Below, in pieces: positions 1-64,000 of a DNA stretch of 64,000 nucleotides; position 1 is the first letter of the stretch; every line of letters starts with the position of its first letter. This stretch comes from Methanobrevibacter olleyae. Lineage in GTDB: Archaea > Methanobacteriota > Methanobacteria > Methanobacteriales > Methanobacteriaceae. The stretch is from the NCBI GenBank assembly GCA_015063035.1, contig SUTG01000001.1:1-64000 (forward strand). The letters are read 5' to 3'. The translations under genes were made by a program, and so were the position numbers. The notes below the pieces were generated by a model, which ran no database searches, was not told the origin of the DNA, and saw nothing but the letters and a program-made list of their open reading frames with translations.

Positions 1-134
1 TTTTAAACTAATTGATTATGGTGGAAGAGTGATGTCTTCTATCCTTTTTTTTATTAGTTTAAAAATAGTTCGTTAATAATCTAATTATTGCTTTTTTTAT
101 TTTTTTAGATTATTTTTTAATAATTTGAAAAACA

Positions 135-184
135 ATAAAGAAAAAAAGAAAAAAATAAGATTTTTGAGAAATTCCCAAAAATCT
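135..184 (-). terminator. Terminator hairpin of the first adhesin gene
   Basis: A perfect 9-bp stem (158-166 pairs with 176-184, 9-nt loop) lies just past the stop codon of the minus-strand adhesin. Read on the minus strand it is followed by a T-rich tract. The rest of 1-134 is AT-rich and holds no gene that I can see. Confidence 0.6.
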
Positions 185-194
185 AATCATATAC

Positions 195-2285
195 TTATTT
201 TACAGTAAAGTAAGCTTTTTTGGTAATTACTTTGTAAGTGCTGTCACCTGCAAATTTAGCAACAGCTTTGAACTTACCTTTTTTAGTTACCTTTACCTTG
301 ATTGTAGCTACACCTTTAGAGTTGGTTTTAGCAGAGAAGGTTTTACCATTTACTTTGATGGTGATTTTTTTGCCTTTAATTGCTTTGCCTTTAGAGTCTC
401 TAAGAGTGAATTTTACTTTTTTGACCTTTTTCACTTTTAAGCTAGCTTTAGCAAAAGTAGCTTTAACCGCTTGTTTTTTAACAGTTACCTTAACGGTTTT
501 GAATGATGCTTTATAATCATCATCACCAAGGAAACAAAGTGCATAGTAGTATGTTCCTGCAACTCTGTTTACACTGATTTTAGCCACACCATTAGCATTT
601 GTAGTAGCGGTTTTGGTAATGCCATTCACTGAATAGGTAATTACTTTGTTTGCAATGGCATTGCCCTTTGCATCTTTCAAGGTAATGGATAATGTTTTGG
701 ATATCTTTGCAGTTGCAGTCATTGCTCTAGCATCGATGGAAGTGGATATTAAGGCTTTATCTTCGCTTTCATCGTTTTCACCTATTTGTAAGATAGCGCT
801 CCAGGTAGATTCCTTCAATCCGTTGTAACCTGGATATTTTACAGTCATATAATGTTTACCTTCTTTTAGTCCGGTAATGTCTACATATACTGCACCTGTA
901 ATGTCAGATTCTCCACTGTAGTCAACGCCATCGATAGTTACATTGATCAATTCCCCTGCATCTATGTGGTTGTTGTCATCGTTTCTCCAGATTTTCACAG
1001 TAATGTTATTATTCAATTTAAGGAGAGTGTCAGTAATTACAGTAGTTGAATCAGCACTAATTTCCATTGGATCCATAGTTTCCTCATCGCCAATGCCGAA
1101 GTATACTTGAACATAAGTGGTGTTGGTAGCTTCTGTTTGGGAGAATGTTCCGTTTGTTAAGGATACATAATCGGAGTTAGCTTTCACTATGTTATAAGTG
1201 AAGGTAGGAGGCATTGGTACGAATACCAAACCAGAGTAATCATTCTTTTCTCCAATGACAATGTTGCTGTATCCGCTTGCAAGCAAGAAACCGATTTTGG
1301 TTTGATTGGTGAATTTGTTTTCATCACAGAAAATGTTTGAGGAACCATAACAGGTAATTCCTACATCACAGTTATTAAGGGTGTTGTTGATTGCCTTGTG
1401 TCCAGCGCTGTGCATGAGATATATGCCTTCCCTAGCACCAATGACAGTATTGTTTTCAACGATACAGTTAGGACCGGATCCATGTCTTACATCAATACCA
1501 TGATTTTTTGGATTGATAACGGTATTGTTGTAGATGTGTGTGCGAGCGGAACCAAAGGAAATGATACCCATATCGCTAACGCCAGTAACGGTATTGTATC
1601 TCACAATGGCATCGTAGTTCGGATTAGAGAATTTGCTTCCAACGTAAAGACCGAAACGTCCACCGCTGATATTGTTGTTTTCGACTATACCATTGGTGGT
1701 GTTGAAGATAATGACACATGAAGGTGTTTTCATATTAGCTTGAGTGACACCTTGACAAATGAAGTTAAATCCGCTAAGGGTAAATCCATTAACGTTTGCA
1801 ACTTCGAAAATACCATCATAATAGTTGCTCATTGGAGGGTGTCCGATTAATGTTGCACCATTACCCTTGATGATAATGTTGTTTAAAGTTGTTTTTTGAG
1901 TCATATTTTTCTTAACCGGATTTCCTTCCTCATCCAATACAGGATTTCCCTCTTCATCCAATTCAGTTTCTTCAACAACTTTGTCTTTTGTTATTTTTAA
2001 ATTAACATCATTGTATTCGCCGGGAGCAAAGTTGATTTCAGAATTATCTTCCAATTCTGTATCCAATTTTGCTTGTATCTCTTCATTAGTCATTGAATTG
2101 TCTATATTGATAGTTTTTGTAGTCTCTTGTGGGGTTTCCCCATCCCCATCAGCCAATACAAGATCTCCAGCATCAGACATGACTGAATCATCGATTGCAG
2201 AAACATCTTCAGATGCTGAAATACTACCAAGTGAAAGAATAGTCACAATGACTAAAGTTGAAATTAATAATATTTTATTATTCAT
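195..2285 (-). CDS. Adhesin-like surface protein (beta-helix plus Ig-like domains)
   Basis: A 696-residue exported protein. The N-terminus has a hydrophobic signal segment (about residues 5-23) ending in an Ala/Ser-type cleavage region. Residues about 107-122 hold a short duplicated DEEGNPV motif. Residues about 130-350 show Asn-rich parallel beta-helix repeats of the NosD/pectate-lyase type. After that come a CnaB/Big-like domain (about 430-500), another Ig-like domain (about 530-610) and a very lysine-rich Ig-like C-terminal domain. The same basic C-terminal module ends the giant adhesin at 30263-33367, so it may be a shared cell-wall attachment domain; that role is inference. A GAGG-type ribosome site precedes the ATG. 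Adhesin-like proteins of this build are abundant in Methanobrevibacter; the ligand cannot be told from sequence. Confidence 0.85.
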   Translation of the reverse strand: MNNKILLISTLVIVTILSLGSISASEDVSAIDDSVMSDAGDLVLADGDGETPQETTKTINIDNSMTNEEIQAKLDTELEDNSEINFAPGEYNDVNLKITKDKVVEETELDEEGNPVLDEEGNPVKKNMTQKTTLNNIIIKGNGATLIGHPPMSNYYDGIFEVANVNGFTLSGFNFICQGVTQANMKTPSCVIIFNTTNGIVENNNISGGRFGLYVGSKFSNPNYDAIVRYNTVTGVSDMGIISFGSARTHIYNNTVINPKNHGIDVRHGSGPNCIVENNTVIGAREGIYLMHSAGHKAINNTLNNCDVGITCYGSSNIFCDENKFTNQTKIGFLLASGYSNIVIGEKNDYSGLVFVPMPPTFTYNIVKANSDYVSLTNGTFSQTEATNTTYVQVYFGIGDEETMDPMEISADSTTVITDTLLKLNNNITVKIWRNDDNNHIDAGELINVTIDGVDYSGESDITGAVYVDITGLKEGKHYMTVKYPGYNGLKESTWSAILQIGENDESEDKALISTSIDARAMTATAKISKTLSITLKDAKGNAIANKVITYSVNGITKTATTNANGVAKISVNRVAGTYYYALCFLGDDDYKASFKTVKVTVKKQAVKATFAKASLKVKKVKKVKFTLRDSKGKAIKGKKITIKVNGKTFSAKTNSKGVATIKVKVTKKGKFKAVAKFAGDSTYKVITKKAYFTVK

Positions 2286-2709
2286 AAAATTTCCTCATTT
2301 TCACTTAATACTTATTATAATAGCATAGAAATACTATATTAAATAGAAAAATTGTTTATTTTTAAAAATAAAAATAAATTGTTAATTTAAAACATAATTA
2401 ACAATTTATTATAATTTTTTTGATACACGATATGAAAAATTATACATCTTGTATCTTGAGTAATTATTTATTAGTTATTCTATTTAAGTTTTATTTCTTA
2501 TGATTTTAATTCAAAAATACCTTTTTTAAAAATTTTAAGAAATTAGATTGATTAAATAAATGTATATAAAGATTTAAATACTTGTTTATTAATAAAATTA
2601 AATATAAATCTTTTAAATATATTTTATTATTTTTAAAGGATCTGATTTTTAAAAAAATAATTTATTTAATGATGTATTTTTCTAAAATAATGATTTATGG
2701 ATTGATAAT
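2286..2709. other. Divergent intergenic region between two adhesin genes
   Basis: About 420 bp of very AT-rich DNA between divergent adhesin genes, with several TATA-like stretches in both directions (for example around 2335-2345 for the minus-strand gene and 2560-2580 for the plus-strand gene). No gene or clear operator was seen. Confidence 0.5.
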
Positions 2710-4680
2710 ATGATTTTAAAGATAGGAAAATTGAATAATTTAAAAAATAATCATTTTTTATTTTTAATTTTTCTAATTATCTTAATTTTTTCACTAATAA
2801 GTTCTGTATCCGCATTAGATAACTTAAATAATGAAAATTATGATAATAATATTGTTTTAGAATCAAATAATGATTTATATTCATCAAATTCACTTTTATC
2901 TGACAATAATCTCAAATCAGATATTGAATATAAAAATGAAAATAATATCCGTTCGATGAATTCAGTCCATGATATCCATTCCAATACATCAAACGATGAT
3001 ATACAATTTATCTTCGATAATTCAAAAGATGGAGATACAATTCAATTTAATGACAAGGAATATAACAACATTTCCATCATCGTAAATAAGAGATTAAACA
3101 TTATTTCTAAAAGCGATTCCATCATCCACACTTCAAGCTCTATAAATGACAAGGCAAACAAAAATGGAATGATTGATTCATTTGGCTTTTATTTCACTGA
3201 ACTTGCTAGAGGATCTGTAATTAAAGGAATAACATTACAGGTGAATTCTGAATATGGAATCATGGTTAAGGATGCAAATAACATTACCATAAGGGACAAT
3301 AAGATTTCAGGGGGAAAAAAGGCAGGGCTTCTTTTAAGAAATTCCAGTTTCAATACAATAATAAATAACAATATAACTAAATCTTATGATGGATTAAGAC
3401 TGGAAAACGTTAATAGAACCATTATAAACAACAACAACATTTACTCCAATAAACGCAATGGATTAGTTCTTGATGGCGTTTTTCTAAACAATATCACAAG
3501 GAATTATATTTCAAAAAACAAATTGGACGGATTTCTATTAATGAATGCCAAATCCAATCGCATTTTAAACAACACTATAATTGACAATGCAAACAGTGGA
3601 TTAAGGCTTGAGGGAAACACTACCAGAAACACTATCCAATATAACAATATTTCAGCTAATGTAATGAACATATATGCAAATTCATTGACAAATGGGGATA
3701 TTATCTCCCAAAACACCCTTATGCATGCAAAGAAATCAAGTGACACTTACACCACTTTGGACAATACTGGCGCTGCAATCGTATTTGCTGAAAACTATAG
3801 CTCTTCCCAGTATGGTAAAATGCTGTTTGAAAGAAATTCAATAGGCTTTAATGAGCAATGGGATGCAAAAAGCACTATGGACCATCCACCAGTGGATATC
3901 GGTGCAAACTGGTACTTTGATAATGATGGAGAATATGGATTAGGTCATATATGTCCTATGGTATTTGGTAAGGCTTTAGACCCTGAAGATTTTAAACACT
4001 TGTCTATGGGTTTCGGTGGAGATGAAAATGGCCTATTCGGCCAATTATACAATGGAAACACTCCAAATGGAGCAGGGGCATTTGACATTGACAATGTAAA
4101 CATCAATGGAAAAGATTATGGATCCGTTAGGGTTGGTGAGGACGGCCGTTTTGATTTGAAGGATTTGGACCTAGAGGAATTGCCATCAGGCTCTATAATA
4201 ACAATTACCATTGGTAGCCATAGTTTCAATATCACCATTGCTGATAAATTCTCTTCAAACAAGACAAAGGTTTTGAATGAATCCACCAAAGCTGTAGAGA
4301 ACAAAAACGTCCCTAATGACGATTTTTCTAAAAAATATGGAAGCAATATAAAAAGTTTAGGCAATGGTACCGGCAGCGGATCAGGAAGCAATGAAGGTTC
4401 TGGAACTGGGGAAGGAAACTTCACAGGCAGTGGAGTTAGTGTAGGAGACTTATCAGGCCAATCCAATCAGGGAACTGGAGACTCTGGTGAAAATGGTGGT
4501 GGCAGTGCTTCTGAAGGAAGGGCTTATGAGATTTTAAAGGAAGAAAACACTCCAGTAACTGCTAAAAACAGTCAATTGATTGCATTATTTGGTGTCGCTC
4601 TTGTAATATTGATTATTGCATTAGGATACAGAAGCAAAAACAAGGATGATTATAAGGATGATGGTGATTACAGTCTTTGA
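2710..4680 (+). CDS. Adhesin-like beta-helix protein with C-terminal membrane anchor
   Basis: A 656-residue surface protein. A hydrophobic segment at about residues 17-36 is the signal peptide or N-terminal anchor. An Asn/Ser-rich linker follows, then NosD-like beta-helix repeats (about 140-350) with repeated N-N-x-I-x-x-N rungs, then a globular region. A Gly/Ser/Thr-rich low-complexity spacer (about 555-600) leads to a transmembrane helix (about 624-643) and a short charged tail. It therefore differs from the neighbouring minus-strand adhesin, which ends in a basic Ig-like domain and has no anchor helix. Function as adhesin is by family resemblance only. Confidence 0.8.
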   Translation: MILKIGKLNNLKNNHFLFLIFLIILIFSLISSVSALDNLNNENYDNNIVLESNNDLYSSNSLLSDNNLKSDIEYKNENNIRSMNSVHDIHSNTSNDDIQFIFDNSKDGDTIQFNDKEYNNISIIVNKRLNIISKSDSIIHTSSSINDKANKNGMIDSFGFYFTELARGSVIKGITLQVNSEYGIMVKDANNITIRDNKISGGKKAGLLLRNSSFNTIINNNITKSYDGLRLENVNRTIINNNNIYSNKRNGLVLDGVFLNNITRNYISKNKLDGFLLMNAKSNRILNNTIIDNANSGLRLEGNTTRNTIQYNNISANVMNIYANSLTNGDIISQNTLMHAKKSSDTYTTLDNTGAAIVFAENYSSSQYGKMLFERNSIGFNEQWDAKSTMDHPPVDIGANWYFDNDGEYGLGHICPMVFGKALDPEDFKHLSMGFGGDENGLFGQLYNGNTPNGAGAFDIDNVNINGKDYGSVRVGEDGRFDLKDLDLEELPSGSIITITIGSHSFNITIADKFSSNKTKVLNESTKAVENKNVPNDDFSKKYGSNIKSLGNGTGSGSGSNEGSGTGEGNFTGSGVSVGDLSGQSNQGTGDSGENGGGSASEGRAYEILKEENTPVTAKNSQLIALFGVALVILIIALGYRSKNKDDYKDDGDYSL

Positions 4681-4758
4681 TTAATCAATATATTTTTTGA
4701 CGCATTCTTTTGTTCGTATTTTATAAAACTATTTGGATTTTGATAAAAAAATGATAGA

Positions 4759-5250
4759 TTATTTGAAGAATCTATCATCTGCCTTTTGCTTTTTGGCCTT
4801 TTGATGCTTGGTTTCAAACCATCCAATCTTGATGTCATCAACTAAAGTGTCTTCAAATAGCTGAGGAACGTATGGCTTGATGTCAAGAAGTGGAGTGCCA
4901 TCAAGTATGTCCACGTTGGAAATGTACAATACGTCATCTTCCACCTTATCCAATTTTACAGTGGTCATTCCAATATTGTTAGGCCTTTTTGGAGATCTTG
5001 TTGCAAAGACTCCGTGTGTTTTATTGTCCATAAATGGCTTCACTTCCAAAGCATTTCCATTTGTCTTATGCAAGTGATAGATGAGTATAAGATGTGAAAA
5101 ACCATCAATATCCTTTAATCCAGGTTTGAATTCATCTTTAAGACATATTTTTCCTTCAATTCCTTTTGCGCCAGTTGGTTGGATAGGCATTCCCTCTAAC
5201 TCCTTAAAAGGGGAATGGATTGTTCCAATTATATCAAATTCTATTTTCAT
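4759..5250 (-). CDS. trmO: TrmO-like tRNA (t6A37) N6-methyltransferase (UPF0066/TsaA family)
   Basis: A 163-residue protein of the UPF0066/TrmO family, whose characterised members use SAM to methylate t6A at position 37 of tRNAs. The family signature RSPxRPNxIG is present (about residues 84-93), preceded by the conserved GVFATRSP stretch, and a G-T-P-L-L-D-I-K-P-Y motif lies nearer the C-terminus. The length fits the single-domain archaeal form. It is convergent with the preceding adhesin and appears monocistronic. Exact substrate in this archaeon is not shown. Confidence 0.85.
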   Translation of the reverse strand: MKIEFDIIGTIHSPFKELEGMPIQPTGAKGIEGKICLKDEFKPGLKDIDGFSHLILIYHLHKTNGNALEVKPFMDNKTHGVFATRSPKRPNNIGMTTVKLDKVEDDVLYISNVDILDGTPLLDIKPYVPQLFEDTLVDDIKIGWFETKHQKAKKQKADDRFFK

Positions 5251-5310
5251 ACTATCATATTTATTTTTGATATATATAAAGTTTTATAACGATGTTTATT
5301 TTTTTATATT

Positions 5311-5470
5311 TTAATTAATTTATTCCAATTAAAATAGCTATTTTTAGATTTATTATACTATACATAATTTTTAATTAATTTTTTCCAATTAAAATAGTTA
5401 TTTTTAGATTTAGTAAACTATTTATAATTTTTAATTAATTTTAAGAATAATTTACTATTTATAACTTTAT
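5311..5470. repeat. 60-bp intergenic tandem repeat, about 2.3 copies
   Basis: The segment starting TTAATTAATT recurs at 5311, 5371 and 5431, a 60-bp period, with an AATTAAAATAG core in the first two copies. It lies upstream of the HATPase-like gene and may carry its promoter. Confidence 0.8.
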
Positions 5471-5549
5471 TTAAGCAATATTTGTTTTCAAATGCTCTTT
5501 TTCTCAATTCTTATAAGGTTTTGAAAACAATAATTATATAGGTGATGAT

Positions 5550-6355
5550 ATGAAAACTTTATATGATGACTATATTGAATTTGAAAAAATAGCAAGTAAT
5601 TTTGATGGAGAATTTATAGATTTAGATGAAAAATTATTAAGACCAACTATTTTGACTCCATTAGTAAACTATTCTAAAAGCAATGGCATAGAACTAAAGA
5701 TTAACAATTCAATTTTCAATGAAAGATTAATCAATGAAGAGAAATCTGATATTTTTCTTGAACTGCCTTATCTTGAAGAGGATAGAAAGGGGGAAATAGT
5801 AAAGCAATTAGCTTTAAGTATTAATTTTGAAGAGTTTTGTGGCATGCAGACCATAATCTATATATTTAATGAGTTGGTGTCAAATGTTTTAGATCATAGT
5901 TCATTGAAAGAATCAAGTCCTAGCAAATGCTATATTCATGCTAAAGAATACTGTGATTTATTAGATATTTTCATTATGGATAATGGTTCAAGCATTCCTG
6001 GGAATTTTGAAAGACATGGCATTGAGTTCATTGATGATTGTGATGCCATTTCAAAAGCCGTTAATCAAATTTCAACTCAAAAAAATTCGCATGATTCCAT
6101 AAGGTATAGCAGAGGGTTTGGCTTATGGTCTAGTTTAAAGTTAGTAATTGAAGGCAATCTTGGAAAAGCTCTAATAGTTTCAAGAAATGGGTGTTTAGAT
6201 GTTATGGATAAGATAATTATAAATATTATAATCTTAATAACTCAAATATATTTAAGGGCACATTGGTTTCTTTAAGATTAAGAAAAGCTAAAATAGAAAA
6301 TTTTTATGGTTTGATTGAAATCAACGATTCCAAGAGTTATAAATATAAGGTGTAA
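5550..6355 (+). pseudogene. HATPase-domain regulator (anti-sigma/histidine-kinase type), frameshifted
   Basis: An ATP-binding GHKL/HATPase-like protein. The N-box resembles NELVSNVLDHS, followed by G-box motifs DNGSSIPG and RGFGLWSS. The ribosome site GGTGAT sits just before the ATG. The uninterrupted frame stops at 6275 with an unnatural hydrophobic tail, while the expected C-terminal GTLVSLRL strand is found in another frame and ends at 6355. The switch lies near 6209-6214, where a single lost base would explain it. The intact product would be about 268 residues. It is followed 2 bp later by a STAS-like gene. The frameshift could be real decay or a sequencing error; the good conservation of the downstream frame says it is recent. 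Confidence 0.7.
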
Positions 6356-6357
6356 TA

Positions 6358-6634
6358 ATGGATATTCTTCAGGATTGTACTTTTATTAAAATTGAGAGAT
6401 TCATTTCAAGTAATTTAGGAATGAATATTTCAGCAAAAGAATTATTTGAAGAAATTAACAATTCTCCAAATCCAAATGTAATAATTGATTTTACTGATGT
6501 CTTCTTTATGGGCAGATCTTTCACTCAGGAATATATTTATCAAAAAAATGAAATCTGATAAGAACATCTATGAAGAAAACATGCCGGAAGATGTGAAAAA
6601 GATGTTTGAAGTTGTTAAAAAGGATTATGAATAA
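6358..6634 (+). pseudogene. STAS-like (DUF4325-type) partner protein, frameshifted
   Basis: A small protein whose readable part (6358-6558) resembles the STAS-like DUF4325 family that often follows HATPase regulators: a VIIDFTDVFFMGRSF strand-turn element is typical of the core. The frame breaks at a run of seven A (about 6542-6548); with one A fewer it would continue as an acidic helical tail to a stop at 6632-6634, giving about 92 residues. It starts 2 bp after the HATPase gene, so the two are probably co-translated. Two frameshifts in adjacent genes, one of them in a homopolymer, make either joint inactivation or sequence error likely. Confidence 0.65.
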
Positions 6635-6645
6635 ATAATCCCTTT

Positions 6646-7227
6646 TCATTCAATTGAATTCAAGACATGGGTGACAAATTGGGTTTTAGCTATTTCCTCA
6701 ACGAATTCAACTAGAGCAGCAGCTTCCTTCACGGTCTCTCCAGTTGCTATGACCCCATGATTTTTCAGGATGATTGCATCCTCGTTTTTTAAAGCCTCGC
6801 TTGCAGCTTCAGCAAGTTCCTTGCTTCCAGGCTTGAAGTATTCAATCTCCTTTAGGTATTCGGACTTAATGGCTCCAAATCCTTCAAGACGCTTTATTTT
6901 CTTAGCAGAAAATGCAAATCCTGTAGCATATGGTGAATGGGTATGTGCAATTCCATAAACATCCGGCTTTTCTCTGTATATTGCCAAGTGCATTCCAACT
7001 TCAGATGATGGCTTTCCTTTAGTTAGGAGTTCACCCTTATCGTTTACAAGAACAATGTCCTCTTCCCTTAAGTCTGCAAGGGATTTTAAGGTCGGTGTAA
7101 TGGCTACAATATCGCCGTTTTCACCTTTGAATCTTGCACTTACATTGCCAGCCTTTCCAGAGACCAATCCTCTTTCAAAAACATATGCTGACATTTCCAC
7201 TACAGATTTTACAATTTCCTTTTCCAT
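6646..7227 (-). CDS. Class II aldolase, L-fuculose-phosphate aldolase type
   Basis: A 193-residue class II aldolase/adducin-family enzyme. Zinc ligands are visible as H95 and H97 in AHTHSPY and H157 in KNHGV; E76 (in SSEVGMH) matches the catalytic glutamate of FucA. The substrate-phosphate pocket elements GKAGNVS and TPT are also present near residues 25-46. In methanogens the homologous fuculose-1-phosphate aldolase has been proposed to supply lactaldehyde for coenzyme F420 synthesis; that role is transferred from family knowledge. No pathway neighbour is present here. Confidence 0.85.
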   Translation of the reverse strand: MEKEIVKSVVEMSAYVFERGLVSGKAGNVSARFKGENGDIVAITPTLKSLADLREEDIVLVNDKGELLTKGKPSSEVGMHLAIYREKPDVYGIAHTHSPYATGFAFSAKKIKRLEGFGAIKSEYLKEIEYFKPGSKELAEAASEALKNEDAIILKNHGVIATGETVKEAAALVEFVEEIAKTQFVTHVLNSIE

Positions 7228-7266
7228 CTTATCATCCTTAACATTATAAAATTAAAAAAAGCAAAA

Positions 7267-7282
7267 AGCTATTTAAATAGCT
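7267..7282. terminator. 16-bp perfect palindrome between polB and the aldolase gene
   Basis: AGCTATTTAAATAGCT is a perfect palindrome between two minus-strand genes. The flanking DNA also repeats the end of the polB coding region (a tATTTAATCAATGAAT-like segment recurs near 7286 and 7381), so a small duplication occurred here. It could act as a terminator for polB or as a protein site for the aldolase gene; neither is proven. Confidence 0.35.
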
Positions 7283-7383
7283 AAATTAATTTAATCAATG
7301 AATCAATTGCTATTGAATTGTTAAATTATTTTAATCTATGAATTTTCCATTGCTATTAAATAGCTAATTGTTTGAAAATTTAT

Positions 7384-9225
7384 TTAATCAATGAATTTCA
7401 ATTGCTTGTAATTTCCACCTACATCAATTATAGGAACCTCTGCAGGTGTTGGCACGATGTTATAGATTTTCTGGAACTCTGTTTGAGTCTGGAAAGTGCC
7501 TGAATTAATGCAGTGAATTCCCTTATAATTTGAGTATGTGTTAATGTGAACATGGCCTGTATGCAATACATCAGGTACACTGTCAATGACCAAATGATCC
7601 TCAAGCTCTGAAGCAAGTGGAGTTCTCTCACCATACAATGGAGCCAAATGCCTTTTTCTTAGGAATTCCTTCATTACAAGGTCATTGCGCTCATGTGAGA
7701 AGTCATTTGATCCCATCACCATGTCGTCTATTCCCCTTCCATGATAAATCAACACTTCAAGGCCATCTAAGCTGACAGTACTAGGATTTGACAAAAATTC
7801 CACATTATTCAGCTTGTATAATGATTTAGCGTACTTTTCAGGAACAGCAGGTTGAGGCTCTGCAACTCTTGAAGCATCGTGGTTTCCAGGAGTGATGATG
7901 ATTTTAATGTCGCTTCTGATATCACCAACCAAACGGGCGGCCTCATCGTATTGTGCTGTAATGTCCTTGATTGCCAATTCCTTATCCTGGTTTGGATAGA
8001 CTCCAATTCCATCCACAATATCCCCACCGATAATCATGTACTTAACGTTATTGGCCATTTCCCTTTGCTCTTCACTTCCAAAGTCACCATTAAGCCATCT
8101 TGTGAATCTGACAAATGCATCTTCAAGGAATGTTGAACTTCCTATATGAATGTCTGAAGTGAATACAGTACCGAAATCAACCTCTTTCCTATCCTTTCTT
8201 GGAACGTCTGGGTCAATGAGGTTTTGGCAAATCGCCAATTGGTTTTCGCTTTGCCCTGCCCTTTTTTGAGCGATGACACCTATGACTTCATCTCTCATCA
8301 GGTTTCTTGCAGCTCTAATGAGCTCATCATTGTCCTTGCTCACTAAAATAGGCATTGAGCCTGTATCATCTTCCACTTCAATCAGATAATGGCCGTTTTT
8401 AGTGTTTCTGATGTCGGTGATCATTACGATTAGGTTCAAGTCAGTCTGGTTTTCAGTGATTTCATTGATCTTTTGCCAGGTTCTAAGCTCAGGCCTCTTT
8501 TCCAATATTCCAGATAATTTCTTGTATCTGTTTTGGAAGTATTCAATAAGGTTTCCAATCTCACCGCTGGTGTATGATTTGTTGCTTGTATCCTTAAGGA
8601 CCTTGAACTTGTCAAAGTTGACTTTGGATTCTGTTAGGTTTCTTTTGTATTTGACCTCAACTTCCTTTGAAACTTCAGCATCCTCGATTTTCACCACATG
8701 CTCACTTGCATAGCCGGGATTTGCCTTTGGCTTTGATTCTTCCTTAGGCTTTTCTTCAGCTTTAGGTTTGTTGAGTTCTGGTTTTTCTTCGGTTGTAATC
8801 TTTGCTTCTGCAGTAGATTGTGTTGTTTTTGGTTTTTCTTCGGTTGTAATCTTTGCTTCTGCAGTAGATTGTGTTGTTTTTGGTTTATTTAGTTCAATGC
8901 TTTTTTCTTGTGTAGTTTCACCTTTTTCAAGCTCAGCATCTCTTTGATTGCTAAGAGGAGTTTTTGTCTCTAGTGGTTTGATTGCCTTAGGCTTTTCATC
9001 TTTAATAGGACTTTTCATTTCTAAATTAAGCCCTTCCATTCTCATGATGGTGGTGGCATCAACTGGAACCATATCTTTAGAATAATTTCCGCTTTTCAAT
9101 TTAACGATAATCTCTGAACTTAAATTTATAGGATTTTTAGAGTTTTTGATTAAATCATAAGCCTCTGGAGATAATATTATCCCTTTCCTTGCAAATTTAA
9201 TTAGAATTTCAGCAGTCATGTTCAT
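7384..9225 (-). CDS. polB: DNA polymerase II (PolD) small subunit DP1
   Basis: A 613-residue small subunit of the archaeal replicative D-family polymerase, which carries the 3'-5' proofreading exonuclease. After a short helical N-terminal domain comes a Lys/Glu/Thr-rich linker (about 75-170), an OB-fold (about 255-345) and a calcineurin-like phosphoesterase domain. The metal-binding motifs are all there: [26 protein letters not shown] and GHVH near the C-terminus. The linker holds an in-frame direct duplication of 51 bp (17 residues, [11 protein letters not shown] core) at about 8775-8880. The large subunit DP2 is not in the window. Confidence 0.95.
8775..8885. repeat. 51-bp in-frame tandem duplication in polB linker
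   Basis: Two near-identical 51-bp units encode a repeated 17-residue segment in the disordered linker of DP1. A 51-bp unit also repeats in the gene at 10669. Confidence 0.85.
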
Positions 9226-9668
9226 TACTTCCTTTATTTTGGCAAAATCTTTACATATTGTTTAGGTTTTGCTCACGAAACAGTTCCATTACATTCGTTA
9301 ATATTTTTAATTCAATCTTATATTTATATTATCTTTTTATCGTTAATAAAATAATCTATATTGCATTTTTTTACGATAATCTTATTATATATAAATAATA
9401 TAAATTATACCATTATAAGATATTAACAATATATCTTCATCACTTATAAAGCTTGTTGAAGGTGGTGAAAACGTTTCAATGTCTTTCCTTTCATGTTGTG
9501 GGCGGTGGAAACTTTTCATGTCTTTCGTCTTGTTTATGAGGTGGTGAAAACTTTTTCATGTCTTCATTTTATTTTTGAAGGTGATTGAAAACAAAAGTTT
9601 GTTGAAGAAATATATTAAAATTTGCTTATAAAAAACGATTTAAAAATTAATTCAAAAAGGTATATAAA
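9226..9668. repeat. Intergenic region with degenerate 40-bp tandem repeats
   Basis: About 440 bp without a gene. From about 9460 to 9600 a G-G-T-G-(G)-T-G-A-A-A-A-C box recurs four times at roughly 40-bp spacing, three of them followed by a TTTCATGTCTT-like segment. The boxes resemble ribosome binding sites and lie upstream of the exported protein at 9669. The remainder (9226-9445) is AT-rich and holds the polB promoter region. Confidence 0.6.
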
Positions 9669-10499
9669 ATGAAAATTTCAAGAATAATACTTATCTTATT
9701 GTTATTTTTTGTATTTTTTGAAATAGGGCTATTCAGTTCCTATACTTTAGCAACTGGAGAAGTTCCTGATCCAGGAGAATTAATAAATATGCAAGTCAGC
9801 ACTGTAACCTCATTTTTCAGTCCTGACAATGTTGGCGGATTGCTTATTAAAGATCCAGACAATGTAAATGTAACAAATAGATTTGAATTGGCTGATAAGC
9901 TCTCAGAGGTGGCGGATGTCGATGGGGTCAATGTAGAGAACATGACCATCACAACCGTAGACGACACTGACAAGGATGAGTTCAATGTAACTATAACCGC
10001 TTTCGGCTATTCCAAGCCTAGTGGAAAATCCGGTTCAATCATCATCAACGGTGAGCCAGATTATAAAATCATTGCTACAGCCACTGCTGAACATACCATA
10101 AACGGTATTGAAGTTAATTTGGATACCTTAAAGATTGATTCAATCTTGAAAATATTTGATGCTGATGACAATAGCTATTCCATTTTGGATGAGGACAATT
10201 CAACTTCAAAATCAAGTTCAAGTTCAAGTTCAAAATACAAATCAAGTTCCAGTTCCAGCAGTTCCAGCAGTTCAAGCTCTAGCAGTTCCGGTTCATCCAG
10301 TTCCAGTTCCTCTGATTCAGGATCAAGTTCCTCATCTGAAGGAGGCTCCTCATCTGGTGGAGGTTCTTCTGGCGGTTCTGGTGGTGGATCCTCATCTGGT
10401 GGAGGTTCTTCTGGCGGTTCTGGTGGTGGATCCTCATCTGGTGGAGGTTCTTCTGAATCTACAAGTGAGCTATTAGCACCTTTATTCTATTTGTTTTAA
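9669..10499 (+). CDS. Exported Ser/Gly-rich protein of unknown function
   Basis: A 276-residue protein with an N-terminal hydrophobic segment (about residues 5-24) that is a signal peptide or anchor. Residues about 30-165 form a compact domain of alternating strands with no motif I recognise. From about residue 178 the chain is nearly pure serine, then Gly/Ser repeats. The DNA of that tail has a 42-bp tandem unit present about two and a half times, so the repeat is expanding by slippage or unequal exchange. A short hydrophobic end (LLAPLFYLF) closes it. The serine run suggests a surface-exposed, possibly glycosylated stalk (inference). Confidence 0.7.
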   Translation: MKISRIILILLLFFVFFEIGLFSSYTLATGEVPDPGELINMQVSTVTSFFSPDNVGGLLIKDPDNVNVTNRFELADKLSEVADVDGVNVENMTITTVDDTDKDEFNVTITAFGYSKPSGKSGSIIINGEPDYKIIATATAEHTINGIEVNLDTLKIDSILKIFDADDNSYSILDEDNSTSKSSSSSSSKYKSSSSSSSSSSSSSSSSGSSSSSSSDSGSSSSSEGGSSSGGGSSGGSGGGSSSGGGSSGGSGGGSSSGGGSSESTSELLAPLFYLF

Positions 10500-10539
10500 T
10501 CTTAGAATTTAGCTAAAACAATTATTTATTAAAGATTTT

Positions 10540-10668
10540 CAAAGGATAAAAAGAATAACGGATAATCCTAAAAATGTGGTTATCAAGGGATAAAAAGATG
10601 ACTGATAATCCTTTATAATGTGGTTATCAAGGAATAAAAGAATAACAGAACGTCCTTAAAAAGGTGAT
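10540..10668. repeat. Three tandem copies of the leader of the CbiH-like gene
   Basis: A roughly 43-bp unit (AAGGATAAAAAGA..., ...ATGTGGTTATC) repeats at about 10541, 10586 and 10629. The last copy runs into the GGTGAT ribosome site before 10669, so the untranslated leader itself has been duplicated. Confidence 0.75.
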
Positions 10669-11931
10669 ATGATGATTAATCTTATTAATGTAGGTTCTGA
10701 CATAGGAAACATTACTATAAATGCATTCAATGCCATAATTGAATCCGATATTATAGTCAATTATGATAATATTGATTTAAGCGATTTGGATACATATTTA
10801 AAAGACAAGGAAATCATTGACAATGGTTTAGAGAAGTCAGAGTCTGTTGAAGAGACTGGAGATAATGAAGTCATCATTGGCTTGGATGAGTCAGAGTCTG
10901 AAGAAACCGGTGGTAATGAAGTCATCATTGGCTTGGATGAGTCAGAGTCTGAAGAAACCGGTGGTAATGAAGTCATCATTGGTTTGGATGAGTCAGAGTC
11001 TGTTGAAGAGACTGGAGATATCTATTCCAAGCTTGAGGAATACTACTTAAAAATGGAATTGGCCATTTCAAGATCATCTGACAAAAATGTTGCTTTAATC
11101 TGCTCCAACAGGAGAAACATTTATGGCATAGCCAATCTTTTGATTCAAATGAGTTCAAAGTATAATGATGTTGAATTTAAGATTTATCCAGCCGTTTCTC
11201 CAATAGATTACAGTTCAGCAGTATTAGGAGCCCCATTGAATGATTTTGTAGCTATTGACTTGAACAATCCTATCGTATCAGAGAAGGAGCTTAAAAATAA
11301 GATTAAGTTTGCATTAAAGAATGATTTTGTTTTGTTTGTTCACAATCCAATTGGCGATAATGGCGATAAAGTCAATTTCAATATCCTGAAGGAAGTCATG
11401 GATGACTTTAACGATGAGTTATTGGCAGGGATTGTGAATGAAAGCTATAGATACGAAATCTCAAGATTCAATGACATCAATGAGGAAAGCATTAGAGAGA
11501 ATTCCACTTTGATTATAGGAAACAAGCTGACTTACAAGCTTGAGGATTATATGGTCACTTCATCTGACTATATAGTCAAGCCTAAGTTCATTTCACAAAA
11601 CATTGATTTCTTTGAAAGGTACTTGAAGGATGAGACACCTAAGGGTCTTGACTATGATTGTGAATATTTGCCATGCCATAAGGCATTGGAGGCATGTGAT
11701 TTCTGTTATTGTCCTTTCTATCCATGTGCTGATGGATTGACTGGCGGTGAATGGATCAAGGATAAGGATGTTTGGAGCTGTCAACATTGCGACTGGATAC
11801 ATCTTGAAGAGCCATGCCAAGCCGTAAGAAAGGGGCTTGAAGACATTTTGGAAGATAAGAATGATTTGAAAACCAAGCATATGGAACTATTGAAATTGAG
11901 ACGTGAATGTCTTTTGAAAACTTTAAAATGA
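10669..11931 (+). CDS. CbiH-like tetrapyrrole methylase homologue with C-terminal cysteine-rich domain
   Basis: A 420-residue protein. Residues about 140-230 resemble cobalt-precorrin C17-methyltransferase (CbiH) of the corrin pathway: NIYGIANLL, YPAVSPID, LGAPLNDFVAIDL and FVLFVHNP all match that family's order. The N-terminal start (INLINVGSDIGNITINAF) aligns with the SAM-binding loop but lacks the normal G-x-GPGD sequence, so catalysis is doubtful. Residues about 60-115 hold an acidic insert made of three 17-residue repeats (EVIIGLDESES core; 51-bp DNA unit). The tail holds nine cysteines (C331-C383) like the 'cysteine-rich small domain' (PF04071 type), probably metal-binding. No other cobalamin gene is nearby. 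It could be a divergent corrin enzyme or a metal/corrinoid sensor. Confidence 0.65.
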   Translation: MMINLINVGSDIGNITINAFNAIIESDIIVNYDNIDLSDLDTYLKDKEIIDNGLEKSESVEETGDNEVIIGLDESESEETGGNEVIIGLDESESEETGGNEVIIGLDESESVEETGDIYSKLEEYYLKMELAISRSSDKNVALICSNRRNIYGIANLLIQMSSKYNDVEFKIYPAVSPIDYSSAVLGAPLNDFVAIDLNNPIVSEKELKNKIKFALKNDFVLFVHNPIGDNGDKVNFNILKEVMDDFNDELLAGIVNESYRYEISRFNDINEESIRENSTLIIGNKLTYKLEDYMVTSSDYIVKPKFISQNIDFFERYLKDETPKGLDYDCEYLPCHKALEACDFCYCPFYPCADGLTGGEWIKDKDVWSCQHCDWIHLEEPCQAVRKGLEDILEDKNDLKTKHMELLKLRRECLLKTLK

Positions 11932-12022
11932 ATTTTTTTAATTAAACGAATGCTTTCCAAAGTATTCAATTGTAAAGATTATACTTATTTATTACATATT
12001 AAATTTTAAGAAGGTTTTAAAA

Positions 12023-12634
12023 ATGCCAAGTGTAAAAGATATTTTAATTGAAATGAAAGATATGTCGGAATTAATGGTTGATTTAGCTTATTCTGCTGTT
12101 TTATTCAACAACAAAGCTGCAGCAGAAGAGGTATTGACCCTTGAAAACAGACTCAACAGCATGAATTATGAAATCAAAAAGCAATCTCTTGTAGCTGCAC
12201 GTTCACTTGAGGATGCAGAAAAATTGACTACCTTGCTTGAGATTGCAGAAGCTGCTGAATCCATGGGAAATGCTGCAAAGGATTTAGCGGACTTGACATT
12301 AAAAGGATTCGAGCCACACCTTGTATTTAAAATGGTTATGGAAGAATCAGAAAGGAACATCATTCGTGTAAATGTTGAAGAGAGCTCTGCTTTAGCAAAC
12401 CAATCCTTAGGGGAATTGCTATTGCTCAACCGTACCGGTATGAGAATCATTTCCATCAGACGTGGAGATTCCTGGATTTACGGTCCTGACAAGAATACAG
12501 TTATCCTTGCTGGAGACGTTTTGATTGCTAAAGGTTCTGAAACTGGAACTGAAATTATTGAAAAACTAGCAGCTGGAGAAATGCATTTAGAAGATTTAGG
12601 AAACATTGAAGAATTTATTGACGATGATAATTGA
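12023..12634 (+). CDS. PhoU-like / RCK_C (TrkA-C) regulatory protein
   Basis: A 203-residue cytosolic protein. Residues about 1-110 form a PhoU-like helical bundle ([20 protein letters not shown]); residues about 120-185 form an RCK_C domain ([28 protein letters not shown]) that binds small ligands or ions in TrkA-type proteins. This pairing is typical of archaeal regulators of ion transporters. The next gene on the same strand is an MgtE-type transporter 200 bp away, so it probably gates or regulates that transporter (inference). Confidence 0.8.
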
Positions 12635-12715
12635 TTATGAGATTGTTGTTTGAATAATGATTTCTTGATGATGATTGATTATGGGATTGTTGTTTGAATA
12701 ATAATTTCTAATTAT
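12620..12715. repeat. 45-bp tandem duplication after the PhoU/RCK gene
   Basis: Two copies of a unit with the core GATTGTTGTTTGAATAAT, offset by about 45 bp; the first copy overlaps the stop codon of the PhoU/RCK gene. Confidence 0.8.
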
Positions 12716-12836
12716 GATTAAGTTAGATTGTATGAATTGTTAATTCTGTATTTTTAGAGTTTATATGAATTATTTCAATTAGATTATTTATTTAATATGT
12801 ATGGATGTGAAACTATGATGATAGGAGGTGAACCAA

Positions 12837-14177
12837 TTGAAAAGTCTAATGAAGATGGTACGTCAATTTGGGGAATCTCTCATCACATTAGTTGTTAGCT
12901 TTATTCTATTTTTATTCAATGCTATAAAGTTTATAGTATCATCACCTGCTCGCTTAGTGGCCTATATCAGGGAATTTTTAGCTGACACTGATTCCGTTTT
13001 AAAGGAAAGCCTAATTGCCCTTTCCATTTGTGCTGTCGGTGACTTGTGTGCAGGTATCATTTTAGGAAACATGGAATTCTTCCTAAAGACTTATCCTGGC
13101 CTAATGGTAATCATTCCTGGAGCTATTGGAATGAGAGGAAACATCTTCGGATCCTTTGGTTCAAGATTGAGCACTCATCTCCACATTGGTACAATATCTC
13201 CTGAGTTTAAAAGGTCAGACCTTTTGGATGAAAACATTACAGCTTCCATTATCTTGACTATGGCCCTTTCCGTTTTGCTTGGAGCCATTGCAAAGCTAAT
13301 ATGCATTATTTTCAAGTTCCCAAGCATAAGCCTTTTTGACTTTGTCCTCATTTCATTTATAGCTGGATTGATATCAACAATAATCATGCTTCCTATTACA
13401 ATGTTCATTTCACTTAAGAGTTTTGAGGGAGGCTGGGACCCAGACAACATTACAACACCGTTCATTGCAGCTGTAGGGGACTTTTTCACCTTGCCTGCAA
13501 TCATTTTAAGTGTTTTGATTGTCAATCTTATCGGATTTGACCCAATTGTCAAGATGGCATTTTTCGCCATTGTAATTATAATCACACTTGTCTCCTTGAT
13601 TTCAGGATACACTGCAGACAATGAGGTTAGGCATATCGTTAGGCAGTCCACTCCAGTCCTGTTCTTCTGTTCCATATTGGGAACAGTTGCAGGTGGAATA
13701 TTGAACAACTCACTTGGCACACTCTTAAAGAACCAGACATTGCTTACATTGGTTCCATTGTTCTCTGGTGAAAGTGGCGGTTTGGTAAGCATATTAGGTG
13801 CAAGATTGTCTTCAGGTCTTCACTCCGGTTTAATAGACCCTGTATTGAGACCTAAAAAGCACACAATGGAAAACTTCATAGCTATTTTGACATTGGCTGT
13901 TGTGATGTATCCATTGATTGGATTCTTGGCTGAATCATCTACAATAGCTTTCAATAACATTGGTGTAGGATACCTTCAAACCATATTGATAAGTCTGATT
14001 GCAGGTATTATCTTGATTTTAATCATGTTGCTTGTAGTCTTCTATATCTCTACCATTTCATATAGAAGAGGCCTCGATCCGGATAATATTGTCATTCCTT
14101 TATCTACAAGCCTAACAGATTCAATATCAACTTTGATTTTAATAGTGGTGTCTTTGGGTCTTTTAAGTTTGATTTAG
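12837..14177 (+). CDS. MgtE/SLC41-type divalent cation transporter
   Basis: An integral membrane protein of about 446 residues with two tandem MgtE/SLC41 repeats, each starting with a conserved PGLMVIIPGAIGMRGN- or SGESGGLVSILGARLSSGL-type segment and holding a D-P-D-N-I...P motif and an acidic GDFFTLP or LTDSIST helix. The family moves Mg2+ or related divalent cations. The start is read as TTG at 12837: the only good ribosome site, AGGAGGTGA at 12823-12831, lies 5 bp before it, and the upstream in-frame GTG at 12828 is inside that site. It lacks the cytosolic CBS/N domains of bacterial MgtE; the PhoU/RCK protein encoded upstream may replace them (inference). Confidence 0.85.
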   Translation: MKSLMKMVRQFGESLITLVVSFILFLFNAIKFIVSSPARLVAYIREFLADTDSVLKESLIALSICAVGDLCAGIILGNMEFFLKTYPGLMVIIPGAIGMRGNIFGSFGSRLSTHLHIGTISPEFKRSDLLDENITASIILTMALSVLLGAIAKLICIIFKFPSISLFDFVLISFIAGLISTIIMLPITMFISLKSFEGGWDPDNITTPFIAAVGDFFTLPAIILSVLIVNLIGFDPIVKMAFFAIVIIITLVSLISGYTADNEVRHIVRQSTPVLFFCSILGTVAGGILNNSLGTLLKNQTLLTLVPLFSGESGGLVSILGARLSSGLHSGLIDPVLRPKKHTMENFIAILTLAVVMYPLIGFLAESSTIAFNNIGVGYLQTILISLIAGIILILIMLLVVFYISTISYRRGLDPDNIVIPLSTSLTDSISTLILIVVSLGLLSLI

Positions 14178-14184
14178 TTTGGTT

Positions 14185-14205
14185 AAAAAAGACCTATGCT
14201 TTTTT
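14185..14205. terminator. Bidirectional terminator between convergent genes
   Basis: AAAAAAG and CTTTTTT form a stem around a 7-nt loop, with A-runs and T-runs on either side, between the convergent transporter and phosphodiesterase genes. Confidence 0.6.
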
Positions 14206-16455
14206 TTATTTTTCATTCCAGGATTTTTCCATTTCTGATTTAAAGAACTTATAGACATTTTCAGATCCAAATATTTCCTCATTTAAGGACCATTCGCTTG
14301 GATAGAGGATAAATGGATATTGCTGGTTTCCTCCGGCTCCTCCATGGCTTCCAATCAATTCCTCAAATGCATGGACTTCATCACTGTCAACATCATATGA
14401 GCTGTTTACCAAAATGTCTGGAACATGTGCGAATTCGTCAGTTCTTTTGAGTTTTTTGATTATGTTCTTTCCAAACTTGTCCAGGAAACGGTTTCCATAA
14501 TACTCTTCAGTGTCGAGGTAGAGAACATCATCATTTGACAATACTATTGTATCGTATATTTCTGATTTCACCATTACGAATCCTATTCCCTCATGATTGG
14601 CCAATCCACTGATGAGTCCTGGAAAAGCATCCTCAATCTGTTCATATGTCATTCTGCTGGACCAGTCTGTAAAATAGATCAATCCTAAGTTTCCAGAAGC
14701 AAGAACTATTGTTTGAGCGGTTTCCTCACTTACTGTTGTTTTGTTTGAGAATTTGATGTTTAAGTTCAAGTCTGTTGAAATGCTGTTCAATCTTTTGCTA
14801 AAAGGCTCTTCGCTGTTTAGGAAGCTTCTTTCACCTTTCAATTTATTGAAATACTCTAAGGTTGAAGAGTTGTTTTTTATCTCATTGAACCTTTCACGTG
14901 GATTTATTTCAAAGTCAAGTCTTGAATCTATTCTTTCCTTTGTGTTGTCTATTTTTGTGTCTATTTTTTCTTTGGTGTTGTCTATTTTTTCCTTTGTGTT
15001 GTCTATGGATTTTTCAATCCTCTTATCCACCTTTTCCAGATTCTCTTCAACATATGGCTTAAGAGAGTATTTTTCCCTAAAGTGGTCATCGTTTGAGTGA
15101 AGAATGCTATGAATTGAAATGTCATCAGGCAAGAGGTCCTTTACCAAATCATTCAAGCTTTCGCCATATTTTTCCTTGAATGTTGGCCCATTGGTTTGTC
15201 CATGGTCTGACAAGACGATTATCCTATACTTCCTATCTGATTTTTCTGTTGCATTTTCCAAACGCTTGAACTGCCTGTCTATCTGCCTTAGTGCATAAAA
15301 TGAATCGTAATCCTCTACACCTGAGTGGTGAGCTATTTCATCATATCCCATGTATGTTGCATAAATCGCGTTGTAGTTTCCTGCAATTATATCCCCGATT
15401 ATGGCCAGGGTTGTAGCTTCCCTCATGGCTACATTTGCACCTGCCCTTGCAACATAGTATGCCAGTCCTCTCCATTTCAGTCTTGGCTGTATGTTCTTGA
15501 ATAAATGTCTCATCCTTGATGCGAATTCCATAATCATGTCAAATATGAACAGTATCAGGATTCTTGTAATCACATAAGGCTTTGAATATAGGTAATACCA
15601 GCTTCTTGACTTGATGGCTTTGGATATTGCGAATTTACTGAATGTCAATATGTGGTCTGTCGCATCCCCTGAAAAGAGATTGCTTCTGCTTGCTCCATTA
15701 TTTGAAAGAAGACCTTTTCCATTTGATATTCTTTTTTCAATGAGTTTTGAGTTATCCATTCCATTGGAGGATATGAGACGATTGTCATTTTCCTTTTCAA
15801 TCCAACGGAATGCAGGAATGTTTTTGTTGTTTCCATGAAGTATACCTGCTTGGGATGATGATGTCTGGCTTGAGAGATCTGTTTCCCATCTTACAAGCTC
15901 ATGGCTTCCATCGGCTATCCATTTTGATAAGGTAGGCATATCCCCATTTTCCAATGCCTTTTTTAATGTGTAATATGATAGGCCATCTATTTCCAGAAAT
16001 ATGAATCCTTCCTTATCATTAGCTTCACTGTAGATTGCCTTCATTTCCTTTTCCATAATATTGTGGTAATAGCTATTGTCATCATCAATGTTCAATACAA
16101 GTGAAACAAGAGAGGATATGAGTCCAATCAGCAGCGGAACTAAAAACAAGGATATTCCACTGATATGCACTCCAGGAATGAATAGGCTTATGAGGTAAAG
16201 GAGTATTCCGTCGATAAGGAATGTTCCGAATCCAAGTGTCAGTACAATGAATCTAAGTGAAAAATAGCTTAAGATAGGCCATAGTATGGCATTCACTAGG
16301 GATAATATTATTATGACTAGGAATGCAGTTCTAAAGTTCGGTATTGTGATTCCTCCAAGCATTTTTGTTATGAGGAAGAATATGCTTACCTCTAGAACCA
16401 AGTAAATGGTAAACATGATTGCTTTCTTCATATTTTCTCTTATTGAGCTTGCCAT
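14206..16455 (-). CDS. Membrane protein: holin-family N-terminus fused to alkaline-phosphatase-type phosphodiesterase
   Basis: A 749-residue protein. Residues about 10-130 hold four transmembrane helices like the phage holin family 4 superfamily. From about 150 it becomes a type I phosphodiesterase/nucleotide pyrophosphatase (alkaline phosphatase fold): metal-binding motifs EIDGLSYYTL, VLSDHGQTNG and IGSHGGAGGNQ are visible. Between the halves of the catalytic domain (about 470-500) sits a charged insert of repeated DNTKEKI units. The same fusion occurs in bacteria and archaea as a presumed envelope enzyme; the substrate, possibly a cell-wall or lipid phosphoester, is unknown. Single gene with its own intergenic regions on both sides. 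Confidence 0.75.
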   Translation of the reverse strand: MASSIRENMKKAIMFTIYLVLEVSIFFLITKMLGGITIPNFRTAFLVIIILSLVNAILWPILSYFSLRFIVLTLGFGTFLIDGILLYLISLFIPGVHISGISLFLVPLLIGLISSLVSLVLNIDDDNSYYHNIMEKEMKAIYSEANDKEGFIFLEIDGLSYYTLKKALENGDMPTLSKWIADGSHELVRWETDLSSQTSSSQAGILHGNNKNIPAFRWIEKENDNRLISSNGMDNSKLIEKRISNGKGLLSNNGASRSNLFSGDATDHILTFSKFAISKAIKSRSWYYLYSKPYVITRILILFIFDMIMEFASRMRHLFKNIQPRLKWRGLAYYVARAGANVAMREATTLAIIGDIIAGNYNAIYATYMGYDEIAHHSGVEDYDSFYALRQIDRQFKRLENATEKSDRKYRIIVLSDHGQTNGPTFKEKYGESLNDLVKDLLPDDISIHSILHSNDDHFREKYSLKPYVEENLEKVDKRIEKSIDNTKEKIDNTKEKIDTKIDNTKERIDSRLDFEINPRERFNEIKNNSSTLEYFNKLKGERSFLNSEEPFSKRLNSISTDLNLNIKFSNKTTVSEETAQTIVLASGNLGLIYFTDWSSRMTYEQIEDAFPGLISGLANHEGIGFVMVKSEIYDTIVLSNDDVLYLDTEEYYGNRFLDKFGKNIIKKLKRTDEFAHVPDILVNSSYDVDSDEVHAFEELIGSHGGAGGNQQYPFILYPSEWSLNEEIFGSENVYKFFKSEMEKSWNEK

Positions 16456-16745
16456 AATAATACCTTTTTAATCTCTGTCTTGTTTTTGTCTAATTCTGTT
16501 AATCTCTTTGTGTCTTGTTTTTGTCTAATTCTCTTAATCTTTTTAGTGCTGGCAATTGAAACTTAACCGAATTTTAAAAACTATTAAAGAGCTCAGTTAA
16601 TTTATTTTATATTTATTTTTAATTAGGAACTATTTAAAGAGTTTGATTTCTATCTCATATTTATTTTTAATTTATTTAAAGATTTTTAGTTGAATCGATT
16701 AACTATATTAAGTATTTTTTCTATAATAATATTAGTGGATTTATA
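16456..16745. repeat. Intergenic region with a 40-bp duplication
   Basis: Just before the minus-strand phosphodiesterase gene a unit containing TTGTTTTTGTCTAATTCT occurs twice (about 16480-16515 and 16520-16550). The remaining AT-rich DNA up to the ABC-transporter operator shows no gene. Confidence 0.6.
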
Positions 16746-16749
16746 ATTT

Positions 16750-16777
16750 TAAATATTTAGGTTTACCTAAATATTTA
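16750..16777. promoter_or_regulatory. DtxR-like operator (13-2-13 perfect inverted repeat)
   Basis: A perfect inverted repeat, 13 bp per arm with a TT spacer, containing TTAGGTTTACCTAA. This core resembles the binding sites of DtxR/IdeR/MntR-type metal-dependent repressors. It abuts and overlaps the TATA-like box TTTATATA (16773-16780), so a bound protein would block the promoter of the ABC transporter genes downstream. Confidence 0.7.
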
Positions 16778-16848
16778 TATAATTTAAAATATAAATAATA
16801 TGCTGTAATGATTAAATGTATAATATTTTTTTCTAAATTTAAATGAGG

Positions 16849-16862
16849 GTTGACATGTCAAC
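16849..16862. promoter_or_regulatory. 14-bp perfect palindrome over the ABC ATPase start codon
   Basis: GTTGACATGTCAAC is a perfect palindrome centred on the probable ATG at 16855. It could be a second operator or an mRNA hairpin hiding the start; coincidence cannot be excluded. Confidence 0.4.
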
Positions 16863-17559
16863 AATGATAGAATTTGAAAACGTATCTAGAATCTATAAAA
16901 GCGGCGACCATGAATTGAAGGCCTTGGATAACTTAAGCCTTAAAATCGACAAAGGGGAATTCGTTGTGATTTTAGGCCCTTCCGGTGCAGGAAAATCCAC
17001 ATTATTGAATCTGCTTGGAGGCTTGGATACAGCCACCAGCGGAAAGATAATGGTTGATGGGCAGAATATTGTTGATTTCAATGATGATGAGCTTACCAGA
17101 TACAGGGCCAAAAGCGTTGGCTTCATATTCCAGTTCTATAACCTGATTCCAAACTTGACAGCAAAGGAAAATGTTGAATTGATGAAGGATATCACTGATG
17201 TGGATGTGAAAGGCGATGAGATTTTAGAATCTGTTGGCCTTAGAGGCCATGGAAACCAATTTCCAGCTCAACTCTCTGGTGGTGAACAGCAAAGGGTTTC
17301 AATTGCAAGGGCCTTGGCAAAGGAACCTGCAATGCTACTCTGTGATGAGCCAACCGGAGCTCTTGATTCCAATACAGGGGTATTGATTCTTTCATTGCTT
17401 CAAGATATGTGCCATGAAAAGGACACCACTGTAGTCATTGTAACCCACAACTCAAAATTGGCAGATGCAGCTGACAAGCTGATAAGAATCAAAAACGGTA
17501 AGATTGAAAGCGTTATAGTCAATGAGAATCCTTTAGATGTTAACAAGATAGAGTGGTAA
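16855..17559 (+). CDS. ABC transporter ATP-binding protein (MacB/LolD type)
   Basis: A 234-residue ATPase that would power the FtsX-like permease encoded next. It has Walker [10 protein letters not shown], signature LSGGEQQ, Walker B LLCDEP and the switch histidine in VTHN. The closest architecture is the LolD/MacB/SalX group, which works on lipoproteins, peptides or envelope stress rather than import. An upstream ATG at 16843 is in frame, but the GAGGG-like ribosome site at 16846-16849 favours 16855. Expression is likely controlled by the metal-type operator at 16750-16777. Confidence 0.9.
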
Positions 17560-17660
17560 AAGATTCATTTTTTTAAAAAGTGATTATGAAACGTTATTCT
17601 ATCTATTTTTTAAAAAGTGACAATGAAGTGTGATTGTATCTATTTTTGAAAAGTGATAAT
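17560..17660. repeat. Three leader repeats before the permease gene
   Basis: A 38-42-bp unit with the core TTTTTAAAAAGTGA followed by an ATGAA-like segment occurs three times between the ATPase and permease genes; the last copy supplies the ribosome site of the permease. Confidence 0.7.
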
Positions 17661-19955
17661 ATGAAAATGCTGTTTAGGAAAATGCTACGTGATTTCAAGG
17701 ATCATAAGGCCCAATTTCTCTCTATCTTTTTAATGGCTCTTATTGGAGTCTTTGCATTTACAGGCATCAGCGGTGAAGTTGTAGGGATGGTGGATGTATC
17801 AAGCGGCTATTATGAAGACACCAACCTTGCAGACGGATGGGTCTATGGAGAGGAAATCGATGATGATGTCTTTTCCGATATAAAGTCCATGGATGAAATC
17901 AAGGATGCCCAAAGGGAGATGGTAGTCGGAACCGTGGCCAATTACTCATCAGACCCTGATATCACATTGCATATTGTTGAAGGAAAGCAGAACATATCCA
18001 AATTCTATCTTTTTAAAGGCCAAGACTTTGACGAAAACGATGAGGAAGGTATATGGATTGACAAAAGGTTTGCAAACGGCCGCAATTTGGATATTGGAGA
18101 TAAGATTACCTTAAAATTCGATGGAAATAAAGTCTCCAAGACAGTTAGAGGCATAATGTATTCACCGGAATATGTCTATTATATCCAAGAAGGGAGCTTG
18201 ATTCCAGACTTTTCTCAAGTGGGCTTCGCTTACATGCCTTCTAAAGGCGCTGATTTTGACATTGTGTATAATACAATAGCTTTGGATGGCTATGAGGAAT
18301 TGGATGAGAAGGATTTCAAGTCCTCTTTGGAAGAGAAATTAGGCCAAAAGGCCTATGTTCAGTATGTCGACCGTGACAATAACGTTGGCATAAAGACATT
18401 GCAGGATGAGATTTCTCAACACCAAATGTTTTCAGGAATATTTCCAGCCATTTTCGTTCTTGTATCACTTTTGACTTTGGTCACAACAATGTCCCGTGTC
18501 ATTTCAGCCCAAAGGATGCAGATAGGAACCCTAAAGGCTATGGGCTACAGCAACAGGTCAATAATTCTTCACTATCTATCTTACGGATTCGTATTGTCCC
18601 TGACAGGTTCAGCTATTGGGCTTGTAATAGGGCCTTTGACCATACCGTATCTATTCTATCCAACAATGTCTTCAACCTATTCCCTTCCTCGCTGGGGACC
18701 TTCATGGGACATCAGCTTCTTTGCTGTTGCAGGACTTATGGTAGTCTCTTCAGTATTGATCAGCTACATTTCAGTGAAGGGCATCAGTGATGAGAATCCT
18801 GCAGAAACAATCAGGCCAAAGGCTCCAAAGCTTGTAAGTTCAGGCCTTATTGAAAGAACCAGGATATGGAAAAGATTCAGTTTCAATGAAAGATGGAACT
18901 ATAGGGATGCAAAAAGGAACAAGACCAGAGCAATCATGAGTGTCTTCGGTGTGTTTGCATGTACCCTTTTGGTCATGTCCGCTTTTGGAATGGCGGATTC
19001 AATCAATGACGTTGAGGATTGGCAGTACGACCAGATCTATAACTTCAATTCCAAGCTTATATTGGAGGAAAACATCACCGATTCACAGTTGGACCATATC
19101 TTGGATGAGACAGGTGGCGAAGGAATCAGGGAAGAGGCCATTGAGTTGAAGTATAAGGGAATCAAGAAGACTGGAACACTTACGGTAATGAACGATTCTG
19201 ACTATTACAAGGTTACAGATGCCAATAGAAACTATATACACCTTGATCCTGATGGAATAGCCATTTCAGACAAGATGGCTGAAGTCTTGGGATTGAAGGT
19301 TGGAGATAAGGTGAGATGGCATGTTGCAGGAAACCCTAAATGGATTGACTCTGAGATTACAGAGACCTATTCCATTCCATTCGGACAAGGATTGATAATG
19401 TCTCCTGAAGTCTTTGATGAGATTGGAGGGGATGATTACAACTACAGCACAAATGTTGTATTGACTAAAGAGAATGTCAAAAAGAACTACACTGGAGTCA
19501 GCAGCATTACAACCAGTGAAGACATCAGGAAGGGATGGAGCATAATGACTGAGGCGTTGGACTTGATGGTCAGTGTCCTCATAGGATTTGCAGTTGTATT
19601 GGCAGTTGTGGTGCTGTATAATCTAGGGCTTTTGTCATTCACTGAGATTCAAAGGGAGCTTGCTACCTTGAAGGTTCTTGGTTTCAATTCCAAAAGCTTG
19701 AGAAGGCTTTTGCTTACTCAAAACCTATGGTTCTCAACAATAGGATTCATTCTAGCTATTCCAGGAGCTTATATTTTGATGGACATCATGATGAGTTCTA
19801 CCGGCGATGAGTATTTCTTCCCAATCAACATCTACTTATGGAACTTCATAGCCAGTTTCATCATAACCTTTGGTTTGTCTGTTCTTGTCAACTTGGCATT
19901 TTCAAGAAAGATCAAGAAGGTAAATATGGTTGAATCCTTGAAGAGCAATGAATAA
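17661..19955 (+). CDS. ABC transporter permease, FtsX/MacB-like
   Basis: A 764-residue permease. A transmembrane helix near residues 20-40 is followed by a large extracytoplasmic domain (about 45-250), a three-helix FtsX domain (about 260-390), a second extracytoplasmic domain and a C-terminal FtsX domain (about 640-755). The order TM-domain-3TM-domain-3TM is that of duplicated FtsX permeases. The ATG at 17661 follows an AGTGAT ribosome site; the earlier in-frame TTG at 17634 has none. It works with the ATPase encoded 100 bp upstream. Substrate unknown; the upstream operator suggests a link to metal status (inference). Confidence 0.88.
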   Translation: MKMLFRKMLRDFKDHKAQFLSIFLMALIGVFAFTGISGEVVGMVDVSSGYYEDTNLADGWVYGEEIDDDVFSDIKSMDEIKDAQREMVVGTVANYSSDPDITLHIVEGKQNISKFYLFKGQDFDENDEEGIWIDKRFANGRNLDIGDKITLKFDGNKVSKTVRGIMYSPEYVYYIQEGSLIPDFSQVGFAYMPSKGADFDIVYNTIALDGYEELDEKDFKSSLEEKLGQKAYVQYVDRDNNVGIKTLQDEISQHQMFSGIFPAIFVLVSLLTLVTTMSRVISAQRMQIGTLKAMGYSNRSIILHYLSYGFVLSLTGSAIGLVIGPLTIPYLFYPTMSSTYSLPRWGPSWDISFFAVAGLMVVSSVLISYISVKGISDENPAETIRPKAPKLVSSGLIERTRIWKRFSFNERWNYRDAKRNKTRAIMSVFGVFACTLLVMSAFGMADSINDVEDWQYDQIYNFNSKLILEENITDSQLDHILDETGGEGIREEAIELKYKGIKKTGTLTVMNDSDYYKVTDANRNYIHLDPDGIAISDKMAEVLGLKVGDKVRWHVAGNPKWIDSEITETYSIPFGQGLIMSPEVFDEIGGDDYNYSTNVVLTKENVKKNYTGVSSITTSEDIRKGWSIMTEALDLMVSVLIGFAVVLAVVVLYNLGLLSFTEIQRELATLKVLGFNSKSLRRLLLTQNLWFSTIGFILAIPGAYILMDIMMSSTGDEYFFPINIYLWNFIASFIITFGLSVLVNLAFSRKIKKVNMVESLKSNE

Positions 19956-20293
19956 TCCAGTTTCACGAAATCAGTTCGTAGAATCTGGATTAAAATTTAC
20001 TTTTTCTTTTTTATTTTCATTTAGTAGAAAATCTTTCTTTTTTTTATTTTCATTATAATTCTTTTTAGTTGAAATTCTTTCTTTTTTTATTTTCATTATA
20101 ATTTTTTATTTTTACTATGGTTTACTATATAAAACTATATCTGTTAAAATTACTCTAATTTTACTATATCATTATAAATTGATTTAATTTCGCAAAAAAG
20201 ACTTTTTAATTTAGTTACCTTTAAATATAACCTTTTTTATACTATTATTTAAGAAATAAAGATTTTTAATTAATTTTTAAATAAGGTGATATT
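19956..20293. repeat. Gene-free AT-rich region with short T-rich repeats
   Basis: Right after the permease stop there is a possible terminator: an AATCAG/CTGGATT-like inverted segment and then T-runs. From about 20020 to 20110 a TTTTTATTTTCATTATAATT-type unit recurs two or three times. No gene seen. Confidence 0.5.
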
Positions 20294-20632
20294 TTGTTAA
20301 TTCATAAAGATAATGAGGGGTGTGTATTGGATAATTTTAAGTTAGTAAATCGTGATGAGATCATTGACTTTATCAATGACCATAAGGGCTTATTGGAATT
20401 GATTGAAAAGTCATATCCTTTAGTGAGGAAATATTTTCCAAAGTATTCTAATTGTTTATTATATTCAATAGATCCTGAAATTGTAAATCTAGAACATATC
20501 ATGCTCTTTATTAATGGGGATGAAAAGGTTTATGATGAGGATTGTTTGAGATTAAAAGAATTGGAAAATGAAATAGAGAAATTGAAAGTTTCTAATTGTA
20601 ATGTTAAACCATTGCTTTTAGTTGATATATGA
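20294..20632 (+). CDS. Hypothetical protein, possible partner (antitoxin-like) of a HEPN protein, copy 1
   Basis: A 112-residue soluble acidic protein starting with TTG behind an AAGGTGAT ribosome site; its paralogue 20 bp downstream starts at the same residue with ATG, which supports this start. The middle holds LLELIEKSYPLVRKYFP and SIDPEIVNLEHIMLFIN. This layout resembles small proteins that sit next to HEPN-domain genes in archaea and cyanobacteria, and a decayed HEPN-like gene follows the second copy. The antitoxin-like role is inference. Confidence 0.6.
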   Translation: MLIHKDNEGCVLDNFKLVNRDEIIDFINDHKGLLELIEKSYPLVRKYFPKYSNCLLYSIDPEIVNLEHIMLFINGDEKVYDEDCLRLKELENEIEKLKVSNCNVKPLLLVDI

Positions 20633-20652
20633 TTTGATATTCAAGTGATAGT

Positions 20653-20991
20653 ATGTTAATTGAAGAAAATAAAAGAGATTGCATTTTAAATAATTTTAAA
20701 TTGATAAACCAAAAAGAGATTATTGATTTTATCCGTTCAAATACTGGATTATTAGAGTTAATTGAGAAAGTCTATCCTTTACTCAAATTTTATTTTCCAA
20801 ATTATTCCTATTCCTTGTTATATGCTCCAGATCCAGAGATAGCAGCTATTGAGGATTTGATGTTACTAATAAATGCTGATATAAAGGACTATGAATATAA
20901 TAAAAATAAGTTATATGATTTGGAAAGGGAAATCGATGATTTAGAAATATCTGATTGTAAAGTTAAACGTTTACTTTTATTGGATGTATGA
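20653..20991 (+). CDS. Hypothetical protein, paralogue of the preceding gene, copy 2
   Basis: A 112-residue paralogue of the gene at 20294: shared segments include GLLELIEKVYPLLKFYFP and DPEIAAIEDLMLLIN, and both end in a similar leucine-rich tail. The separation from copy 1 is only 20 bp, so this is a tandem gene duplication read as one operon. It overlaps nothing, and is followed 4 bp later by the HEPN-like remnant. Confidence 0.6.
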   Translation: MLIEENKRDCILNNFKLINQKEIIDFIRSNTGLLELIEKVYPLLKFYFPNYSYSLLYAPDPEIAAIEDLMLLINADIKDYEYNKNKLYDLEREIDDLEISDCKVKRLLLLDV

Positions 20992-20995
20992 TAAA

Positions 20996-21111
20996 ATGAC
21001 CTTTAACTGGGATAAATTTTCAGATGTTTTTATTTGTTTAACGCCGATAAATGTGAAAGGACGTATAATGAAATAGTTCAATTATTGAATAACTTAAATA
21101 AAAAAAAGTAA
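20996..21111 (+). pseudogene. Remnant of a HEPN-domain gene
   Basis: An ATG at 20996 opens MTFNWDKFSDVF, the usual start of small HEPN proteins of the 'FNW' type. After a break, another frame (from about 21037) reads FNADKCERTYNEIVQLL and ends at 21109-21111, which looks like a HEPN C-terminal helix. The catalytic middle, with the R-x4-6-H motif, is missing. It is therefore an internally deleted toxin-like gene behind its two partner copies. Short length makes this call uncertain. Confidence 0.4.
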
Positions 21112-21118
21112 AAGCTAA

Positions 21119-22042
21119 TTACTCATACCTATGAGTAATCAAGTTTCTTAAGATAGCCATTCTTACTGGAATTGCATTTGCAGCCTGTTCAAAGTACTTG
21201 TTGTACTTAGTATCGTCAACATCATATGCAATCTCGTCTATTCTTGGAAGCGGGTGCATGACGATAAGGTTCTTTCCTTCAAGCAATTCCTTATTGATCA
21301 GGTAAGCTCCCTTGATCTGTTCGTATTCCTCTTCATCAGGGAATCTTTCCTTTTGGATCCTTGTTACGTATAGCACATCAACATCATCAATGACATCCTT
21401 AAGGCTATCGGTTTCCTTGAACTTGATGTTGTTCTCTTCAAGGTCATGCAATGTTTCCTTAGGCATCTTAAGCTGATGAGGTGAGACAAATGTCATCTCA
21501 ACATCATACATTCCTAAAGCGTATGAGAGTGAATGTACGGTACGGCCGTATTTCAAGTCTCCAAGAAGGGCTATGTTCAATCCGTCTATCTTTCCGAAGT
21601 GCTTTTTGATTGTGTAAAGGTCCAGCAATGTCTGGGTTGGGTGTTGGCCTGCACCGTCTCCTGCATTGATGATTGGAACATCCACAATATCTGAGAGAAA
21701 ACGTGAGACTCCTTCAAGGTCATGTCTTATTACAATTGCATCACAGTATGATTCAAACATCTTTGCTGTATCTGCAATGCTCTCCCCTTTAGCCACTGAG
21801 CTGTTTGAAGCGTCTCCAAGCTCAATGCATTCACCTCCAAGCCTTTTCATGGAGGTTTCAAAGGAAAGCCTTGTTCTTGTTGAAGGTTCGTAGAACAAGA
21901 GTCCTAATATTTTTCCTTCAAGCTCTCTAGATAGCTTTTTTGATTTAGCAACATCTTCAAGCTTGCTTGCTTCCTCTAGGATGAATTCAATTTCATCCTT
22001 TTTAAAATCCTTTAATGAAATAAGGTTTTCATGGCCAAATAT
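21119..22042 (-). CDS. pyrB: Aspartate carbamoyltransferase catalytic chain, apparent ATA start
   Basis: Catalyses carbamoyl phosphate plus aspartate to carbamoyl aspartate, the committed step of pyrimidine synthesis. The phosphate-binding STRTR motif, [10 protein letters not shown] and HPLPRIDEI are intact. The first ATG/GTG/TTG-type codon in frame falls inside the conserved region ([11 protein letters not shown]), which would remove the first 50 residues. Upstream the same frame clearly encodes the normal N-terminus ([20 protein letters not shown]), bounded by a stop, with only ATA (22042-22040) at proper spacing from an AAGGAG site. Taking ATA gives 307 residues, the normal family length. 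Either a rare start codon or a lost base/substitution is present. The regulatory chain PyrI is not in the window. Confidence 0.9.
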
Positions 22043-22083
22043 AGTATTACACTCCTTAGATTTTTACACTTGAAATACAAGTC

Positions 22084-22172
22084 CGCATTCGTATTTATTG
22101 GTTTTATAAATCATTTCCTTCCAGACAATAGAAGAAATGAGTTGCATTCATGTATTTATTGGTTTTATAACA
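22084..22172. repeat. 60-bp direct repeat near the small membrane gene
   Basis: GTATTTATTGGTTTTATAA occurs at about 22092 and 22152, each preceded by GCATTC. The second copy includes the stop codon of the 47-residue membrane protein; the first lies in the leader of pyrB. Confidence 0.7.
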
Positions 22173-22308
22173 GCAATCCTAACAATATGAGAATGATGAA
22201 CAAGACAACTCCTATAGAGAATATTCTAAAGCTGATTTTCACCATCCATTTAAGGATACCGAAGATGATCATCAAGATGATTGCAATAATTAACAGTTCA
22301 AATATCAT
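22165..22308 (-). CDS. Small membrane protein (47 residues)
   Basis: A short ORF with an excellent ribosome site (AGAGGTGA, 5 bp before the ATG). The product is almost entirely hydrophobic: two predicted helices, FELLIIAIILMIIFGIL and GVVLFIILILLGLLL, around a short basic loop KWMVKISFR. It lies between the FAH-family gene and pyrB on the same strand. Function unknown. Confidence 0.6.
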   Translation of the reverse strand: MIFELLIIAIILMIIFGILKWMVKISFRIFSIGVVLFIILILLGLLL

Positions 22309-22372
22309 TTTTTCACCTCTTTTATATAGAACTTTCAATTATAATTTTTTTATTAATATTATAATAATTTAT

Positions 22373-23179
22373 CTATTCCTTTATCAGGTAATTCTTTAAT
22401 GTTCCTATATTCTCTATTGTCACTTCAACGATTGAATCTGCATCCATTGGGCCAACTCCAGGAGGAGTTCCTGTAGCTATCACATCTCCCGGATTCAATG
22501 TCATGGTCTCGCTTACATAGGATATGATTTCCTGTGGAGAGAAGATCATTTGTGAAGTGTTTGAGTTTTGCTTGATTTCTCCATTCACTTTTGTAATGAT
22601 GTTTTGATTCAATGGGTCAAGGTCTGTTTCAATATATGGCCCTATTGGAGCGAATCCGTCACAGCTTTTTCCTCTTGTCCATTGGCCATCCCCAAGGGTG
22701 AAGTCTCTTGCTGTCACGTCATTTATTATTGTGTACCCGAATATGTAATCATCTGCCTCTTCTTTGCTTACTTGTTTTGTTTTCTTTCCTATCACAACAG
22801 CAAGTTCTCCTTCATAATCTATTTGCTTGGAGACTTTCGGATAGATGATGATATTGTCTGTTCTATTCACTGTAGTGGATGGCTTGATGAATATTACAGG
22901 GCTTTTGGGAAGCTCCAGATTCAATTCCTTTGCATGATCCTTGTAATTGAGTCCAATGCAGACTATTTTAGAGGGTTCAGTTGGTGATAGTATTTCAATG
23001 TCATCTAAGCTGTGTGAAGACACCATATTGTCTAAAATGAATTTGACATCCTTATTGAAGTAGTCTAGAATGTTTCCTTCAAGTTCGATGACCTTGCCTT
23101 CATCATCAAGGAAAGCTGATTTGATTTCTCTATCCTCATTTAGGCTATCTGCCTTGTTCTTGAATCTTAGGAATTTCAT
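22373..23179 (-). CDS. Fumarylacetoacetate hydrolase (FAH) family protein
   Basis: A 268-residue FAH-family enzyme. Characteristic motifs are IGLNYKDHAKE (about residues 80), PVIFIKPSTT, DYEGELAVVIGK with the metal-binding E/E pair, GYTIINDVTARD, RGKSCDGFAPIGP and GDVIATGTPPGVG. Relatives include oxaloacetate decarboxylases, acylpyruvases and homoprotocatechuate isomerases/decarboxylases, so the true substrate cannot be chosen from sequence. No degradative pathway genes are nearby, which argues for a general metabolite-repair type role such as oxaloacetate tautomerase/decarboxylase (inference). Confidence 0.88.
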   Translation of the reverse strand: MKFLRFKNKADSLNEDREIKSAFLDDEGKVIELEGNILDYFNKDVKFILDNMVSSHSLDDIEILSPTEPSKIVCIGLNYKDHAKELNLELPKSPVIFIKPSTTVNRTDNIIIYPKVSKQIDYEGELAVVIGKKTKQVSKEEADDYIFGYTIINDVTARDFTLGDGQWTRGKSCDGFAPIGPYIETDLDPLNQNIITKVNGEIKQNSNTSQMIFSPQEIISYVSETMTLNPGDVIATGTPPGVGPMDADSIVEVTIENIGTLKNYLIKE

Positions 23180-23304
23180 TTAATCACTAAAATGATTATT
23201 TTTTAATTTATCCTTATTGTAGCAAATCTTGGATTATTGAATGATTTCACTGTTTGTCAATAATTCTTGGTTAATTTCACTTTTATTAATAATAAAAATT
23301 TGAA

Positions 23305-24168
23305 TTATTGAATGATTCTTTCTATTGGAACGACTAAAATGTCACGTGCTCCTGCATTTCTAAGCTTATTTACAAGCTCGAAAACTTCATCCTCTCCAAC
23401 CACTGCCTGAACTGCCATTGTTTCCTCTTTTGACAAGACTTCAGATACGGTTGGTCCGCTCATTGCAGGCATGACCTTCTGAACTTCGCATAGGTCCTTT
23501 TTAGCCACATTCATCATAAGCAATTTCTTTCTGCCGGCTTCAAGCACACCTTGAATTGAGGTGCTTACTGCTTCAACAAGGTTCTTCTTTTCCTTGTAGG
23601 AATAATTGTTTGCAATTAACTTGATTGAGCTTTCAAGTATTGTGTCAACTACCTTCAAATGGTTCATGTTGAGAGTGGTCCCTGTACTTGTAAGGTCTGT
23701 TATTGCATCAGCTATTCCAATGAATGGAGCTATTTCAGTTGATCCTGTAAGCCTTACGATTTTTATCTTGAGACCGTTTTCCTCTAGGTATTTTCTTGTA
23801 AGGTTTGGAAATTCTGTAGCTATTGTCATTCCGTCCTTAAGGTCACTTTTATCTTCGATTTCACTGTCATCAGGAGAGGCCAAGACAAGCTTGGTTTGGC
23901 CGAAGTTCAAATCCAAAAGAATTTCAACATCTGCATCGTTTTCCTCTATGAGATCGTATCCTGTGATTCCCATGTCACAGATTCCCTCATCCACGAATTC
24001 AGGTATGTCTGCAGCACGTGCAAACATCACGTCTATATCTTCATTGTAAGTCTGTGAGAATAATTTCCTGTTTGTGCTGTCCTTTAGGCCAAGTCCTGCC
24101 TTTTCCAATATGTTCACTGCAGGATCACTGATTCTGCCCTTTGACGGCACTGCTATTTTAAGTTTCAT
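23305..24168 (-). CDS. hisG: ATP phosphoribosyltransferase, long form
   Basis: First enzyme of histidine biosynthesis (ATP plus PRPP). The 287-residue length is that of the long form with a C-terminal ACT-like HisG_C domain that binds histidine for feedback inhibition, so no HisZ is needed. The N-terminal KIAVPSKGR, GITGYDLIEE and PRPP loop DLTSTGTTL are present; the C-terminal part starts near residue 215. It stands alone, far from other his genes, as is common in methanogens. Confidence 0.95.
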   Translation of the reverse strand: MKLKIAVPSKGRISDPAVNILEKAGLGLKDSTNRKLFSQTYNEDIDVMFARAADIPEFVDEGICDMGITGYDLIEENDADVEILLDLNFGQTKLVLASPDDSEIEDKSDLKDGMTIATEFPNLTRKYLEENGLKIKIVRLTGSTEIAPFIGIADAITDLTSTGTTLNMNHLKVVDTILESSIKLIANNYSYKEKKNLVEAVSTSIQGVLEAGRKKLLMMNVAKKDLCEVQKVMPAMSGPTVSEVLSKEETMAVQAVVGEDEVFELVNKLRNAGARDILVVPIERIIQ

Positions 24169-24620
24169 GATTTCATCCGGTATTGTTTTATTAAAGACTA
24201 GCTTATTCTAAAGCCGTTGATATTTTTTTTCTAAATCTTGGCTGATTGTTAAAGCCATTGATATTTTTTTCTAAATGTTGGCTTGTTGTTTAAGCCATTG
24301 ATATTGTTTATCTACAATTATTTTAGTTTTATTTCTATATAATGTTAATCAATTTATTGAATTTTTTCAATGTATTTGAATTTTGAATAATTTTAATATT
24401 TTTTCATAGTTTGTAATCCATTAAAAAAATAAATTTGACTTTTGTTTAGTTTCGTTTTTTAAGAACAAATTTTTTATATGCTATATAAATAGTTAAAATT
24501 TTATTTGTACTATATATAGTTTATGTTTTTTAATTATAAATCATTACAATTACTTAATTCAAATTCTATATTCTAATATATCCTATTTGGCAAAATAAGG
24601 CCGTTATATTGGCTTTTTTT
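24169..24620. repeat. hisG upstream region with three 40-bp tandem repeats
   Basis: A unit with AAGCC-TTGATAT followed by a T-run and CTAAAT-TTGGCT occurs at 24211, 24252 and 24292. It lies in the leader/promoter region of hisG. The rest, to 24620, is AT-rich without a visible gene. Confidence 0.7.
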
Positions 24621-24640
24621 TAGAAACCTTTATATACTAG
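24621..24640 (+). promoter_or_regulatory. Histone gene promoter (BRE/TATA)
   Basis: GAAACC followed by TTTATATA (24629-24636) is a near-ideal archaeal BRE plus TATA box, about 165 bp before the histone start, so the mRNA would carry a long leader of roughly 145 nt. Confidence 0.65.
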
Positions 24641-24802
24641 TAAGTTATAAGATAATATAGTACTTATGAAAAAAAGCTTGTTTAGCTAGTATTTTTTAAA
24701 AATAATAGTTATAAACAATCTTTCACTAATATATTTAAAAAATATTGCATTAGTAATAAGTATGTATTTTTGTAATAAAAAAAATTATGGAGAATGATAT
24801 TT

Positions 24803-25006
24803 ATGGCAATACCTGTAGCTCCTATCGGAAGAATCATTAAAGAAGCTGGTGCTGAAAGAGTAAGCGAAGATGCTAAAAAAGCATTAAATGAATACGTTGA
24901 AGCTGAAGCAGCTAAAGTTGCTAAAAAAGCTATCAAATTCGCAGAATTAGCAAAACGTAAAACCGTTAAAGCTGAAGACATCGAATTAGCTATCAGCGAA
25001 TTATAA
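24803..25006 (+). CDS. Archaeal histone (HMf family)
   Basis: A 67-residue histone-fold protein: [10 protein letters not shown]-like start, [14 protein letters not shown], helix 2 with the central basic/acid pattern and the C-terminal [13 protein letters not shown] typical of HMfA/HMfB. It packages DNA as dimers and larger filaments. An upstream ATG at 24794 is in frame, but the GGAG site at 24789 is too close to it and fits 24803; family proteins also begin at this point. Confidence 0.95.
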
Positions 25007-25018
25007 GACCAGCTTTTC

Positions 25019-25092
25019 CGCTCCTTCGGAGCGCAAAACCTGGACCAAAATTCTTATCATTACTGTTAGTGATAAGTCTTTTGTTTTTTACT
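25019..25092 (+). terminator. Two-hairpin terminator of the histone gene
   Basis: A GC-rich stem CGCTCC-TTC-GGAGCG (25019-25033) is followed by a second stem CTTATCA/TGATAAG (25053-25076) and then a T-rich run, right after the histone stop codon. A double terminator suits a highly expressed gene. Confidence 0.75.
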
Positions 25093-25135
25093 GTTTTTTA
25101 TATTTTTTTTACATTTTTTCAAGATCCTCATTTTT

Positions 25136-25194
25136 CGAAAAGTTTAAATATAACAATAGTTATATTATAATAAGAGAAATATAACAATCGTTAT
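25136..25194 (+). promoter_or_regulatory. Orphan promoter with two ATAAC-N4-GTTAT operators
   Basis: CGAAAAG then TTTAAATA (25143-25150) looks like BRE/TATA. ATAAC-N4-GTTAT palindromes lie at 25150-25163 and 25181-25194, 31 bp or about three helical turns apart, around the expected start of transcription. No ORF follows on the plus strand up to 25419; the stretch 25195-25419 holds no gene I can see. Confidence 0.45.
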
Positions 25195-25419
25195 TTTTTT
25201 CTAAAGAAGAGATTTTAATCATTTCTAAAATTTCTTTTTTTAAAAACTATCCCTCCTTAAATGCAATTTCATTGCTAAAGACATAGTTTTATCGCTCTTT
25301 AAAACACAAATCATAACACACACGCAAACACGATATGATTAAAATAATGCAATCTCCTAAAAATTAATTTCTTGTACAAGTCTTCAAATCTCAATCATTT
25401 TATTGTTATTTTAATCATA

Positions 25420-25497
25420 TTATCTACTTTTTTTAGCATCTCCATCATGTTTTACTCTATTATACATCATTCCGCCTTCCATTTTCACCAGGCCATT
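25420..25497 (-). pseudogene. 3' remnant of an Rpn-family gene
   Basis: Downstream of the Rpn-like gene, the minus strand reads LVKMEGGMMYNRVKHDG and ends at 25420-25422. The same LVKMEGGMI segment occurs inside the intact neighbour, and the DNA at 25470-25491 repeats that at 25678-25699. It is the tail of a second, mostly lost paralogue. Confidence 0.55.
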
Positions 25498-26370
25498 TTA
25501 TAATTTTTGTGTTTCGTTTTCTGCTTTTTTGATTGCGTTTTCTATTGCTTTAGGTTCAATTCCTTTTTCTTTCAGTTCCCTTTCTATTATTTTTATTTTT
25601 CTTTCTCCTTTTTGTTTTTCTAGGTCTATTCCTTCTTGTTTTCCTATTCTTATGAAGTGTTTTATTGTGTTTTGTATCATTCCGCCTTCCATTTTCACCA
25701 ACCTCTCTATTTCATCAAATTCCTCATCTGTATCTGTATATTTGGTAGCTAGAAACAACAATAAATTTTTAATGTCATTTAATTTGTCTCTATTTACAGT
25801 TCTTATCTGATTTGCTAATGTAATGCATTCAACAATCAATTCCTTAGGTGATTTGTCCGATTCCATAAATGGAATCAGCAATAGATCATTAAGTTCCTCG
25901 GTTTCATCATCTATTTCATTCTTTTCCAATAGATCTTTTAAGTTTTCCAGATGCTCCTCTCCATTGAATTCCTTAAAGGTCTTTAATGGAATCTTATACC
26001 TGTTATCATTATGCCACTCATCTTCGTATTCGCTGTCTTTCTTCTGCACTGTGCTGATGAAGTAGCTGTTTGTTTTCTGTTTGTATTTTATTCTAAGATA
26101 TGTTGCATAATCTAAGGATTTTTCTATATCCTCTTTTTTGACATAAGTTGATTTAAATTCGAGATTTAAGGTTTCCTTTGATTTCAAGTCAAATACCAGA
26201 TCCATTGTTTTGGTTTCATCTCTATAGTTCTGATATTCATTTGGAAGAATTGACACAATTTCTCCAGGGATGCCAAGTATATTCAACAATCGATTCAATC
26301 CGGGAATGCTTTGCTTGAAATACTTATCTTCTATCTTGTCTTTATCTCCTGTATTTTTTTCTTCATTCAT
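25498..26370 (-). CDS. Rpn-family / PD-(D/E)XK nuclease-like protein
   Basis: A 290-residue protein of the recombination-promoting nuclease (Rpn, PDDEXK) type. The nuclease core is visible as D57/D61 in MDLVFDL and E71-x-K73 in NLEFKS, followed by DYATYLRIKYKQK and a helix-rich C-terminal half ending in charged repeats. A GGAGGA ribosome site precedes the ATG. These proteins are common, often multi-copy, in Methanobrevibacter and gut bacteria, and are linked to DNA cutting and horizontal transfer. A relative lies at 60096-61022. Confidence 0.75.
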   Translation of the reverse strand: MNEEKNTGDKDKIEDKYFKQSIPGLNRLLNILGIPGEIVSILPNEYQNYRDETKTMDLVFDLKSKETLNLEFKSTYVKKEDIEKSLDYATYLRIKYKQKTNSYFISTVQKKDSEYEDEWHNDNRYKIPLKTFKEFNGEEHLENLKDLLEKNEIDDETEELNDLLLIPFMESDKSPKELIVECITLANQIRTVNRDKLNDIKNLLLFLATKYTDTDEEFDEIERLVKMEGGMIQNTIKHFIRIGKQEGIDLEKQKGERKIKIIERELKEKGIEPKAIENAIKKAENETQKL

Positions 26371-26561
26371 ATTATTTAAAATCCTCCATAAACTAATATT
26401 TATATTTATTTTGGATTTTATCTTATTTAAATACTTTTAATCACGATTTTAATTATTATTTAATGGTTAAATCGTAATTTACAACTTTTTTACAATTTTT
26501 TAAAGATATTATTAAATTATAATGAGATTAAAATAATTTCACAGAATCCTATCGACAGCAC

Positions 26562-26765
26562 CTAAAGATTCATTTCCATTTCATTTGCTAAATCCTTATT
26601 TGCTTTAGAGCGATTAGCGCTTCTTTCTTCCTCTATGCACCTTATAAGTGAAAAGTATTCTTGAATTTCATTGTAGTCATCGGACTTTTCGCATGCATTT
26701 TCCAATAGTTCTATGATTTTATCGAATCTGTGGCTTCTTAGTGTAATTGTTTCATATATTCCCAT
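26562..26765 (-). CDS. Small hypothetical protein (67 residues)
   Basis: A helical, charged protein starting MGIYETITLRSHRFDKI. The start at 26765 is preferred over the in-frame ATG at 26783, because an AGATGAT ribosome-type site lies between them at the usual spacing for this genome. Two predicted helices and an acidic tail; no recognised domain. Just upstream of an Rpn gene on the same strand but separated by its own AT-rich gap. Confidence 0.5.
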   Translation of the reverse strand: MGIYETITLRSHRFDKIIELLENACEKSDDYNEIQEYFSLIRCIEEERSANRSKANKDLANEMEMNL

Positions 26766-27044
26766 TGTATCATCTCTTTTCAATTGCTTATTAAAGGATG
26801 ATTGATTGCTTATATTATGATTTTAATCTTATATAAGCTTTGTTGGTTTAAATAAGTGGTTTACTATTCCTAATAAATAGTTAACTAAATATCTATCGTT
26901 TTTTTCAAAAATCAATCGTTCTTAATATAAGAGCATAAAAGCATTATGCAATGTCTTATTAATCTTTAAAAAAAAATAAATTATTTATACTGATTTCTAA
27001 AGAAATATTATCATTAATACCAGCTTTAAAAAAGGACTGATTAT

Positions 27045-27524
27045 ATGAGATTCAAAAACATATTTTTAAGCGTAATGATTTTGATATTGGCAGGAAGCAT
27101 GACAGCTATTGCAGCTGCAGATACAGATGATTTTGGAATAGTGGGGGATAAGGCTTTTACAGTACCTGAAGACTTTGAAATCATCAATATGTCAGATTCC
27201 AATGTATATATGGAAAATAGTGATGGAAACCAATCATTTGTCATAACTGTTCTGGATGAGGATACAGATCCTGAAGTTCTCATGCAGGTATATGAAGATT
27301 CAGGCTATACATTCAATAAGACCTATTCCGTTTATCAAAGAGGAATTTATCGCATAACCGAATTAGAATTCACATATAAGGATTACATAGGGATTTTGTT
27401 CATTTGTCAAAATGGAAATGAGTGCATTTTCATTTCCCATGGATTCCTGGATAAAAATGATTTCCCAACAGGTGATGATAAGGTAGCATTGGAACTTATA
27501 AGTTCCATAACAGACAATATATAA
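27045..27524 (+). CDS. Small secreted protein, paralogue family A, copy 1
   Basis: A 159-residue exported protein: signal peptide with a hydrophobic core LSVMILILAGSMTAIAAA, then a mature domain of about 135 residues rich in beta strands and acidic residues (FTVPEDFEII, GNQSFVITVLDED, GIYRITELEFTYKDYIGILFIC). Two paralogues follow on the same strand. The pattern FxVPxxF near the mature N-terminus and the strand order are loosely reminiscent of PsbP-like folds, but this is a weak impression. Confidence 0.7.
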   Translation: MRFKNIFLSVMILILAGSMTAIAAADTDDFGIVGDKAFTVPEDFEIINMSDSNVYMENSDGNQSFVITVLDEDTDPEVLMQVYEDSGYTFNKTYSVYQRGIYRITELEFTYKDYIGILFICQNGNECIFISHGFLDKNDFPTGDDKVALELISSITDNI

Positions 27525-27580
27525 CAGCGTTTTTGCTCATTTTACCGTAAAACCTAGACAAAAATTGTTTAGGTGAAAAA

Positions 27581-28075
27581 ATGAACATAATCAAAATTAG
27601 TTTAGGTGATGAAAAGAGATTTAAATATTTGTTTTTAGGGGTTATGCTTTTGATATTGGCAGGAAGCATGACAGCTATTGCAGCTGCAGATGACTATGCT
27701 TCCTTAAGCGATTACACTTTTGACATTCCAGATGGATATCAAGTTGCAGATAAGGCAGACAATATGCTCGCCATGGAAGCGGATGATAATCATTCAGTAA
27801 TTGTCTATGCTCTTGAAGATGCAGGGGATCTTGATATTTTCAAATCACTTCTTGATTCCCAAGGATGTGAATTTGCAGATGAACAGACTTTCCAATCAGG
27901 AAGCTTTGATGTGAATCAATCCACTTTCACTTACATGGACATTCAAGGATACTTGTACATTTGTGATGATGGAAAAGGAACTCCTGTTTTAGTTGCTAAT
28001 GCAATACCAACCTCTGAAGAGCTTCCAGCTGCAGATGACAATCCTGCTTATCAAGTTGTTAGTTCTTTAGAATAA
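27581..28075 (+). CDS. Small secreted protein, paralogue family A, copy 2
   Basis: A 164-residue paralogue of the preceding gene, with the almost identical signal-peptide segment LLILAGSMTAIAAAD, suggesting a recent duplication of the 5' end. The ATG follows an AGGTGA site; a second AGGTGAT lies a few codons into the gene, where the paralogues begin, so the first ten residues are probably an N-terminal extension made by leader duplication. Function unknown. Confidence 0.7.
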   Translation: MNIIKISLGDEKRFKYLFLGVMLLILAGSMTAIAAADDYASLSDYTFDIPDGYQVADKADNMLAMEADDNHSVIVYALEDAGDLDIFKSLLDSQGCEFADEQTFQSGSFDVNQSTFTYMDIQGYLYICDDGKGTPVLVANAIPTSEELPAADDNPAYQVVSSLE

Positions 28076-28191
28076 GTTAATTCTTATTCTCTTTTTTTAC
28101 TTTTCTCTTTTCATTTTTCTAGGTTCAGTCTAAATTTGATTAAGAAAAATTTTATAGTCTAGATTTTGAATATATTAAATTAGGTGATTGT

Positions 28192-28677
28192 ATGAAATTC
28201 AAGCACTTGTTACTAGGCTTAATGATTCTAATGGTCGCTTCTAGCATTGCAGCCATTTCAGCTGACGAAGCCATCATTGAGGATTTTAAATTTACAGTGC
28301 CAGACAATTTCACCATTGTAAACAGCACTGAGCATTTTATCAGTTTGGCAATGGATGATGATCATTCCATCGACTTGTCTGTTCCAGATGATGCAATGAC
28401 CGCCGACCAGTTCAAGGCAAACCTTGAAAGGGAAGGGTACAAATTTGACAACGAATCAATGGCAAACTTCACAAGCGGCATTTTCAATATAGATGCAATA
28501 AATCTCACCCAAGGAAAATCCCACGGAGTTCTATATTTTTGCGATGATGTTGTAGATGTGGATGAGGATGATGATTTGTTTGTTGTTTATCTCTATCCAG
28601 CCGATGAAGGGGACATTGATCCTTTGAACAATACAGTAACCGACATGATTGGCAATATTGTAAATGTGGATGACTGA
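28192..28677 (+). CDS. Small secreted protein, paralogue family A, copy 3
   Basis: A 161-residue member of the same family, more diverged: signal peptide (LLLGLMILMVASSIAAISA), FTVPDNFTIV start of the mature domain, SIDLSVPDDA and a YFCDD motif in place of the second copy's YICDD. The ATG follows AGGTGAT. Its own promoter region separates it from copy 2. Function unknown. Confidence 0.7.
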   Translation: MKFKHLLLGLMILMVASSIAAISADEAIIEDFKFTVPDNFTIVNSTEHFISLAMDDDHSIDLSVPDDAMTADQFKANLEREGYKFDNESMANFTSGIFNIDAINLTQGKSHGVLYFCDDVVDVDEDDDLFVVYLYPADEGDIDPLNNTVTDMIGNIVNVDD

Positions 28678-28720
28678 TTCAAATATTTTTTATTTTTTTT
28701 CTTTTTTTCTTTTAGTTAAA

Positions 28721-29300
28721 ACTTTTTTTAATAGGTTCATGTCAATATTGCTTTTATTTCGTAATTTTTATTTTTGGGTCAATATTATAATCAATTTGAA
28801 ATATTATATTCATTTCGTTATTTACATTTTCATGTTAATATTATGGTGAAGTTGTAATATTGCTTTCATTTCATTATTTACGATATTAGGTCAATATTAT
28901 ATTTGTTTCGTAATTTACACTTTTTTTAGAATATTATAATGGTTTCGTTTTTTACGATTTGATTTTAATTTTTCAATTTGATGTCAATATTATAATGGTT
29001 TCGTTTTTTACGATTTGATGTCAATATTATAATCAATTTGAAATATTATAATGGTTTCGTTTTTTACGATTTGATGTCAATATTATAATCAATTTGAAAT
29101 ATTATAATGGTTTCGTTTTTTACGATTTCGTGTCAATATTATAATCAATTTGTAATATTATAATGGTTTCGTTTTTTACGATTTGATGTCAATATTATGG
29201 TTAATTTGAAATATTATAATGGTTTCGTTTTTTACGATTTTGTGTCAATATTATGGTGGACTTGTAATATTATAATCATTTCGTAATTTACGATATTATA
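28721..29300. repeat. 56-bp tandem repeat array
   Basis: A 56-bp unit (GATGTCAATATTATAATC, then AATATTATAATGG, TTTCGTTTTTTACGATTT) is repeated with exact 56-bp steps at 29017, 29073, 29129, 29185 and 29241, with decayed copies back to about 28721. It fills the 680-bp gap between the secreted-protein genes and the zinc-ribbon gene. Each unit holds the palindrome ATTATAAT twice. It is not a CRISPR: there are no unique spacers. Confidence 0.9.
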
Positions 29301-29358
29301 ATAAAAATCTAAAATTATAATTATTCAATAAAAATGGCTTATTATGGTGATGCAGTGA

Positions 29359-29895
29359 TTATTGGCCTCTATCAATCTTCTTTAAGGAATCTTCTTTATA
29401 AAAAGCATATTCATAGTCATCCTCCTCTTCAAGGATCCTATCCACATATTTCAAAACGTCCTCATATCTGTAATTGTGGTATGAGTAATAGACCTTAAGC
29501 CTTAGGTATTCCTGCCTTTTGGGATTGAATTCCAAAAGCCTATCCATTATGTTCATGAATGTTGTGTAGTCAAGCTCATATGTATAGTCATGTCCCTTGT
29601 CAAATATGTCATAGGTCTTTGCAAGTCCATAGAGGTATTTTTCCCTGTTTAGGTGGTCTGCCTTCAGCAATGTCATGTATGCATTGTAATAAGTCATTAT
29701 AGTTTCTTTTTTAGCTGTTTCAGCATATGATGGATCTACGTAAAGTGTGTGAAGTCCTCTTCTATGCTCTAGCTGCTTGTCCAGTTCTTGTGCAAACTCA
29801 TCTAATGTTTTAAGCTCTACTCCACACTTTGGACACTCATCTTTTTCTATGTATAATTGGTAACATTGAGGGCATACTTTCATTTCTGAAGTCAT
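29359..29895 (-). CDS. Zinc-ribbon / TPR-like protein, copy 1
   Basis: A 178-residue cytosolic protein. A CPQC...CPKC zinc ribbon (about residues 8-25) is followed by helical repeats (about 60-175) that look like tetratricopeptide units (LNREKYLYGLAKTYDIFDKG, FNPKRQEYLRLK). It shares HRRGLHTLYVDPSYAE with the gene at 36688-37257 and with a pseudogene at 33660-34187. Role unknown; the ribbon-TPR build suggests a binding or scaffolding protein. Confidence 0.65.
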   Translation of the reverse strand: MTSEMKVCPQCYQLYIEKDECPKCGVELKTLDEFAQELDKQLEHRRGLHTLYVDPSYAETAKKETIMTYYNAYMTLLKADHLNREKYLYGLAKTYDIFDKGHDYTYELDYTTFMNIMDRLLEFNPKRQEYLRLKVYYSYHNYRYEDVLKYVDRILEEEDDYEYAFYKEDSLKKIDRGQ

Positions 29896-30262
29896 TTTCT
29901 CTCCTCTCTTTCATTGATTATTCTTTTCTGTGCTTATGTTTTTTCTGTTATGCTTTCATTGATTAGATTTCATTTCCTTGATAATAATTATGCATCATCC
30001 ATATATAAACATCTTCCAATTAATTATTGGATTTAGAACTTGTTGCTTTCTTTTCTTTCCCGTTTCAAATGTTATTGGATTTAAATTCTCTTGCTTTTTT
30101 TCGAAGTTGCAGATGTTATGGATTTAGAACTTCTTGCTTTTTTTTTTCATTGAAATTGCAAATATTTATATTTAGTCATACCAAAATATAATAGTATGCA
30201 TATAATTTTTTTAACTCAATGCATGTTTTGATCATATATCTTTTTGAATTGAAAAATCATAT
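29896..30262. repeat. Upstream region with about three 50-bp repeats
   Basis: Between 30018 and 30165 the unit ATTGGATTTA-AA-T--TTGCTTT recurs three times at 50-58-bp steps. It lies in the leader of the minus-strand zinc-ribbon gene and upstream of the adhesin. No gene seen. Confidence 0.6.
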
Positions 30263-33200
30263 ATGCGCCCAATTTCTAAAATGCAATTAAGAGGTGGAAA
30301 TATTAATATAAGTAAAAAATTAGGGATAGCATTAATATTGACTATACTGACATTGTCTATAGGTGCTGTCTCAGCAACAGATGCCGATACGCAAGTAAGC
30401 GATGATATTGGCATTTCAAGTCTTGCATCTCAAGATTTAAATCAAGGGGATGCCGATATGCAGGTTAACGATGATATTGGCATTTCAGATCTTGCGTCTC
30501 AAGATTTAAATCAAGCAGATGAAGTGATTCAAGAAGATACAAATGCAGAGGAATCTGCGGATATTCTCTCTTCATCCAATGACGAAGAGGTATTGAGAGG
30601 AGATATGGGAATATCTGTTGTAGGAGGACAAAAGGAAACATACACTGTTGGGGAAGAGGTATACCTTAAGTTAGGTACAGAACAAAGCAGTTACACACCA
30701 GCCAACATTTATGTTCAAGTTCAAGGTGGAGGATACACTGACAATCCTGTAGGAACATATTCCGAGGCAAGCAGCGAAACAGGAGTTCCTTACACATTCG
30801 ACACTCCTGGAGACATAAGCCTAAGATTCGTTCAAGTGTATTACGGCACTTATTACTTTTCAGATTACATCACTTTCAATGTGGTCGAAGCCGGACCAAG
30901 CATCATACCTGGAACATTCACTGACTTGCAATCATTGATAGACAGCAGTGAAGGTGTATTGGAGCTTCCATATGATTTCGCATACGACAGCGAACATGAC
31001 TCTGCCTATGTGGATGGGATATTGGTAAGCAAGAACATAACAATAAACGGTATGGGCCATGTCATAAGCGGTGAAAATGCCGCCAAGATCTTTGATGTAT
31101 GGAAAGCTGATGTTGTCATAAGCAATGTGACTTTGGCTAACGGCAGATCCAACAATGGTGGTGCAATCATTGTTTCCAATGGCATTACCAGCTTGCTTCT
31201 TAAGGATTCCGTCATTAAGGACAGTTCCAGCAATCAAGGTGGTGCAATCCATGTCATGAGCGGTGCATTAACAGTTGAAAACACTACATTCATCAATAAC
31301 TCCGCTAAGTCTGGCGGTGCAATCTACCATAATGCAGGATCATCTACCTTGAATGTCAAGAATTCAACTTTTGAGGCAAATGAGGCCACATCATCCGGCA
31401 CTGCTGGCGGTGGTGGAGCAATCCATATGAATGCAGGGCAATTGAATGTTGAAAATACCGATTTCAATGACAACACTGCCGCTTCAACTGGAGGCGCCAT
31501 AAATGTTGTCAATTTTGCTAACGTCATAAACGTAAGCGGTTCCAGATTCAATAGGAACTCTGGAAATGATGGTGGAGCCATTCATGCCAAATTGACATCT
31601 TGCGCAATGTCAATCAACGATTCCAATTTCACTGAAAACTCCGCTAACGGTCAAGGTGGAGCGGTATACCTTCAAGGTGCTGGAGTGACAAGCGCTATTG
31701 ACAATGTCAAGTTTGCAAACAACTCTGCAAGTGATGGTGGAGCAATTTCAAACAAGCTTGGAAGCTCAACAATCGAAAAGTCAAGCTTTGAAGACAACTC
31801 TGCAAGCAATAAAGGTGGAGCGATCTTTGCAAGCGGAAAAGTGGCTGTTAACGAATCCTCATTTGCAGGCAATCAAGCAATCTCAGATTGCAATGTCCAT
31901 CAAATCGTGGATAATGTCATAAGTGTGGAAAACACTAAAATAGCAGTTCAAGCTCCAGATTTTGACGTTAAGGAAAGCTATGAAAACGGTGAAGACATTG
32001 TGATTTCAGGCACTTTCGAATCAGGAATCACAAATCAGGAATTGGCATTGCCATATTCCTTGAATGAAAACAATGGAAGCGCAGCAGTTGTCAAAAAGGT
32101 CTTCAGCATTGACTTAGGCAGTGCATTGAAATATGGAGACTACATAATCTCAATCAAGGAATTCACAGATGAGGCAGGAAACACCTACATCTTTGAGGAT
32201 GTTATAAAGGCTTTCACAGTCAAGAGGGAAGTCAAGACTGCAAGCGATCTTCAGGCATTGATTGACAATGCAGAGGAAGGTGCAGTAATTGAATTGGGCA
32301 ATCATTCATATGAAAACGTTTCCAATGTCAACATCACCAAGAATGTGACAATCAAGGGAAGCGAAGACACAACAGTTTCCTCTGCCGGTGACGGAACTCC
32401 AATCTTCAATGTTCCTGCAAAATCCGAAAACGGCCCAAGCGGATTTGCAATCGTTGACGTTAATTTCCTTGTTAAAAATGGAGATACTGTCGTTAAGGTC
32501 ACTGCAGACAATGCAAGCGATAAAGACTCAATTGACAACGCTGAAATCAAGGTCATCAACAACACTTTCAAAAAAGAGAATGATGATGTGGTAGGCAAAT
32601 CCATAACTGTAGTTGAACTCGAGAGTGAAAGAAGCAATTTGGCTCCAACAAATGCAATTGACATTTCTGGAAACAAGATGGATGAAGGCATCAAATCCTT
32701 CCAATTTGAAATAAGCGGATTGTCACAAGGTGATGACTTCAATGCTCCTTCAATTTATGATAATCCAAGCTATGGGACAGATGAGAGGATTCCTTCCATA
32801 ATCACTTGCCCGGCTAAAACCGTCACTGCAATCGATGCAAAGGTCGATGGCAAGAAAGGGGCTTATTACAAATTGACCTTGAAGGATAAGGATGGATCCC
32901 CATTAGCGAACAAATCCGTCAAGGTCATCATAGGCAATCTTGTTTACACTGTAAAAACCGATGACAAGGGTATTGCAAAAGTGCAATTGAACATTAAAAA
33001 GGCTGGAACCTATAAGCTCTTTGCAACATTCTTAGGTGACGATAAGTACAAGGGCAGCTTTTCAAGCGCTAAGGTTAAGGTCAACAAGCAGAAAATAAAA
33101 ATGTCTGTTGCCAAAAAGACATTCAAGCTTAAAGCCAAAAAGAATGTTAAAGTCACTCTCAAGACATCTAGAGGAAAGGCAATCAAGGGCAAAAAAATCA

Positions 33201-33367
33201 CCTTGAAAGTTAAGGGAAAAACCTACACTGCCAAAACCAACAAGAAAGGAGTCGCAACATTCAAACTCATTTTGAAGAAAAGAGGAACTTTCAAGGCAAC
33301 AATCAAAGTGCCTACAGACAGCACTTATAAGAAATTAAGCAAAAAGATTAAAATTAAAATAAAATAG
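30263..33367 (+). CDS. Giant adhesin-like protein with GGAI-type beta-helix repeats
   Basis: A 1034-residue exported protein. A signal peptide core (LGIALILTILTLSIGAVSA) is followed by an acidic region with two copies of a DIGISxLASQDLNQ repeat. Residues about 240-540 form a beta-helix with at least eight GGAI-type rungs (NGGAI, QGGAI, SGGAI, GGGAI, TGGAI, DGGAI), as in Chlamydia-type PMP repeats. Two Ig-like domains and the same very basic C-terminal domain as in the adhesin at 195-2285 close it. The only good ribosome site, AGAGGTGG, lies after the first two ATGs (30263, 30281) and before an in-frame ATT at 30302, so the true start may be non-standard or one of the ATGs may be leaderless. 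Confidence 0.85.
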   Translation: MRPISKMQLRGGNINISKKLGIALILTILTLSIGAVSATDADTQVSDDIGISSLASQDLNQGDADMQVNDDIGISDLASQDLNQADEVIQEDTNAEESADILSSSNDEEVLRGDMGISVVGGQKETYTVGEEVYLKLGTEQSSYTPANIYVQVQGGGYTDNPVGTYSEASSETGVPYTFDTPGDISLRFVQVYYGTYYFSDYITFNVVEAGPSIIPGTFTDLQSLIDSSEGVLELPYDFAYDSEHDSAYVDGILVSKNITINGMGHVISGENAAKIFDVWKADVVISNVTLANGRSNNGGAIIVSNGITSLLLKDSVIKDSSSNQGGAIHVMSGALTVENTTFINNSAKSGGAIYHNAGSSTLNVKNSTFEANEATSSGTAGGGGAIHMNAGQLNVENTDFNDNTAASTGGAINVVNFANVINVSGSRFNRNSGNDGGAIHAKLTSCAMSINDSNFTENSANGQGGAVYLQGAGVTSAIDNVKFANNSASDGGAISNKLGSSTIEKSSFEDNSASNKGGAIFASGKVAVNESSFAGNQAISDCNVHQIVDNVISVENTKIAVQAPDFDVKESYENGEDIVISGTFESGITNQELALPYSLNENNGSAAVVKKVFSIDLGSALKYGDYIISIKEFTDEAGNTYIFEDVIKAFTVKREVKTASDLQALIDNAEEGAVIELGNHSYENVSNVNITKNVTIKGSEDTTVSSAGDGTPIFNVPAKSENGPSGFAIVDVNFLVKNGDTVVKVTADNASDKDSIDNAEIKVINNTFKKENDDVVGKSITVVELESERSNLAPTNAIDISGNKMDEGIKSFQFEISGLSQGDDFNAPSIYDNPSYGTDERIPSIITCPAKTVTAIDAKVDGKKGAYYKLTLKDKDGSPLANKSVKVIIGNLVYTVKTDDKGIAKVQLNIKKAGTYKLFATFLGDDKYKGSFSSAKVKVNKQKIKMSVAKKTFKLKAKKNVKVTLKTSRGKAIKGKKITLKVKGKTYTAKTNKKGVATFKLILKKRGTFKATIKVPTDSTYKKLSKKIKIKIK

Positions 33368-33394
33368 ATTATTTATTTAATCTATTTTTCTTTT
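33364..33394 (+). terminator. Terminator of the giant adhesin
   Basis: ATAGATTA and TAATCTAT form a perfect 8-bp stem with a 6-nt loop overlapping the stop codon, followed by T-runs. The stretch 33395-33659 shows no gene. Confidence 0.75.
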
Positions 33395-33659
33395 TTTTAT
33401 TGAAAACTTATTTGTATGGTTTATTTATTTGGTCTAATTTTTTTCATGATTAATGTTAAAAATAGTTTTTGATATAATCCTTATTTTGTTTATAAATAGT
33501 TATATATGGTTAATTCTAGATTTAAGCAATAATTCATTCTTGTTTTTTTTAAAATATTTAAATAAAATGCTTAATAGAATTAAACAATATCTCTTTGGAG
33601 AATTAGGTATGAAAATTTCACATTTGATTAAGGAATTGGAAGATATGCTGGCTTCCTTA

Positions 33660-34187
33660 TCATCTTCTTAGTTCATCCAATGCACTTTCACCATATGCAT
33701 TGATCTCTTCATCATCAATGCCCCTTTCCGATATCTTTTCATAATATTTCACAGAATCTTCATATTCATGCCATAAGTATGATAAATGACCTTTAGTCGA
33801 AGATATTCCAACTTTTTTGGATTGAATTCCAAAAGAAGGTTGAATATTTCCCTAATGGCGATTCGATCAAGTTCATATGTATGTCACGTACCTTGTCAAA
33901 TAGGTCATAGGGCTTTGCCAACCCATATATGTATTTCTCCCTGTTTTGATAATCTGCCTTAAGCAAGGTCATGTATATTTTATAGTACTCTTTTATATAA
34001 TTGGTTTTGCTATTTCTGCATATGATGGTCTACATAAAGTGTATGGAGTCCTCAATGATGTTCCAAAAGTCTATCTTTCAGTTGCAAATTTTTCTATTGT
34101 ATCCAGTTCTAACCAACACTCTGGACACTCTTCTTTTTCTACATATAGTTGGTAACATTGAGGGCAGATTTTCATTTCTGTAGTCAT
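33660..34187 (-). pseudogene. Decayed zinc-ribbon / TPR-like gene, copy 2
   Basis: The minus strand starts MTTEMKICPQCYQLYVEKEECPEC, close to copy 1 at 29359-29895, and then loses frame several times: a stop falls after FATER, and later segments (PSYAEIAK, LLKADYQNREKYIYGLAKPYDLFDK, FNPKKLEYLRLKVIYH) appear in different frames, ending GESALDELRR. The second cysteine pair is also damaged. At least three frameshifts make this a true pseudogene rather than a single error. Confidence 0.8.
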
Positions 34188-34208
34188 TTTTTGCATCAAA
34201 ATTTTTAA

Positions 34209-34754
34209 TCATCTGATTTTATATCTTGATTTGTCCCTTGGCTTATAGAAATCAAACTCATCTTCTATTTCATTCATTCTCTTTTCTTTTTCTTGAACTT
34301 TCTTTAGCCTCTCTTCTTTTCTCATTTCTTTATCTTTCTCTTTTTCTAAAACTTTCTCGAATTCATCTTTCAAATCAGGGTCCATCTTCATTTTATATTT
34401 ATAGAGGCTAATAATGAAATTTCTTAACTTTTTCTCAATAGGCCTATTTGAGCTATTTATTTCAGAGCATGTTAGATCCATTACTAGTTTTAAAGCTATT
34501 GGCCCTTCTCCTGCTATTTTTAAAGTATACTTCTCATCATCTATAAAAAATTCCGGTGCAAAATAGAAATTTTCTGAAAAGAATCTTTCATAGTCTATGA
34601 TATTGGAATAAATCATCTCATTTAGGCTTCTTTCTATAGGTCCTTCTGAATCCTTCAAGGAAGAATAAGGGAGGAATACTCCAAATTCCATGATTGCATT
34701 TTTTGCTTTAAAAATTCTAAAAGCGTATTTTTTATCTTCTATTTCCATATGCAA
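34209..34754 (-). CDS. Hypothetical cytosolic protein with charged coiled-coil tail
   Basis: A 181-residue protein. The first 125 residues form a mixed alpha/beta domain (YAFRIFKAKNAIMEFG, EKYTLKIAGEGPIALKLVMD); the rest is a highly charged Glu/Lys/Arg helix (about 130-170) likely to form a coiled coil. No clear ribosome site precedes either ATG (34754 or 34748). No family recognised. It sits in a minus-strand run of uncharacterised genes between two zinc-ribbon paralogues. Confidence 0.55.
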   Translation of the reverse strand: MHMEIEDKKYAFRIFKAKNAIMEFGVFLPYSSLKDSEGPIERSLNEMIYSNIIDYERFFSENFYFAPEFFIDDEKYTLKIAGEGPIALKLVMDLTCSEINSSNRPIEKKLRNFIISLYKYKMKMDPDLKDEFEKVLEKEKDKEMRKEERLKKVQEKEKRMNEIEDEFDFYKPRDKSRYKIR

Positions 34755-34873
34755 TGTTTGGTTGTTTAAAATGTCTTTACAGGTAGCTTGATAATGTTAT
34801 CCTCCATTTCTTTTTATATATTATCCCTGTTTATTAAATGTAAGCTGTTTTTTTTTGATTGGTGGTGATTTTA

Positions 34874-35947
34874 TTACCTATAGAGACTCATGTTTTCTGA
34901 CTTAGGGAGCTCATTCACCTTTGTGCATATGAATTCGATTCTATTGACTTTGAATTTGAAATCCTTTATCATCTCCTCCGGTGTCAGATTTGACCTAGCT
35001 TCGGATAGGTCAGAAACTCCTCCTTCAATGCTTATCCTTTCAAGATCCATTTCTGTGAATCTTATCTCATCACCAAGCTCGACAGAAAACATTCGGTTCT
35101 TGCTGTAGACGCATGCCTTTACAAGAGCTATCATCATCTGATTGTAGACCTTGTCGTTTGTAAAGTTTTGACTGTCTATGTTCTCATAAGTTATCATTCT
35201 GTCAAAATTGGTTCCATCTATAGGTATTTTATTAGGAACAGGAACTTGCTTGTCTAGGATATTGTAATCTACAATCATATGATTCTCATTGTTGATTCCG
35301 CTGGAGTTTTCATAGGTGATTGTGATTATGTCACCTCCAAAGCAGCAATCCAATAGTTCCTTGACGGATTTTGCTTCATATGTATACTCAAGATTATCAT
35401 TTTGAGTCAAGACAATCTTTTTTTCAGTGTTCTTGGAAACGTCAACGACAGTGTAATTGATTTTCCCTACACCATCCTTTTGGAGGCCCTCTTGCATTTT
35501 ATCCAACGCCTTTTTGCTGTAATTCGGATCATTTGCAATCGCATTTGCAGCATCCCTCACTTCACTGTTTGAATCGTTTTTTCCTACTTCCTCTAGAAAA
35601 TCTATATATTCCTCATTGATATCGTAATGGTCTGCATAAGCTTCTGGGTCTGAAAAAGTTTCTTTAAAGTAAATTATATCTTTTTTTAATCTTTCAACTC
35701 CAGCCATTCTGACTTTCCAGTCAGAATCATTCAAGATAATGTCTTCCATTACCCTTAGTGCATTCAGATTTTGGACAGCCATTATCCTAATGTCACTGTC
35801 TGGATCATTTTTTGCAATTCCTGTTAGTATTTTCTGTTTCTCCTCATCCTTTTTATTGCTGTTTAGAAGTTCTTCAATACCTTCCATTCTTAGCTGTGGG
35901 TCTTCATCATCCCACTTATTCTTTCTTAGTTTGTCGAATAAACCCAT
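34874..35947 (-). CDS. HEAT-repeat-like hypothetical protein
   Basis: A 357-residue protein. After an MGLFDKLRKNK start, residues about 18-165 contain degenerate HEAT-like helical repeats (DPQLRMEGIEELL, DSDIRIMAVQNLNAL, DWKVRMAGVERLKK, NSEVRDAANAIA). The C-terminal 190 residues are a different, strand-rich domain with no recognised relative. The start motif is shared with the next gene on the strand (MGFLDKILGKEKK). Likely a binding or scaffold protein; no enzyme motif seen. Confidence 0.6.
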   Translation of the reverse strand: MGLFDKLRKNKWDDEDPQLRMEGIEELLNSNKKDEEKQKILTGIAKNDPDSDIRIMAVQNLNALRVMEDIILNDSDWKVRMAGVERLKKDIIYFKETFSDPEAYADHYDINEEYIDFLEEVGKNDSNSEVRDAANAIANDPNYSKKALDKMQEGLQKDGVGKINYTVVDVSKNTEKKIVLTQNDNLEYTYEAKSVKELLDCCFGGDIITITYENSSGINNENHMIVDYNILDKQVPVPNKIPIDGTNFDRMITYENIDSQNFTNDKVYNQMMIALVKACVYSKNRMFSVELGDEIRFTEMDLERISIEGGVSDLSEARSNLTPEEMIKDFKFKVNRIEFICTKVNELPKSENMSLYR

Positions 35948-35987
35948 GTTTTTACCTTTTCAAGTTCATAAAGCAATTCTTAAGTTT

Positions 35988-36410
35988 TTATTTATGAAAG
36001 TTCATGATCATTATTGCAGTTTCCCTAAACCATGGCTTTAGAGAAGGGTCGCATGGGGTCATGGAATCTGCAGTGGCTAACCAGCTTTGAAGCTCAGCAT
36101 AGCTTACGTTTGAAGGTGGGGTGCCGTCAAATATTATCAATCCATATTTTTTGTTTGCATCATTTGATGGCCATTGAATCAATATGTCTGCAGCCAATCC
36201 TCCCTGATTGTCTTCCACTGCCTTTTTGAATCTTGCCGCATAGTCATGAGGGCATCCAATGTTGCTTAAGGCATTATCCGCTTCGATAAGACGACCTAAG
36301 AGATCGTCTCCTTGTGTCACGTTTTTAACGATGTCGTTTGGAGAGCCACTTAAGATTTCATCTATAGGGCTCTTCTTTTCTTTTCCAAGTATTTTATCTA
36401 AAAAACCCAT
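35988..36410 (-). CDS. Hypothetical protein (140 residues)
   Basis: A soluble protein beginning MGFLDKILGKEKKS, with a helical core (DDLLGRLIEADNALSNIG, YAARFKKAVEDNQGGLAADILIQW) and a C-terminal segment resembling a tryptophan-rich helix (ELQSWLATAD, KPWFRETAIMIM). It lies 40 bp upstream of the HEAT-like gene on the same strand and shares its N-terminal motif, so the two are probably cotranscribed and may act together. No family recognised. Confidence 0.55.
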   Translation of the reverse strand: MGFLDKILGKEKKSPIDEILSGSPNDIVKNVTQGDDLLGRLIEADNALSNIGCPHDYAARFKKAVEDNQGGLAADILIQWPSNDANKKYGLIIFDGTPPSNVSYAELQSWLATADSMTPCDPSLKPWFRETAIMIMNFHK

Positions 36411-36687
36411 GTTTTCACCTCAGAAATTTTTTAAAAAAGCCATTTTTGTCCTGTTTTTGACTAAAAAAAAATCATGCCTAAAAGGAAATCTTTATTTTAA
36501 AGAATCCATTATGACTTTTATTGATTTACCATTAACTCATTAAATGGACTTTGTTTATGAATGTATTTATATATATCTATTTAATTTTCATATAATGTTT
36601 GACAAAAATATGATTATTCTGAACATTTTTAAAAAGTGCCCATCTATGTAGTACTTTTGATTGGGGTCTATCAGTTTTGCACCACAG

Positions 36688-37257
36688 TTAAAACATTAGC
36701 TTAAAGTATTCCTCATCCGGTTCCTCTCCTATCCCTTCCAATGCAGCTTCCTTGAAGAAAATGTAGTCCTCATTTTCGCTATCCATTTCGAGTAGCCTAT
36801 TGGCAATTTCCAATGCTTCCTTATATTCCCTTTCCTTGTGGAATAGGTAACGGAGCTTTATGAAGAGGTAGTCTTCATTGTCTGGATCGTATTCCAAAAG
36901 GCGGTCGAGTATTTTTAAAACGACCCTATGGTCAAGCTTGCTTAGATAGTCATACCCTCCATCGAATATGTCATAGACCTTTACCAATCCATAAAGATAC
37001 TTCTCCCTGTTTAGAGGGTCTACCCTAAGCAAGGTCGTGTAAGCTTTGAAGTAATTGTTAATTCCCTCTTTCTTATGTTCTTCAGCATATGATGGGTCTA
37101 TGTAATCTATGTGAAGTCCTCTTCTATACTCAAGGCACTTGTCTAGCTTTTGTGCATATAATTCTAGTGATTCCAGTTCTATATTGCACTTTGGGCATTC
37201 CTGTTTTTCTTGGTATAGTCTGTTGCATTGAGGGCAGATTTTAATTTCTGATTCCAT
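36688..37257 (-). CDS. Zinc-ribbon / TPR-like protein, copy 3
   Basis: A 189-residue paralogue of the gene at 29359-29895: CPQC/CPKC ribbon at residues 8-25, YRRGLHIDYIDPSYAEE, and TPR-like helices (PLNREKYLYGLVKVYDIFDGG, LLEYDPDNEDYLFIKLRYLF, ALEIANRLLEMD). It is the best-preserved TPR version of the three copies. Function unknown. Confidence 0.65.
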   Translation of the reverse strand: MESEIKICPQCNRLYQEKQECPKCNIELESLELYAQKLDKCLEYRRGLHIDYIDPSYAEEHKKEGINNYFKAYTTLLRVDPLNREKYLYGLVKVYDIFDGGYDYLSKLDHRVVLKILDRLLEYDPDNEDYLFIKLRYLFHKEREYKEALEIANRLLEMDSENEDYIFFKEAALEGIGEEPDEEYFKLMF

Positions 37258-37371
37258 GATTTTAGTTTATTTTTATTTAGTATAAAAATTGTGTTTTATT
37301 AAAAAATTTTTAATAAAACCTTTATAATATTAAGGATATATTCAAGTATAATACTGTAAAAGGGTGTAAAA

Positions 37372-38103
37372 ATGTCTAAGATATGTAATAAATGTGGAAA
37401 GGAAAATCCAGAAAACTTAACTTTTTGTGAAAACTGTGGTTCATTGTTATTAAATTCTCAAGAGTCTATAAAAGACTCTAAAAAAGAGATTAAAAGAGAA
37501 TCTTTTGTTTTAAAGGACGATTTTGAAAGGATCTTTCGTGATTATCTTCCTCAAAGGGAAAAATATGGAACTGTTGCATCACCAATTGCCTATTTTATTA
37601 AAGAGGATTTATTAGCTGATTTCAGCTATTTGATAGATGGACAGGTTCCTTGTACTGGAACTTCTGCAACAGTAGGTGTTGGTAATTTGGCACATTGCCC
37701 ACAATTGTTCTTTTGGGGAGATTATGGATGTAATTTGGAATTGATGTTCATGTTCATATTTAAGGCAGACATGTCTGGAGTCTATTTGTCCATGAGATAT
37801 TCAGGTAGACTAGACTCAGATGAAAGCCTTAAGATAAAAAGGGATGTTTATCAATATTGCATTAGGGAACATTTCCCTGAATTCGAATTCCTTGAATCAA
37901 TTGATTTGAAATCTGATACTGCTTATAGCATAAGCTATGAGAAGTCAACCATTATTTCCAAGTTTTATCCTAAGGACAATATTCCCTTTGATGAGGATTT
38001 GATTAAGGATATGAATGAATTTATTGAATGTGGTAAGCTATTGTGTAAACTTAAGCCTTTGAATGATGAGGAATTGGTTAAGAAGGTTATGAAAAAAGTT
38101 TAG
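37372..38103 (+). CDS. Zinc-ribbon protein of unknown function
   Basis: A 243-residue protein. CNKC (residues 4-7) and CENC (18-21) form an N-terminal zinc ribbon of the 'zinc-ribbon_2' type. After a charged linker comes a domain of about 190 residues (PIAYFIKEDLLADFSYLIDG, GNLAHCPQLFFWGDYGCNLELMF) without a recognised family. It starts a plus-strand run just before the defence island. Confidence 0.6.
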   Translation: MSKICNKCGKENPENLTFCENCGSLLLNSQESIKDSKKEIKRESFVLKDDFERIFRDYLPQREKYGTVASPIAYFIKEDLLADFSYLIDGQVPCTGTSATVGVGNLAHCPQLFFWGDYGCNLELMFMFIFKADMSGVYLSMRYSGRLDSDESLKIKRDVYQYCIREHFPEFEFLESIDLKSDTAYSISYEKSTIISKFYPKDNIPFDEDLIKDMNEFIECGKLLCKLKPLNDEELVKKVMKKV

Positions 38104-38149
38104 ATAAGAGTTTATAAAAGAAGATTTAAAATATCTTATCTATTTTTTT
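38101..38149 (+). terminator. Terminator overlapping the zinc-ribbon gene stop codon
   Basis: TAGATAAGA (38101-38109, including the stop codon) pairs perfectly with TCTTATCTA (38134-38142), followed by seven T. Confidence 0.7.
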
Positions 38150-38537
38150 ATACTATTAAACTTCATCCACATAATCGAATATTTCAATATTATTAACTAA
38201 AATTAATGACCTAAAAAAATTATTTAATTAAATCTTTGTAATATTATAAAATCTTTATATATTTGCTTTTTTTAGTTTATAAATTTATAATATTGATAAT
38301 AAATAATTTTAAAGTATTATTAGTTATTTTTATTACTTTTTAATATTATAAATCATAAATTTTTTATTTTTACAATATATTTTTTCATATTTTTATAAAT
38401 AAATTATTTTAGAGATATTAATTTTGAAATTTTAAAATATTTTTTTATTTTTGACCTAATTTAACAGAAAATTTTATATAGTTTCTAGGACATAATATAA
38501 TTGACAATATTTTAAGTAATTATTTTAGGTGAAAAAA
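38150..38537. other. AT-rich gap at the left edge of the defence island
   Basis: About 390 bp without a gene. A TTTTATATAG box at about 38471-38480 is a plausible TATA element for the XRE/ImmA/PIN operon; the rest is nearly pure A/T. Confidence 0.5.
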
Positions 38538-38876
38538 ATGAAAGAAATTGGTGATAGAATAAAAAGATTAAGGGAGGAAAATGGATATTCTCAAACCCAA
38601 GTAGCTGATTATTTGGGGATAGATCAGAGCAATCTTTCTAAAATAGAAAGAGGGGAAAGGAAATTCAAATTAGGCTTACTAAAAAAGCTATGTTTGTTAT
38701 ATAATTGCTCTCAAGATTATATATTATGCAGGAGCAATGAATATAATAAAAATGATATTTCATTCCGTCGCGATGGAAAAGTTGATTTGGAAGTTGTAGC
38801 AAAAGTAAATGAAACAGTTAATTACTTAAAATTATTGCGCAAAATTGAAAAGAGGAATAATGATAATTTAAAATAA
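38538..38876 (+). CDS. XRE-family HTH transcriptional regulator
   Basis: A 112-residue protein. Residues about 3-60 are a classic XRE/Cro helix-turn-helix (IKRLREENGYSQTQVADYLGI, QSNLSKIERGERKF). The ATG at 38538 follows AGGTGA by 5 bp; the in-frame GTG at 38529 lies inside that site. It leads a three-gene unit with an ImmA-like peptidase and a PIN protein and presumably represses it. Confidence 0.85.
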   Translation: MKEIGDRIKRLREENGYSQTQVADYLGIDQSNLSKIERGERKFKLGLLKKLCLLYNCSQDYILCRSNEYNKNDISFRRDGKVDLEVVAKVNETVNYLKLLRKIEKRNNDNLK

Positions 38877-38885
38877 GAGGTTCGC

Positions 38886-39608
38886 ATGGAACAATTAGCT
38901 TTAAAATTAAGAAGGGAATGGGGCATAGATAATTATGCTCCAATAGATATTTTTTCATTGGTATTGGAAAAAATTGGGAATTTAACATTGCTCTGGTTAG
39001 AGATGGATGAAGATGTCAGTGGGTGCTGCACTGAAACTGAGGATGATTCAGTAATTTTAATTAATTCTAACCACAGTAAGGGCAGACAGAATTTTACATT
39101 GGCCCATGAGTTATATCATTTAAAGTTTGATGATTCATCTGATTCACCCATTTGTATGATAAATAGTAAAAATCCTATAGAAAGGAAAGCAAATGAGTTT
39201 GCATCATATTTTTTAATGCCTAAATGTGCTTTGGAAGATTATTACTCTAGACATGATATTGGCAAATGGACATTGAGAGATATTGTCAGATGTGAACAGT
39301 TCTTTCAGATTAGTCATAGAGCTTTGTTAACTAGATTGCGTGATGAAAGATATATAGATGAGGATGAGTTTGATTATTATTCATCATTGATAATATCTCG
39401 TTGTGCGGCTAATTTAGGATTTGATACCACATTATATAGAAAATCTCCAGATTCCAAAAAACATTATGTTTTAGGCAATTTAATTCCCTTAGCTGAAGAA
39501 TTATATGAAAAGGAAGAAATTTCTAAGGGATTAAGGAATGAAATATTCTTAAAAAATTTTAGAGCAGATCTTGTCTATAATTTAGAGGAGGATAACGGTT
39601 TTGACTAA
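38886..39608 (+). CDS. ImmA/IrrE-family metallo-endopeptidase
   Basis: A 240-residue protein of COG2856. The zinc motif H74-E-L-Y-H78 and the downstream ERKANEFASYFLMP helix with the third ligand are intact. ImmA/IrrE proteases cleave XRE-type repressors in response to DNA damage or phage, and the gene just upstream is such a repressor. The C-terminal 100 residues are helical and not conserved. It overlaps the PIN gene by 8 bp, so the two are translationally coupled. Confidence 0.85.
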   Translation: MEQLALKLRREWGIDNYAPIDIFSLVLEKIGNLTLLWLEMDEDVSGCCTETEDDSVILINSNHSKGRQNFTLAHELYHLKFDDSSDSPICMINSKNPIERKANEFASYFLMPKCALEDYYSRHDIGKWTLRDIVRCEQFFQISHRALLTRLRDERYIDEDEFDYYSSLIISRCAANLGFDTTLYRKSPDSKKHYVLGNLIPLAEELYEKEEISKGLRNEIFLKNFRADLVYNLEEDNGFD

Positions 39609-40182
39609 ACAAATATTTTACGATACGGATTGTTTATCCTCTTTCTTGGAAATAAACGATTGGTCTATTTTAGAACATCTTTTTGATGAGATTACTATTC
39701 CAAATGCTGTTTATGAAGAATTCACTTCGCTACCACTATCATCACCCATCATTAAGAATTTAGAGATTTTAATTGACACTAATTTTGTTAAAATCGAAGA
39801 TATTAATCCATTTTCTAATACTTATGATATTTATAGGGATATTAAGAAAGAATATGAACATAATGAGGGTAAGCTTTTAGGGGATGGAGAAGCAGAAGCA
39901 ATGGCATTTGTTGTTTCAAAGAAAGGCATTTTGGCTTCAAATAATTTTAGGGATATAAAATATTTCGTGGATAAGTATGAAATGGCTTTATTGACGTCTG
40001 CATATATGATTTGCATCTCTGTTGATGATGGTTTTATTCCCACTGAAAAAGCTAGTGATATTTGGAATCAGATGTGGGATAATGGAGTAAATTTGCCTAA
40101 ATTGACATTTGAAGAATATTATTATGATGGACAGTATGAATCAGATTACAATGATTTTGGAAAAAGAGTGAATTTTAAATAA
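39601..40182 (+). CDS. PIN-domain-like ribonuclease (toxin-like)
   Basis: A 193-residue protein with PIN-fold features: FYDTDCLSSFL at the N-terminus supplies the first acidic residues (D8, D10), VYEEF a central glutamate, GDGEAEAMAF the next acidic cluster and ASNNFRDIKYF the last. The start is TTG inside the stop region of the ImmA gene. In the arrangement XRE-ImmA-PIN it is the likely effector, cutting RNA when the repressor is cleaved (inference). Confidence 0.7.
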   Translation: MTKQIFYDTDCLSSFLEINDWSILEHLFDEITIPNAVYEEFTSLPLSSPIIKNLEILIDTNFVKIEDINPFSNTYDIYRDIKKEYEHNEGKLLGDGEAEAMAFVVSKKGILASNNFRDIKYFVDKYEMALLTSAYMICISVDDGFIPTEKASDIWNQMWDNGVNLPKLTFEEYYYDGQYESDYNDFGKRVNFK

Positions 40183-40198
40183 TTATTGAAGTGGAAAC

Positions 40199-40438
40199 AT
40201 GACTAAGAAAGTAACAAGATATGTCGTTCAGACAAAGGATGGAAAGTGGGCTAATAAGAAAGCCAATTCTAAAAGAGCTTCCTCTGTAAGTGATACCCAG
40301 GCAGAAGCTAGAAGTAAGGCAATTGAACAAGCCAAGAAACATGGGAATACTGAAGTGAAAGTTCAAGGAAGAGATGGAAAGATAAGAGAATCAAATACTT
40401 ATACTAGAAAGAAAGATCCTAAAAAAATTAAGGGTTGA
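40199..40438 (+). CDS. DUF2188-domain protein
   Basis: A 79-residue, very basic protein with the DUF2188 pattern: VVQTKDGKWANKKANSKRAS, DTQAEARSKAIEQAKK and a final G-R-D-G-K-I-R-E-S-N-T-Y-T. The family is common near mobile and defence genes; its role is not established. It lies 16 bp after the PIN gene. Confidence 0.8.
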   Translation: MTKKVTRYVVQTKDGKWANKKANSKRASSVSDTQAEARSKAIEQAKKHGNTEVKVQGRDGKIRESNTYTRKKDPKKIKG

Positions 40439-40494
40439 TATTTCACAACCTATTTTTTTTAAATGATAAACAGCTAATAAATCAGGGAGTAATT

Positions 40495-41487
40495 ATGAAT
40501 TGTATATTTTGTAATGATGAAATTAATGAAAAAAACTTTTCTAGAGAACATATCATTCCAGAGTCCTTGGGAGGTAAATTTGTTATTGATAATGTATGTA
40601 AAGAATGTAATAGTAGAATAGGCGCCGATTTTGAAGATAAATTAAATAAAAATACTATTATTACTTTTATTTTATCTTATTATTTAATAAAAAATAAATC
40701 GAACAAATATGTTACTCCACATATTAAACCTTTCGGTGATAAAAAGACTATATTTAAAATGACGGATGATGGGCAAATTTATATGCATACTCTCACTAAT
40801 GTAGTAGAAAATGGTAAAAATACTATTATTGAATTTGATAAAACAGAATCACAAAAATATATAGAGGGGACTGTAAATAAAAAGATAAATCGTTTAAATA
40901 AAAAACAGGGTTCTAATATACCTGATTATTGTGAGGATTCTAAACAAAATTTTAAAGAGACAGAGAAATTAGAATATGGAGATTATGTTCCTTTTAAAAT
41001 GGAAATGGATTTATCAATTTTAGTTAAGTTATTTATTAAGATAAGTTATGAATTTGCATATATCTATTTGGACTCAGATTATTCTAACGGCAATGTTTCA
41101 ATTATGTTAAAAAAAATTATTAGTCTAACTGATGAGGATTTTAATAAATATTTGTCATCTGATCAATCTATGATTCAAGTAGAATATGACACTGAAAGAA
41201 TAGAAGAATGCATTGGGAAAGTTATAAAAACATCACAATTAAATACTGAAAATATTCATTATAAAAAAGAATTAAAGCCATCATCTAATGGTGATTATAT
41301 TCATAAAGTTTCAATGTTTAATGAAAAAGGTAAAATTTTCGTGAATATTAACTTATTTGATATTTTTTTAGGTAGAATATGTGTTAGTGAAGATGCAAAT
41401 AAATATGTAGATAAATCTGGAAAATTAATGGAATTAATCACAGGAAGAAAAAATAATAAGGTTATTAATAAACTAATAAGAAATTAA
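40495..41487 (+). CDS. HNH endonuclease
   Basis: A 330-residue protein. The N-terminus is a compact HNH/treble-clef motif: C3-x2-C6, EHIIPESLGG with H19, and C35-x2-C38-N-S-R-I-G. The remaining 280 residues are an unrecognised, possibly target-recognition, domain. The ATG at 40495 has an AGGGAG site; an earlier in-frame TTG has none. Stand-alone HNH genes of this type are frequent in defence islands. Confidence 0.8.
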   Translation: MNCIFCNDEINEKNFSREHIIPESLGGKFVIDNVCKECNSRIGADFEDKLNKNTIITFILSYYLIKNKSNKYVTPHIKPFGDKKTIFKMTDDGQIYMHTLTNVVENGKNTIIEFDKTESQKYIEGTVNKKINRLNKKQGSNIPDYCEDSKQNFKETEKLEYGDYVPFKMEMDLSILVKLFIKISYEFAYIYLDSDYSNGNVSIMLKKIISLTDEDFNKYLSSDQSMIQVEYDTERIEECIGKVIKTSQLNTENIHYKKELKPSSNGDYIHKVSMFNEKGKIFVNINLFDIFLGRICVSEDANKYVDKSGKLMELITGRKNNKVINKLIRN

Positions 41488-41514
41488 TATAATAAAACTT
41501 TGGGGTGACTTGAA

Positions 41515-41580
41515 ATGATAAAGAGATTTTTTAGGATACTTCACTCTTTAAAATATGAAGATATTGATTTTAAAAGATGA
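41515..41580 (+). CDS. Possible 21-residue peptide gene
   Basis: A very short ORF (MIKRFFRILHSLKYEDIDF...) with a good GGGGTGA ribosome site 5 bp upstream. The peptide is basic and amphipathic at its N-terminus, which would suit a small toxic peptide, but such short ORFs also arise by chance. Confidence 0.25.
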   Translation: MIKRFFRILHSLKYEDIDFKR

Positions 41581-41785
41581 GGTAGCATTAGAGTGAAAAA
41601 ATTACTCAAATGTCCACAGTTTCTAACCCAAACAATTTTAAGAGAAATGAAAAGAAAAATTAATGAAAAAATCCTTTTTACTATTTTCTTATATTATTTA
41701 TTTTTTGCATTGAATATCAAAAATTTTTTAAATATTTATCCATATAATATATTTATAAATCACTTTTGTAAAGGAGGATGATATT

Positions 41786-42286
41786 GTGGGTTTATTTTAT
41801 TTGGATGTTGATATTGATAAGGAAAATAAGATTATGCGTGACCATAACCCTTATGATTGGGTTAAATGCGAGGTTACTTTGCCTAAAATGCAATTGGTTA
41901 CCGAGTCTTTTAGTCCTGCGGCCAGAGGTTTTGCTACAGGAGCATTTGGACTGATGGGATTGGCAATTACAAGTGGTGTCAATCAGCATTATGAGCATGT
42001 CTCATTTAAGTCATATTTTAAGATAGCTGAGAAGGGCATTGTTATTCTTCAAGGATGTGATGATGGTTCGGATCTTCGTATTCCTTGGGATTATATTCTC
42101 GGAGCAAGTTATGTGAGAGAGAATAATGAACTTCTTTTGAAAATTACATTGTTAAAACATCAGACAATTAAATTGTATTTCCCTTTTTTCTGGAATGGAA
42201 ACAATCAAATCCATTATTGCCGTGGCATTGCTAGGTTAATCAATGAGAAGGCTTGTGGCGTTTCCCCAGAAGATGAAGGATGGTAA
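41786..42286 (+). CDS. PH-like-domain hypothetical protein, copy 1
   Basis: A 166-residue protein starting with GTG behind a strong GGAGGATGAT site. The second half has a strand pattern like small PH/GRAM domains, with the segment KIAEKGIVILQGCDDGSDLRIPWDYILG. The same segment occurs in the next gene, so the two are paralogues. A glycine-rich hydrophobic stretch (GFATGAFGLMGLAI) in the first half may dip into the membrane. Confidence 0.6.
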   Translation: MGLFYLDVDIDKENKIMRDHNPYDWVKCEVTLPKMQLVTESFSPAARGFATGAFGLMGLAITSGVNQHYEHVSFKSYFKIAEKGIVILQGCDDGSDLRIPWDYILGASYVRENNELLLKITLLKHQTIKLYFPFFWNGNNQIHYCRGIARLINEKACGVSPEDEGW

Positions 42287-42337
42287 TTACTCAGTACCTG
42301 AAAATTAAATAATATTTAACTAAAAGAGAGGAATTTT

Positions 42338-42739
42338 ATGAAAGATATATTTAATCCTGGTCTTTTTGAGCCAAGAATCAATGAGGGAAAAGAACTAGCT
42401 ATAATGGAGAAATACAATCCTTATTCTGGCATCAAGGTGCAGTTTGGATTTTCTCCAGATGATAACTTCTTTAAAACAATCTTCCGTATTGCTCAAAAAG
42501 GACTTGTTATCCAAGGATGGAATGATGATTGCTCAGATCTTCGCATTCCTTGGAATGACATTGCAGGGGTTTCCACTTATGAAAGCTTTTGGTCTCCTTT
42601 GACTTTGGTAATTAATCTTAAGGATGGTAGAGAGGGTTATATCTTCTTTGATAATTGGTCCACTACAAATACACATATTCATTTGATTAGGGGAATTTCA
42701 CGGATTATTCTAGCTAAAATAGATGAAGAAAGTGAATAA
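42338..42739 (+). CDS. PH-like-domain hypothetical protein, copy 2
   Basis: A 133-residue paralogue of the preceding protein, sharing RIAQKGLVIQGWNDDCSDLRIPWNDI. It lacks the hydrophobic stretch. The ATG follows AGAGAGGAATTTT. No function assigned; the pair sits inside the defence island. Confidence 0.6.
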   Translation: MKDIFNPGLFEPRINEGKELAIMEKYNPYSGIKVQFGFSPDDNFFKTIFRIAQKGLVIQGWNDDCSDLRIPWNDIAGVSTYESFWSPLTLVINLKDGREGYIFFDNWSTTNTHIHLIRGISRIILAKIDEESE

Positions 42740-42994
42740 AAAGAATTTAAAAATAAAGAAACAAGACTAAAACTAGTTTATAATTAATCAGTTAAACTAA
42801 AAACATAGGATTTCTGTGAATGTATAATGAATAATTACTTAATCATATTCTAAGGATTCATTATTATCATAAAGAAAATTATGTAAATTATTTATCATGG
42901 TAAAAAAATCCTTCAATTTTTTTTAAATTTATGATGAGTAATAACTATAAAAATCTAATTGTTGGTTTAATTTTAAGATAAAGTGGGTAAGGGC

Positions 42995-44083
42995 ATGTTA
43001 AAAGATGGAATAAATGAAATAAAAATTGAAAGCTATGATGAACTTGTAAACATAATCTGTGGAAAACATGAGAAGAATAAAATAGACCTTCGAGAAGATT
43101 TTATATTCAGAGGATTATCGGATGTTAAATATGAGTTAGTCCCATCATCGCTCCGAAGAAATGACCTAAACCAATTAAAAATTGATGAATTTATTGAATC
43201 AAACGAAAAATTTTGGATTGAAGTCGATAAGGAAGAAGTTGCGGAGAAAAACTTAGTATGTTATGAAGACTCATCTGAAAATAAATACTATATAGAAGTT
43301 GACAAATATGGAAACCCTACTTTAGATGAGAATACTGATTATTTTGTTGCAAAAAATGAATTACAAAATGAAAAAGAGTTATACATTCTAGAAAAATTTT
43401 TTAACTATGCTGATAAATGTGGTTTAAAAGTTAACACGAATAATTGGACTCGAGAATTAATACATCCTATTTCACAAATACATTCCGATTTGGAAAAATC
43501 GTTTTTTGATTATCAAGAAATAATGTCTTTAGCTCAACATTATGGATTACCTACAAAAGCATTAGATTGGTCTTATGATTATAAAGTTTCGCTATATTTT
43601 GCAGTAAAAGATGTTTTATTCAATTCAGATTCACAAGACTGTGTTTTATGGGCTTTAAATTATAAATTATTTGAAAATAAACTAACAAATAACAAATATA
43701 TAATTAACTTAAATCTTTACAGACCAGAATATAATACTAATCCAAATTTAACTGCTCAAAAGGGATTATTTACATTTTTAGGGAATTATGTTGATAATTA
43801 TGAAATGCCACTAGATCAAATTATATCTGATGAGTTAAAACAGGACATAATGTACAGAAGCAAAGGAGAAAAATTTGATAGAAAGATTATTACAGTTCCT
43901 CAGAATTTATCTTCAAAAGATACTGTTTTTTATAAATTTATCATACCTAAAGAACTTAAAGCAGAAATTTTAAATGAATTATATTTAGATGGATATTCAG
44001 AAGAATATTTATTTCCAGGGTATAAAGGAGTTTCTGAGCATGTTATTAATGAAGTTAAATTAAGAAATTTATTAAATGATTAA
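42995..44083 (+). CDS. FRG-domain protein
   Basis: A 362-residue protein. FRG motifs are clear: FIFRGLSD with the defining F-R-G (residues 38-40), ELVPSSLRR, and the second signature QHYGLPTKALDWSYD followed by LYFAV. FRG proteins occur widely in defence and toxin-like settings, but their biochemical activity is not settled. The ATG at 42995 is favoured over an in-frame GTG at 42983. Next genes are a TOPRIM nuclease and a HEPN-like protein on the same strand, 78 and 88 bp apart. Confidence 0.8.
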   Translation: MLKDGINEIKIESYDELVNIICGKHEKNKIDLREDFIFRGLSDVKYELVPSSLRRNDLNQLKIDEFIESNEKFWIEVDKEEVAEKNLVCYEDSSENKYYIEVDKYGNPTLDENTDYFVAKNELQNEKELYILEKFFNYADKCGLKVNTNNWTRELIHPISQIHSDLEKSFFDYQEIMSLAQHYGLPTKALDWSYDYKVSLYFAVKDVLFNSDSQDCVLWALNYKLFENKLTNNKYIINLNLYRPEYNTNPNLTAQKGLFTFLGNYVDNYEMPLDQIISDELKQDIMYRSKGEKFDRKIITVPQNLSSKDTVFYKFIIPKELKAEILNELYLDGYSEEYLFPGYKGVSEHVINEVKLRNLLND

Positions 44084-44161
44084 AATATTTGCTCGATAAA
44101 AATTCTTAGTTTTATAAAAATATTGATTGAATGTAGGTATGAATATTTACGAAGGTGGAAC

Positions 44162-45952
44162 ATGAATATCAATTTTTTAAGATATTATTTTGAAAATGAA
44201 CTCTATATAGAAAATCCTCCGTTAGATATGAAAAGTTTTTTAGATTTTTGTAATCAAAGGGGGGTTTTAATAACCGCAGAGAAACTTGAAGATTTTGAGA
44301 AGAAAGGATGGGTTTTTCCAATTTTCAGAGTTAAAGATTTTAAAGGAAATTCTAATAGCATATTCCTTTCTTTAAATTTTAGCCAAAATTGCCATGATGA
44401 TTTCTTACAATTATTAGATGAAAATTGTATTTATATACCTGATGAAAAAAATTTCATTGAATATTCAAAATTTTTTTATAATAATACTAGAAAAAGGAAA
44501 ATACAGTCTTATTATTCTAATTTTCAAATTCATCATATAATTTTTTTATTAGAATATGAAAATTCTGAAGAAGATCTTTCTAAATATTTAAATCACTCCT
44601 TTATTGATTTATTAATTGGTACTCAAATTTATTCCCCATATGGCAGATCCAATATGAGATATATTAAACCCTTTTCAAAAATTAAAATTTATAATAAAAA
44701 GTTAGAAAAATATGATTTGAATGAAGTTTTAAGTATCATTGGACTAACCGAAGATAATTTATTTGAATATTATGCTGATATTTGCTATAAATTAGAGGAT
44801 TTATTAGGCAGTCGTTTTGCAATACAACTTTGGAAAAACATATCCTGGGATAAAAAAGATGATTGTATTGGCCATACTAGATTAGGTATTGAATATTTAC
44901 AATGGGCCATGATGCTTAAAAAATGTATTGAAGATCATTTAGAACGAGAAATTTTTGATGTAGATGAAATAGATATGTATTGGGAAGATATTAAGAATAT
45001 TGTTCCTTCAGAAGTTAAAGATGGGAGTATAAGGGCTTACCGAAATGATAATTTCACAAATGAAATTACTGGAGACTATGAATTTAATTTAAATAAAAAG
45101 AGATTATTTTACTTATGTAATTCATTAAATTTAGACTATCATCCTAAGGTAATACTTTTTGTTGAAGGAAAAATTGAAAGAGAAATGATTCCCAAGTATT
45201 TCGAATTTTTTGGTTATAATACTCAAGATATAGGGATTGAAATCATCGATATTGGAGGAATTTCTAATTTTTATGGAACAAATATTAAAACTAAAGATGT
45301 GAATCAAAAATATCTGGATAATATAGTAAGTAGCTATAAACATTTAATAAATTTTAATTTGAAGAAATGGCAAGCTATCCCATTTTTCATCGGTGATAAT
45401 GAGAATGATATTTTAAAGAGATTAGTTGAAGGTAAGGTTTTTAGTATAAATGATTTGTCTGAAAATTTTAATAGTTCTGAAATTCATGATTTTAAAAAAG
45501 AATATTTAAGTTCCTCAAATGATAAAATGTTGAAAGGTTGGACTAATATTTGGGAATATGATTTTGAATTAGATAATTTTGAACCAGATGAATTAAAGGA
45601 AGCTATAAACGAAGTTTGTGGAACTAATTATACTTCAGAAGATATCGAGGAAATATATGAATCTTGTAAAAATGGTCAAAAGAAAGGGATAAAAACTTTA
45701 GAAGGTGTTGAAGATAATAAGTTACTTATTAATCAGAAACTGTTAGAAAATTTAGTAGAATATTATAATAAAACCCATGATGAATCAGTTTGGCAAAAGA
45801 AAATATTTATTCTCATTGATAAATTAGTAGATATGTGTATTTTCAACCCATCTCCTGTAAACACTAAACATTTAATGAGAAATATGGGTGAATTAAGTTT
45901 GTTTATAAAAAATGATTGGGATATTTTTGAAAGGGATAAATATAGAATTTAA
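44162..45952 (+). CDS. TOPRIM-domain protein (OLD-like nuclease) without ATPase domain
   Basis: A 596-residue protein. Around residues 328-340 it has VILFVEGKIERE, the TOPRIM glutamate loop, followed by EIIDIGGISNF and, near residue 410, IPFFIGDNEND with the D-x-x-x-D metal pair. This is the TOPRIM arrangement of OLD-family nucleases. The first 320 residues have no Walker motifs, so unlike OLD/GajA there is no fused ABC-ATPase. The ATG at 44162 follows AAGGTGG. It lies directly behind the FRG gene and before a HEPN-like gene. Confidence 0.7.
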   Translation: MNINFLRYYFENELYIENPPLDMKSFLDFCNQRGVLITAEKLEDFEKKGWVFPIFRVKDFKGNSNSIFLSLNFSQNCHDDFLQLLDENCIYIPDEKNFIEYSKFFYNNTRKRKIQSYYSNFQIHHIIFLLEYENSEEDLSKYLNHSFIDLLIGTQIYSPYGRSNMRYIKPFSKIKIYNKKLEKYDLNEVLSIIGLTEDNLFEYYADICYKLEDLLGSRFAIQLWKNISWDKKDDCIGHTRLGIEYLQWAMMLKKCIEDHLEREIFDVDEIDMYWEDIKNIVPSEVKDGSIRAYRNDNFTNEITGDYEFNLNKKRLFYLCNSLNLDYHPKVILFVEGKIEREMIPKYFEFFGYNTQDIGIEIIDIGGISNFYGTNIKTKDVNQKYLDNIVSSYKHLINFNLKKWQAIPFFIGDNENDILKRLVEGKVFSINDLSENFNSSEIHDFKKEYLSSSNDKMLKGWTNIWEYDFELDNFEPDELKEAINEVCGTNYTSEDIEEIYESCKNGQKKGIKTLEGVEDNKLLINQKLLENLVEYYNKTHDESVWQKKIFILIDKLVDMCIFNPSPVNTKHLMRNMGELSLFIKNDWDIFERDKYRI

Positions 45953-46040
45953 TTTTTATTAATTATACCATATTAAATTCCTATAAGTAAAATCTTCAAA
46001 AGTCTTAAGAAATTTAAATATATAATTAGAGGAAGAATAT

Positions 46041-47651
46041 ATGAATATAAAAAAGCAAAAGAAGTATGTTGTTAATGAATTATCTTATATATCTTTTAAA
46101 AAAAGAGAATCTTATTTAAATGATGAAAAATTACTAGAATATTTATCTAAATCCACTAGGGATAAAATTCCTGTTTCTGTAAATTATAAAAACCTTGTTA
46201 TTAAATCTTTTTTAGTTCCAGAAAAAGAATTATCAAAAAAAGATATTGATGAATTAATTAATTGGAATATGATGGATGGTTATTGTTCATATGGAATATG
46301 TAGCACCGGTGGTCAAGATTTCATATGCCCTCCAATGAATAGTAAATCTATCGAAATATTAAAAAATTCTGATCCAATAATATTTTTAAGAGAAATTCCG
46401 GAATATTATGAGATTATAGAATTAAATCAAAAAATTGAACAGGTATTAGAACTTTATGAAAAGGAAAAAGGGGTTTATGAAGTATTAAATAATATTGGAG
46501 ATTTTAAAGAAGTAGTTCGGCTTGAAAATGATAAAGGAAGATTTTGCACTTTTGATGAAGAGTATCTTAAGTATTATTTATATTTATCAAAATCAATGTT
46601 AATTCGTTTGTTTTATATTGAATTTATTGATGAAAATGAGTTTTTTTGGAAGGGAGAACAAGAAGAAAACATATATAGGGATGTTGAAAATGAGACTTAT
46701 TACAAATTAATTACATATAGCAGTGATGAGGTTAATAATGGATATTATAGAGGTTTTCAGATTATCCGAAACGATGGGTCTTCTAAGAACTTAATTAATC
46801 AGCTTCATAATATACAGGATTATGAAAGTTTTGAAATTTTAGATGAAAATTCTGAAAAAAAGATAGTTTCATGTAATCCTAATCAGACTGATGTTTCACC
46901 TTTACAACCAATATTTTTTGAAAATGAGGTTTTAGTTAATTATAAACAAAATAAAACTAAATATGAAGTTTATGGCAATAAAATAAGGTGTAGAGGATGT
47001 TGGGTATTAAATTATGATTTAACTGAATCGGGCTTAGTTCATGTATTCATTAAGCATATAGCGAATTTACCTTATAAAGAACAGTTACATTGGAAAAGGT
47101 ATAATGTAACTTCTGATGAAGATTTAGGTGAATTAACTAGAGAGAGATATCTTCAAGGTAGTTGGGATTATGGACCAACTAAATTGGAACTTTTAAAATA
47201 CAATTTAAATAATTTCCCTCCAATTATCAAAAATAATGAGGAGATTTATATTTGGGAAATGTCTTCAAAATTAAAAGAAAGGAGGAATCTAAATACAATA
47301 ACCTACATTGAAACAGATTCTATTCAAGAAATAGAAACTGAGATTAATTTTTTAAAGCAAGTCCTTATTGAAGGATTTAAAGAGGATGAAATAAATAGAT
47401 TAATCATTAATAAAGAATGCAAACCTTCCATAAATGCTTTAAAATGTTTATTAAAACAACAAAATATTGATATTGAGAAAATAAATAATATTATAAATCC
47501 TTTAAGAGAGATTAATAGTTTTAGAAATATTATAACTCATAGTGGTCGAGAATATCCTGATAATTTTAAAATTAAAACCAATAATTTAATTAATAATTTA
47601 TCCGACTCTATAAATTTATTGGTTGAAGTAATTAATTTAAATAAATCTTAA
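46041..47651 (+). CDS. Hypothetical protein with C-terminal HEPN-like motif
   Basis: A 536-residue protein. Most of it is unrecognised; a Cys-containing region (YCSYGICSTGGQDFICPP) near residue 83 may bind metal. Residues about 420-530 form a helical domain ending in FRNIITHSGREYP, where R-N-I-I-T-H fits the HEPN ribonuclease R-x4-H motif, with a preceding helical stretch of the HEPN type. The ATG follows AGAGGAAG. It converges on the Sau3AI gene 10 bp away. Confidence 0.55.
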   Translation: MNIKKQKKYVVNELSYISFKKRESYLNDEKLLEYLSKSTRDKIPVSVNYKNLVIKSFLVPEKELSKKDIDELINWNMMDGYCSYGICSTGGQDFICPPMNSKSIEILKNSDPIIFLREIPEYYEIIELNQKIEQVLELYEKEKGVYEVLNNIGDFKEVVRLENDKGRFCTFDEEYLKYYLYLSKSMLIRLFYIEFIDENEFFWKGEQEENIYRDVENETYYKLITYSSDEVNNGYYRGFQIIRNDGSSKNLINQLHNIQDYESFEILDENSEKKIVSCNPNQTDVSPLQPIFFENEVLVNYKQNKTKYEVYGNKIRCRGCWVLNYDLTESGLVHVFIKHIANLPYKEQLHWKRYNVTSDEDLGELTRERYLQGSWDYGPTKLELLKYNLNNFPPIIKNNEEIYIWEMSSKLKERRNLNTITYIETDSIQEIETEINFLKQVLIEGFKEDEINRLIINKECKPSINALKCLLKQQNIDIEKINNIINPLREINSFRNIITHSGREYPDNFKIKTNNLINNLSDSINLLVEVINLNKS

Positions 47652-47661
47652 AAAAAATTTA

Positions 47662-48999
47662 TTATTTTATTTTTTTCTTCTCTAACAATATCTCCTTATT
47701 CAAAAAGAAGCAAGTTTTAGTTGTATCCTTATTAAAGAAAGTATTATAAGCATCATCACTTTTCTGACCTTTAGGCCCTATTTCCAATATTTGATTTTCA
47801 AATGAATTTGGATAAGGAAGCAAACTCACATCCTCTTTTTCAATAGCTTCCTTCACCATATTATAAGCCATTTCCATAGAATCCAAATTATCATCATTGA
47901 AGCTAATCCTATGGACTCCTTCCAATATCCTTTGCCCGTTTTTAGATCCACTTCTAGGCTCTTTCCATAGAATATTCAATATGGTTGTTTCATCGAAGAA
48001 GAGCTTCCAATAGGAATCTTCCCAAGTGTCTTCAAATTCACTTAAAGTAAGATTTCTAAAGGACATTCTTTCTCTGTAAGTACCTTTAGGAGTAATTGGA
48101 GAATTTTTAATAATAAAACTTGTTTTCTTGAATAAATCGTCTTTTTCTCCAAGTTCATCATCTTTTCCAATGATTTTATCAGTTATCATTTTATTGAGAT
48201 TCTTTGGTATTTTTTCCTTGTATGTTTGTCCAGTTATTTCCTCTAAAATCTCAAGTTGGCTTTTTCCAATATACGGCCGTAATTTAGCTAAAACATACTC
48301 TTCAACAGTTTTAAATTCATTTGTATCAAAGCTGATGGTTGTTCCTATACTGTTTAGGATACCGCTCATGTATGAATTTTTAAGTGAATATGCTCTTGGC
48401 TTTGCAGGTATAGTAGAGTTAGGTTGAGTTGTTCTGTCTTTAGATGTTCTAGCTTTAGTGCAAGCCCCAAGGTATGATGTATCACTTTCAGACAATTCAT
48501 GAGCACGGCCATCTTTTACCTTTTGTTTTATGATGTAAAAGTCATTTTTAATTGTTTCTTCATCTTGGCCCATATCATATAATTGGTAATCGGTAATTAG
48601 GAAATCTCCAATATCCTTTCCTTTTTCATAGAAATACCAAATGAATAGGATTTTTTTATTTTTATAGATTAATTTGCTGTATTCATATTCTTCATTGACT
48701 ATTTTATTGAAGTCAATTCTACTTAGGGAAACTCTTTCTTTAGCTGATTTTTCACCTTTTTTGTTCTTTTTATAACCTGTTACTTTCAATTCAACTCCTA
48801 TTTTATCAAAATCAGCTCTAGGGTCAGTGTTTATAGGATATTTATAGAAACCGGTTTCTACAACTTGGCCTAAGACACCTTTATTTCCTTTTAGATTTGT
48901 GGTGTTTTCAAGTAGGTGTTCTGAATCTATTTCCTTAAATGTTCTACCTTTAATCGCTTCTGTGTAGTGAAGCAATTCCTCAATTGTGTTGAATTTCAT
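47662..48999 (-). CDS. Type II restriction endonuclease, Sau3AI/MutH family
   Basis: A 445-residue endonuclease of the MutH/Sau3AI group, which cuts at GATC. The MutH-type core is KGNKGVLGQVVE followed by D63-x6-E70-L-K72 in ADFDKIGVELKVTGY. A second, catalytically silent MutH-like half (from about residue 215) gives the two-domain length usual for Sau3AI (about 490). The divergent C5-methylase next door completes a restriction-modification pair. GATC specificity is inferred from family. Confidence 0.88.
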   Translation of the reverse strand: MKFNTIEELLHYTEAIKGRTFKEIDSEHLLENTTNLKGNKGVLGQVVETGFYKYPINTDPRADFDKIGVELKVTGYKKNKKGEKSAKERVSLSRIDFNKIVNEEYEYSKLIYKNKKILFIWYFYEKGKDIGDFLITDYQLYDMGQDEETIKNDFYIIKQKVKDGRAHELSESDTSYLGACTKARTSKDRTTQPNSTIPAKPRAYSLKNSYMSGILNSIGTTISFDTNEFKTVEEYVLAKLRPYIGKSQLEILEEITGQTYKEKIPKNLNKMITDKIIGKDDELGEKDDLFKKTSFIIKNSPITPKGTYRERMSFRNLTLSEFEDTWEDSYWKLFFDETTILNILWKEPRSGSKNGQRILEGVHRISFNDDNLDSMEMAYNMVKEAIEKEDVSLLPYPNSFENQILEIGPKGQKSDDAYNTFFNKDTTKTCFFLNKEILLEKKKIK

Positions 49000-49146
49000 T
49001 ATTTTATCCCCTTTGCTTATATTTTGTTTTATAGTTAATTATACATAAAACTATTAGTTTTCATTTGCTCCCATTGATTGTTTAAATATGAAAATTAAAT
49101 TAAATATATAAATCAAAATTTATAAAATATTATAAGAGGAATTTTT

Positions 49147-50439
49147 ATGGATAAAACAGTAGTAGAATTATTTGCAGGTGTTGGTGGATTCCGTTGTGGA
49201 TTCAATCATGTAAGCCTAAAGGATGGAAAAGTCCACGAAGAGGATAATTGGGACTTTGTTTGGGCTAATCAATGGGAACCTTCCACTAAATCACAAGCTG
49301 CATTTGATTGTTATGTTGAAAGATTCGGCGAATCTGAAAATCATGTAAATGAGGATATTGCTACTGTGGATAAGTCTACTATTCCTAATCACACTCTTCT
49401 TGTTGGAGGATTTCCTTGCCAGGATTATTCAGTTGCTAGATCTCTTTCTGGGGGTAAGGGTATTGAAGGGAAAAAAGGAGTGCTTTGGTGGCAAATAGCG
49501 GAAGTTTTAGAGGAAAAACAACCTCCATTTGTTCTTCTTGAAAATGTGGATAGGTTATTACGTTCACCAGCTACTCAAAGAGGTCGCGATTTCGGTGTAA
49601 TGCTTAGAACTCTTCTTGATAATGGCTATTCTGTTGAGTGGAGAGTAATTAATGCAGCAGAATACGGTTTCCCACAAAAGAGAAGAAGAGTATTTATTTT
49701 TGCTTATCATGAGTCTACTAATTATTATAAAAAGATGGATAAGGTAGATTATGAGAATTTAATTTATAAAGAAGGAATTTTTGCAAAGAATTTCCCAATT
49801 CAATATTATACCGATAAGAATTTGGATGGAAAAGAAGTTTCCATTGATGAATTTGGAGAAACTTCAATCAAAAAGAAAGATTATGATGATCTTGTAGCTA
49901 TTAGTGATGATTTTGAATTCCATTTCTTTAATTCTGGTCTTATGCATAAAGGAAATATTTACACCTTTAAGACTTCTCCAGTTGAATGTGATGATGTAAC
50001 CACTTTGGGAGACATTATGGAAAAAGGAGAAGTTGATGAGAAATATATTCTTAAAGGAGAAAGGTTAGAAAAAATGAAATATCTCAAAGGCTCTAAAAAA
50101 TTGCAAAGAAAGAAACCTAATGGTGAATTATATAATTATTCTGAAGGAGCTATTGCTTGTCCTGATTATTTAGATAGGCCTGCTAGAACAATGCTTACAA
50201 GTGAAAGTAGTATTAATAGAAGCACTCATATGATTAAAGATGCTAAATCTGGAGAATTTAGGCTTATCACACCAATCGAAGCTGAAAGAATTCAAATGTT
50301 CCCAGATGATTGGACAAATATTGAAAATAAATCCATGACAGAAAAACGCAGGTACTTTATGATGGGAAATGCACTTGTTGTAGGTGTTGTAGAGCGTTTA
50401 GGAGATTATATATCAACTATTATTGCTAATGAAGATTAA
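49147..50439 (+). CDS. C5-cytosine DNA methyltransferase (M.Sau3AI-like)
   Basis: A 430-residue cytosine-5 methylase. Motif I ELFAGVGGFRCG, motif IV GGFPCQDYS with nucleophile C91, motif VI LLENVDRLL (E132), motif VIII QKRRRVFIF and motifs IX/X (MLTSESSINRS, GNALVVGVVERL) are all present. Beside a Sau3AI nuclease, it most likely protects GATC by methylating C. A GAGGAATTTTT leader gives the start. Confidence 0.92.
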   Translation: MDKTVVELFAGVGGFRCGFNHVSLKDGKVHEEDNWDFVWANQWEPSTKSQAAFDCYVERFGESENHVNEDIATVDKSTIPNHTLLVGGFPCQDYSVARSLSGGKGIEGKKGVLWWQIAEVLEEKQPPFVLLENVDRLLRSPATQRGRDFGVMLRTLLDNGYSVEWRVINAAEYGFPQKRRRVFIFAYHESTNYYKKMDKVDYENLIYKEGIFAKNFPIQYYTDKNLDGKEVSIDEFGETSIKKKDYDDLVAISDDFEFHFFNSGLMHKGNIYTFKTSPVECDDVTTLGDIMEKGEVDEKYILKGERLEKMKYLKGSKKLQRKKPNGELYNYSEGAIACPDYLDRPARTMLTSESSINRSTHMIKDAKSGEFRLITPIEAERIQMFPDDWTNIENKSMTEKRRYFMMGNALVVGVVERLGDYISTIIANED

Positions 50440-50480
50440 ATTTATATTTTTAAAAATTTATATTATAATCTGTGATTACT

Positions 50481-51218
50481 ATGGTGAAGGGGGAAAGAAC
50501 AAAATTAACTACTTTAGATGATTACTTTAGTAATCAATCTAAAAAAGAAAAACCTATTTTTGATGAAGAAGATGAATATTTTAGCTTAGAAGAAATATTT
50601 TCTGATGAGGAAGACGATGAAGAACTCATAAAAGAAAGTGAATCTATAGATTTAAAAAAATATTCGGATTATGTAAATATTTTATTCAATGCTAAAATGG
50701 ATAAATGGATGTTAGAGCTTTTTAACAAGAAAAAATTAATTGTTACTAGATATTTTAAAAAGAAAGAAGATGCAGAAAATCAAGCTCTCAGATACTTAAA
50801 AGAATTGGATGTATTAGATAGAATCTATGAGAAAAAAAATTTTGTAGAGGAACCAATTCGTTCAAGGCATAAAGGAATTTTCTTTAGTCAAAATAAAGGT
50901 AAATGGGGAGCTAGAGTAAAAGGTTATAAAGGATCTAGATTACTGGGATATTTTAATACTGAAGAGGAGGCATACTTAGCTAAACGAAAATATCTAAACG
51001 ATAAAGAAAAATCTATAGAAGAGTTTATACATCAAAAAAGAGGTTTAAAACATAAACCTAAATTAGATACTTCTGGTGAAGGAATTCATTTTAGTAAACA
51101 ATCTGGGCTGTGGATTGTCAGTTTAAAAGATAATAATGGAAAATATGTTAATTTAGGTAAATTTAAGTCTGAAGAAGAAGCTATTAAGGCAAAAAACGAT
51201 TTTTTAAATAATTTATAA
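50481..51218 (+). CDS. Protein with three AP2-like DNA-binding repeats
   Basis: A 245-residue protein. After a charged N-terminus come three related modules at about residues 65-110, 131-172 and 200-242, each a three-strand-plus-helix unit: WMLELFNKKKLIVTRYFKKKE, KGIFFSQNKGKWGARVKGYKG and EGIHFSKQSGLWIVSLKDNNG, each followed by a helix of EEEAYLAKRKYL type. This is the AP2/ERF-like fold. The ATG at 50481 follows GTGAT. It sits between the two methylases, so it may be a regulator (controller protein) of the restriction locus or a specificity partner (inference). Confidence 0.65.
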   Translation: MVKGERTKLTTLDDYFSNQSKKEKPIFDEEDEYFSLEEIFSDEEDDEELIKESESIDLKKYSDYVNILFNAKMDKWMLELFNKKKLIVTRYFKKKEDAENQALRYLKELDVLDRIYEKKNFVEEPIRSRHKGIFFSQNKGKWGARVKGYKGSRLLGYFNTEEEAYLAKRKYLNDKEKSIEEFIHQKRGLKHKPKLDTSGEGIHFSKQSGLWIVSLKDNNGKYVNLGKFKSEEEAIKAKNDFLNNL

Positions 51219-51284
51219 ATTATCTATAAATATTTATAAAATCTAAACTAAATTATAATTAATCATCAAAAAGGAATTTTTATC

Positions 51285-52223
51285 ATGCAAGTATCTCTTT
51301 TTCCAAATGAACCAATAGACCCTAAGCCATTTTTGAAATGGGCAGGAGGCAAAACACAATTGCTTGAAACTATTGAAAATCATTTACCTAGTGAAATCAA
51401 GGAATCTAAAGAGATAGATAAATATTTTGAACCTTTTGTTGGTGGTGGAGCAGTATTTTTTTATTTATCCACTAATTATAACATTAAAGAAGCTTATTTG
51501 TCTGATATAAACAAGGAACTTATTTTAACATATAATGTAATAAAAAATTATCCTAAGAAATTATCTCATAGATTAAAATATTATTATGATTATTATATTT
51601 CAAAATCTGAAGAAGAAAGGAAAGAATATTATTATAAAATCAGAAATGATTTTAATAAAGAGTTAATTGATTTTGATTATAAAAGAGGATCTTATAATCA
51701 TGTTAGAAGAGCTTCTAAGTTTATTTTTTTAAATAAAACTTGTTTTAATGGTTTGTATAGAGTAAATAGTAAAGGAGAATTTAATGTTCCAGCAGGAAGA
51801 TATAAAAATCCTTTAATTAATGATAAAGAAAATATTTTAAATGTTTCTAAAGCTCTAAAAAACGTTACTATTGTTAATGCTAATTACTTAGATTCTGAAG
51901 ATTTAATAGATGAAAACTCTTTAGTTTATTTAGATCCTCCTTATAGGCCTTTAACTAATGCGAGCAGTTTTGAAGGATATTCTAAGTCAGATTTTAATGA
52001 TGATAGTCAAATAGAGCTGTCTAATTTTTATAAAAGAATTTCAAATAAAGGTGCTAAAGCTTTACTAAGTAATTCTGATCCAAAAAATGTCGACCCTAAT
52101 GATAACTTTTTCGATGATTTATATTCAGATTTTAATATTTATAGAGTTTCTGCAAAGCGTTATATTAATTCAAAAGGGGATAAAAGAGGAGAAATCAATG
52201 AAATATTAGTTTCTAACTTTTAA
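51285..52223 (+). CDS. Dam-type N6-adenine DNA methyltransferase
   Basis: A 312-residue class D12 adenine methylase. FLKWAGGKTQLL (residues 16-27), FEPFVGGGAVFFYL, the Dam/DpnM signature NKTCFNGLYRVNSKGEFNVP (about 150-169) and the catalytic D217-P-P-Y220 are intact. The signature segment is that of GATC-specific Dam and DpnM enzymes, so the same GATC site may carry both 5mC and 6mA here. Confidence 0.9.
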   Translation: MQVSLFPNEPIDPKPFLKWAGGKTQLLETIENHLPSEIKESKEIDKYFEPFVGGGAVFFYLSTNYNIKEAYLSDINKELILTYNVIKNYPKKLSHRLKYYYDYYISKSEEERKEYYYKIRNDFNKELIDFDYKRGSYNHVRRASKFIFLNKTCFNGLYRVNSKGEFNVPAGRYKNPLINDKENILNVSKALKNVTIVNANYLDSEDLIDENSLVYLDPPYRPLTNASSFEGYSKSDFNDDSQIELSNFYKRISNKGAKALLSNSDPKNVDPNDNFFDDLYSDFNIYRVSAKRYINSKGDKRGEINEILVSNF

Positions 52224-52255
52224 TTAATTTTTAATGAATAGTAAACCATAATAAA

Positions 52256-52290
52256 ATATTTTATATATTATTTTTTACAAATTTTTATTC
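52256..52290 (+). promoter_or_regulatory. TATA box with leaderless-type spacing
   Basis: TTTATATA at 52260-52267 is 24-31 bp before the ATG at 52291, and no ribosome binding site lies in between. This is the spacing expected for a leaderless archaeal transcript. Confidence 0.5.
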
Positions 52291-54030
52291 ATGTCTAAGT
52301 CTTCAAATTCACCACAATCTGATCAGGAAACATCCATATTTACACTAGTCAAAGTCGGAAAATCATATAAAAGTAAAGGTTGGGCATTGCCTAGAAGGGA
52401 TATTTCAAAAATTATTCCAGTTGAAAAATATGAAGGAAATTGCCATATTGAAATTGATGGGATAGTTGCACCAGCAATATTTAGGGTTAATCCACGTTTG
52501 TTTTATAGAAGCAATGTTCTTTCAAAACATTTGGAAAAGTTGAATAAATCCGAACCAAATTCTAAAGTAGCTTTAGAAATTAAACTTAATGAAAAGCAAT
52601 CATATTCTAATTTTATTTCTAAATATCTAACTTCAGAACCTATTGAATTTTTAAATACAGATTTACCTGTTGGCCTATCTTATAAAAGTAAAGGATGGAG
52701 AATAAATAAGGATGTTACCTCTAGATTTATTCCTTTAAATGAATATTCTGGTGTTTATGATATTGTTGTTGATCATATTTCATCATCAGCTATTTTAGAT
52801 GTTCAAACCAGAATTTTTTATAAAAGTGATAAATTGAGCAATCATTTAAAAGAATTGCATGATTCTAATCCAAAGCAGAGGGTAAATGCAAAAATTATTT
52901 TTGATGAAGACTTGGTTTTGTTTGATTTGAAAACTGATGTGAGTGAAGACATCAATAATAATAAACAGACAGTTTTACTTAATAATTCGAAAGAAAAGGT
53001 TAAAAGTAAAGGGGATGAAAATATTAAAACTAAAAATGATGATAATTGTTCTTTTTGTGGAAATAAATTACCAAAAAGATTAAACAAAAATCTAAAAGAA
53101 TTATCTAATGAATATCCTAATGCTTGTAAAACATGTTTGGAAAAAATTTATTCCTTAGGCATGTTTTATAAATTTCAGGAAAAAACTCTTGTCAAATCAA
53201 TCAATAAAGAACATATGAAAAACAAATTAGACCTTGATGATTTTGATTATACTTGGGACTTGTTATTAAAATATGAAATGATTGAGCCTTTAGCAAGCAA
53301 TTTTAGATTATGTGGAAATTTTGAAATTGAACAAGAGTTTAAAAATTTATTCGAAGAAGGGGAGAAATCTCCTGAATTAGGATATAATCCTGATGTAATT
53401 GCAATGGGCAAAGAAAATGGAACTAAAATTAAAAAATGTCGCAAATGTGGAAAAGAATTAACAGAAGATGAAGATGAAAAGTGTAATGATTGCATTCAAA
53501 AGGAATTAGTTTATGATTATATTATGCAATTATTACCTTTATTTTCCCATGTTGCAAGAATTTCTAAAAAAGATTTACTGGATGATGAGTACCCTGAACA
53601 TAAGAAAAACATTATTTTTTCAAAATTGGTTGAATATGGTATTGTTAAACACAATTCGGGAGATATCTATAGTTTGAATTTTGAATCTTTAGTTGAATTA
53701 ATAAAAAAATATGGTACTAAAAAAGATTATTATATCTTTGATTCTTTAAACAATGATTTAAATATTCTTTTTGCTCCTCATTTTGTAACAAATAATGAAG
53801 AAAATTTAGATTTATACTTTAATTGGGACGATTTCAAAGATTATGTTGTTTTTAGGAAATCCTTAAATTTAGTACGTGTTACTTTGAAAGACAATAAAAA
53901 ATTTGTTTCTTCCGAAAGCTTTAGTAATATATTTTTAGCAAAGTTACTAGTAGTAAAACATTTGAATAATTTAAATGTAATTAACATACTTTCTGAGAAA
54001 GATACTAAAAAATTTGGTCTTTCTCAATAA
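52291..54030 (+). CDS. Two-repeat, two-zinc-ribbon protein of unknown function
   Basis: A 579-residue protein I do not recognise. Residues about 20-107 and 125-212 are two copies of one domain, each opening with YKSKGW and containing RLFYRSNVLSKHL or RIFYKSDKLSNHL. After a polar linker there are two zinc ribbons: CSFCGNKLP...CKTC (about 252-282) and CRKCGKELT...CNDC (about 384-402), each followed by a helical, winged-helix-like stretch. The C-terminal 60 residues resemble one of the AP2-like modules of the protein at 50481-51218 (LVRVTLKDNKKFVSSESF, then LAKLLVVKHLNNL). The build suggests a DNA-binding or target-recognition protein for the surrounding defence genes (inference). Confidence 0.6.
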   Translation: MSKSSNSPQSDQETSIFTLVKVGKSYKSKGWALPRRDISKIIPVEKYEGNCHIEIDGIVAPAIFRVNPRLFYRSNVLSKHLEKLNKSEPNSKVALEIKLNEKQSYSNFISKYLTSEPIEFLNTDLPVGLSYKSKGWRINKDVTSRFIPLNEYSGVYDIVVDHISSSAILDVQTRIFYKSDKLSNHLKELHDSNPKQRVNAKIIFDEDLVLFDLKTDVSEDINNNKQTVLLNNSKEKVKSKGDENIKTKNDDNCSFCGNKLPKRLNKNLKELSNEYPNACKTCLEKIYSLGMFYKFQEKTLVKSINKEHMKNKLDLDDFDYTWDLLLKYEMIEPLASNFRLCGNFEIEQEFKNLFEEGEKSPELGYNPDVIAMGKENGTKIKKCRKCGKELTEDEDEKCNDCIQKELVYDYIMQLLPLFSHVARISKKDLLDDEYPEHKKNIIFSKLVEYGIVKHNSGDIYSLNFESLVELIKKYGTKKDYYIFDSLNNDLNILFAPHFVTNNEENLDLYFNWDDFKDYVVFRKSLNLVRVTLKDNKKFVSSESFSNIFLAKLLVVKHLNNLNVINILSEKDTKKFGLSQ

Positions 54031-54163
54031 AATTTTTATTTTCTTTTTTTCACCTTTTTTTAATAAAATTTATAAATATTTAAATACTTTTTAGTAAATA
54101 ATATTAATATATAACTATTATTTTGATCTTATTTTTAATTTTGATAGGGTAGGGGGTGTTTTT

Positions 54164-56206
54164 TTGTTAATGGATGTAAATATAAAGTTTAAATATGATT
54201 CTGATCAAGATGATTTAGTTAACGATTTTTATATTCCTGTTTTATCTCATTCTGAAGAATATCTCAGAATGTCTGGCTTTTTTTCATCTTCTTCTTTAGC
54301 TATTTCTGCTCAAGGTATTGCAGATTTTATTAGAAATAATGGAAAAATGAAACTTTTATGTAGTTCCATACTTCCAGAAGATGACATTGAAATTATTGAA
54401 GAATATCATAAAAACCCTGAAAAATTTATAGAAACCTCTTTTATCAATGATATAGATAATTTAGAGGATATTTTTATAAAAAATCATGTGGAAGCTTTAG
54501 GATGGATGCTTGCTAATGATTTATTAGAAATTAAAATAGCAATTCCTATTGATAGGAAAGGAATATTTCATTCTAAAATTGGTATTTTGAGGGATGAAGA
54601 TGATAATCTTATTTCATTCAGTGGGTCCGATAATGAAACTGCTTCTGGTTGGGTAAATAATATTGAAGAATTCAAAGTTTTTCGTTCTTGGGATGAAAGT
54701 GAAAAAAAATTTGTAGAATCAGATTATGATGATTTCTATAAATATTGGAATGGAAACACTCTTAAAACGGATATAATTGATTTACCTATTGCAATTAAGA
54801 AAAAATTAATTCAATTAGCCCCTCCTTCTAAAGATGATTTAGCTATTTTAGATAAGAATGAAATCATTCCAGGTATTAAATTAAGAAAATATCAAAACAA
54901 TGCTATCGATTCTTGGTTTGAAAACGATTGTTGTGGAATTTTTGAAATGGCAACAGGGACAGGAAAAACATATACGGCCTTATCTTGTTTTAAAAAGCTT
55001 CTTGACTCTAAAGATAAATTGTTTACTGTTATTGCATGCCCTCAATCTCATTTAGTAGACCAATGGGCTAAAGATTTAAAAAAGTTTTACAATGGAGAAA
55101 TTTTGATAGTGCCAGGTAAGAATTCCGACTGGCAATCTAAATTAAGGAGAGCATTGAAAAATTTATTCATGGGAATAACTGATAAAGTCGTTGTTATGAC
55201 AACACATAAGTCTTTATCTTCTGATAAGTTTATTTCTGTAATAAAAAAATTTAACCTTGATTCTCTATTAATAGTTGATGAAGTTCATGGTATTGGATCT
55301 GAAAAACAGCAATTAGCTCTTATTGAGAATTACAACTATCGTTTAGGCTTAAGTGCAACACCTAAGAGATGGTTTGATGATGAAGGAACACAATTATTAT
55401 ATGATTATTTCGGAGGAGTTGTTTTTTCATTCGATATTGAAAGAGCATTAAGAGAAATTAACCCCGACACAGGAAAAACTTATTTAACTCCTTATATTTA
55501 TAAACCTATCATTGTTGACCTGAATGATGAAGAATATGAGCAATATTACGAATATAGTTTGAAAATTGCCCAATCTTTCGGATCTAATAAAAAAGAAGAT
55601 CTTGATAGAGTAAGTTTATATTCTAATTTAAGACAAAGAATAGTAAATAATGCAGAAGCTAAATATGATGCATTGAATACTATTTTGGATGATTTCAAAT
55701 CCAAGAATGAAAGTGAGATGGATAAATTAATTGTATTCTGTTCTGATAAGCAAATAGATAAAGTTCAAAAAATTTTAATAGAAAATAAAATAGTCCCTCA
55801 GACTAGGTTTACTAGTCATAAAAGAGCTAGTAAAAAAAAGGGGGAAAAATATAGTGAAAGAGAAATTATTTTGAAAAATTTCTCTGATGGTGTTTATAAA
55901 GCTTTAGTTGCTATTAAATGCTTAGATGAGGGTGTAGATGTTCCTTCAGCTGAAAATGCTATTATTATGTCTAGCACTTCAAATCCTAGAGAACATGTTC
56001 AAAGAAGAGGGCGTATTTTAAGAAATTCTCCAGGAAAAGAAATAGCTGTCATTTACGATATTTTAGTATTTCCTGAAGAAAACACAGATGCGGGTAAAAA
56101 AATTTTAAGAAAAGAAATTGACAGATATAAAGAATTTGCAACTAATGCAAGTAATTCTCATGAATGTTTAAAATTATTAAGAGAATATTATTATATGGTG
56201 GTTTAA
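54164..56206 (+). CDS. PLD-nuclease/SSL2-type helicase fusion
   Basis: A 680-residue protein. The N-terminus is a phospholipase-D-type nuclease domain: H136-S-K138 followed by SGSDNETASGW. Residues about 235-640 are a superfamily-2 (COG1061/SSL2) helicase with ATGTGKT (263-269), VDEVHG (371-376), LSATPKR and motif VI QRRGRILR. The TTG at 54164 fits the GGGGGTG ribosome site better than the ATG 6 bp on. It is the first gene of a four-gene overlapping operon. Confidence 0.85.
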   Translation: MLMDVNIKFKYDSDQDDLVNDFYIPVLSHSEEYLRMSGFFSSSSLAISAQGIADFIRNNGKMKLLCSSILPEDDIEIIEEYHKNPEKFIETSFINDIDNLEDIFIKNHVEALGWMLANDLLEIKIAIPIDRKGIFHSKIGILRDEDDNLISFSGSDNETASGWVNNIEEFKVFRSWDESEKKFVESDYDDFYKYWNGNTLKTDIIDLPIAIKKKLIQLAPPSKDDLAILDKNEIIPGIKLRKYQNNAIDSWFENDCCGIFEMATGTGKTYTALSCFKKLLDSKDKLFTVIACPQSHLVDQWAKDLKKFYNGEILIVPGKNSDWQSKLRRALKNLFMGITDKVVVMTTHKSLSSDKFISVIKKFNLDSLLIVDEVHGIGSEKQQLALIENYNYRLGLSATPKRWFDDEGTQLLYDYFGGVVFSFDIERALREINPDTGKTYLTPYIYKPIIVDLNDEEYEQYYEYSLKIAQSFGSNKKEDLDRVSLYSNLRQRIVNNAEAKYDALNTILDDFKSKNESEMDKLIVFCSDKQIDKVQKILIENKIVPQTRFTSHKRASKKKGEKYSEREIILKNFSDGVYKALVAIKCLDEGVDVPSAENAIIMSSTSNPREHVQRRGRILRNSPGKEIAVIYDILVFPEENTDAGKKILRKEIDRYKEFATNASNSHECLKLLREYYYMVV

Positions 56207-56397
56207 TGGCTAAAAAATCAAAGGCAAAAAATAGAATAAATACAAAAATCTTAGATTTTATTGATGAAAGTGACTTTGATTCTAATACTAAAAGTTTTTT
56301 ATATAGTTGTTTAGAAATGGAGTTTCTTAGAGATAAAAAAGGTTCAAGAAATTATTTTAAGGACTATGATAAAATTGTAGATAAGTATGTGGAGTGA
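56206..56397 (+). CDS. Small basic protein between helicase and DndD-like ATPase
   Basis: A 63-residue, helical protein (MAKKSKAKNRINTKILDF..., ESDFDSNTKSFLYSCLEMEFL). Its ATG overlaps the helicase stop codon by one base (TAATG), so it is translationally coupled. No family recognised. Conservation of such a gene in this exact slot would show that it is a subunit. Confidence 0.7.
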   Translation: MAKKSKAKNRINTKILDFIDESDFDSNTKSFLYSCLEMEFLRDKKGSRNYFKDYDKIVDKYVE

Positions 56398-56401
56398 TTT
56401 T

Positions 56402-58399
56402 ATGATATTAGATAAAGTTTCAATAAAAAACTATCGTCAGTATAGAGATGTTGAAATAGATTTTGCTAAAAAATCTAATCAAAATTTCACTATTATTAAA
56501 GGTAATAATGGGACTGGTAAAACCACTTTACTTAATGCATTAACTTGGTGTTTATATGGTACTGAGATTCATTCCTATGGTCAATATACAGCTATGAGTC
56601 AATGTAATAATAAATCTGCAAATCTTGCAGAAGATGGGGACGAAATTGAAGTCAGTGTAAGAATTGATTTTTTAGATGAGGATGAAAAAGCCGTATCTTT
56701 TGAAAGAAAAAAAGTTTTTTATAAAAATAATGGTGAATTAAGAGAAAGTCCAGCTGGGAAAAGTTTTACAGTTACTAAGCAAGTCGGTAATGATTTTAAT
56801 ATTTATCCTGATGATCAATATACTGTTCAAAGAATGATTCCTAAAAAAGTTGAGGAATATTTTTTCTTTGATGGGGCACGTTTAGGAGAATATTTCCAAC
56901 ATAATAGTAAACAGAATATTAGAGATTCTGTTTTTCAACTTTCACAATTAAATTTAGTCGAAAGTGTTAGTAAGAATCTAGGAAAAGTTATTGAACAATA
57001 TACTCACAATCAAAAGAAAATTGCACCAGCAATTGGCAGTATAAATGAAAAAATAAATCAAGCTAAAGAAACAATTGAAAACTATGAAAATAAAATAGAG
57101 GAATCTAATAGAATTATTGATGATGCTGAATTAGAGATTAAAGATATTGAGCAGAAATTACTCAATATGGATTCTGGAGCTGTTAAAAAAGCGGTTAAAA
57201 GAGATATTGAACTAAAAGAGAATATAAAGAAATTAGAAAAAAAATTAAATGGTACAGATGGATATGGAGGTTTAGTAGCTAAACGAAGAAAATTGATTCT
57301 TGAAAATTATCCTTATCTATTGTCTTTTAATTCATTTAAAAAATTTTTAGAGCTTGGTGAAGACTCTAGACAAAAAGGTTACATACCTTCAAAATATAAA
57401 AGAAGCTTTTTACAAGATATGTTAGATGAAGGAATCTGTATATGCGGAGCTGATTTATCAACAGATACTAAGCATAGGAAAGCAATAGAACTTCTATTAA
57501 AAGAAACAGATCCTTTAACTGACGAGTCAGAAAAAGTTACTAGTGAATTAACTCATGTACAAGAAGTAATTTTAAGAAGAGTTTCTAAATTTAAAGAAAA
57601 AGATATTGAAATAAATAGTCAAATATATGAAACTTCTGAAGAGTTGGAGGAAGCACGTGCAGAAAGATTAAGAATTAAGGGGATTTTAGAAAACACTTCT
57701 ATAGAAGATATCAAAGTTTTAGATTCTATAAAAAATGATTTAGAAGCGGAAATTAGAAAACAAAATAGAAATATTGGTACATATAAGGCCGAAATTAGAA
57801 TGGCTCAGGATAAGAAAGTTGATTATGAACAATTGAGACGTAAACAAGATAGTGATTCTGAAAAATCTAGAATACTCAGTGAAAAAATTGAATTTTGTGA
57901 AAATGCTGATGAGGCTTCCAAATATGTTTATAAAACTTTAACAAAGAATATGCAAAATGAAATACAAAATTTAACAAAAGATAAATTCATTAAAATTCAA
58001 TGGAAAGAAGATGAATTTGTTGATATTAAATTGGATAGCAATTATGAATTATCTATAATAAACAAAACCGGGGACATTGAAAAACCAGGAGACTTATCAG
58101 ACGGTGAAAAATTATGTTTAGGGTTATGTTTCATGTCAGCATTACATAGGATTTCTGGGTTTGATTTACCTATTGTTATGGATACTCCATTAGGTAATTT
58201 AGATGTAGATATGAGGCAGAATATTGCTAAATTTTTACCTCAATTTGTTGAAGGAAAACAAATTATTTTATTAGTAACTGGTACTGAATACACTAGTGAT
58301 TTTAGAGATATTCTTTATGATAATATTGGTAAAGAATATACAATTAACTGGGATAATTCTGAAAATGGAAAAGAATCTAAGGTGGTTTTAAATGGCTAA
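56402..58399 (+). CDS. DndD-like SMC-type ATPase
   Basis: A 665-residue ATPase. The N-terminus VSIKNYRQYRDVEIDF and Walker A KGNNGTGKTTLLNALTWCLYG match the DndD family of DNA phosphorothioation systems, as does EEYFFFDGARLGEY. A long coiled coil (about 210-560) has a hinge with ICICGADLST, a C-x-C variant of the zinc hook. The C-terminus holds the signature LSDGEKLCLGL and Walker B LPIVMDTPLGNLD. The ATG at 56402 is 5 bp after the stop of the small gene, and the end overlaps the next gene by 8 bp. No DndA/B/C genes are near. Confidence 0.85.
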   Translation: MILDKVSIKNYRQYRDVEIDFAKKSNQNFTIIKGNNGTGKTTLLNALTWCLYGTEIHSYGQYTAMSQCNNKSANLAEDGDEIEVSVRIDFLDEDEKAVSFERKKVFYKNNGELRESPAGKSFTVTKQVGNDFNIYPDDQYTVQRMIPKKVEEYFFFDGARLGEYFQHNSKQNIRDSVFQLSQLNLVESVSKNLGKVIEQYTHNQKKIAPAIGSINEKINQAKETIENYENKIEESNRIIDDAELEIKDIEQKLLNMDSGAVKKAVKRDIELKENIKKLEKKLNGTDGYGGLVAKRRKLILENYPYLLSFNSFKKFLELGEDSRQKGYIPSKYKRSFLQDMLDEGICICGADLSTDTKHRKAIELLLKETDPLTDESEKVTSELTHVQEVILRRVSKFKEKDIEINSQIYETSEELEEARAERLRIKGILENTSIEDIKVLDSIKNDLEAEIRKQNRNIGTYKAEIRMAQDKKVDYEQLRRKQDSDSEKSRILSEKIEFCENADEASKYVYKTLTKNMQNEIQNLTKDKFIKIQWKEDEFVDIKLDSNYELSIINKTGDIEKPGDLSDGEKLCLGLCFMSALHRISGFDLPIVMDTPLGNLDVDMRQNIAKFLPQFVEGKQIILLVTGTEYTSDFRDILYDNIGKEYTINWDNSENGKESKVVLNG

Positions 58400-58838
58400 A
58401 GAAAAATCAGGTCCGGAAGGTAGAAGGCTTCATTTTGATAATGATGATGCAAAAATTTATGAAAATTTAATTAAGAATCATGGACCGTTTAAAGGTTTAA
58501 ATTATATTGATATATTTTCTATTGCTGTTGCATATGGAAAAAAAGCAGGTTTTAGGACAGAATTAAAACCAGAAGGTAAATCTATAGGTCGTGTTGTAGA
58601 ATCTGTAATTGATAATTCAGAACTTAGATATTTGATGAAAGCTATTGCAGTTGAAGAAGAAGATTCTTTAGGTGTAATTTTAGATTTAGATAAGTATTTT
58701 ACTATTTCTGAAGAATATGCAAAAACAGGATTAGAACTTTTAGAACAAGAGTTTATTGCAAATGAGGAAATTTTAGAGGATATGGAATTAGAAATGATTC
58801 AGTTCTATAATGATTATATAGAGGGTTCTGAAGAATAA
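58392..58838 (+). CDS. Protein resembling DNA phosphorothioation-associated protein 4
   Basis: A 148-residue acidic helical protein. The order GPFKGLNYIDIFSIAVAYGKKAGFR, then a mid helix, then ISEEYAKTGLELL resembles the dnd_assoc_4 (TIGR04062-type) family found beside phosphorothioation-dependent defence genes; I give this from memory of the family pattern. The ATG lies 8 bp inside the DndD-like gene, so it completes the overlapping operon. Confidence 0.6.
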   Translation: MAKEKSGPEGRRLHFDNDDAKIYENLIKNHGPFKGLNYIDIFSIAVAYGKKAGFRTELKPEGKSIGRVVESVIDNSELRYLMKAIAVEEEDSLGVILDLDKYFTISEEYAKTGLELLEQEFIANEEILEDMELEMIQFYNDYIEGSEE

Positions 58839-58887
58839 TCCTTCATATCTTTTAATTTTTTCTTTTTTTATTTTTTTCTAAAGTTAC

Positions 58888-59135
58888 TATCTAATATCTA
58901 TAATATATCTATTAAATATCTATCACTTATCTATCAATTTTATATTTAATATCTATTAATTTTCTATTAGATTTCTATTAATTATCTATCTAATACCTAT
59001 CTAATATCTATAATATATCTATTAAATATCTATCACTTATCTATCAATTTTATATTTAATATCTATTAATTTTCTATTAGATTTCTATTAATTATCTATC
59101 TAATACCTATCTAATATCTATCATATATCTATCAA
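58888..59135. repeat. 110-bp tandem repeat, about 2.3 copies
   Basis: CTAATATCTATAATATATCT recurs at 58891 and 59001, and partly at 59111, an exact 110-bp period. Each unit is itself built of TATCTAT(C/T)-like 10-12-bp words. It begins 50 bp after the defence operon ends. Confidence 0.9.
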
Positions 59136-59208
59136 AATTATTCTATAAATTACAAACTAATTTTAAAGCCCTCAAATAGCTTATTTTCTATGCAAGTAAG
59201 TGCTTACA

Positions 59209-59373
59209 CTCGAAAATCTTTATAAAGGAGTCTGAGCATAATAATAGTATGTGCAATTGAATCCAATTGTACAAATATCTTTTTATTTCATAGTTTTCCT
59301 CATTTTATAAAAAAATATGCAGGGAAAACAAAATCCCCCAATTTGTTTTTCCTGTATATTAAACACGTTTTTT
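59209..59373 (+). ncRNA. Candidate small RNA with promoter, two hairpins and T-run
   Basis: CGAAAAT then CTTTATAAA (59211-59226) is an archaeal BRE/TATA. About 25 bp later a 10-bp hairpin (59250-59273, one G-U, loop AATC) starts, and at 59320-59354 a 13-bp hairpin (one G-U, loop ATCCCCCAA) follows, ending with a run of eight T near 59366-59373. No ORF fits. Predicted RNA about 59247-59373. It matches no RNA family I know and lies just past the DndD-like operon. Confidence 0.5.
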
Positions 59374-59580
59374 TTAAATTATAAATGTTATGATCATGAA
59401 TTATAATTAATTTCTTGTCTTTTTTTAAATTATAAATATTAAGAACATAAATTACAATTAATGTGCTAATCATTGGCTTATCCAAAGTTTATAAAGTCAA
59501 TAAAGTAATTATTAACTCTAATAAGCATTTTAAGTTAAAATAAAAAGATTAATATACTATTTTTTACATAATCACTATTG

Positions 59581-59604
59581 TAAATAATAGTATACTATTG
59601 TTTA
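59581..59604. promoter_or_regulatory. 24-bp near-perfect palindrome
   Basis: TAAA, one mismatch, AATAGTATACTATT, one mismatch, TTTA: a symmetrical site with a TATA-like centre, directly before the hairpin-rich segment that starts at about 59610. Probable operator. Confidence 0.4.
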
Positions 59605-59890
59605 AAATAAAAGGGTTGGTTACAGTTGTCCTTAGATGAGATTCGAATGATTCTCTAGGAACGTATAATAATTATTAATGGTCTATTAATTGGAAATCAA
59701 TTATCTTAAAGGGGTTTAATTGAAGCTTCCTTTTTTATTGGATCATTAATTTAAAAAATTGTTATATAGGGGGTTGAATCAGTGAATTTAAAATAAGGAT
59801 GATTTTCTTTGATTAGAAAATGTTAGTTCCTTTAAGCTAATATTGTAGGGGTTGGTTACTTTTATTAATTGTCAATTGTAATAATGGCAA
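59605..59890. other. Hairpin-rich gene-free segment flanked by direct repeats
   Basis: GGGTTGGTTAC occurs at 59613-59623 and 59849-59859. Between and around them are several stems (ATTTTCT/AGAAAAT with a 6-nt loop; AATTG/CAATT; a bulged TCC-TAGA/TCTA-GGA). No ORF. It may be a structured RNA or a remnant element; the remaining DNA to 60095 is featureless AT-rich sequence with the promoter of the next gene. Confidence 0.35.
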
Positions 59891-60095
59891 TTAGCTATTT
59901 TTATATTTTTTATCAATTTTTACATGGATTTCATCTTGTTATTATTTTCTATTTCGTTTATAATTTATTATTTCTTATAAATATTTAATTAAACTTGTTA
60001 TTTTTCTATTTAACTATTAAATTGCTCTTATTTTTTAGAAAAAACTTATATACTTCTTTTTATAGATTTTATTTCACCAATAAAAGAGGTATTGA

Positions 60096-61022
60096 ATGTT
60101 AATAAGCCAGCATGAGGACAAGTCCTTTAAGATATTGATTGATTTTGCAATGCATGATTTTCTAAAGGGAATTGGAATTGAGGAGGAGATAATAGTTCCG
60201 CTTCCTACAGAGCTCATGGCCACCAATTGCATGAATCGAAGATTGGATTACTGTGGCCTATCAAGAAATTATGAAATAATCAATGTTGAATTCCAATCAA
60301 CTGTCTTAAGCGAAGAGGATGAGATTAGAATCTTTGATTATGCATCCTCCTTATTTGTAAAGTTCAAGCTTCCAGTAAAAACCTTTATTATAAGTACAGT
60401 TGAAGATAAAAGTCTAAAACAAGAAAAATGGCATCATAATGACGTGTTTACTATTTATATCATATCGTTAAAGGATAGGGACGGATTGAAAGCTTTAAAT
60501 AGTATAAAATCAAAAATAAGGAATAAAGAAACCTTTAATGGTGAAGATATTGTTTCATTGATTTCAATTGTTTTTATGAAATCAGATTTCACTGAGAAAG
60601 AACTGCTGTTTAAGGTTGGAGATTTGACTAATAAGGCAAGATTCGAATCTGACTTTGTTAAAGATCAAGTAAAGTCAATTTTATTGATTTTAGGGAATAA
60701 ATTCATAAAGGATAAAGACGAATTAGAAAATTTTGGAGAGATTATGATGGGTTCAAGTTATTTGTCATCTGTATTGCCAGGGACATTCGAGATTATTAAG
60801 GAAAAAGCTAAGGAAGAATTTTTAGAAAAGGGACTTAAACAAGGTGAATTAATAGGTCTGGATAAAGGAGTGGAATTAGGTAGAAAACAAGGACAGGAAG
60901 AGGGAATTGTTTCAGTAGTTATAAGGATGTTGGAAAGGGATAGGTCTATGGAAGATATTTCAGAAGTTACTGGATTGTCAATAGTAAAAATAAGTTATTT
61001 AAAGGAAAAAATAATGGAATAA
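60096..61022 (+). CDS. Rpn-family / PD-(D/E)XK nuclease-like protein
   Basis: A 308-residue relative of the protein at 25498-26370. The core shows D51 in RRLDYCGL and VEFQSTV with E65 and Q67, where the usual lysine of E-x-K is replaced by glutamine, a common variant in this family. EDEIRIFDYASSLF and ISTVEDKSLKQEKWHHND match the relative's order; the end has the charged KGVELGRKQGQEEG repeat typical of Rpn proteins. Confidence 0.75.
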   Translation: MLISQHEDKSFKILIDFAMHDFLKGIGIEEEIIVPLPTELMATNCMNRRLDYCGLSRNYEIINVEFQSTVLSEEDEIRIFDYASSLFVKFKLPVKTFIISTVEDKSLKQEKWHHNDVFTIYIISLKDRDGLKALNSIKSKIRNKETFNGEDIVSLISIVFMKSDFTEKELLFKVGDLTNKARFESDFVKDQVKSILLILGNKFIKDKDELENFGEIMMGSSYLSSVLPGTFEIIKEKAKEEFLEKGLKQGELIGLDKGVELGRKQGQEEGIVSVVIRMLERDRSMEDISEVTGLSIVKISYLKEKIME

Positions 61023-61055
61023 TTTTAAGGAAAAAGAGTAAGTACTGATTAATTA

Positions 61056-61640
61056 TCAGTACCCATAAGTCAAAATGTTTCCATCCTCATCCACGATTCT
61101 AAAGTATCCGTCATCGTAGGTGATCCTATATGTTCCATCACCAAGGTCCTCTCTTGAAACCTCATGCTCTGATGGGTCCCAGCCGTCTATGACATCATCC
61201 ACCTTATTGTCTGTTTTGTATTTGCCACTGCTTGATGATAGGCTCTTTGCATTTGACTTCTTCTTCACATAGATGGTTCCGCTAAGTGTAGCCGGCTTGT
61301 AATCCTTGTTTCCATTGAACTTGGCGCTTAATGTAAAGTTGTCTGCAATCAGGTCCTCCAGTCTGCACTCTCCATTATCATTTGTCTTGAGAGTGAAGTT
61401 TTCAGTGACTCCATTGCTTGCATGAGTAAGGTTTATCTCAATTCTTTGACCTGCAATAGCAGTCTTGTTCTCATCTGAAAGCTTTAGCACCAAGCTGTCC
61501 CCTTCACTTAGGCTCTGGTCGCTTTCCATAGTGAGAATTGAAGTCTCTCCGCTTCCAAATGGATTGGCCATGATGAACATTCCAATCCCAAGAAGAATGA
61601 TTACAGTAGCGCATATGATTATTATGTCTCTTGAATTCAT
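61056..61640 (-). CDS. Membrane-anchored Ig-like surface protein
   Basis: A 194-residue protein. An uncleaved N-terminal helix (about 5-27) anchors it. Residues about 35-125 form an Ig-like (Big/invasin-type) domain with LKLSDENKTAIAGQRIEI and TNDNGECRL turns. A Ser/Lys linker leads to a C-terminal small domain with GDGTYRITYDDGYFRIVDEDG. The ATG at 61640 follows GGGGGTTAAT; the in-frame TTG at 61652 lies within that site. Confidence 0.7.
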   Translation of the reverse strand: MNSRDIIIICATVIILLGIGMFIMANPFGSGETSILTMESDQSLSEGDSLVLKLSDENKTAIAGQRIEINLTHASNGVTENFTLKTNDNGECRLEDLIADNFTLSAKFNGNKDYKPATLSGTIYVKKKSNAKSLSSSSGKYKTDNKVDDVIDGWDPSEHEVSREDLGDGTYRITYDDGYFRIVDEDGNILTYGY

Positions 61641-61905
61641 ATTAACCCCCAATTGAATTTTGATTTTAGTTAATTAATATTATTATGTCATGCTTGTTTT
61701 ATTCTTTTCTATTTTTTAGCGGGGCAATCAAAAAGTACTTTAACGATTTCTATTTTTTTTACGAGCTAATCAAAATTATCATAAAGTAGTTTAATTTTTT
61801 CTATTTTTTTTACGATTCAATCAAAAATTATCATAAAATACTTTATTCTTTTCTATTTTTTTACTAGCCAATCAAAAATTATCATAAAGTACTTTAATGA
61901 GTTTT
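61641..61905. repeat. 60-bp tandem repeats upstream of the Ig-like gene
   Basis: AATCAAAAATTATCATAAA(G/A)TACTTTA-like units followed by CTATTTTTTT and ACGA recur about every 60 bp, three to four times between 61720 and 61895. They fill the leader/promoter region of the minus-strand gene. Confidence 0.7.
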
Positions 61906-61920
61906 TATAAATCATATCTT

Positions 61921-62001
61921 GTGATATTTTCTAATATCCAAATTAGAATGCATATCACTTTAGTTATCAAATCATGTAAGGGCAGCATTTTTGCTGCTCT
62001 T
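61921..62001. ncRNA. Two strong hairpins in a gene-free region (RNA or terminator candidate)
   Basis: First hairpin 61921-61958: GTGATAT/ATATCAC outer stem and TTCTAAT/ATTAGAA inner stem around ATCCAA. Second hairpin 61978-62001: AAGGGCAGCA/TGCTGCTCTT with one G-U, loop TTTT, the most GC-rich DNA in the region, followed by a T-rich stretch. The flanking DNA to 62485 is AT-rich without genes. Confidence 0.4.
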
Positions 62002-62485
62002 TAAAGAAGTTTGATAAAAGCTTTTTTTTACAATTTGTTCTTTTTTTAGATTTTTTCAGCGTTTTGTTTTATTTTTCTATCTATAATAATCAATTTTTAA
62101 GATTTTTCTAGCTATTTTTATACAATTTTATTAAATGTATTTTATTAATTATAAAAACAATTTAAAAAATTTTATATATTAATAATAATATATATATAAA
62201 ACATAAAGTACATTGGATATTTTTTCAATTAGGCTTTATATAAGGCATGCTAAGGAATTAGGATTTATATAAATTACCCTAAAACTATATAATTAAAATT
62301 TATTAAAACTATCGAACTAAATTGAGATGTTACTTATATTATTTTTCCTAAATATATGTTTCTTAAAATGGAATTTGTTTAATCGATTCTTATCTTTTAA
62401 ATGTTAAAATTCTTTTTATTCATATATTTTTAACTAAAATCCTATTTTCCTTGGCTTTTTCCTTATAGCAAAATGAGGTGAAACT

Positions 62486-64000
62486 TTGAAAATGAAAAAA
62501 ACTTTTCTTATTTTATTAGTGTTATTATGTGCTGCAGCAATGGCAGTGTCATCTGTATCTGCAGCAAGCGATGATATGATATCAGATGATATCGCCATCA
62601 TCGATGATAATGCTATGGAAGAAGTTATCTCAATGGAAACGGATGATTCTATATCTGATTCAATTGATGAAACAATTCAAACAGATATGGATAGTTCCGA
62701 TGATAAGTCTTTAGGATCCGCTCCCTTGAAGGAAGGAGAAACAAACATTTACGTTTCAAAAACAGGAGATGATTCTAATGATGGATTAAGTGAAGAGAAC
62801 GCTGTAGCAACCATTGCCAAAGCATATGAACTTGCTGGTGACGGTTCTACAATAAATATTGGTGCGGGTACATATGAGCAGTCCAGTTCCATTACTTTGG
62901 ATAAATCAATTACCTTTAATGGTGCTGATGGCACTACAATCACAAGAACTGGAACTGCAAATGTATTTACCTATAGTGGAGATGATGCTAAAACATTCAC
63001 ATTAAACAATTTGATTTTCACTGCTCCTACAAAGCAAAACAACCCAATTATAAACATTGGCGGTGAAGGAGTATTGTTAATGAACAACTGTAAATTGACT
63101 GATGCAGTTCCTGGAAATGGTAATGGCGCAATAAAATTGTTTTATAATGCAAAAGCAACATTAGATGGCTGTGAATTCTATGGCCTTGTTGGTACCAGCT
63201 CCAGTGCTGCACCATATTTGGCAATTTCAGGTAACTCTGTAGTGGATGTTAAGAATTCCATTTTCCATGACATCGCTATTCCAGAGGGTTCCTTTTTAAG
63301 AGCAGTCATTTATGTAAATGCAGCCACTGCAACAGGCCTTGTTTCAAATTGCAAATTCTATAATATCAGTGGAAACACAATGGGTATCATAGAGAATAAG
63401 GCAGGTGTTTTAACAGTGTCTAACTGCAGTTTTGCAGATAATGATTTAACTGCTTCAAACTGTAAAGGATTAATTTACATTTCTCAAACATCCGCTCAAG
63501 GAAACAGCATCATAACAGGAAACGCATTCCATGACAATAATGGAGCATATGCAATTTGGGTTTCAGCAGCTCCTACCACTGTAGAAAACTGTGCATTTGA
63601 TTTAGCTGAAGGCCAATGTGCAATCGGTAACAACAAGAATGCAGAAGTGACTGCAAACTACAACTTCTACGGTACCAATGACAACCCAAGCCCATTCCTA
63701 GACAATGTGACAGCATCAAATTGGGTAATCATGTCCGCTAGTGCAAGTGCAGATTCTGTAGCTACTGACGATTCAATCACAATAACTGCAGACTTCAGCA
63801 AATACACTGATGGAACCACTACCGGTGACGTGACAGGCACCATGGCAGAAGTTCCTGTAAAATTCACTAATGCAGATGATACCAAAGGCAGTTTAGCTAA
63901 TGAGATTCTATACCAAGACAACAAGGCTATTGTTACCTACACTGGTATTGCAGAAGGTGCTGACACCATAACTGTAACTGCAGCAAGCGTATCAACTACC
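62486..64000 (+). CDS. Adhesin-like protein, 5' part (runs off the window)
   Basis: At least 505 residues. GAGGTGA at 62475-62481 precedes a TTG at 62486; an in-frame ATG follows at 62492. A signal peptide (TFLILLVLLCAAAMAVSSVSA) leads into an acidic linker, then NIYVSKTGDDSNDGLS, the usual entry to a DUF1565/beta-helix domain, then helix rungs with repeated NNCKL, DGCEFYG and SNCKFYN motifs (about 130-410), and the beginning of an Ig-like domain. No stop is reached before base 64000. Confidence 0.8.
   Translation, partial: MKMKKTFLILLVLLCAAAMAVSSVSAASDDMISDDIAIIDDNAMEEVISMETDDSISDSIDETIQTDMDSSDDKSLGSAPLKEGETNIYVSKTGDDSNDGLSEENAVATIAKAYELAGDGSTINIGAGTYEQSSSITLDKSITFNGADGTTITRTGTANVFTYSGDDAKTFTLNNLIFTAPTKQNNPIINIGGEGVLLMNNCKLTDAVPGNGNGAIKLFYNAKATLDGCEFYGLVGTSSSAAPYLAISGNSVVDVKNSIFHDIAIPEGSFLRAVIYVNAATATGLVSNCKFYNISGNTMGIIENKAGVLTVSNCSFADNDLTASNCKGLIYISQTSAQGNSIITGNAFHDNNGAYAIWVSAAPTTVENCAFDLAEGQCAIGNNKNAEVTANYNFYGTNDNPSPFLDNVTASNWVIMSASASADSVATDDSITITADFSKYTDGTTTGDVTGTMAEVPVKFTNADDTKGSLANEILYQDNKAIVTYTGIAEGADTITVTAASVSTT

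Follow-up and report, generated by a model that had tools for sequence, protein, structure and literature searches.

In this study, we found that the genes at 54164-58838 of the window (the whole stretch of 64,000 nucleotides of Methanobrevibacter olleyae DNA that was analyzed) form, with near certainty, a PbeABCD cassette. We lean slightly toward the view that a Dam-type adenine methylase has taken the place of the phosphorothioate (PT) partner of this cassette. The best reading of our data is that Pbe would be a modular restriction-like arm whose self-mark has been exchanged, the mark here being m6A, probably at GATC. The window is part of contig C32 in a 2.28-Mb genome that is 95.6% complete, and the genes of the locus and of its 5' side are the following:

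47662-48999, minus strand: Sau3AI-family restriction endonuclease (NF040973, 338 bits, exceeding the cut-off of 300)
49147-50439, plus strand: C5-cytosine methyltransferase of a Sau3AI-type restriction-modification pair (TIGR00675, 240 bits)
50472-51218, plus strand: AP2-like DNA-binding protein (PF00847, 23.9 bits, below the cut-off; cluster AP2k)
51285-52223, plus strand: Dam-type N6-adenine DNA methyltransferase (TIGR00571, 291 bits; DPPY and KWAGGK motifs)
52291-54030, plus strand: KGW protein, 579 aa, with two KGW domains of about 83 aa and zinc ribbons
54031-54163, plus strand: gap of 133 nt 5' of pbeA, AT-rich, with a TATA-like TTTATAAATA and a ribosome-binding-site-like GGGGG
54164-56206, plus strand: pbeA, PLD (HKD) nuclease domain fused to an SF2 helicase, 680 aa
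56206-56397, plus strand: pbeB, 63 aa, with the position and size of PbeB in relatives
56402-58399, plus strand: pbeC, coiled-coil ABC ATPase with a CxC zinc-hook motif (CICG), sister clade of DndD, 665 aa
58392-58838, plus strand: pbeD, DndE-like / dnd-associated protein 4, 148 aa

All four open reading frames of the gene set named by the original prediction were found on the plus strand. Among the overlaps that it described, the one base shared by pbeA and pbeB (TAATG) and the 8 bp shared by pbeC and pbeD are present, whereas pbeB and pbeC are separated by a 4-nt gap. The start of pbeA is a TTG at 54164, with an ATG at 54170 as an alternative start, and it is possible that the gap in front of it holds a promoter proper to pbeA. 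For PbeB, no match was obtained to any family model in NCBIfam, Pfam or the PADLOC profiles. An AT-rich tandem repeat (58887-59136; period 110, 2.3 copies, 98% match, inner period of 11 bp) was also observed 3' of pbeD.

The claim that no named system matches this gene set proved wrong, as the PADLOC profiles recover both PbeA (PDLC02707, 782 bits, residues 2-668 of the 672 in the profile) and PbeC (PDLC02711, 655 bits) at full length and in the gene order of PbeABCD (PMC6459918). Comparison with archaeal PbeABCD loci gave the same order A-B-C-D, which recurs in dozens of species, far beyond chance. In NCBIfam, the pbeA product matched TIGR04095 (dnd restriction enzyme domain) with 417 bits, the pbeC product TIGR03185 (DndD) with 191 bits for a cut-off of 246, and the pbeD product, which can be aligned with 14 other PbeD proteins, TIGR04062 with 39 bits for a cut-off of 74. 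As all three scores lie under the curated cut-offs, these proteins are relatives of the Dnd proteins and not standard members. The first gene had been read as a PLD nuclease joined to a helicase, and this holds: the HKD residues are present and the SF2 helicase part matches ResIII with 83 bits in Pfam, the Pfam PLD match being weak (E = 0.013). The third product had been called an SMC ATPase. It is instead a Rad50-like ABC ATPase and no true SMC, its CxC hook placing it in the Rad50-like CxC-ATPase clade (PMC10853773), and no Lamassu or Wadjet SMC protein is among its 25 best PADLOC matches, which are all PbeC or DndD.

The DndCDEA-PbeABCD system of Haloterrigena jeotgali A29 comprises the same four Pbe proteins, in the same order and of like sizes, with a PbeB of 66 aa and a PbeD of 152 aa against 63 and 148 aa here (PMC6459918). 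Our locus differs from it in that no DndC was found in the assembly, and by the presence of Dam and the KGW protein 5' of the cassette in the stead of dndCDEA. According to Xiong 2019 (PMC6459918), each of the four pbe genes had a part in defence, which virus with PT modification escaped; also, 320 of 553 PbeAC pairs had no DndCD nearby, 155 of these 320 being near methyltransferases, and it was left open whether such solitary cassettes are inactive or rely on a different mark. PbeABCD was later reinterpreted as a CxC-ATPase/DndE system (Rakesh 2024, PMC10853773). The systems anchored on a CxC ABC-ATPase and DndE have in common with ours an HKD-SF2 helicase, a small protein, the CxC ATPase and, probably, a DndE cognate, and some versions are linked to methylases, but those named are cytosine C5 or N4 methylases and MTaX1, whereas an N6-adenine Dam is found here. 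With Dnd/Dpt (DndBCDE-DndFGH), the likeness is limited to PbeC and PbeD, whose sister families are DndD and DndE: no DndC was found in the host genome, and DndB, DndF, DndG and DndH gave no match among the scanned proteins of the region.

That dndA, dndB, dndC and dndE are missing from the neighbourhood was borne out, and the absence of the sulfur-transferase extends to the whole assembly. A search of the rest of the genome gave 0 DndC matches in the host assembly (95.6% complete), in which no SspD-like protein was found either. Its PAPS-reductase/PP-loop matches were weak, and the two that were examined look TtcA/Ncs6-like and ThiI-like, that is, of the tRNA-thiolation type. Among 139 Methanobacteriaceae genomes, a PbeC homologue was present in 37 and DndC in 1, and DndC was found on no apparently archaeal contig. 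The single DndC (G004:C319, L077) was not accepted as native, since a Bacteroidota-type glycosidase gene is present on the same contig. A contig with PAPS-reductase, desulfurase and Pbe (G049:C132, L075) was taken as likely bacterial on account of a bacterial sigma-factor-like gene. Both contigs are probably bacterial contamination, their origin being judged from translated neighbour genes and not from a database assignment. Since these sole DndC and PAPS-reductase contigs look like contamination, it appears that the Pbe of Methanobacteriaceae occurs without phosphorothioation genes. About 14 DndC-linked Pbe loci were found in other lineages by the same survey, which was thus able to detect such loci. 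Of the two explanations first proposed for the locus, a restriction arm split from its modification arm is therefore a poor fit, as neither DndC nor an SspD-like protein was found in the assembly and none of the apparently archaeal contigs of Methanobacteriaceae gave a DndC match. The sensing of another signal is the better-supported one: Dam lies two genes 5', and Dam or a B12 radical-SAM protein (see below) occurs in 34 of the 37 PbeC-carrying genomes.

In the window, the gene order is Dam, KGW protein, then pbeA. The Dam belongs to the family found in DpnII-type restriction-modification systems and is 57-66% identical to Dams that are paired with DpnII in this archaeal family, but the DpnII nuclease is missing (none between 44 and 64 kb in the window) and PbeABCD is in its place. 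Away from Pbe, DpnII (PF04556) adjoins Dam at 17 of the 19 loci inspected, with one intervening gene in two, against 0 of the 12 Pbe-linked Dam loci, where Dam is at most 5 kb from pbeC (p = 6e-7). The DPPY motif is kept in 11 of these 12 Dams, the exception (L068) coming from a locus that also has a radical-SAM protein. Pbe-linked Dams are not one clade, and Dam-linked PbeC is found in at least three separate groups of the family (the window with L040; L050/L053/L054; L066-L074 with L073). Further Dam-linked PbeC are encountered in Saccharibacteria, where DpnII is retained.

Several points weigh on the pairing of Dam with Pbe. At the genome level, the association is weak: of the 43 genomes with Dam, 18 have PbeC (p = 0.007). 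Another contig of the host (G000:C47:2124-3935, L118) encodes a second Dam, accompanied by DpnII; if this enzyme is GATC-specific, GATC would already be methylated without the window Dam, which counts against the pairing. A single transcript is not assured, given the KGW gene and the 133-nt gap between Dam and pbeA, and the neighbours may be coincidental as the window lies in a run of defence genes. Also, a few loci have neither partner, such as those of G007, where PbeA also lacks the PLD part, and G020, which is fragmented. Overall, we judge it fairly probable that the window Dam is paired with Pbe as the maker of its self-mark. By analogy with the Dam/DpnII family, its specificity is probably GATC. 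In the whole window, GATC is 2.2-fold under-represented (104 observed, 226 expected), a stronger depletion than that of any other palindrome in the comparison; this suggests a long exposure to GATC-specific enzymes, but does not point to Pbe in particular.

The neighbourhoods of about 38 Pbe loci were clustered for recurrent partners, and these turned out to be Dam-type methylases, KGW-domain proteins and a B12-binding/radical-SAM protein of about 425 aa (PF02310 and PF04055). The latter was detected in 25 of the 139 family genomes, 24 of which are PbeC-positive (p = 1.5e-16). By coordinate comparison, 25 of its 27 copies lie at most 11 kb from pbeC, the other two being located at the ends of contigs. 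Members of this family are also found 3' of pbeD in loci of Nanoarchaeota, Clostridia, Chloroflexota, Actinobacteria and Stahlbacteria. Examples, which have no specific family name, are L046:6948-8309, L134:8502-9758 and L166:12386-13639, and the protein is a candidate DNA-modifying enzyme. A second, weakly related radical-SAM-like type with a CFRKCxFC-type motif stands 5' of pbeA in gut Firmicutes, Bacteroidales and Collinsella, either as a separate gene with a partner of about 230 aa or as a fused protein of 627-711 aa (L157:5898-7686, L164:5776-7667, L153:5823-7703, L187:5621-7732). Pfam radical-SAM matches for this type are weak (25 bits in L187, none in several), the group being defined mainly by the motif and a profile match. 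Since Dam and the radical-SAM protein share the same slot, both would be DNA-marking enzymes, a view that comes from position and not from chemistry. In the literature that we searched, there was neither a link between radical-SAM proteins and Pbe nor a radical-SAM DNA mark serving host defence, and such partners are unmentioned for CxC/DndE systems in PMC10853773. We tentatively propose that PbeABCD may be a general restriction arm, pairable with phosphorothioate, with N6-methyladenine as in the window, and with one or two undescribed modifications made by radical-SAM enzymes, one of them B12-binding.

On a PbeC tree of 97 rows, partner type requires 25 changes, compared with a mean of 57.5 for shuffled labels (0/200). 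Thus, partner type tracks the PbeC phylogeny, which argues against a Pbe that reads no mark at all. Such a system would sense an infection-specific DNA structure or an invader activity and act directly or by abortive infection, Dam being an independent orphan or antirestriction methylase. The Rad50-like nature of the PbeC ATPase would suit it, as would the suicide models given for PbeB/PbeA in PMC10853773, the few loci without a partner and the abundance of other defence genes in the window. Further points against it are the near restriction of the B12 radical-SAM protein to genomes with Pbe, the lack of DpnII beside Pbe-linked Dams and the need of the characterised Pbe for PT genes (PMC6459918), and we regard it as rather unlikely.

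It seems to us improbable that the window Dam is incidental and that the mark is made by another enzyme, whether the adjacent C5 methylase from the Sau3AI pair or the host's second Dam. Sau3AI pairs do adjoin Pbe or its radical-SAM partner in 7 of about 16 copies, PbeC is present in 11 of 17 Sau3AI genomes (p = 5e-4), and cytosine methylases have been reported near CxC systems (PMC10853773). Nevertheless, this C5 methylase already has a divergent nuclease of its own next to it, and at the majority of Pbe loci Dam or a radical-SAM protein occurs without Sau3AI. The Sau3AI-type pair of the window is probably a system separate from Pbe. The host has a second Sau3AI-family gene on another contig (G000:C42:4115-5473).

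Catalytic residues are strongly conserved in the cassette. In PbeA, the HKD residues H136, K138, D144 and G154-S155-x-N157 are invariant in 87 of 87 aligned proteins, and the Walker, DExH and motif VI residues show little or no variation in the same alignment. All PbeC proteins aligned have the CxC motif (96 of 96), with C346 and C348 invariant in an alignment of 15 proteins. Relative to the nearest relative (57-66% protein identity), codon positions 1 and 2 vary less than position 3, and intact pbe reading frames are found in more than 30 species. The invariant motifs and the third-position changes make decay of the cassette unlikely. For some solitary Pbe, Xiong 2019 suggested that they are non-functional leftovers of PT systems whose DndCDEA genes have been lost. 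Such a remnant would agree here with the lack of DndC in the genome and with the PT dependence of known Pbe activity (PMC6459918), but is highly improbable in view of this conservation, of the selection visible at codon positions and of the presence of Pbe in over a quarter of the family genomes, with DndC on no apparently archaeal contig.

KGW relatives occur at many Pbe loci, and the domain is also found in McrB-like proteins of relatives (MrcB_N and AAA_5). Proteins with this domain include L106:8481-10244, L107:9267-11423 and L042:12213-15176; a KGW-PLD fusion suspected in L042 was unsupported. An AlphaFold2 model of the single domain reached a pLDDT of 94, with no PDB match, while the full-length model was poor (pLDDT 61). 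McrBC systems restrict modified DNA. The occurrence of the domain in McrB-like proteins thus makes a DNA- or mark-reading role plausible, and we propose by analogy that the KGW protein may be a DNA reader or accessory. A homologue of the AP2-like protein is encoded 5' of pbeA in Methanosphaera (L046).

Other possible defence genes were observed around Pbe. Between 38886 and 47651, the window contains possible capP/RmrA, PDC-S70 and PDC-S15 genes (weak-to-moderate matches), an OLD-like TOPRIM protein of 609 aa and a 536-aa protein, and at 60096-61022 what may be a recombination-promoting nuclease of the Rpn family (13 bits, below the cut-off). The PbeA without a PLD part (L042:7476-8810, G007:C3) is a helicase-only protein of 445 aa, with one McrBC-like and one Sau3AI pair next to it. 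In 12 loci of L050-L071 (e.g., L069:7058-10388), a NUDIX protein and a PLD-helicase-DUF3427 protein of about 980 aa stand 3' of Pbe.

In the preferred reading, in which Pbe works with an exchanged self-mark, Dam would mark host DNA with N6-methyladenine, probably at GATC. The CxC-ATPase PbeC and the DndE-like PbeD would then scan the DNA and respond to unmarked sites, perhaps with the KGW protein as a reader. PbeA would move by its SF2 motor, its HKD domain cutting or blocking DNA, and PbeB would be a required small adaptor or regulator. In relatives, radical-SAM proteins would do the marking in place of Dam. The invariant HKD motif supports, but does not prove, DNA cutting (the view of PMC10853773) over an action without cleavage (the interpretation of PMC6459918), and so bears on the published dispute as to whether Pbe cuts DNA.

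The PbeABCD cassette, its occurrence without Dnd genes and its methyltransferase neighbours were already published (PMC6459918), as were links to cytosine methylases (PMC10853773). The new features reported here are the Dam without DpnII at Pbe loci, the B12 radical-SAM protein and the second radical-SAM type, and the tracking of PbeC phylogeny by partner type. By comparative evidence, Methanobacteriaceae answer the question whether solitary cassettes are dead, as theirs have stayed intact although DndC was found on no contig that appears archaeal. They also supply candidates for the mark, namely a Dam that has exchanged DpnII for Pbe, and radical-SAM proteins that hardly occur away from Pbe loci. 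With these partners known, the mark read by Pbe becomes testable. If the radical-SAM proteins do mark DNA, gut methanogens and gut bacteria would possess a class of DNA modification that has so far gone unrecognised.
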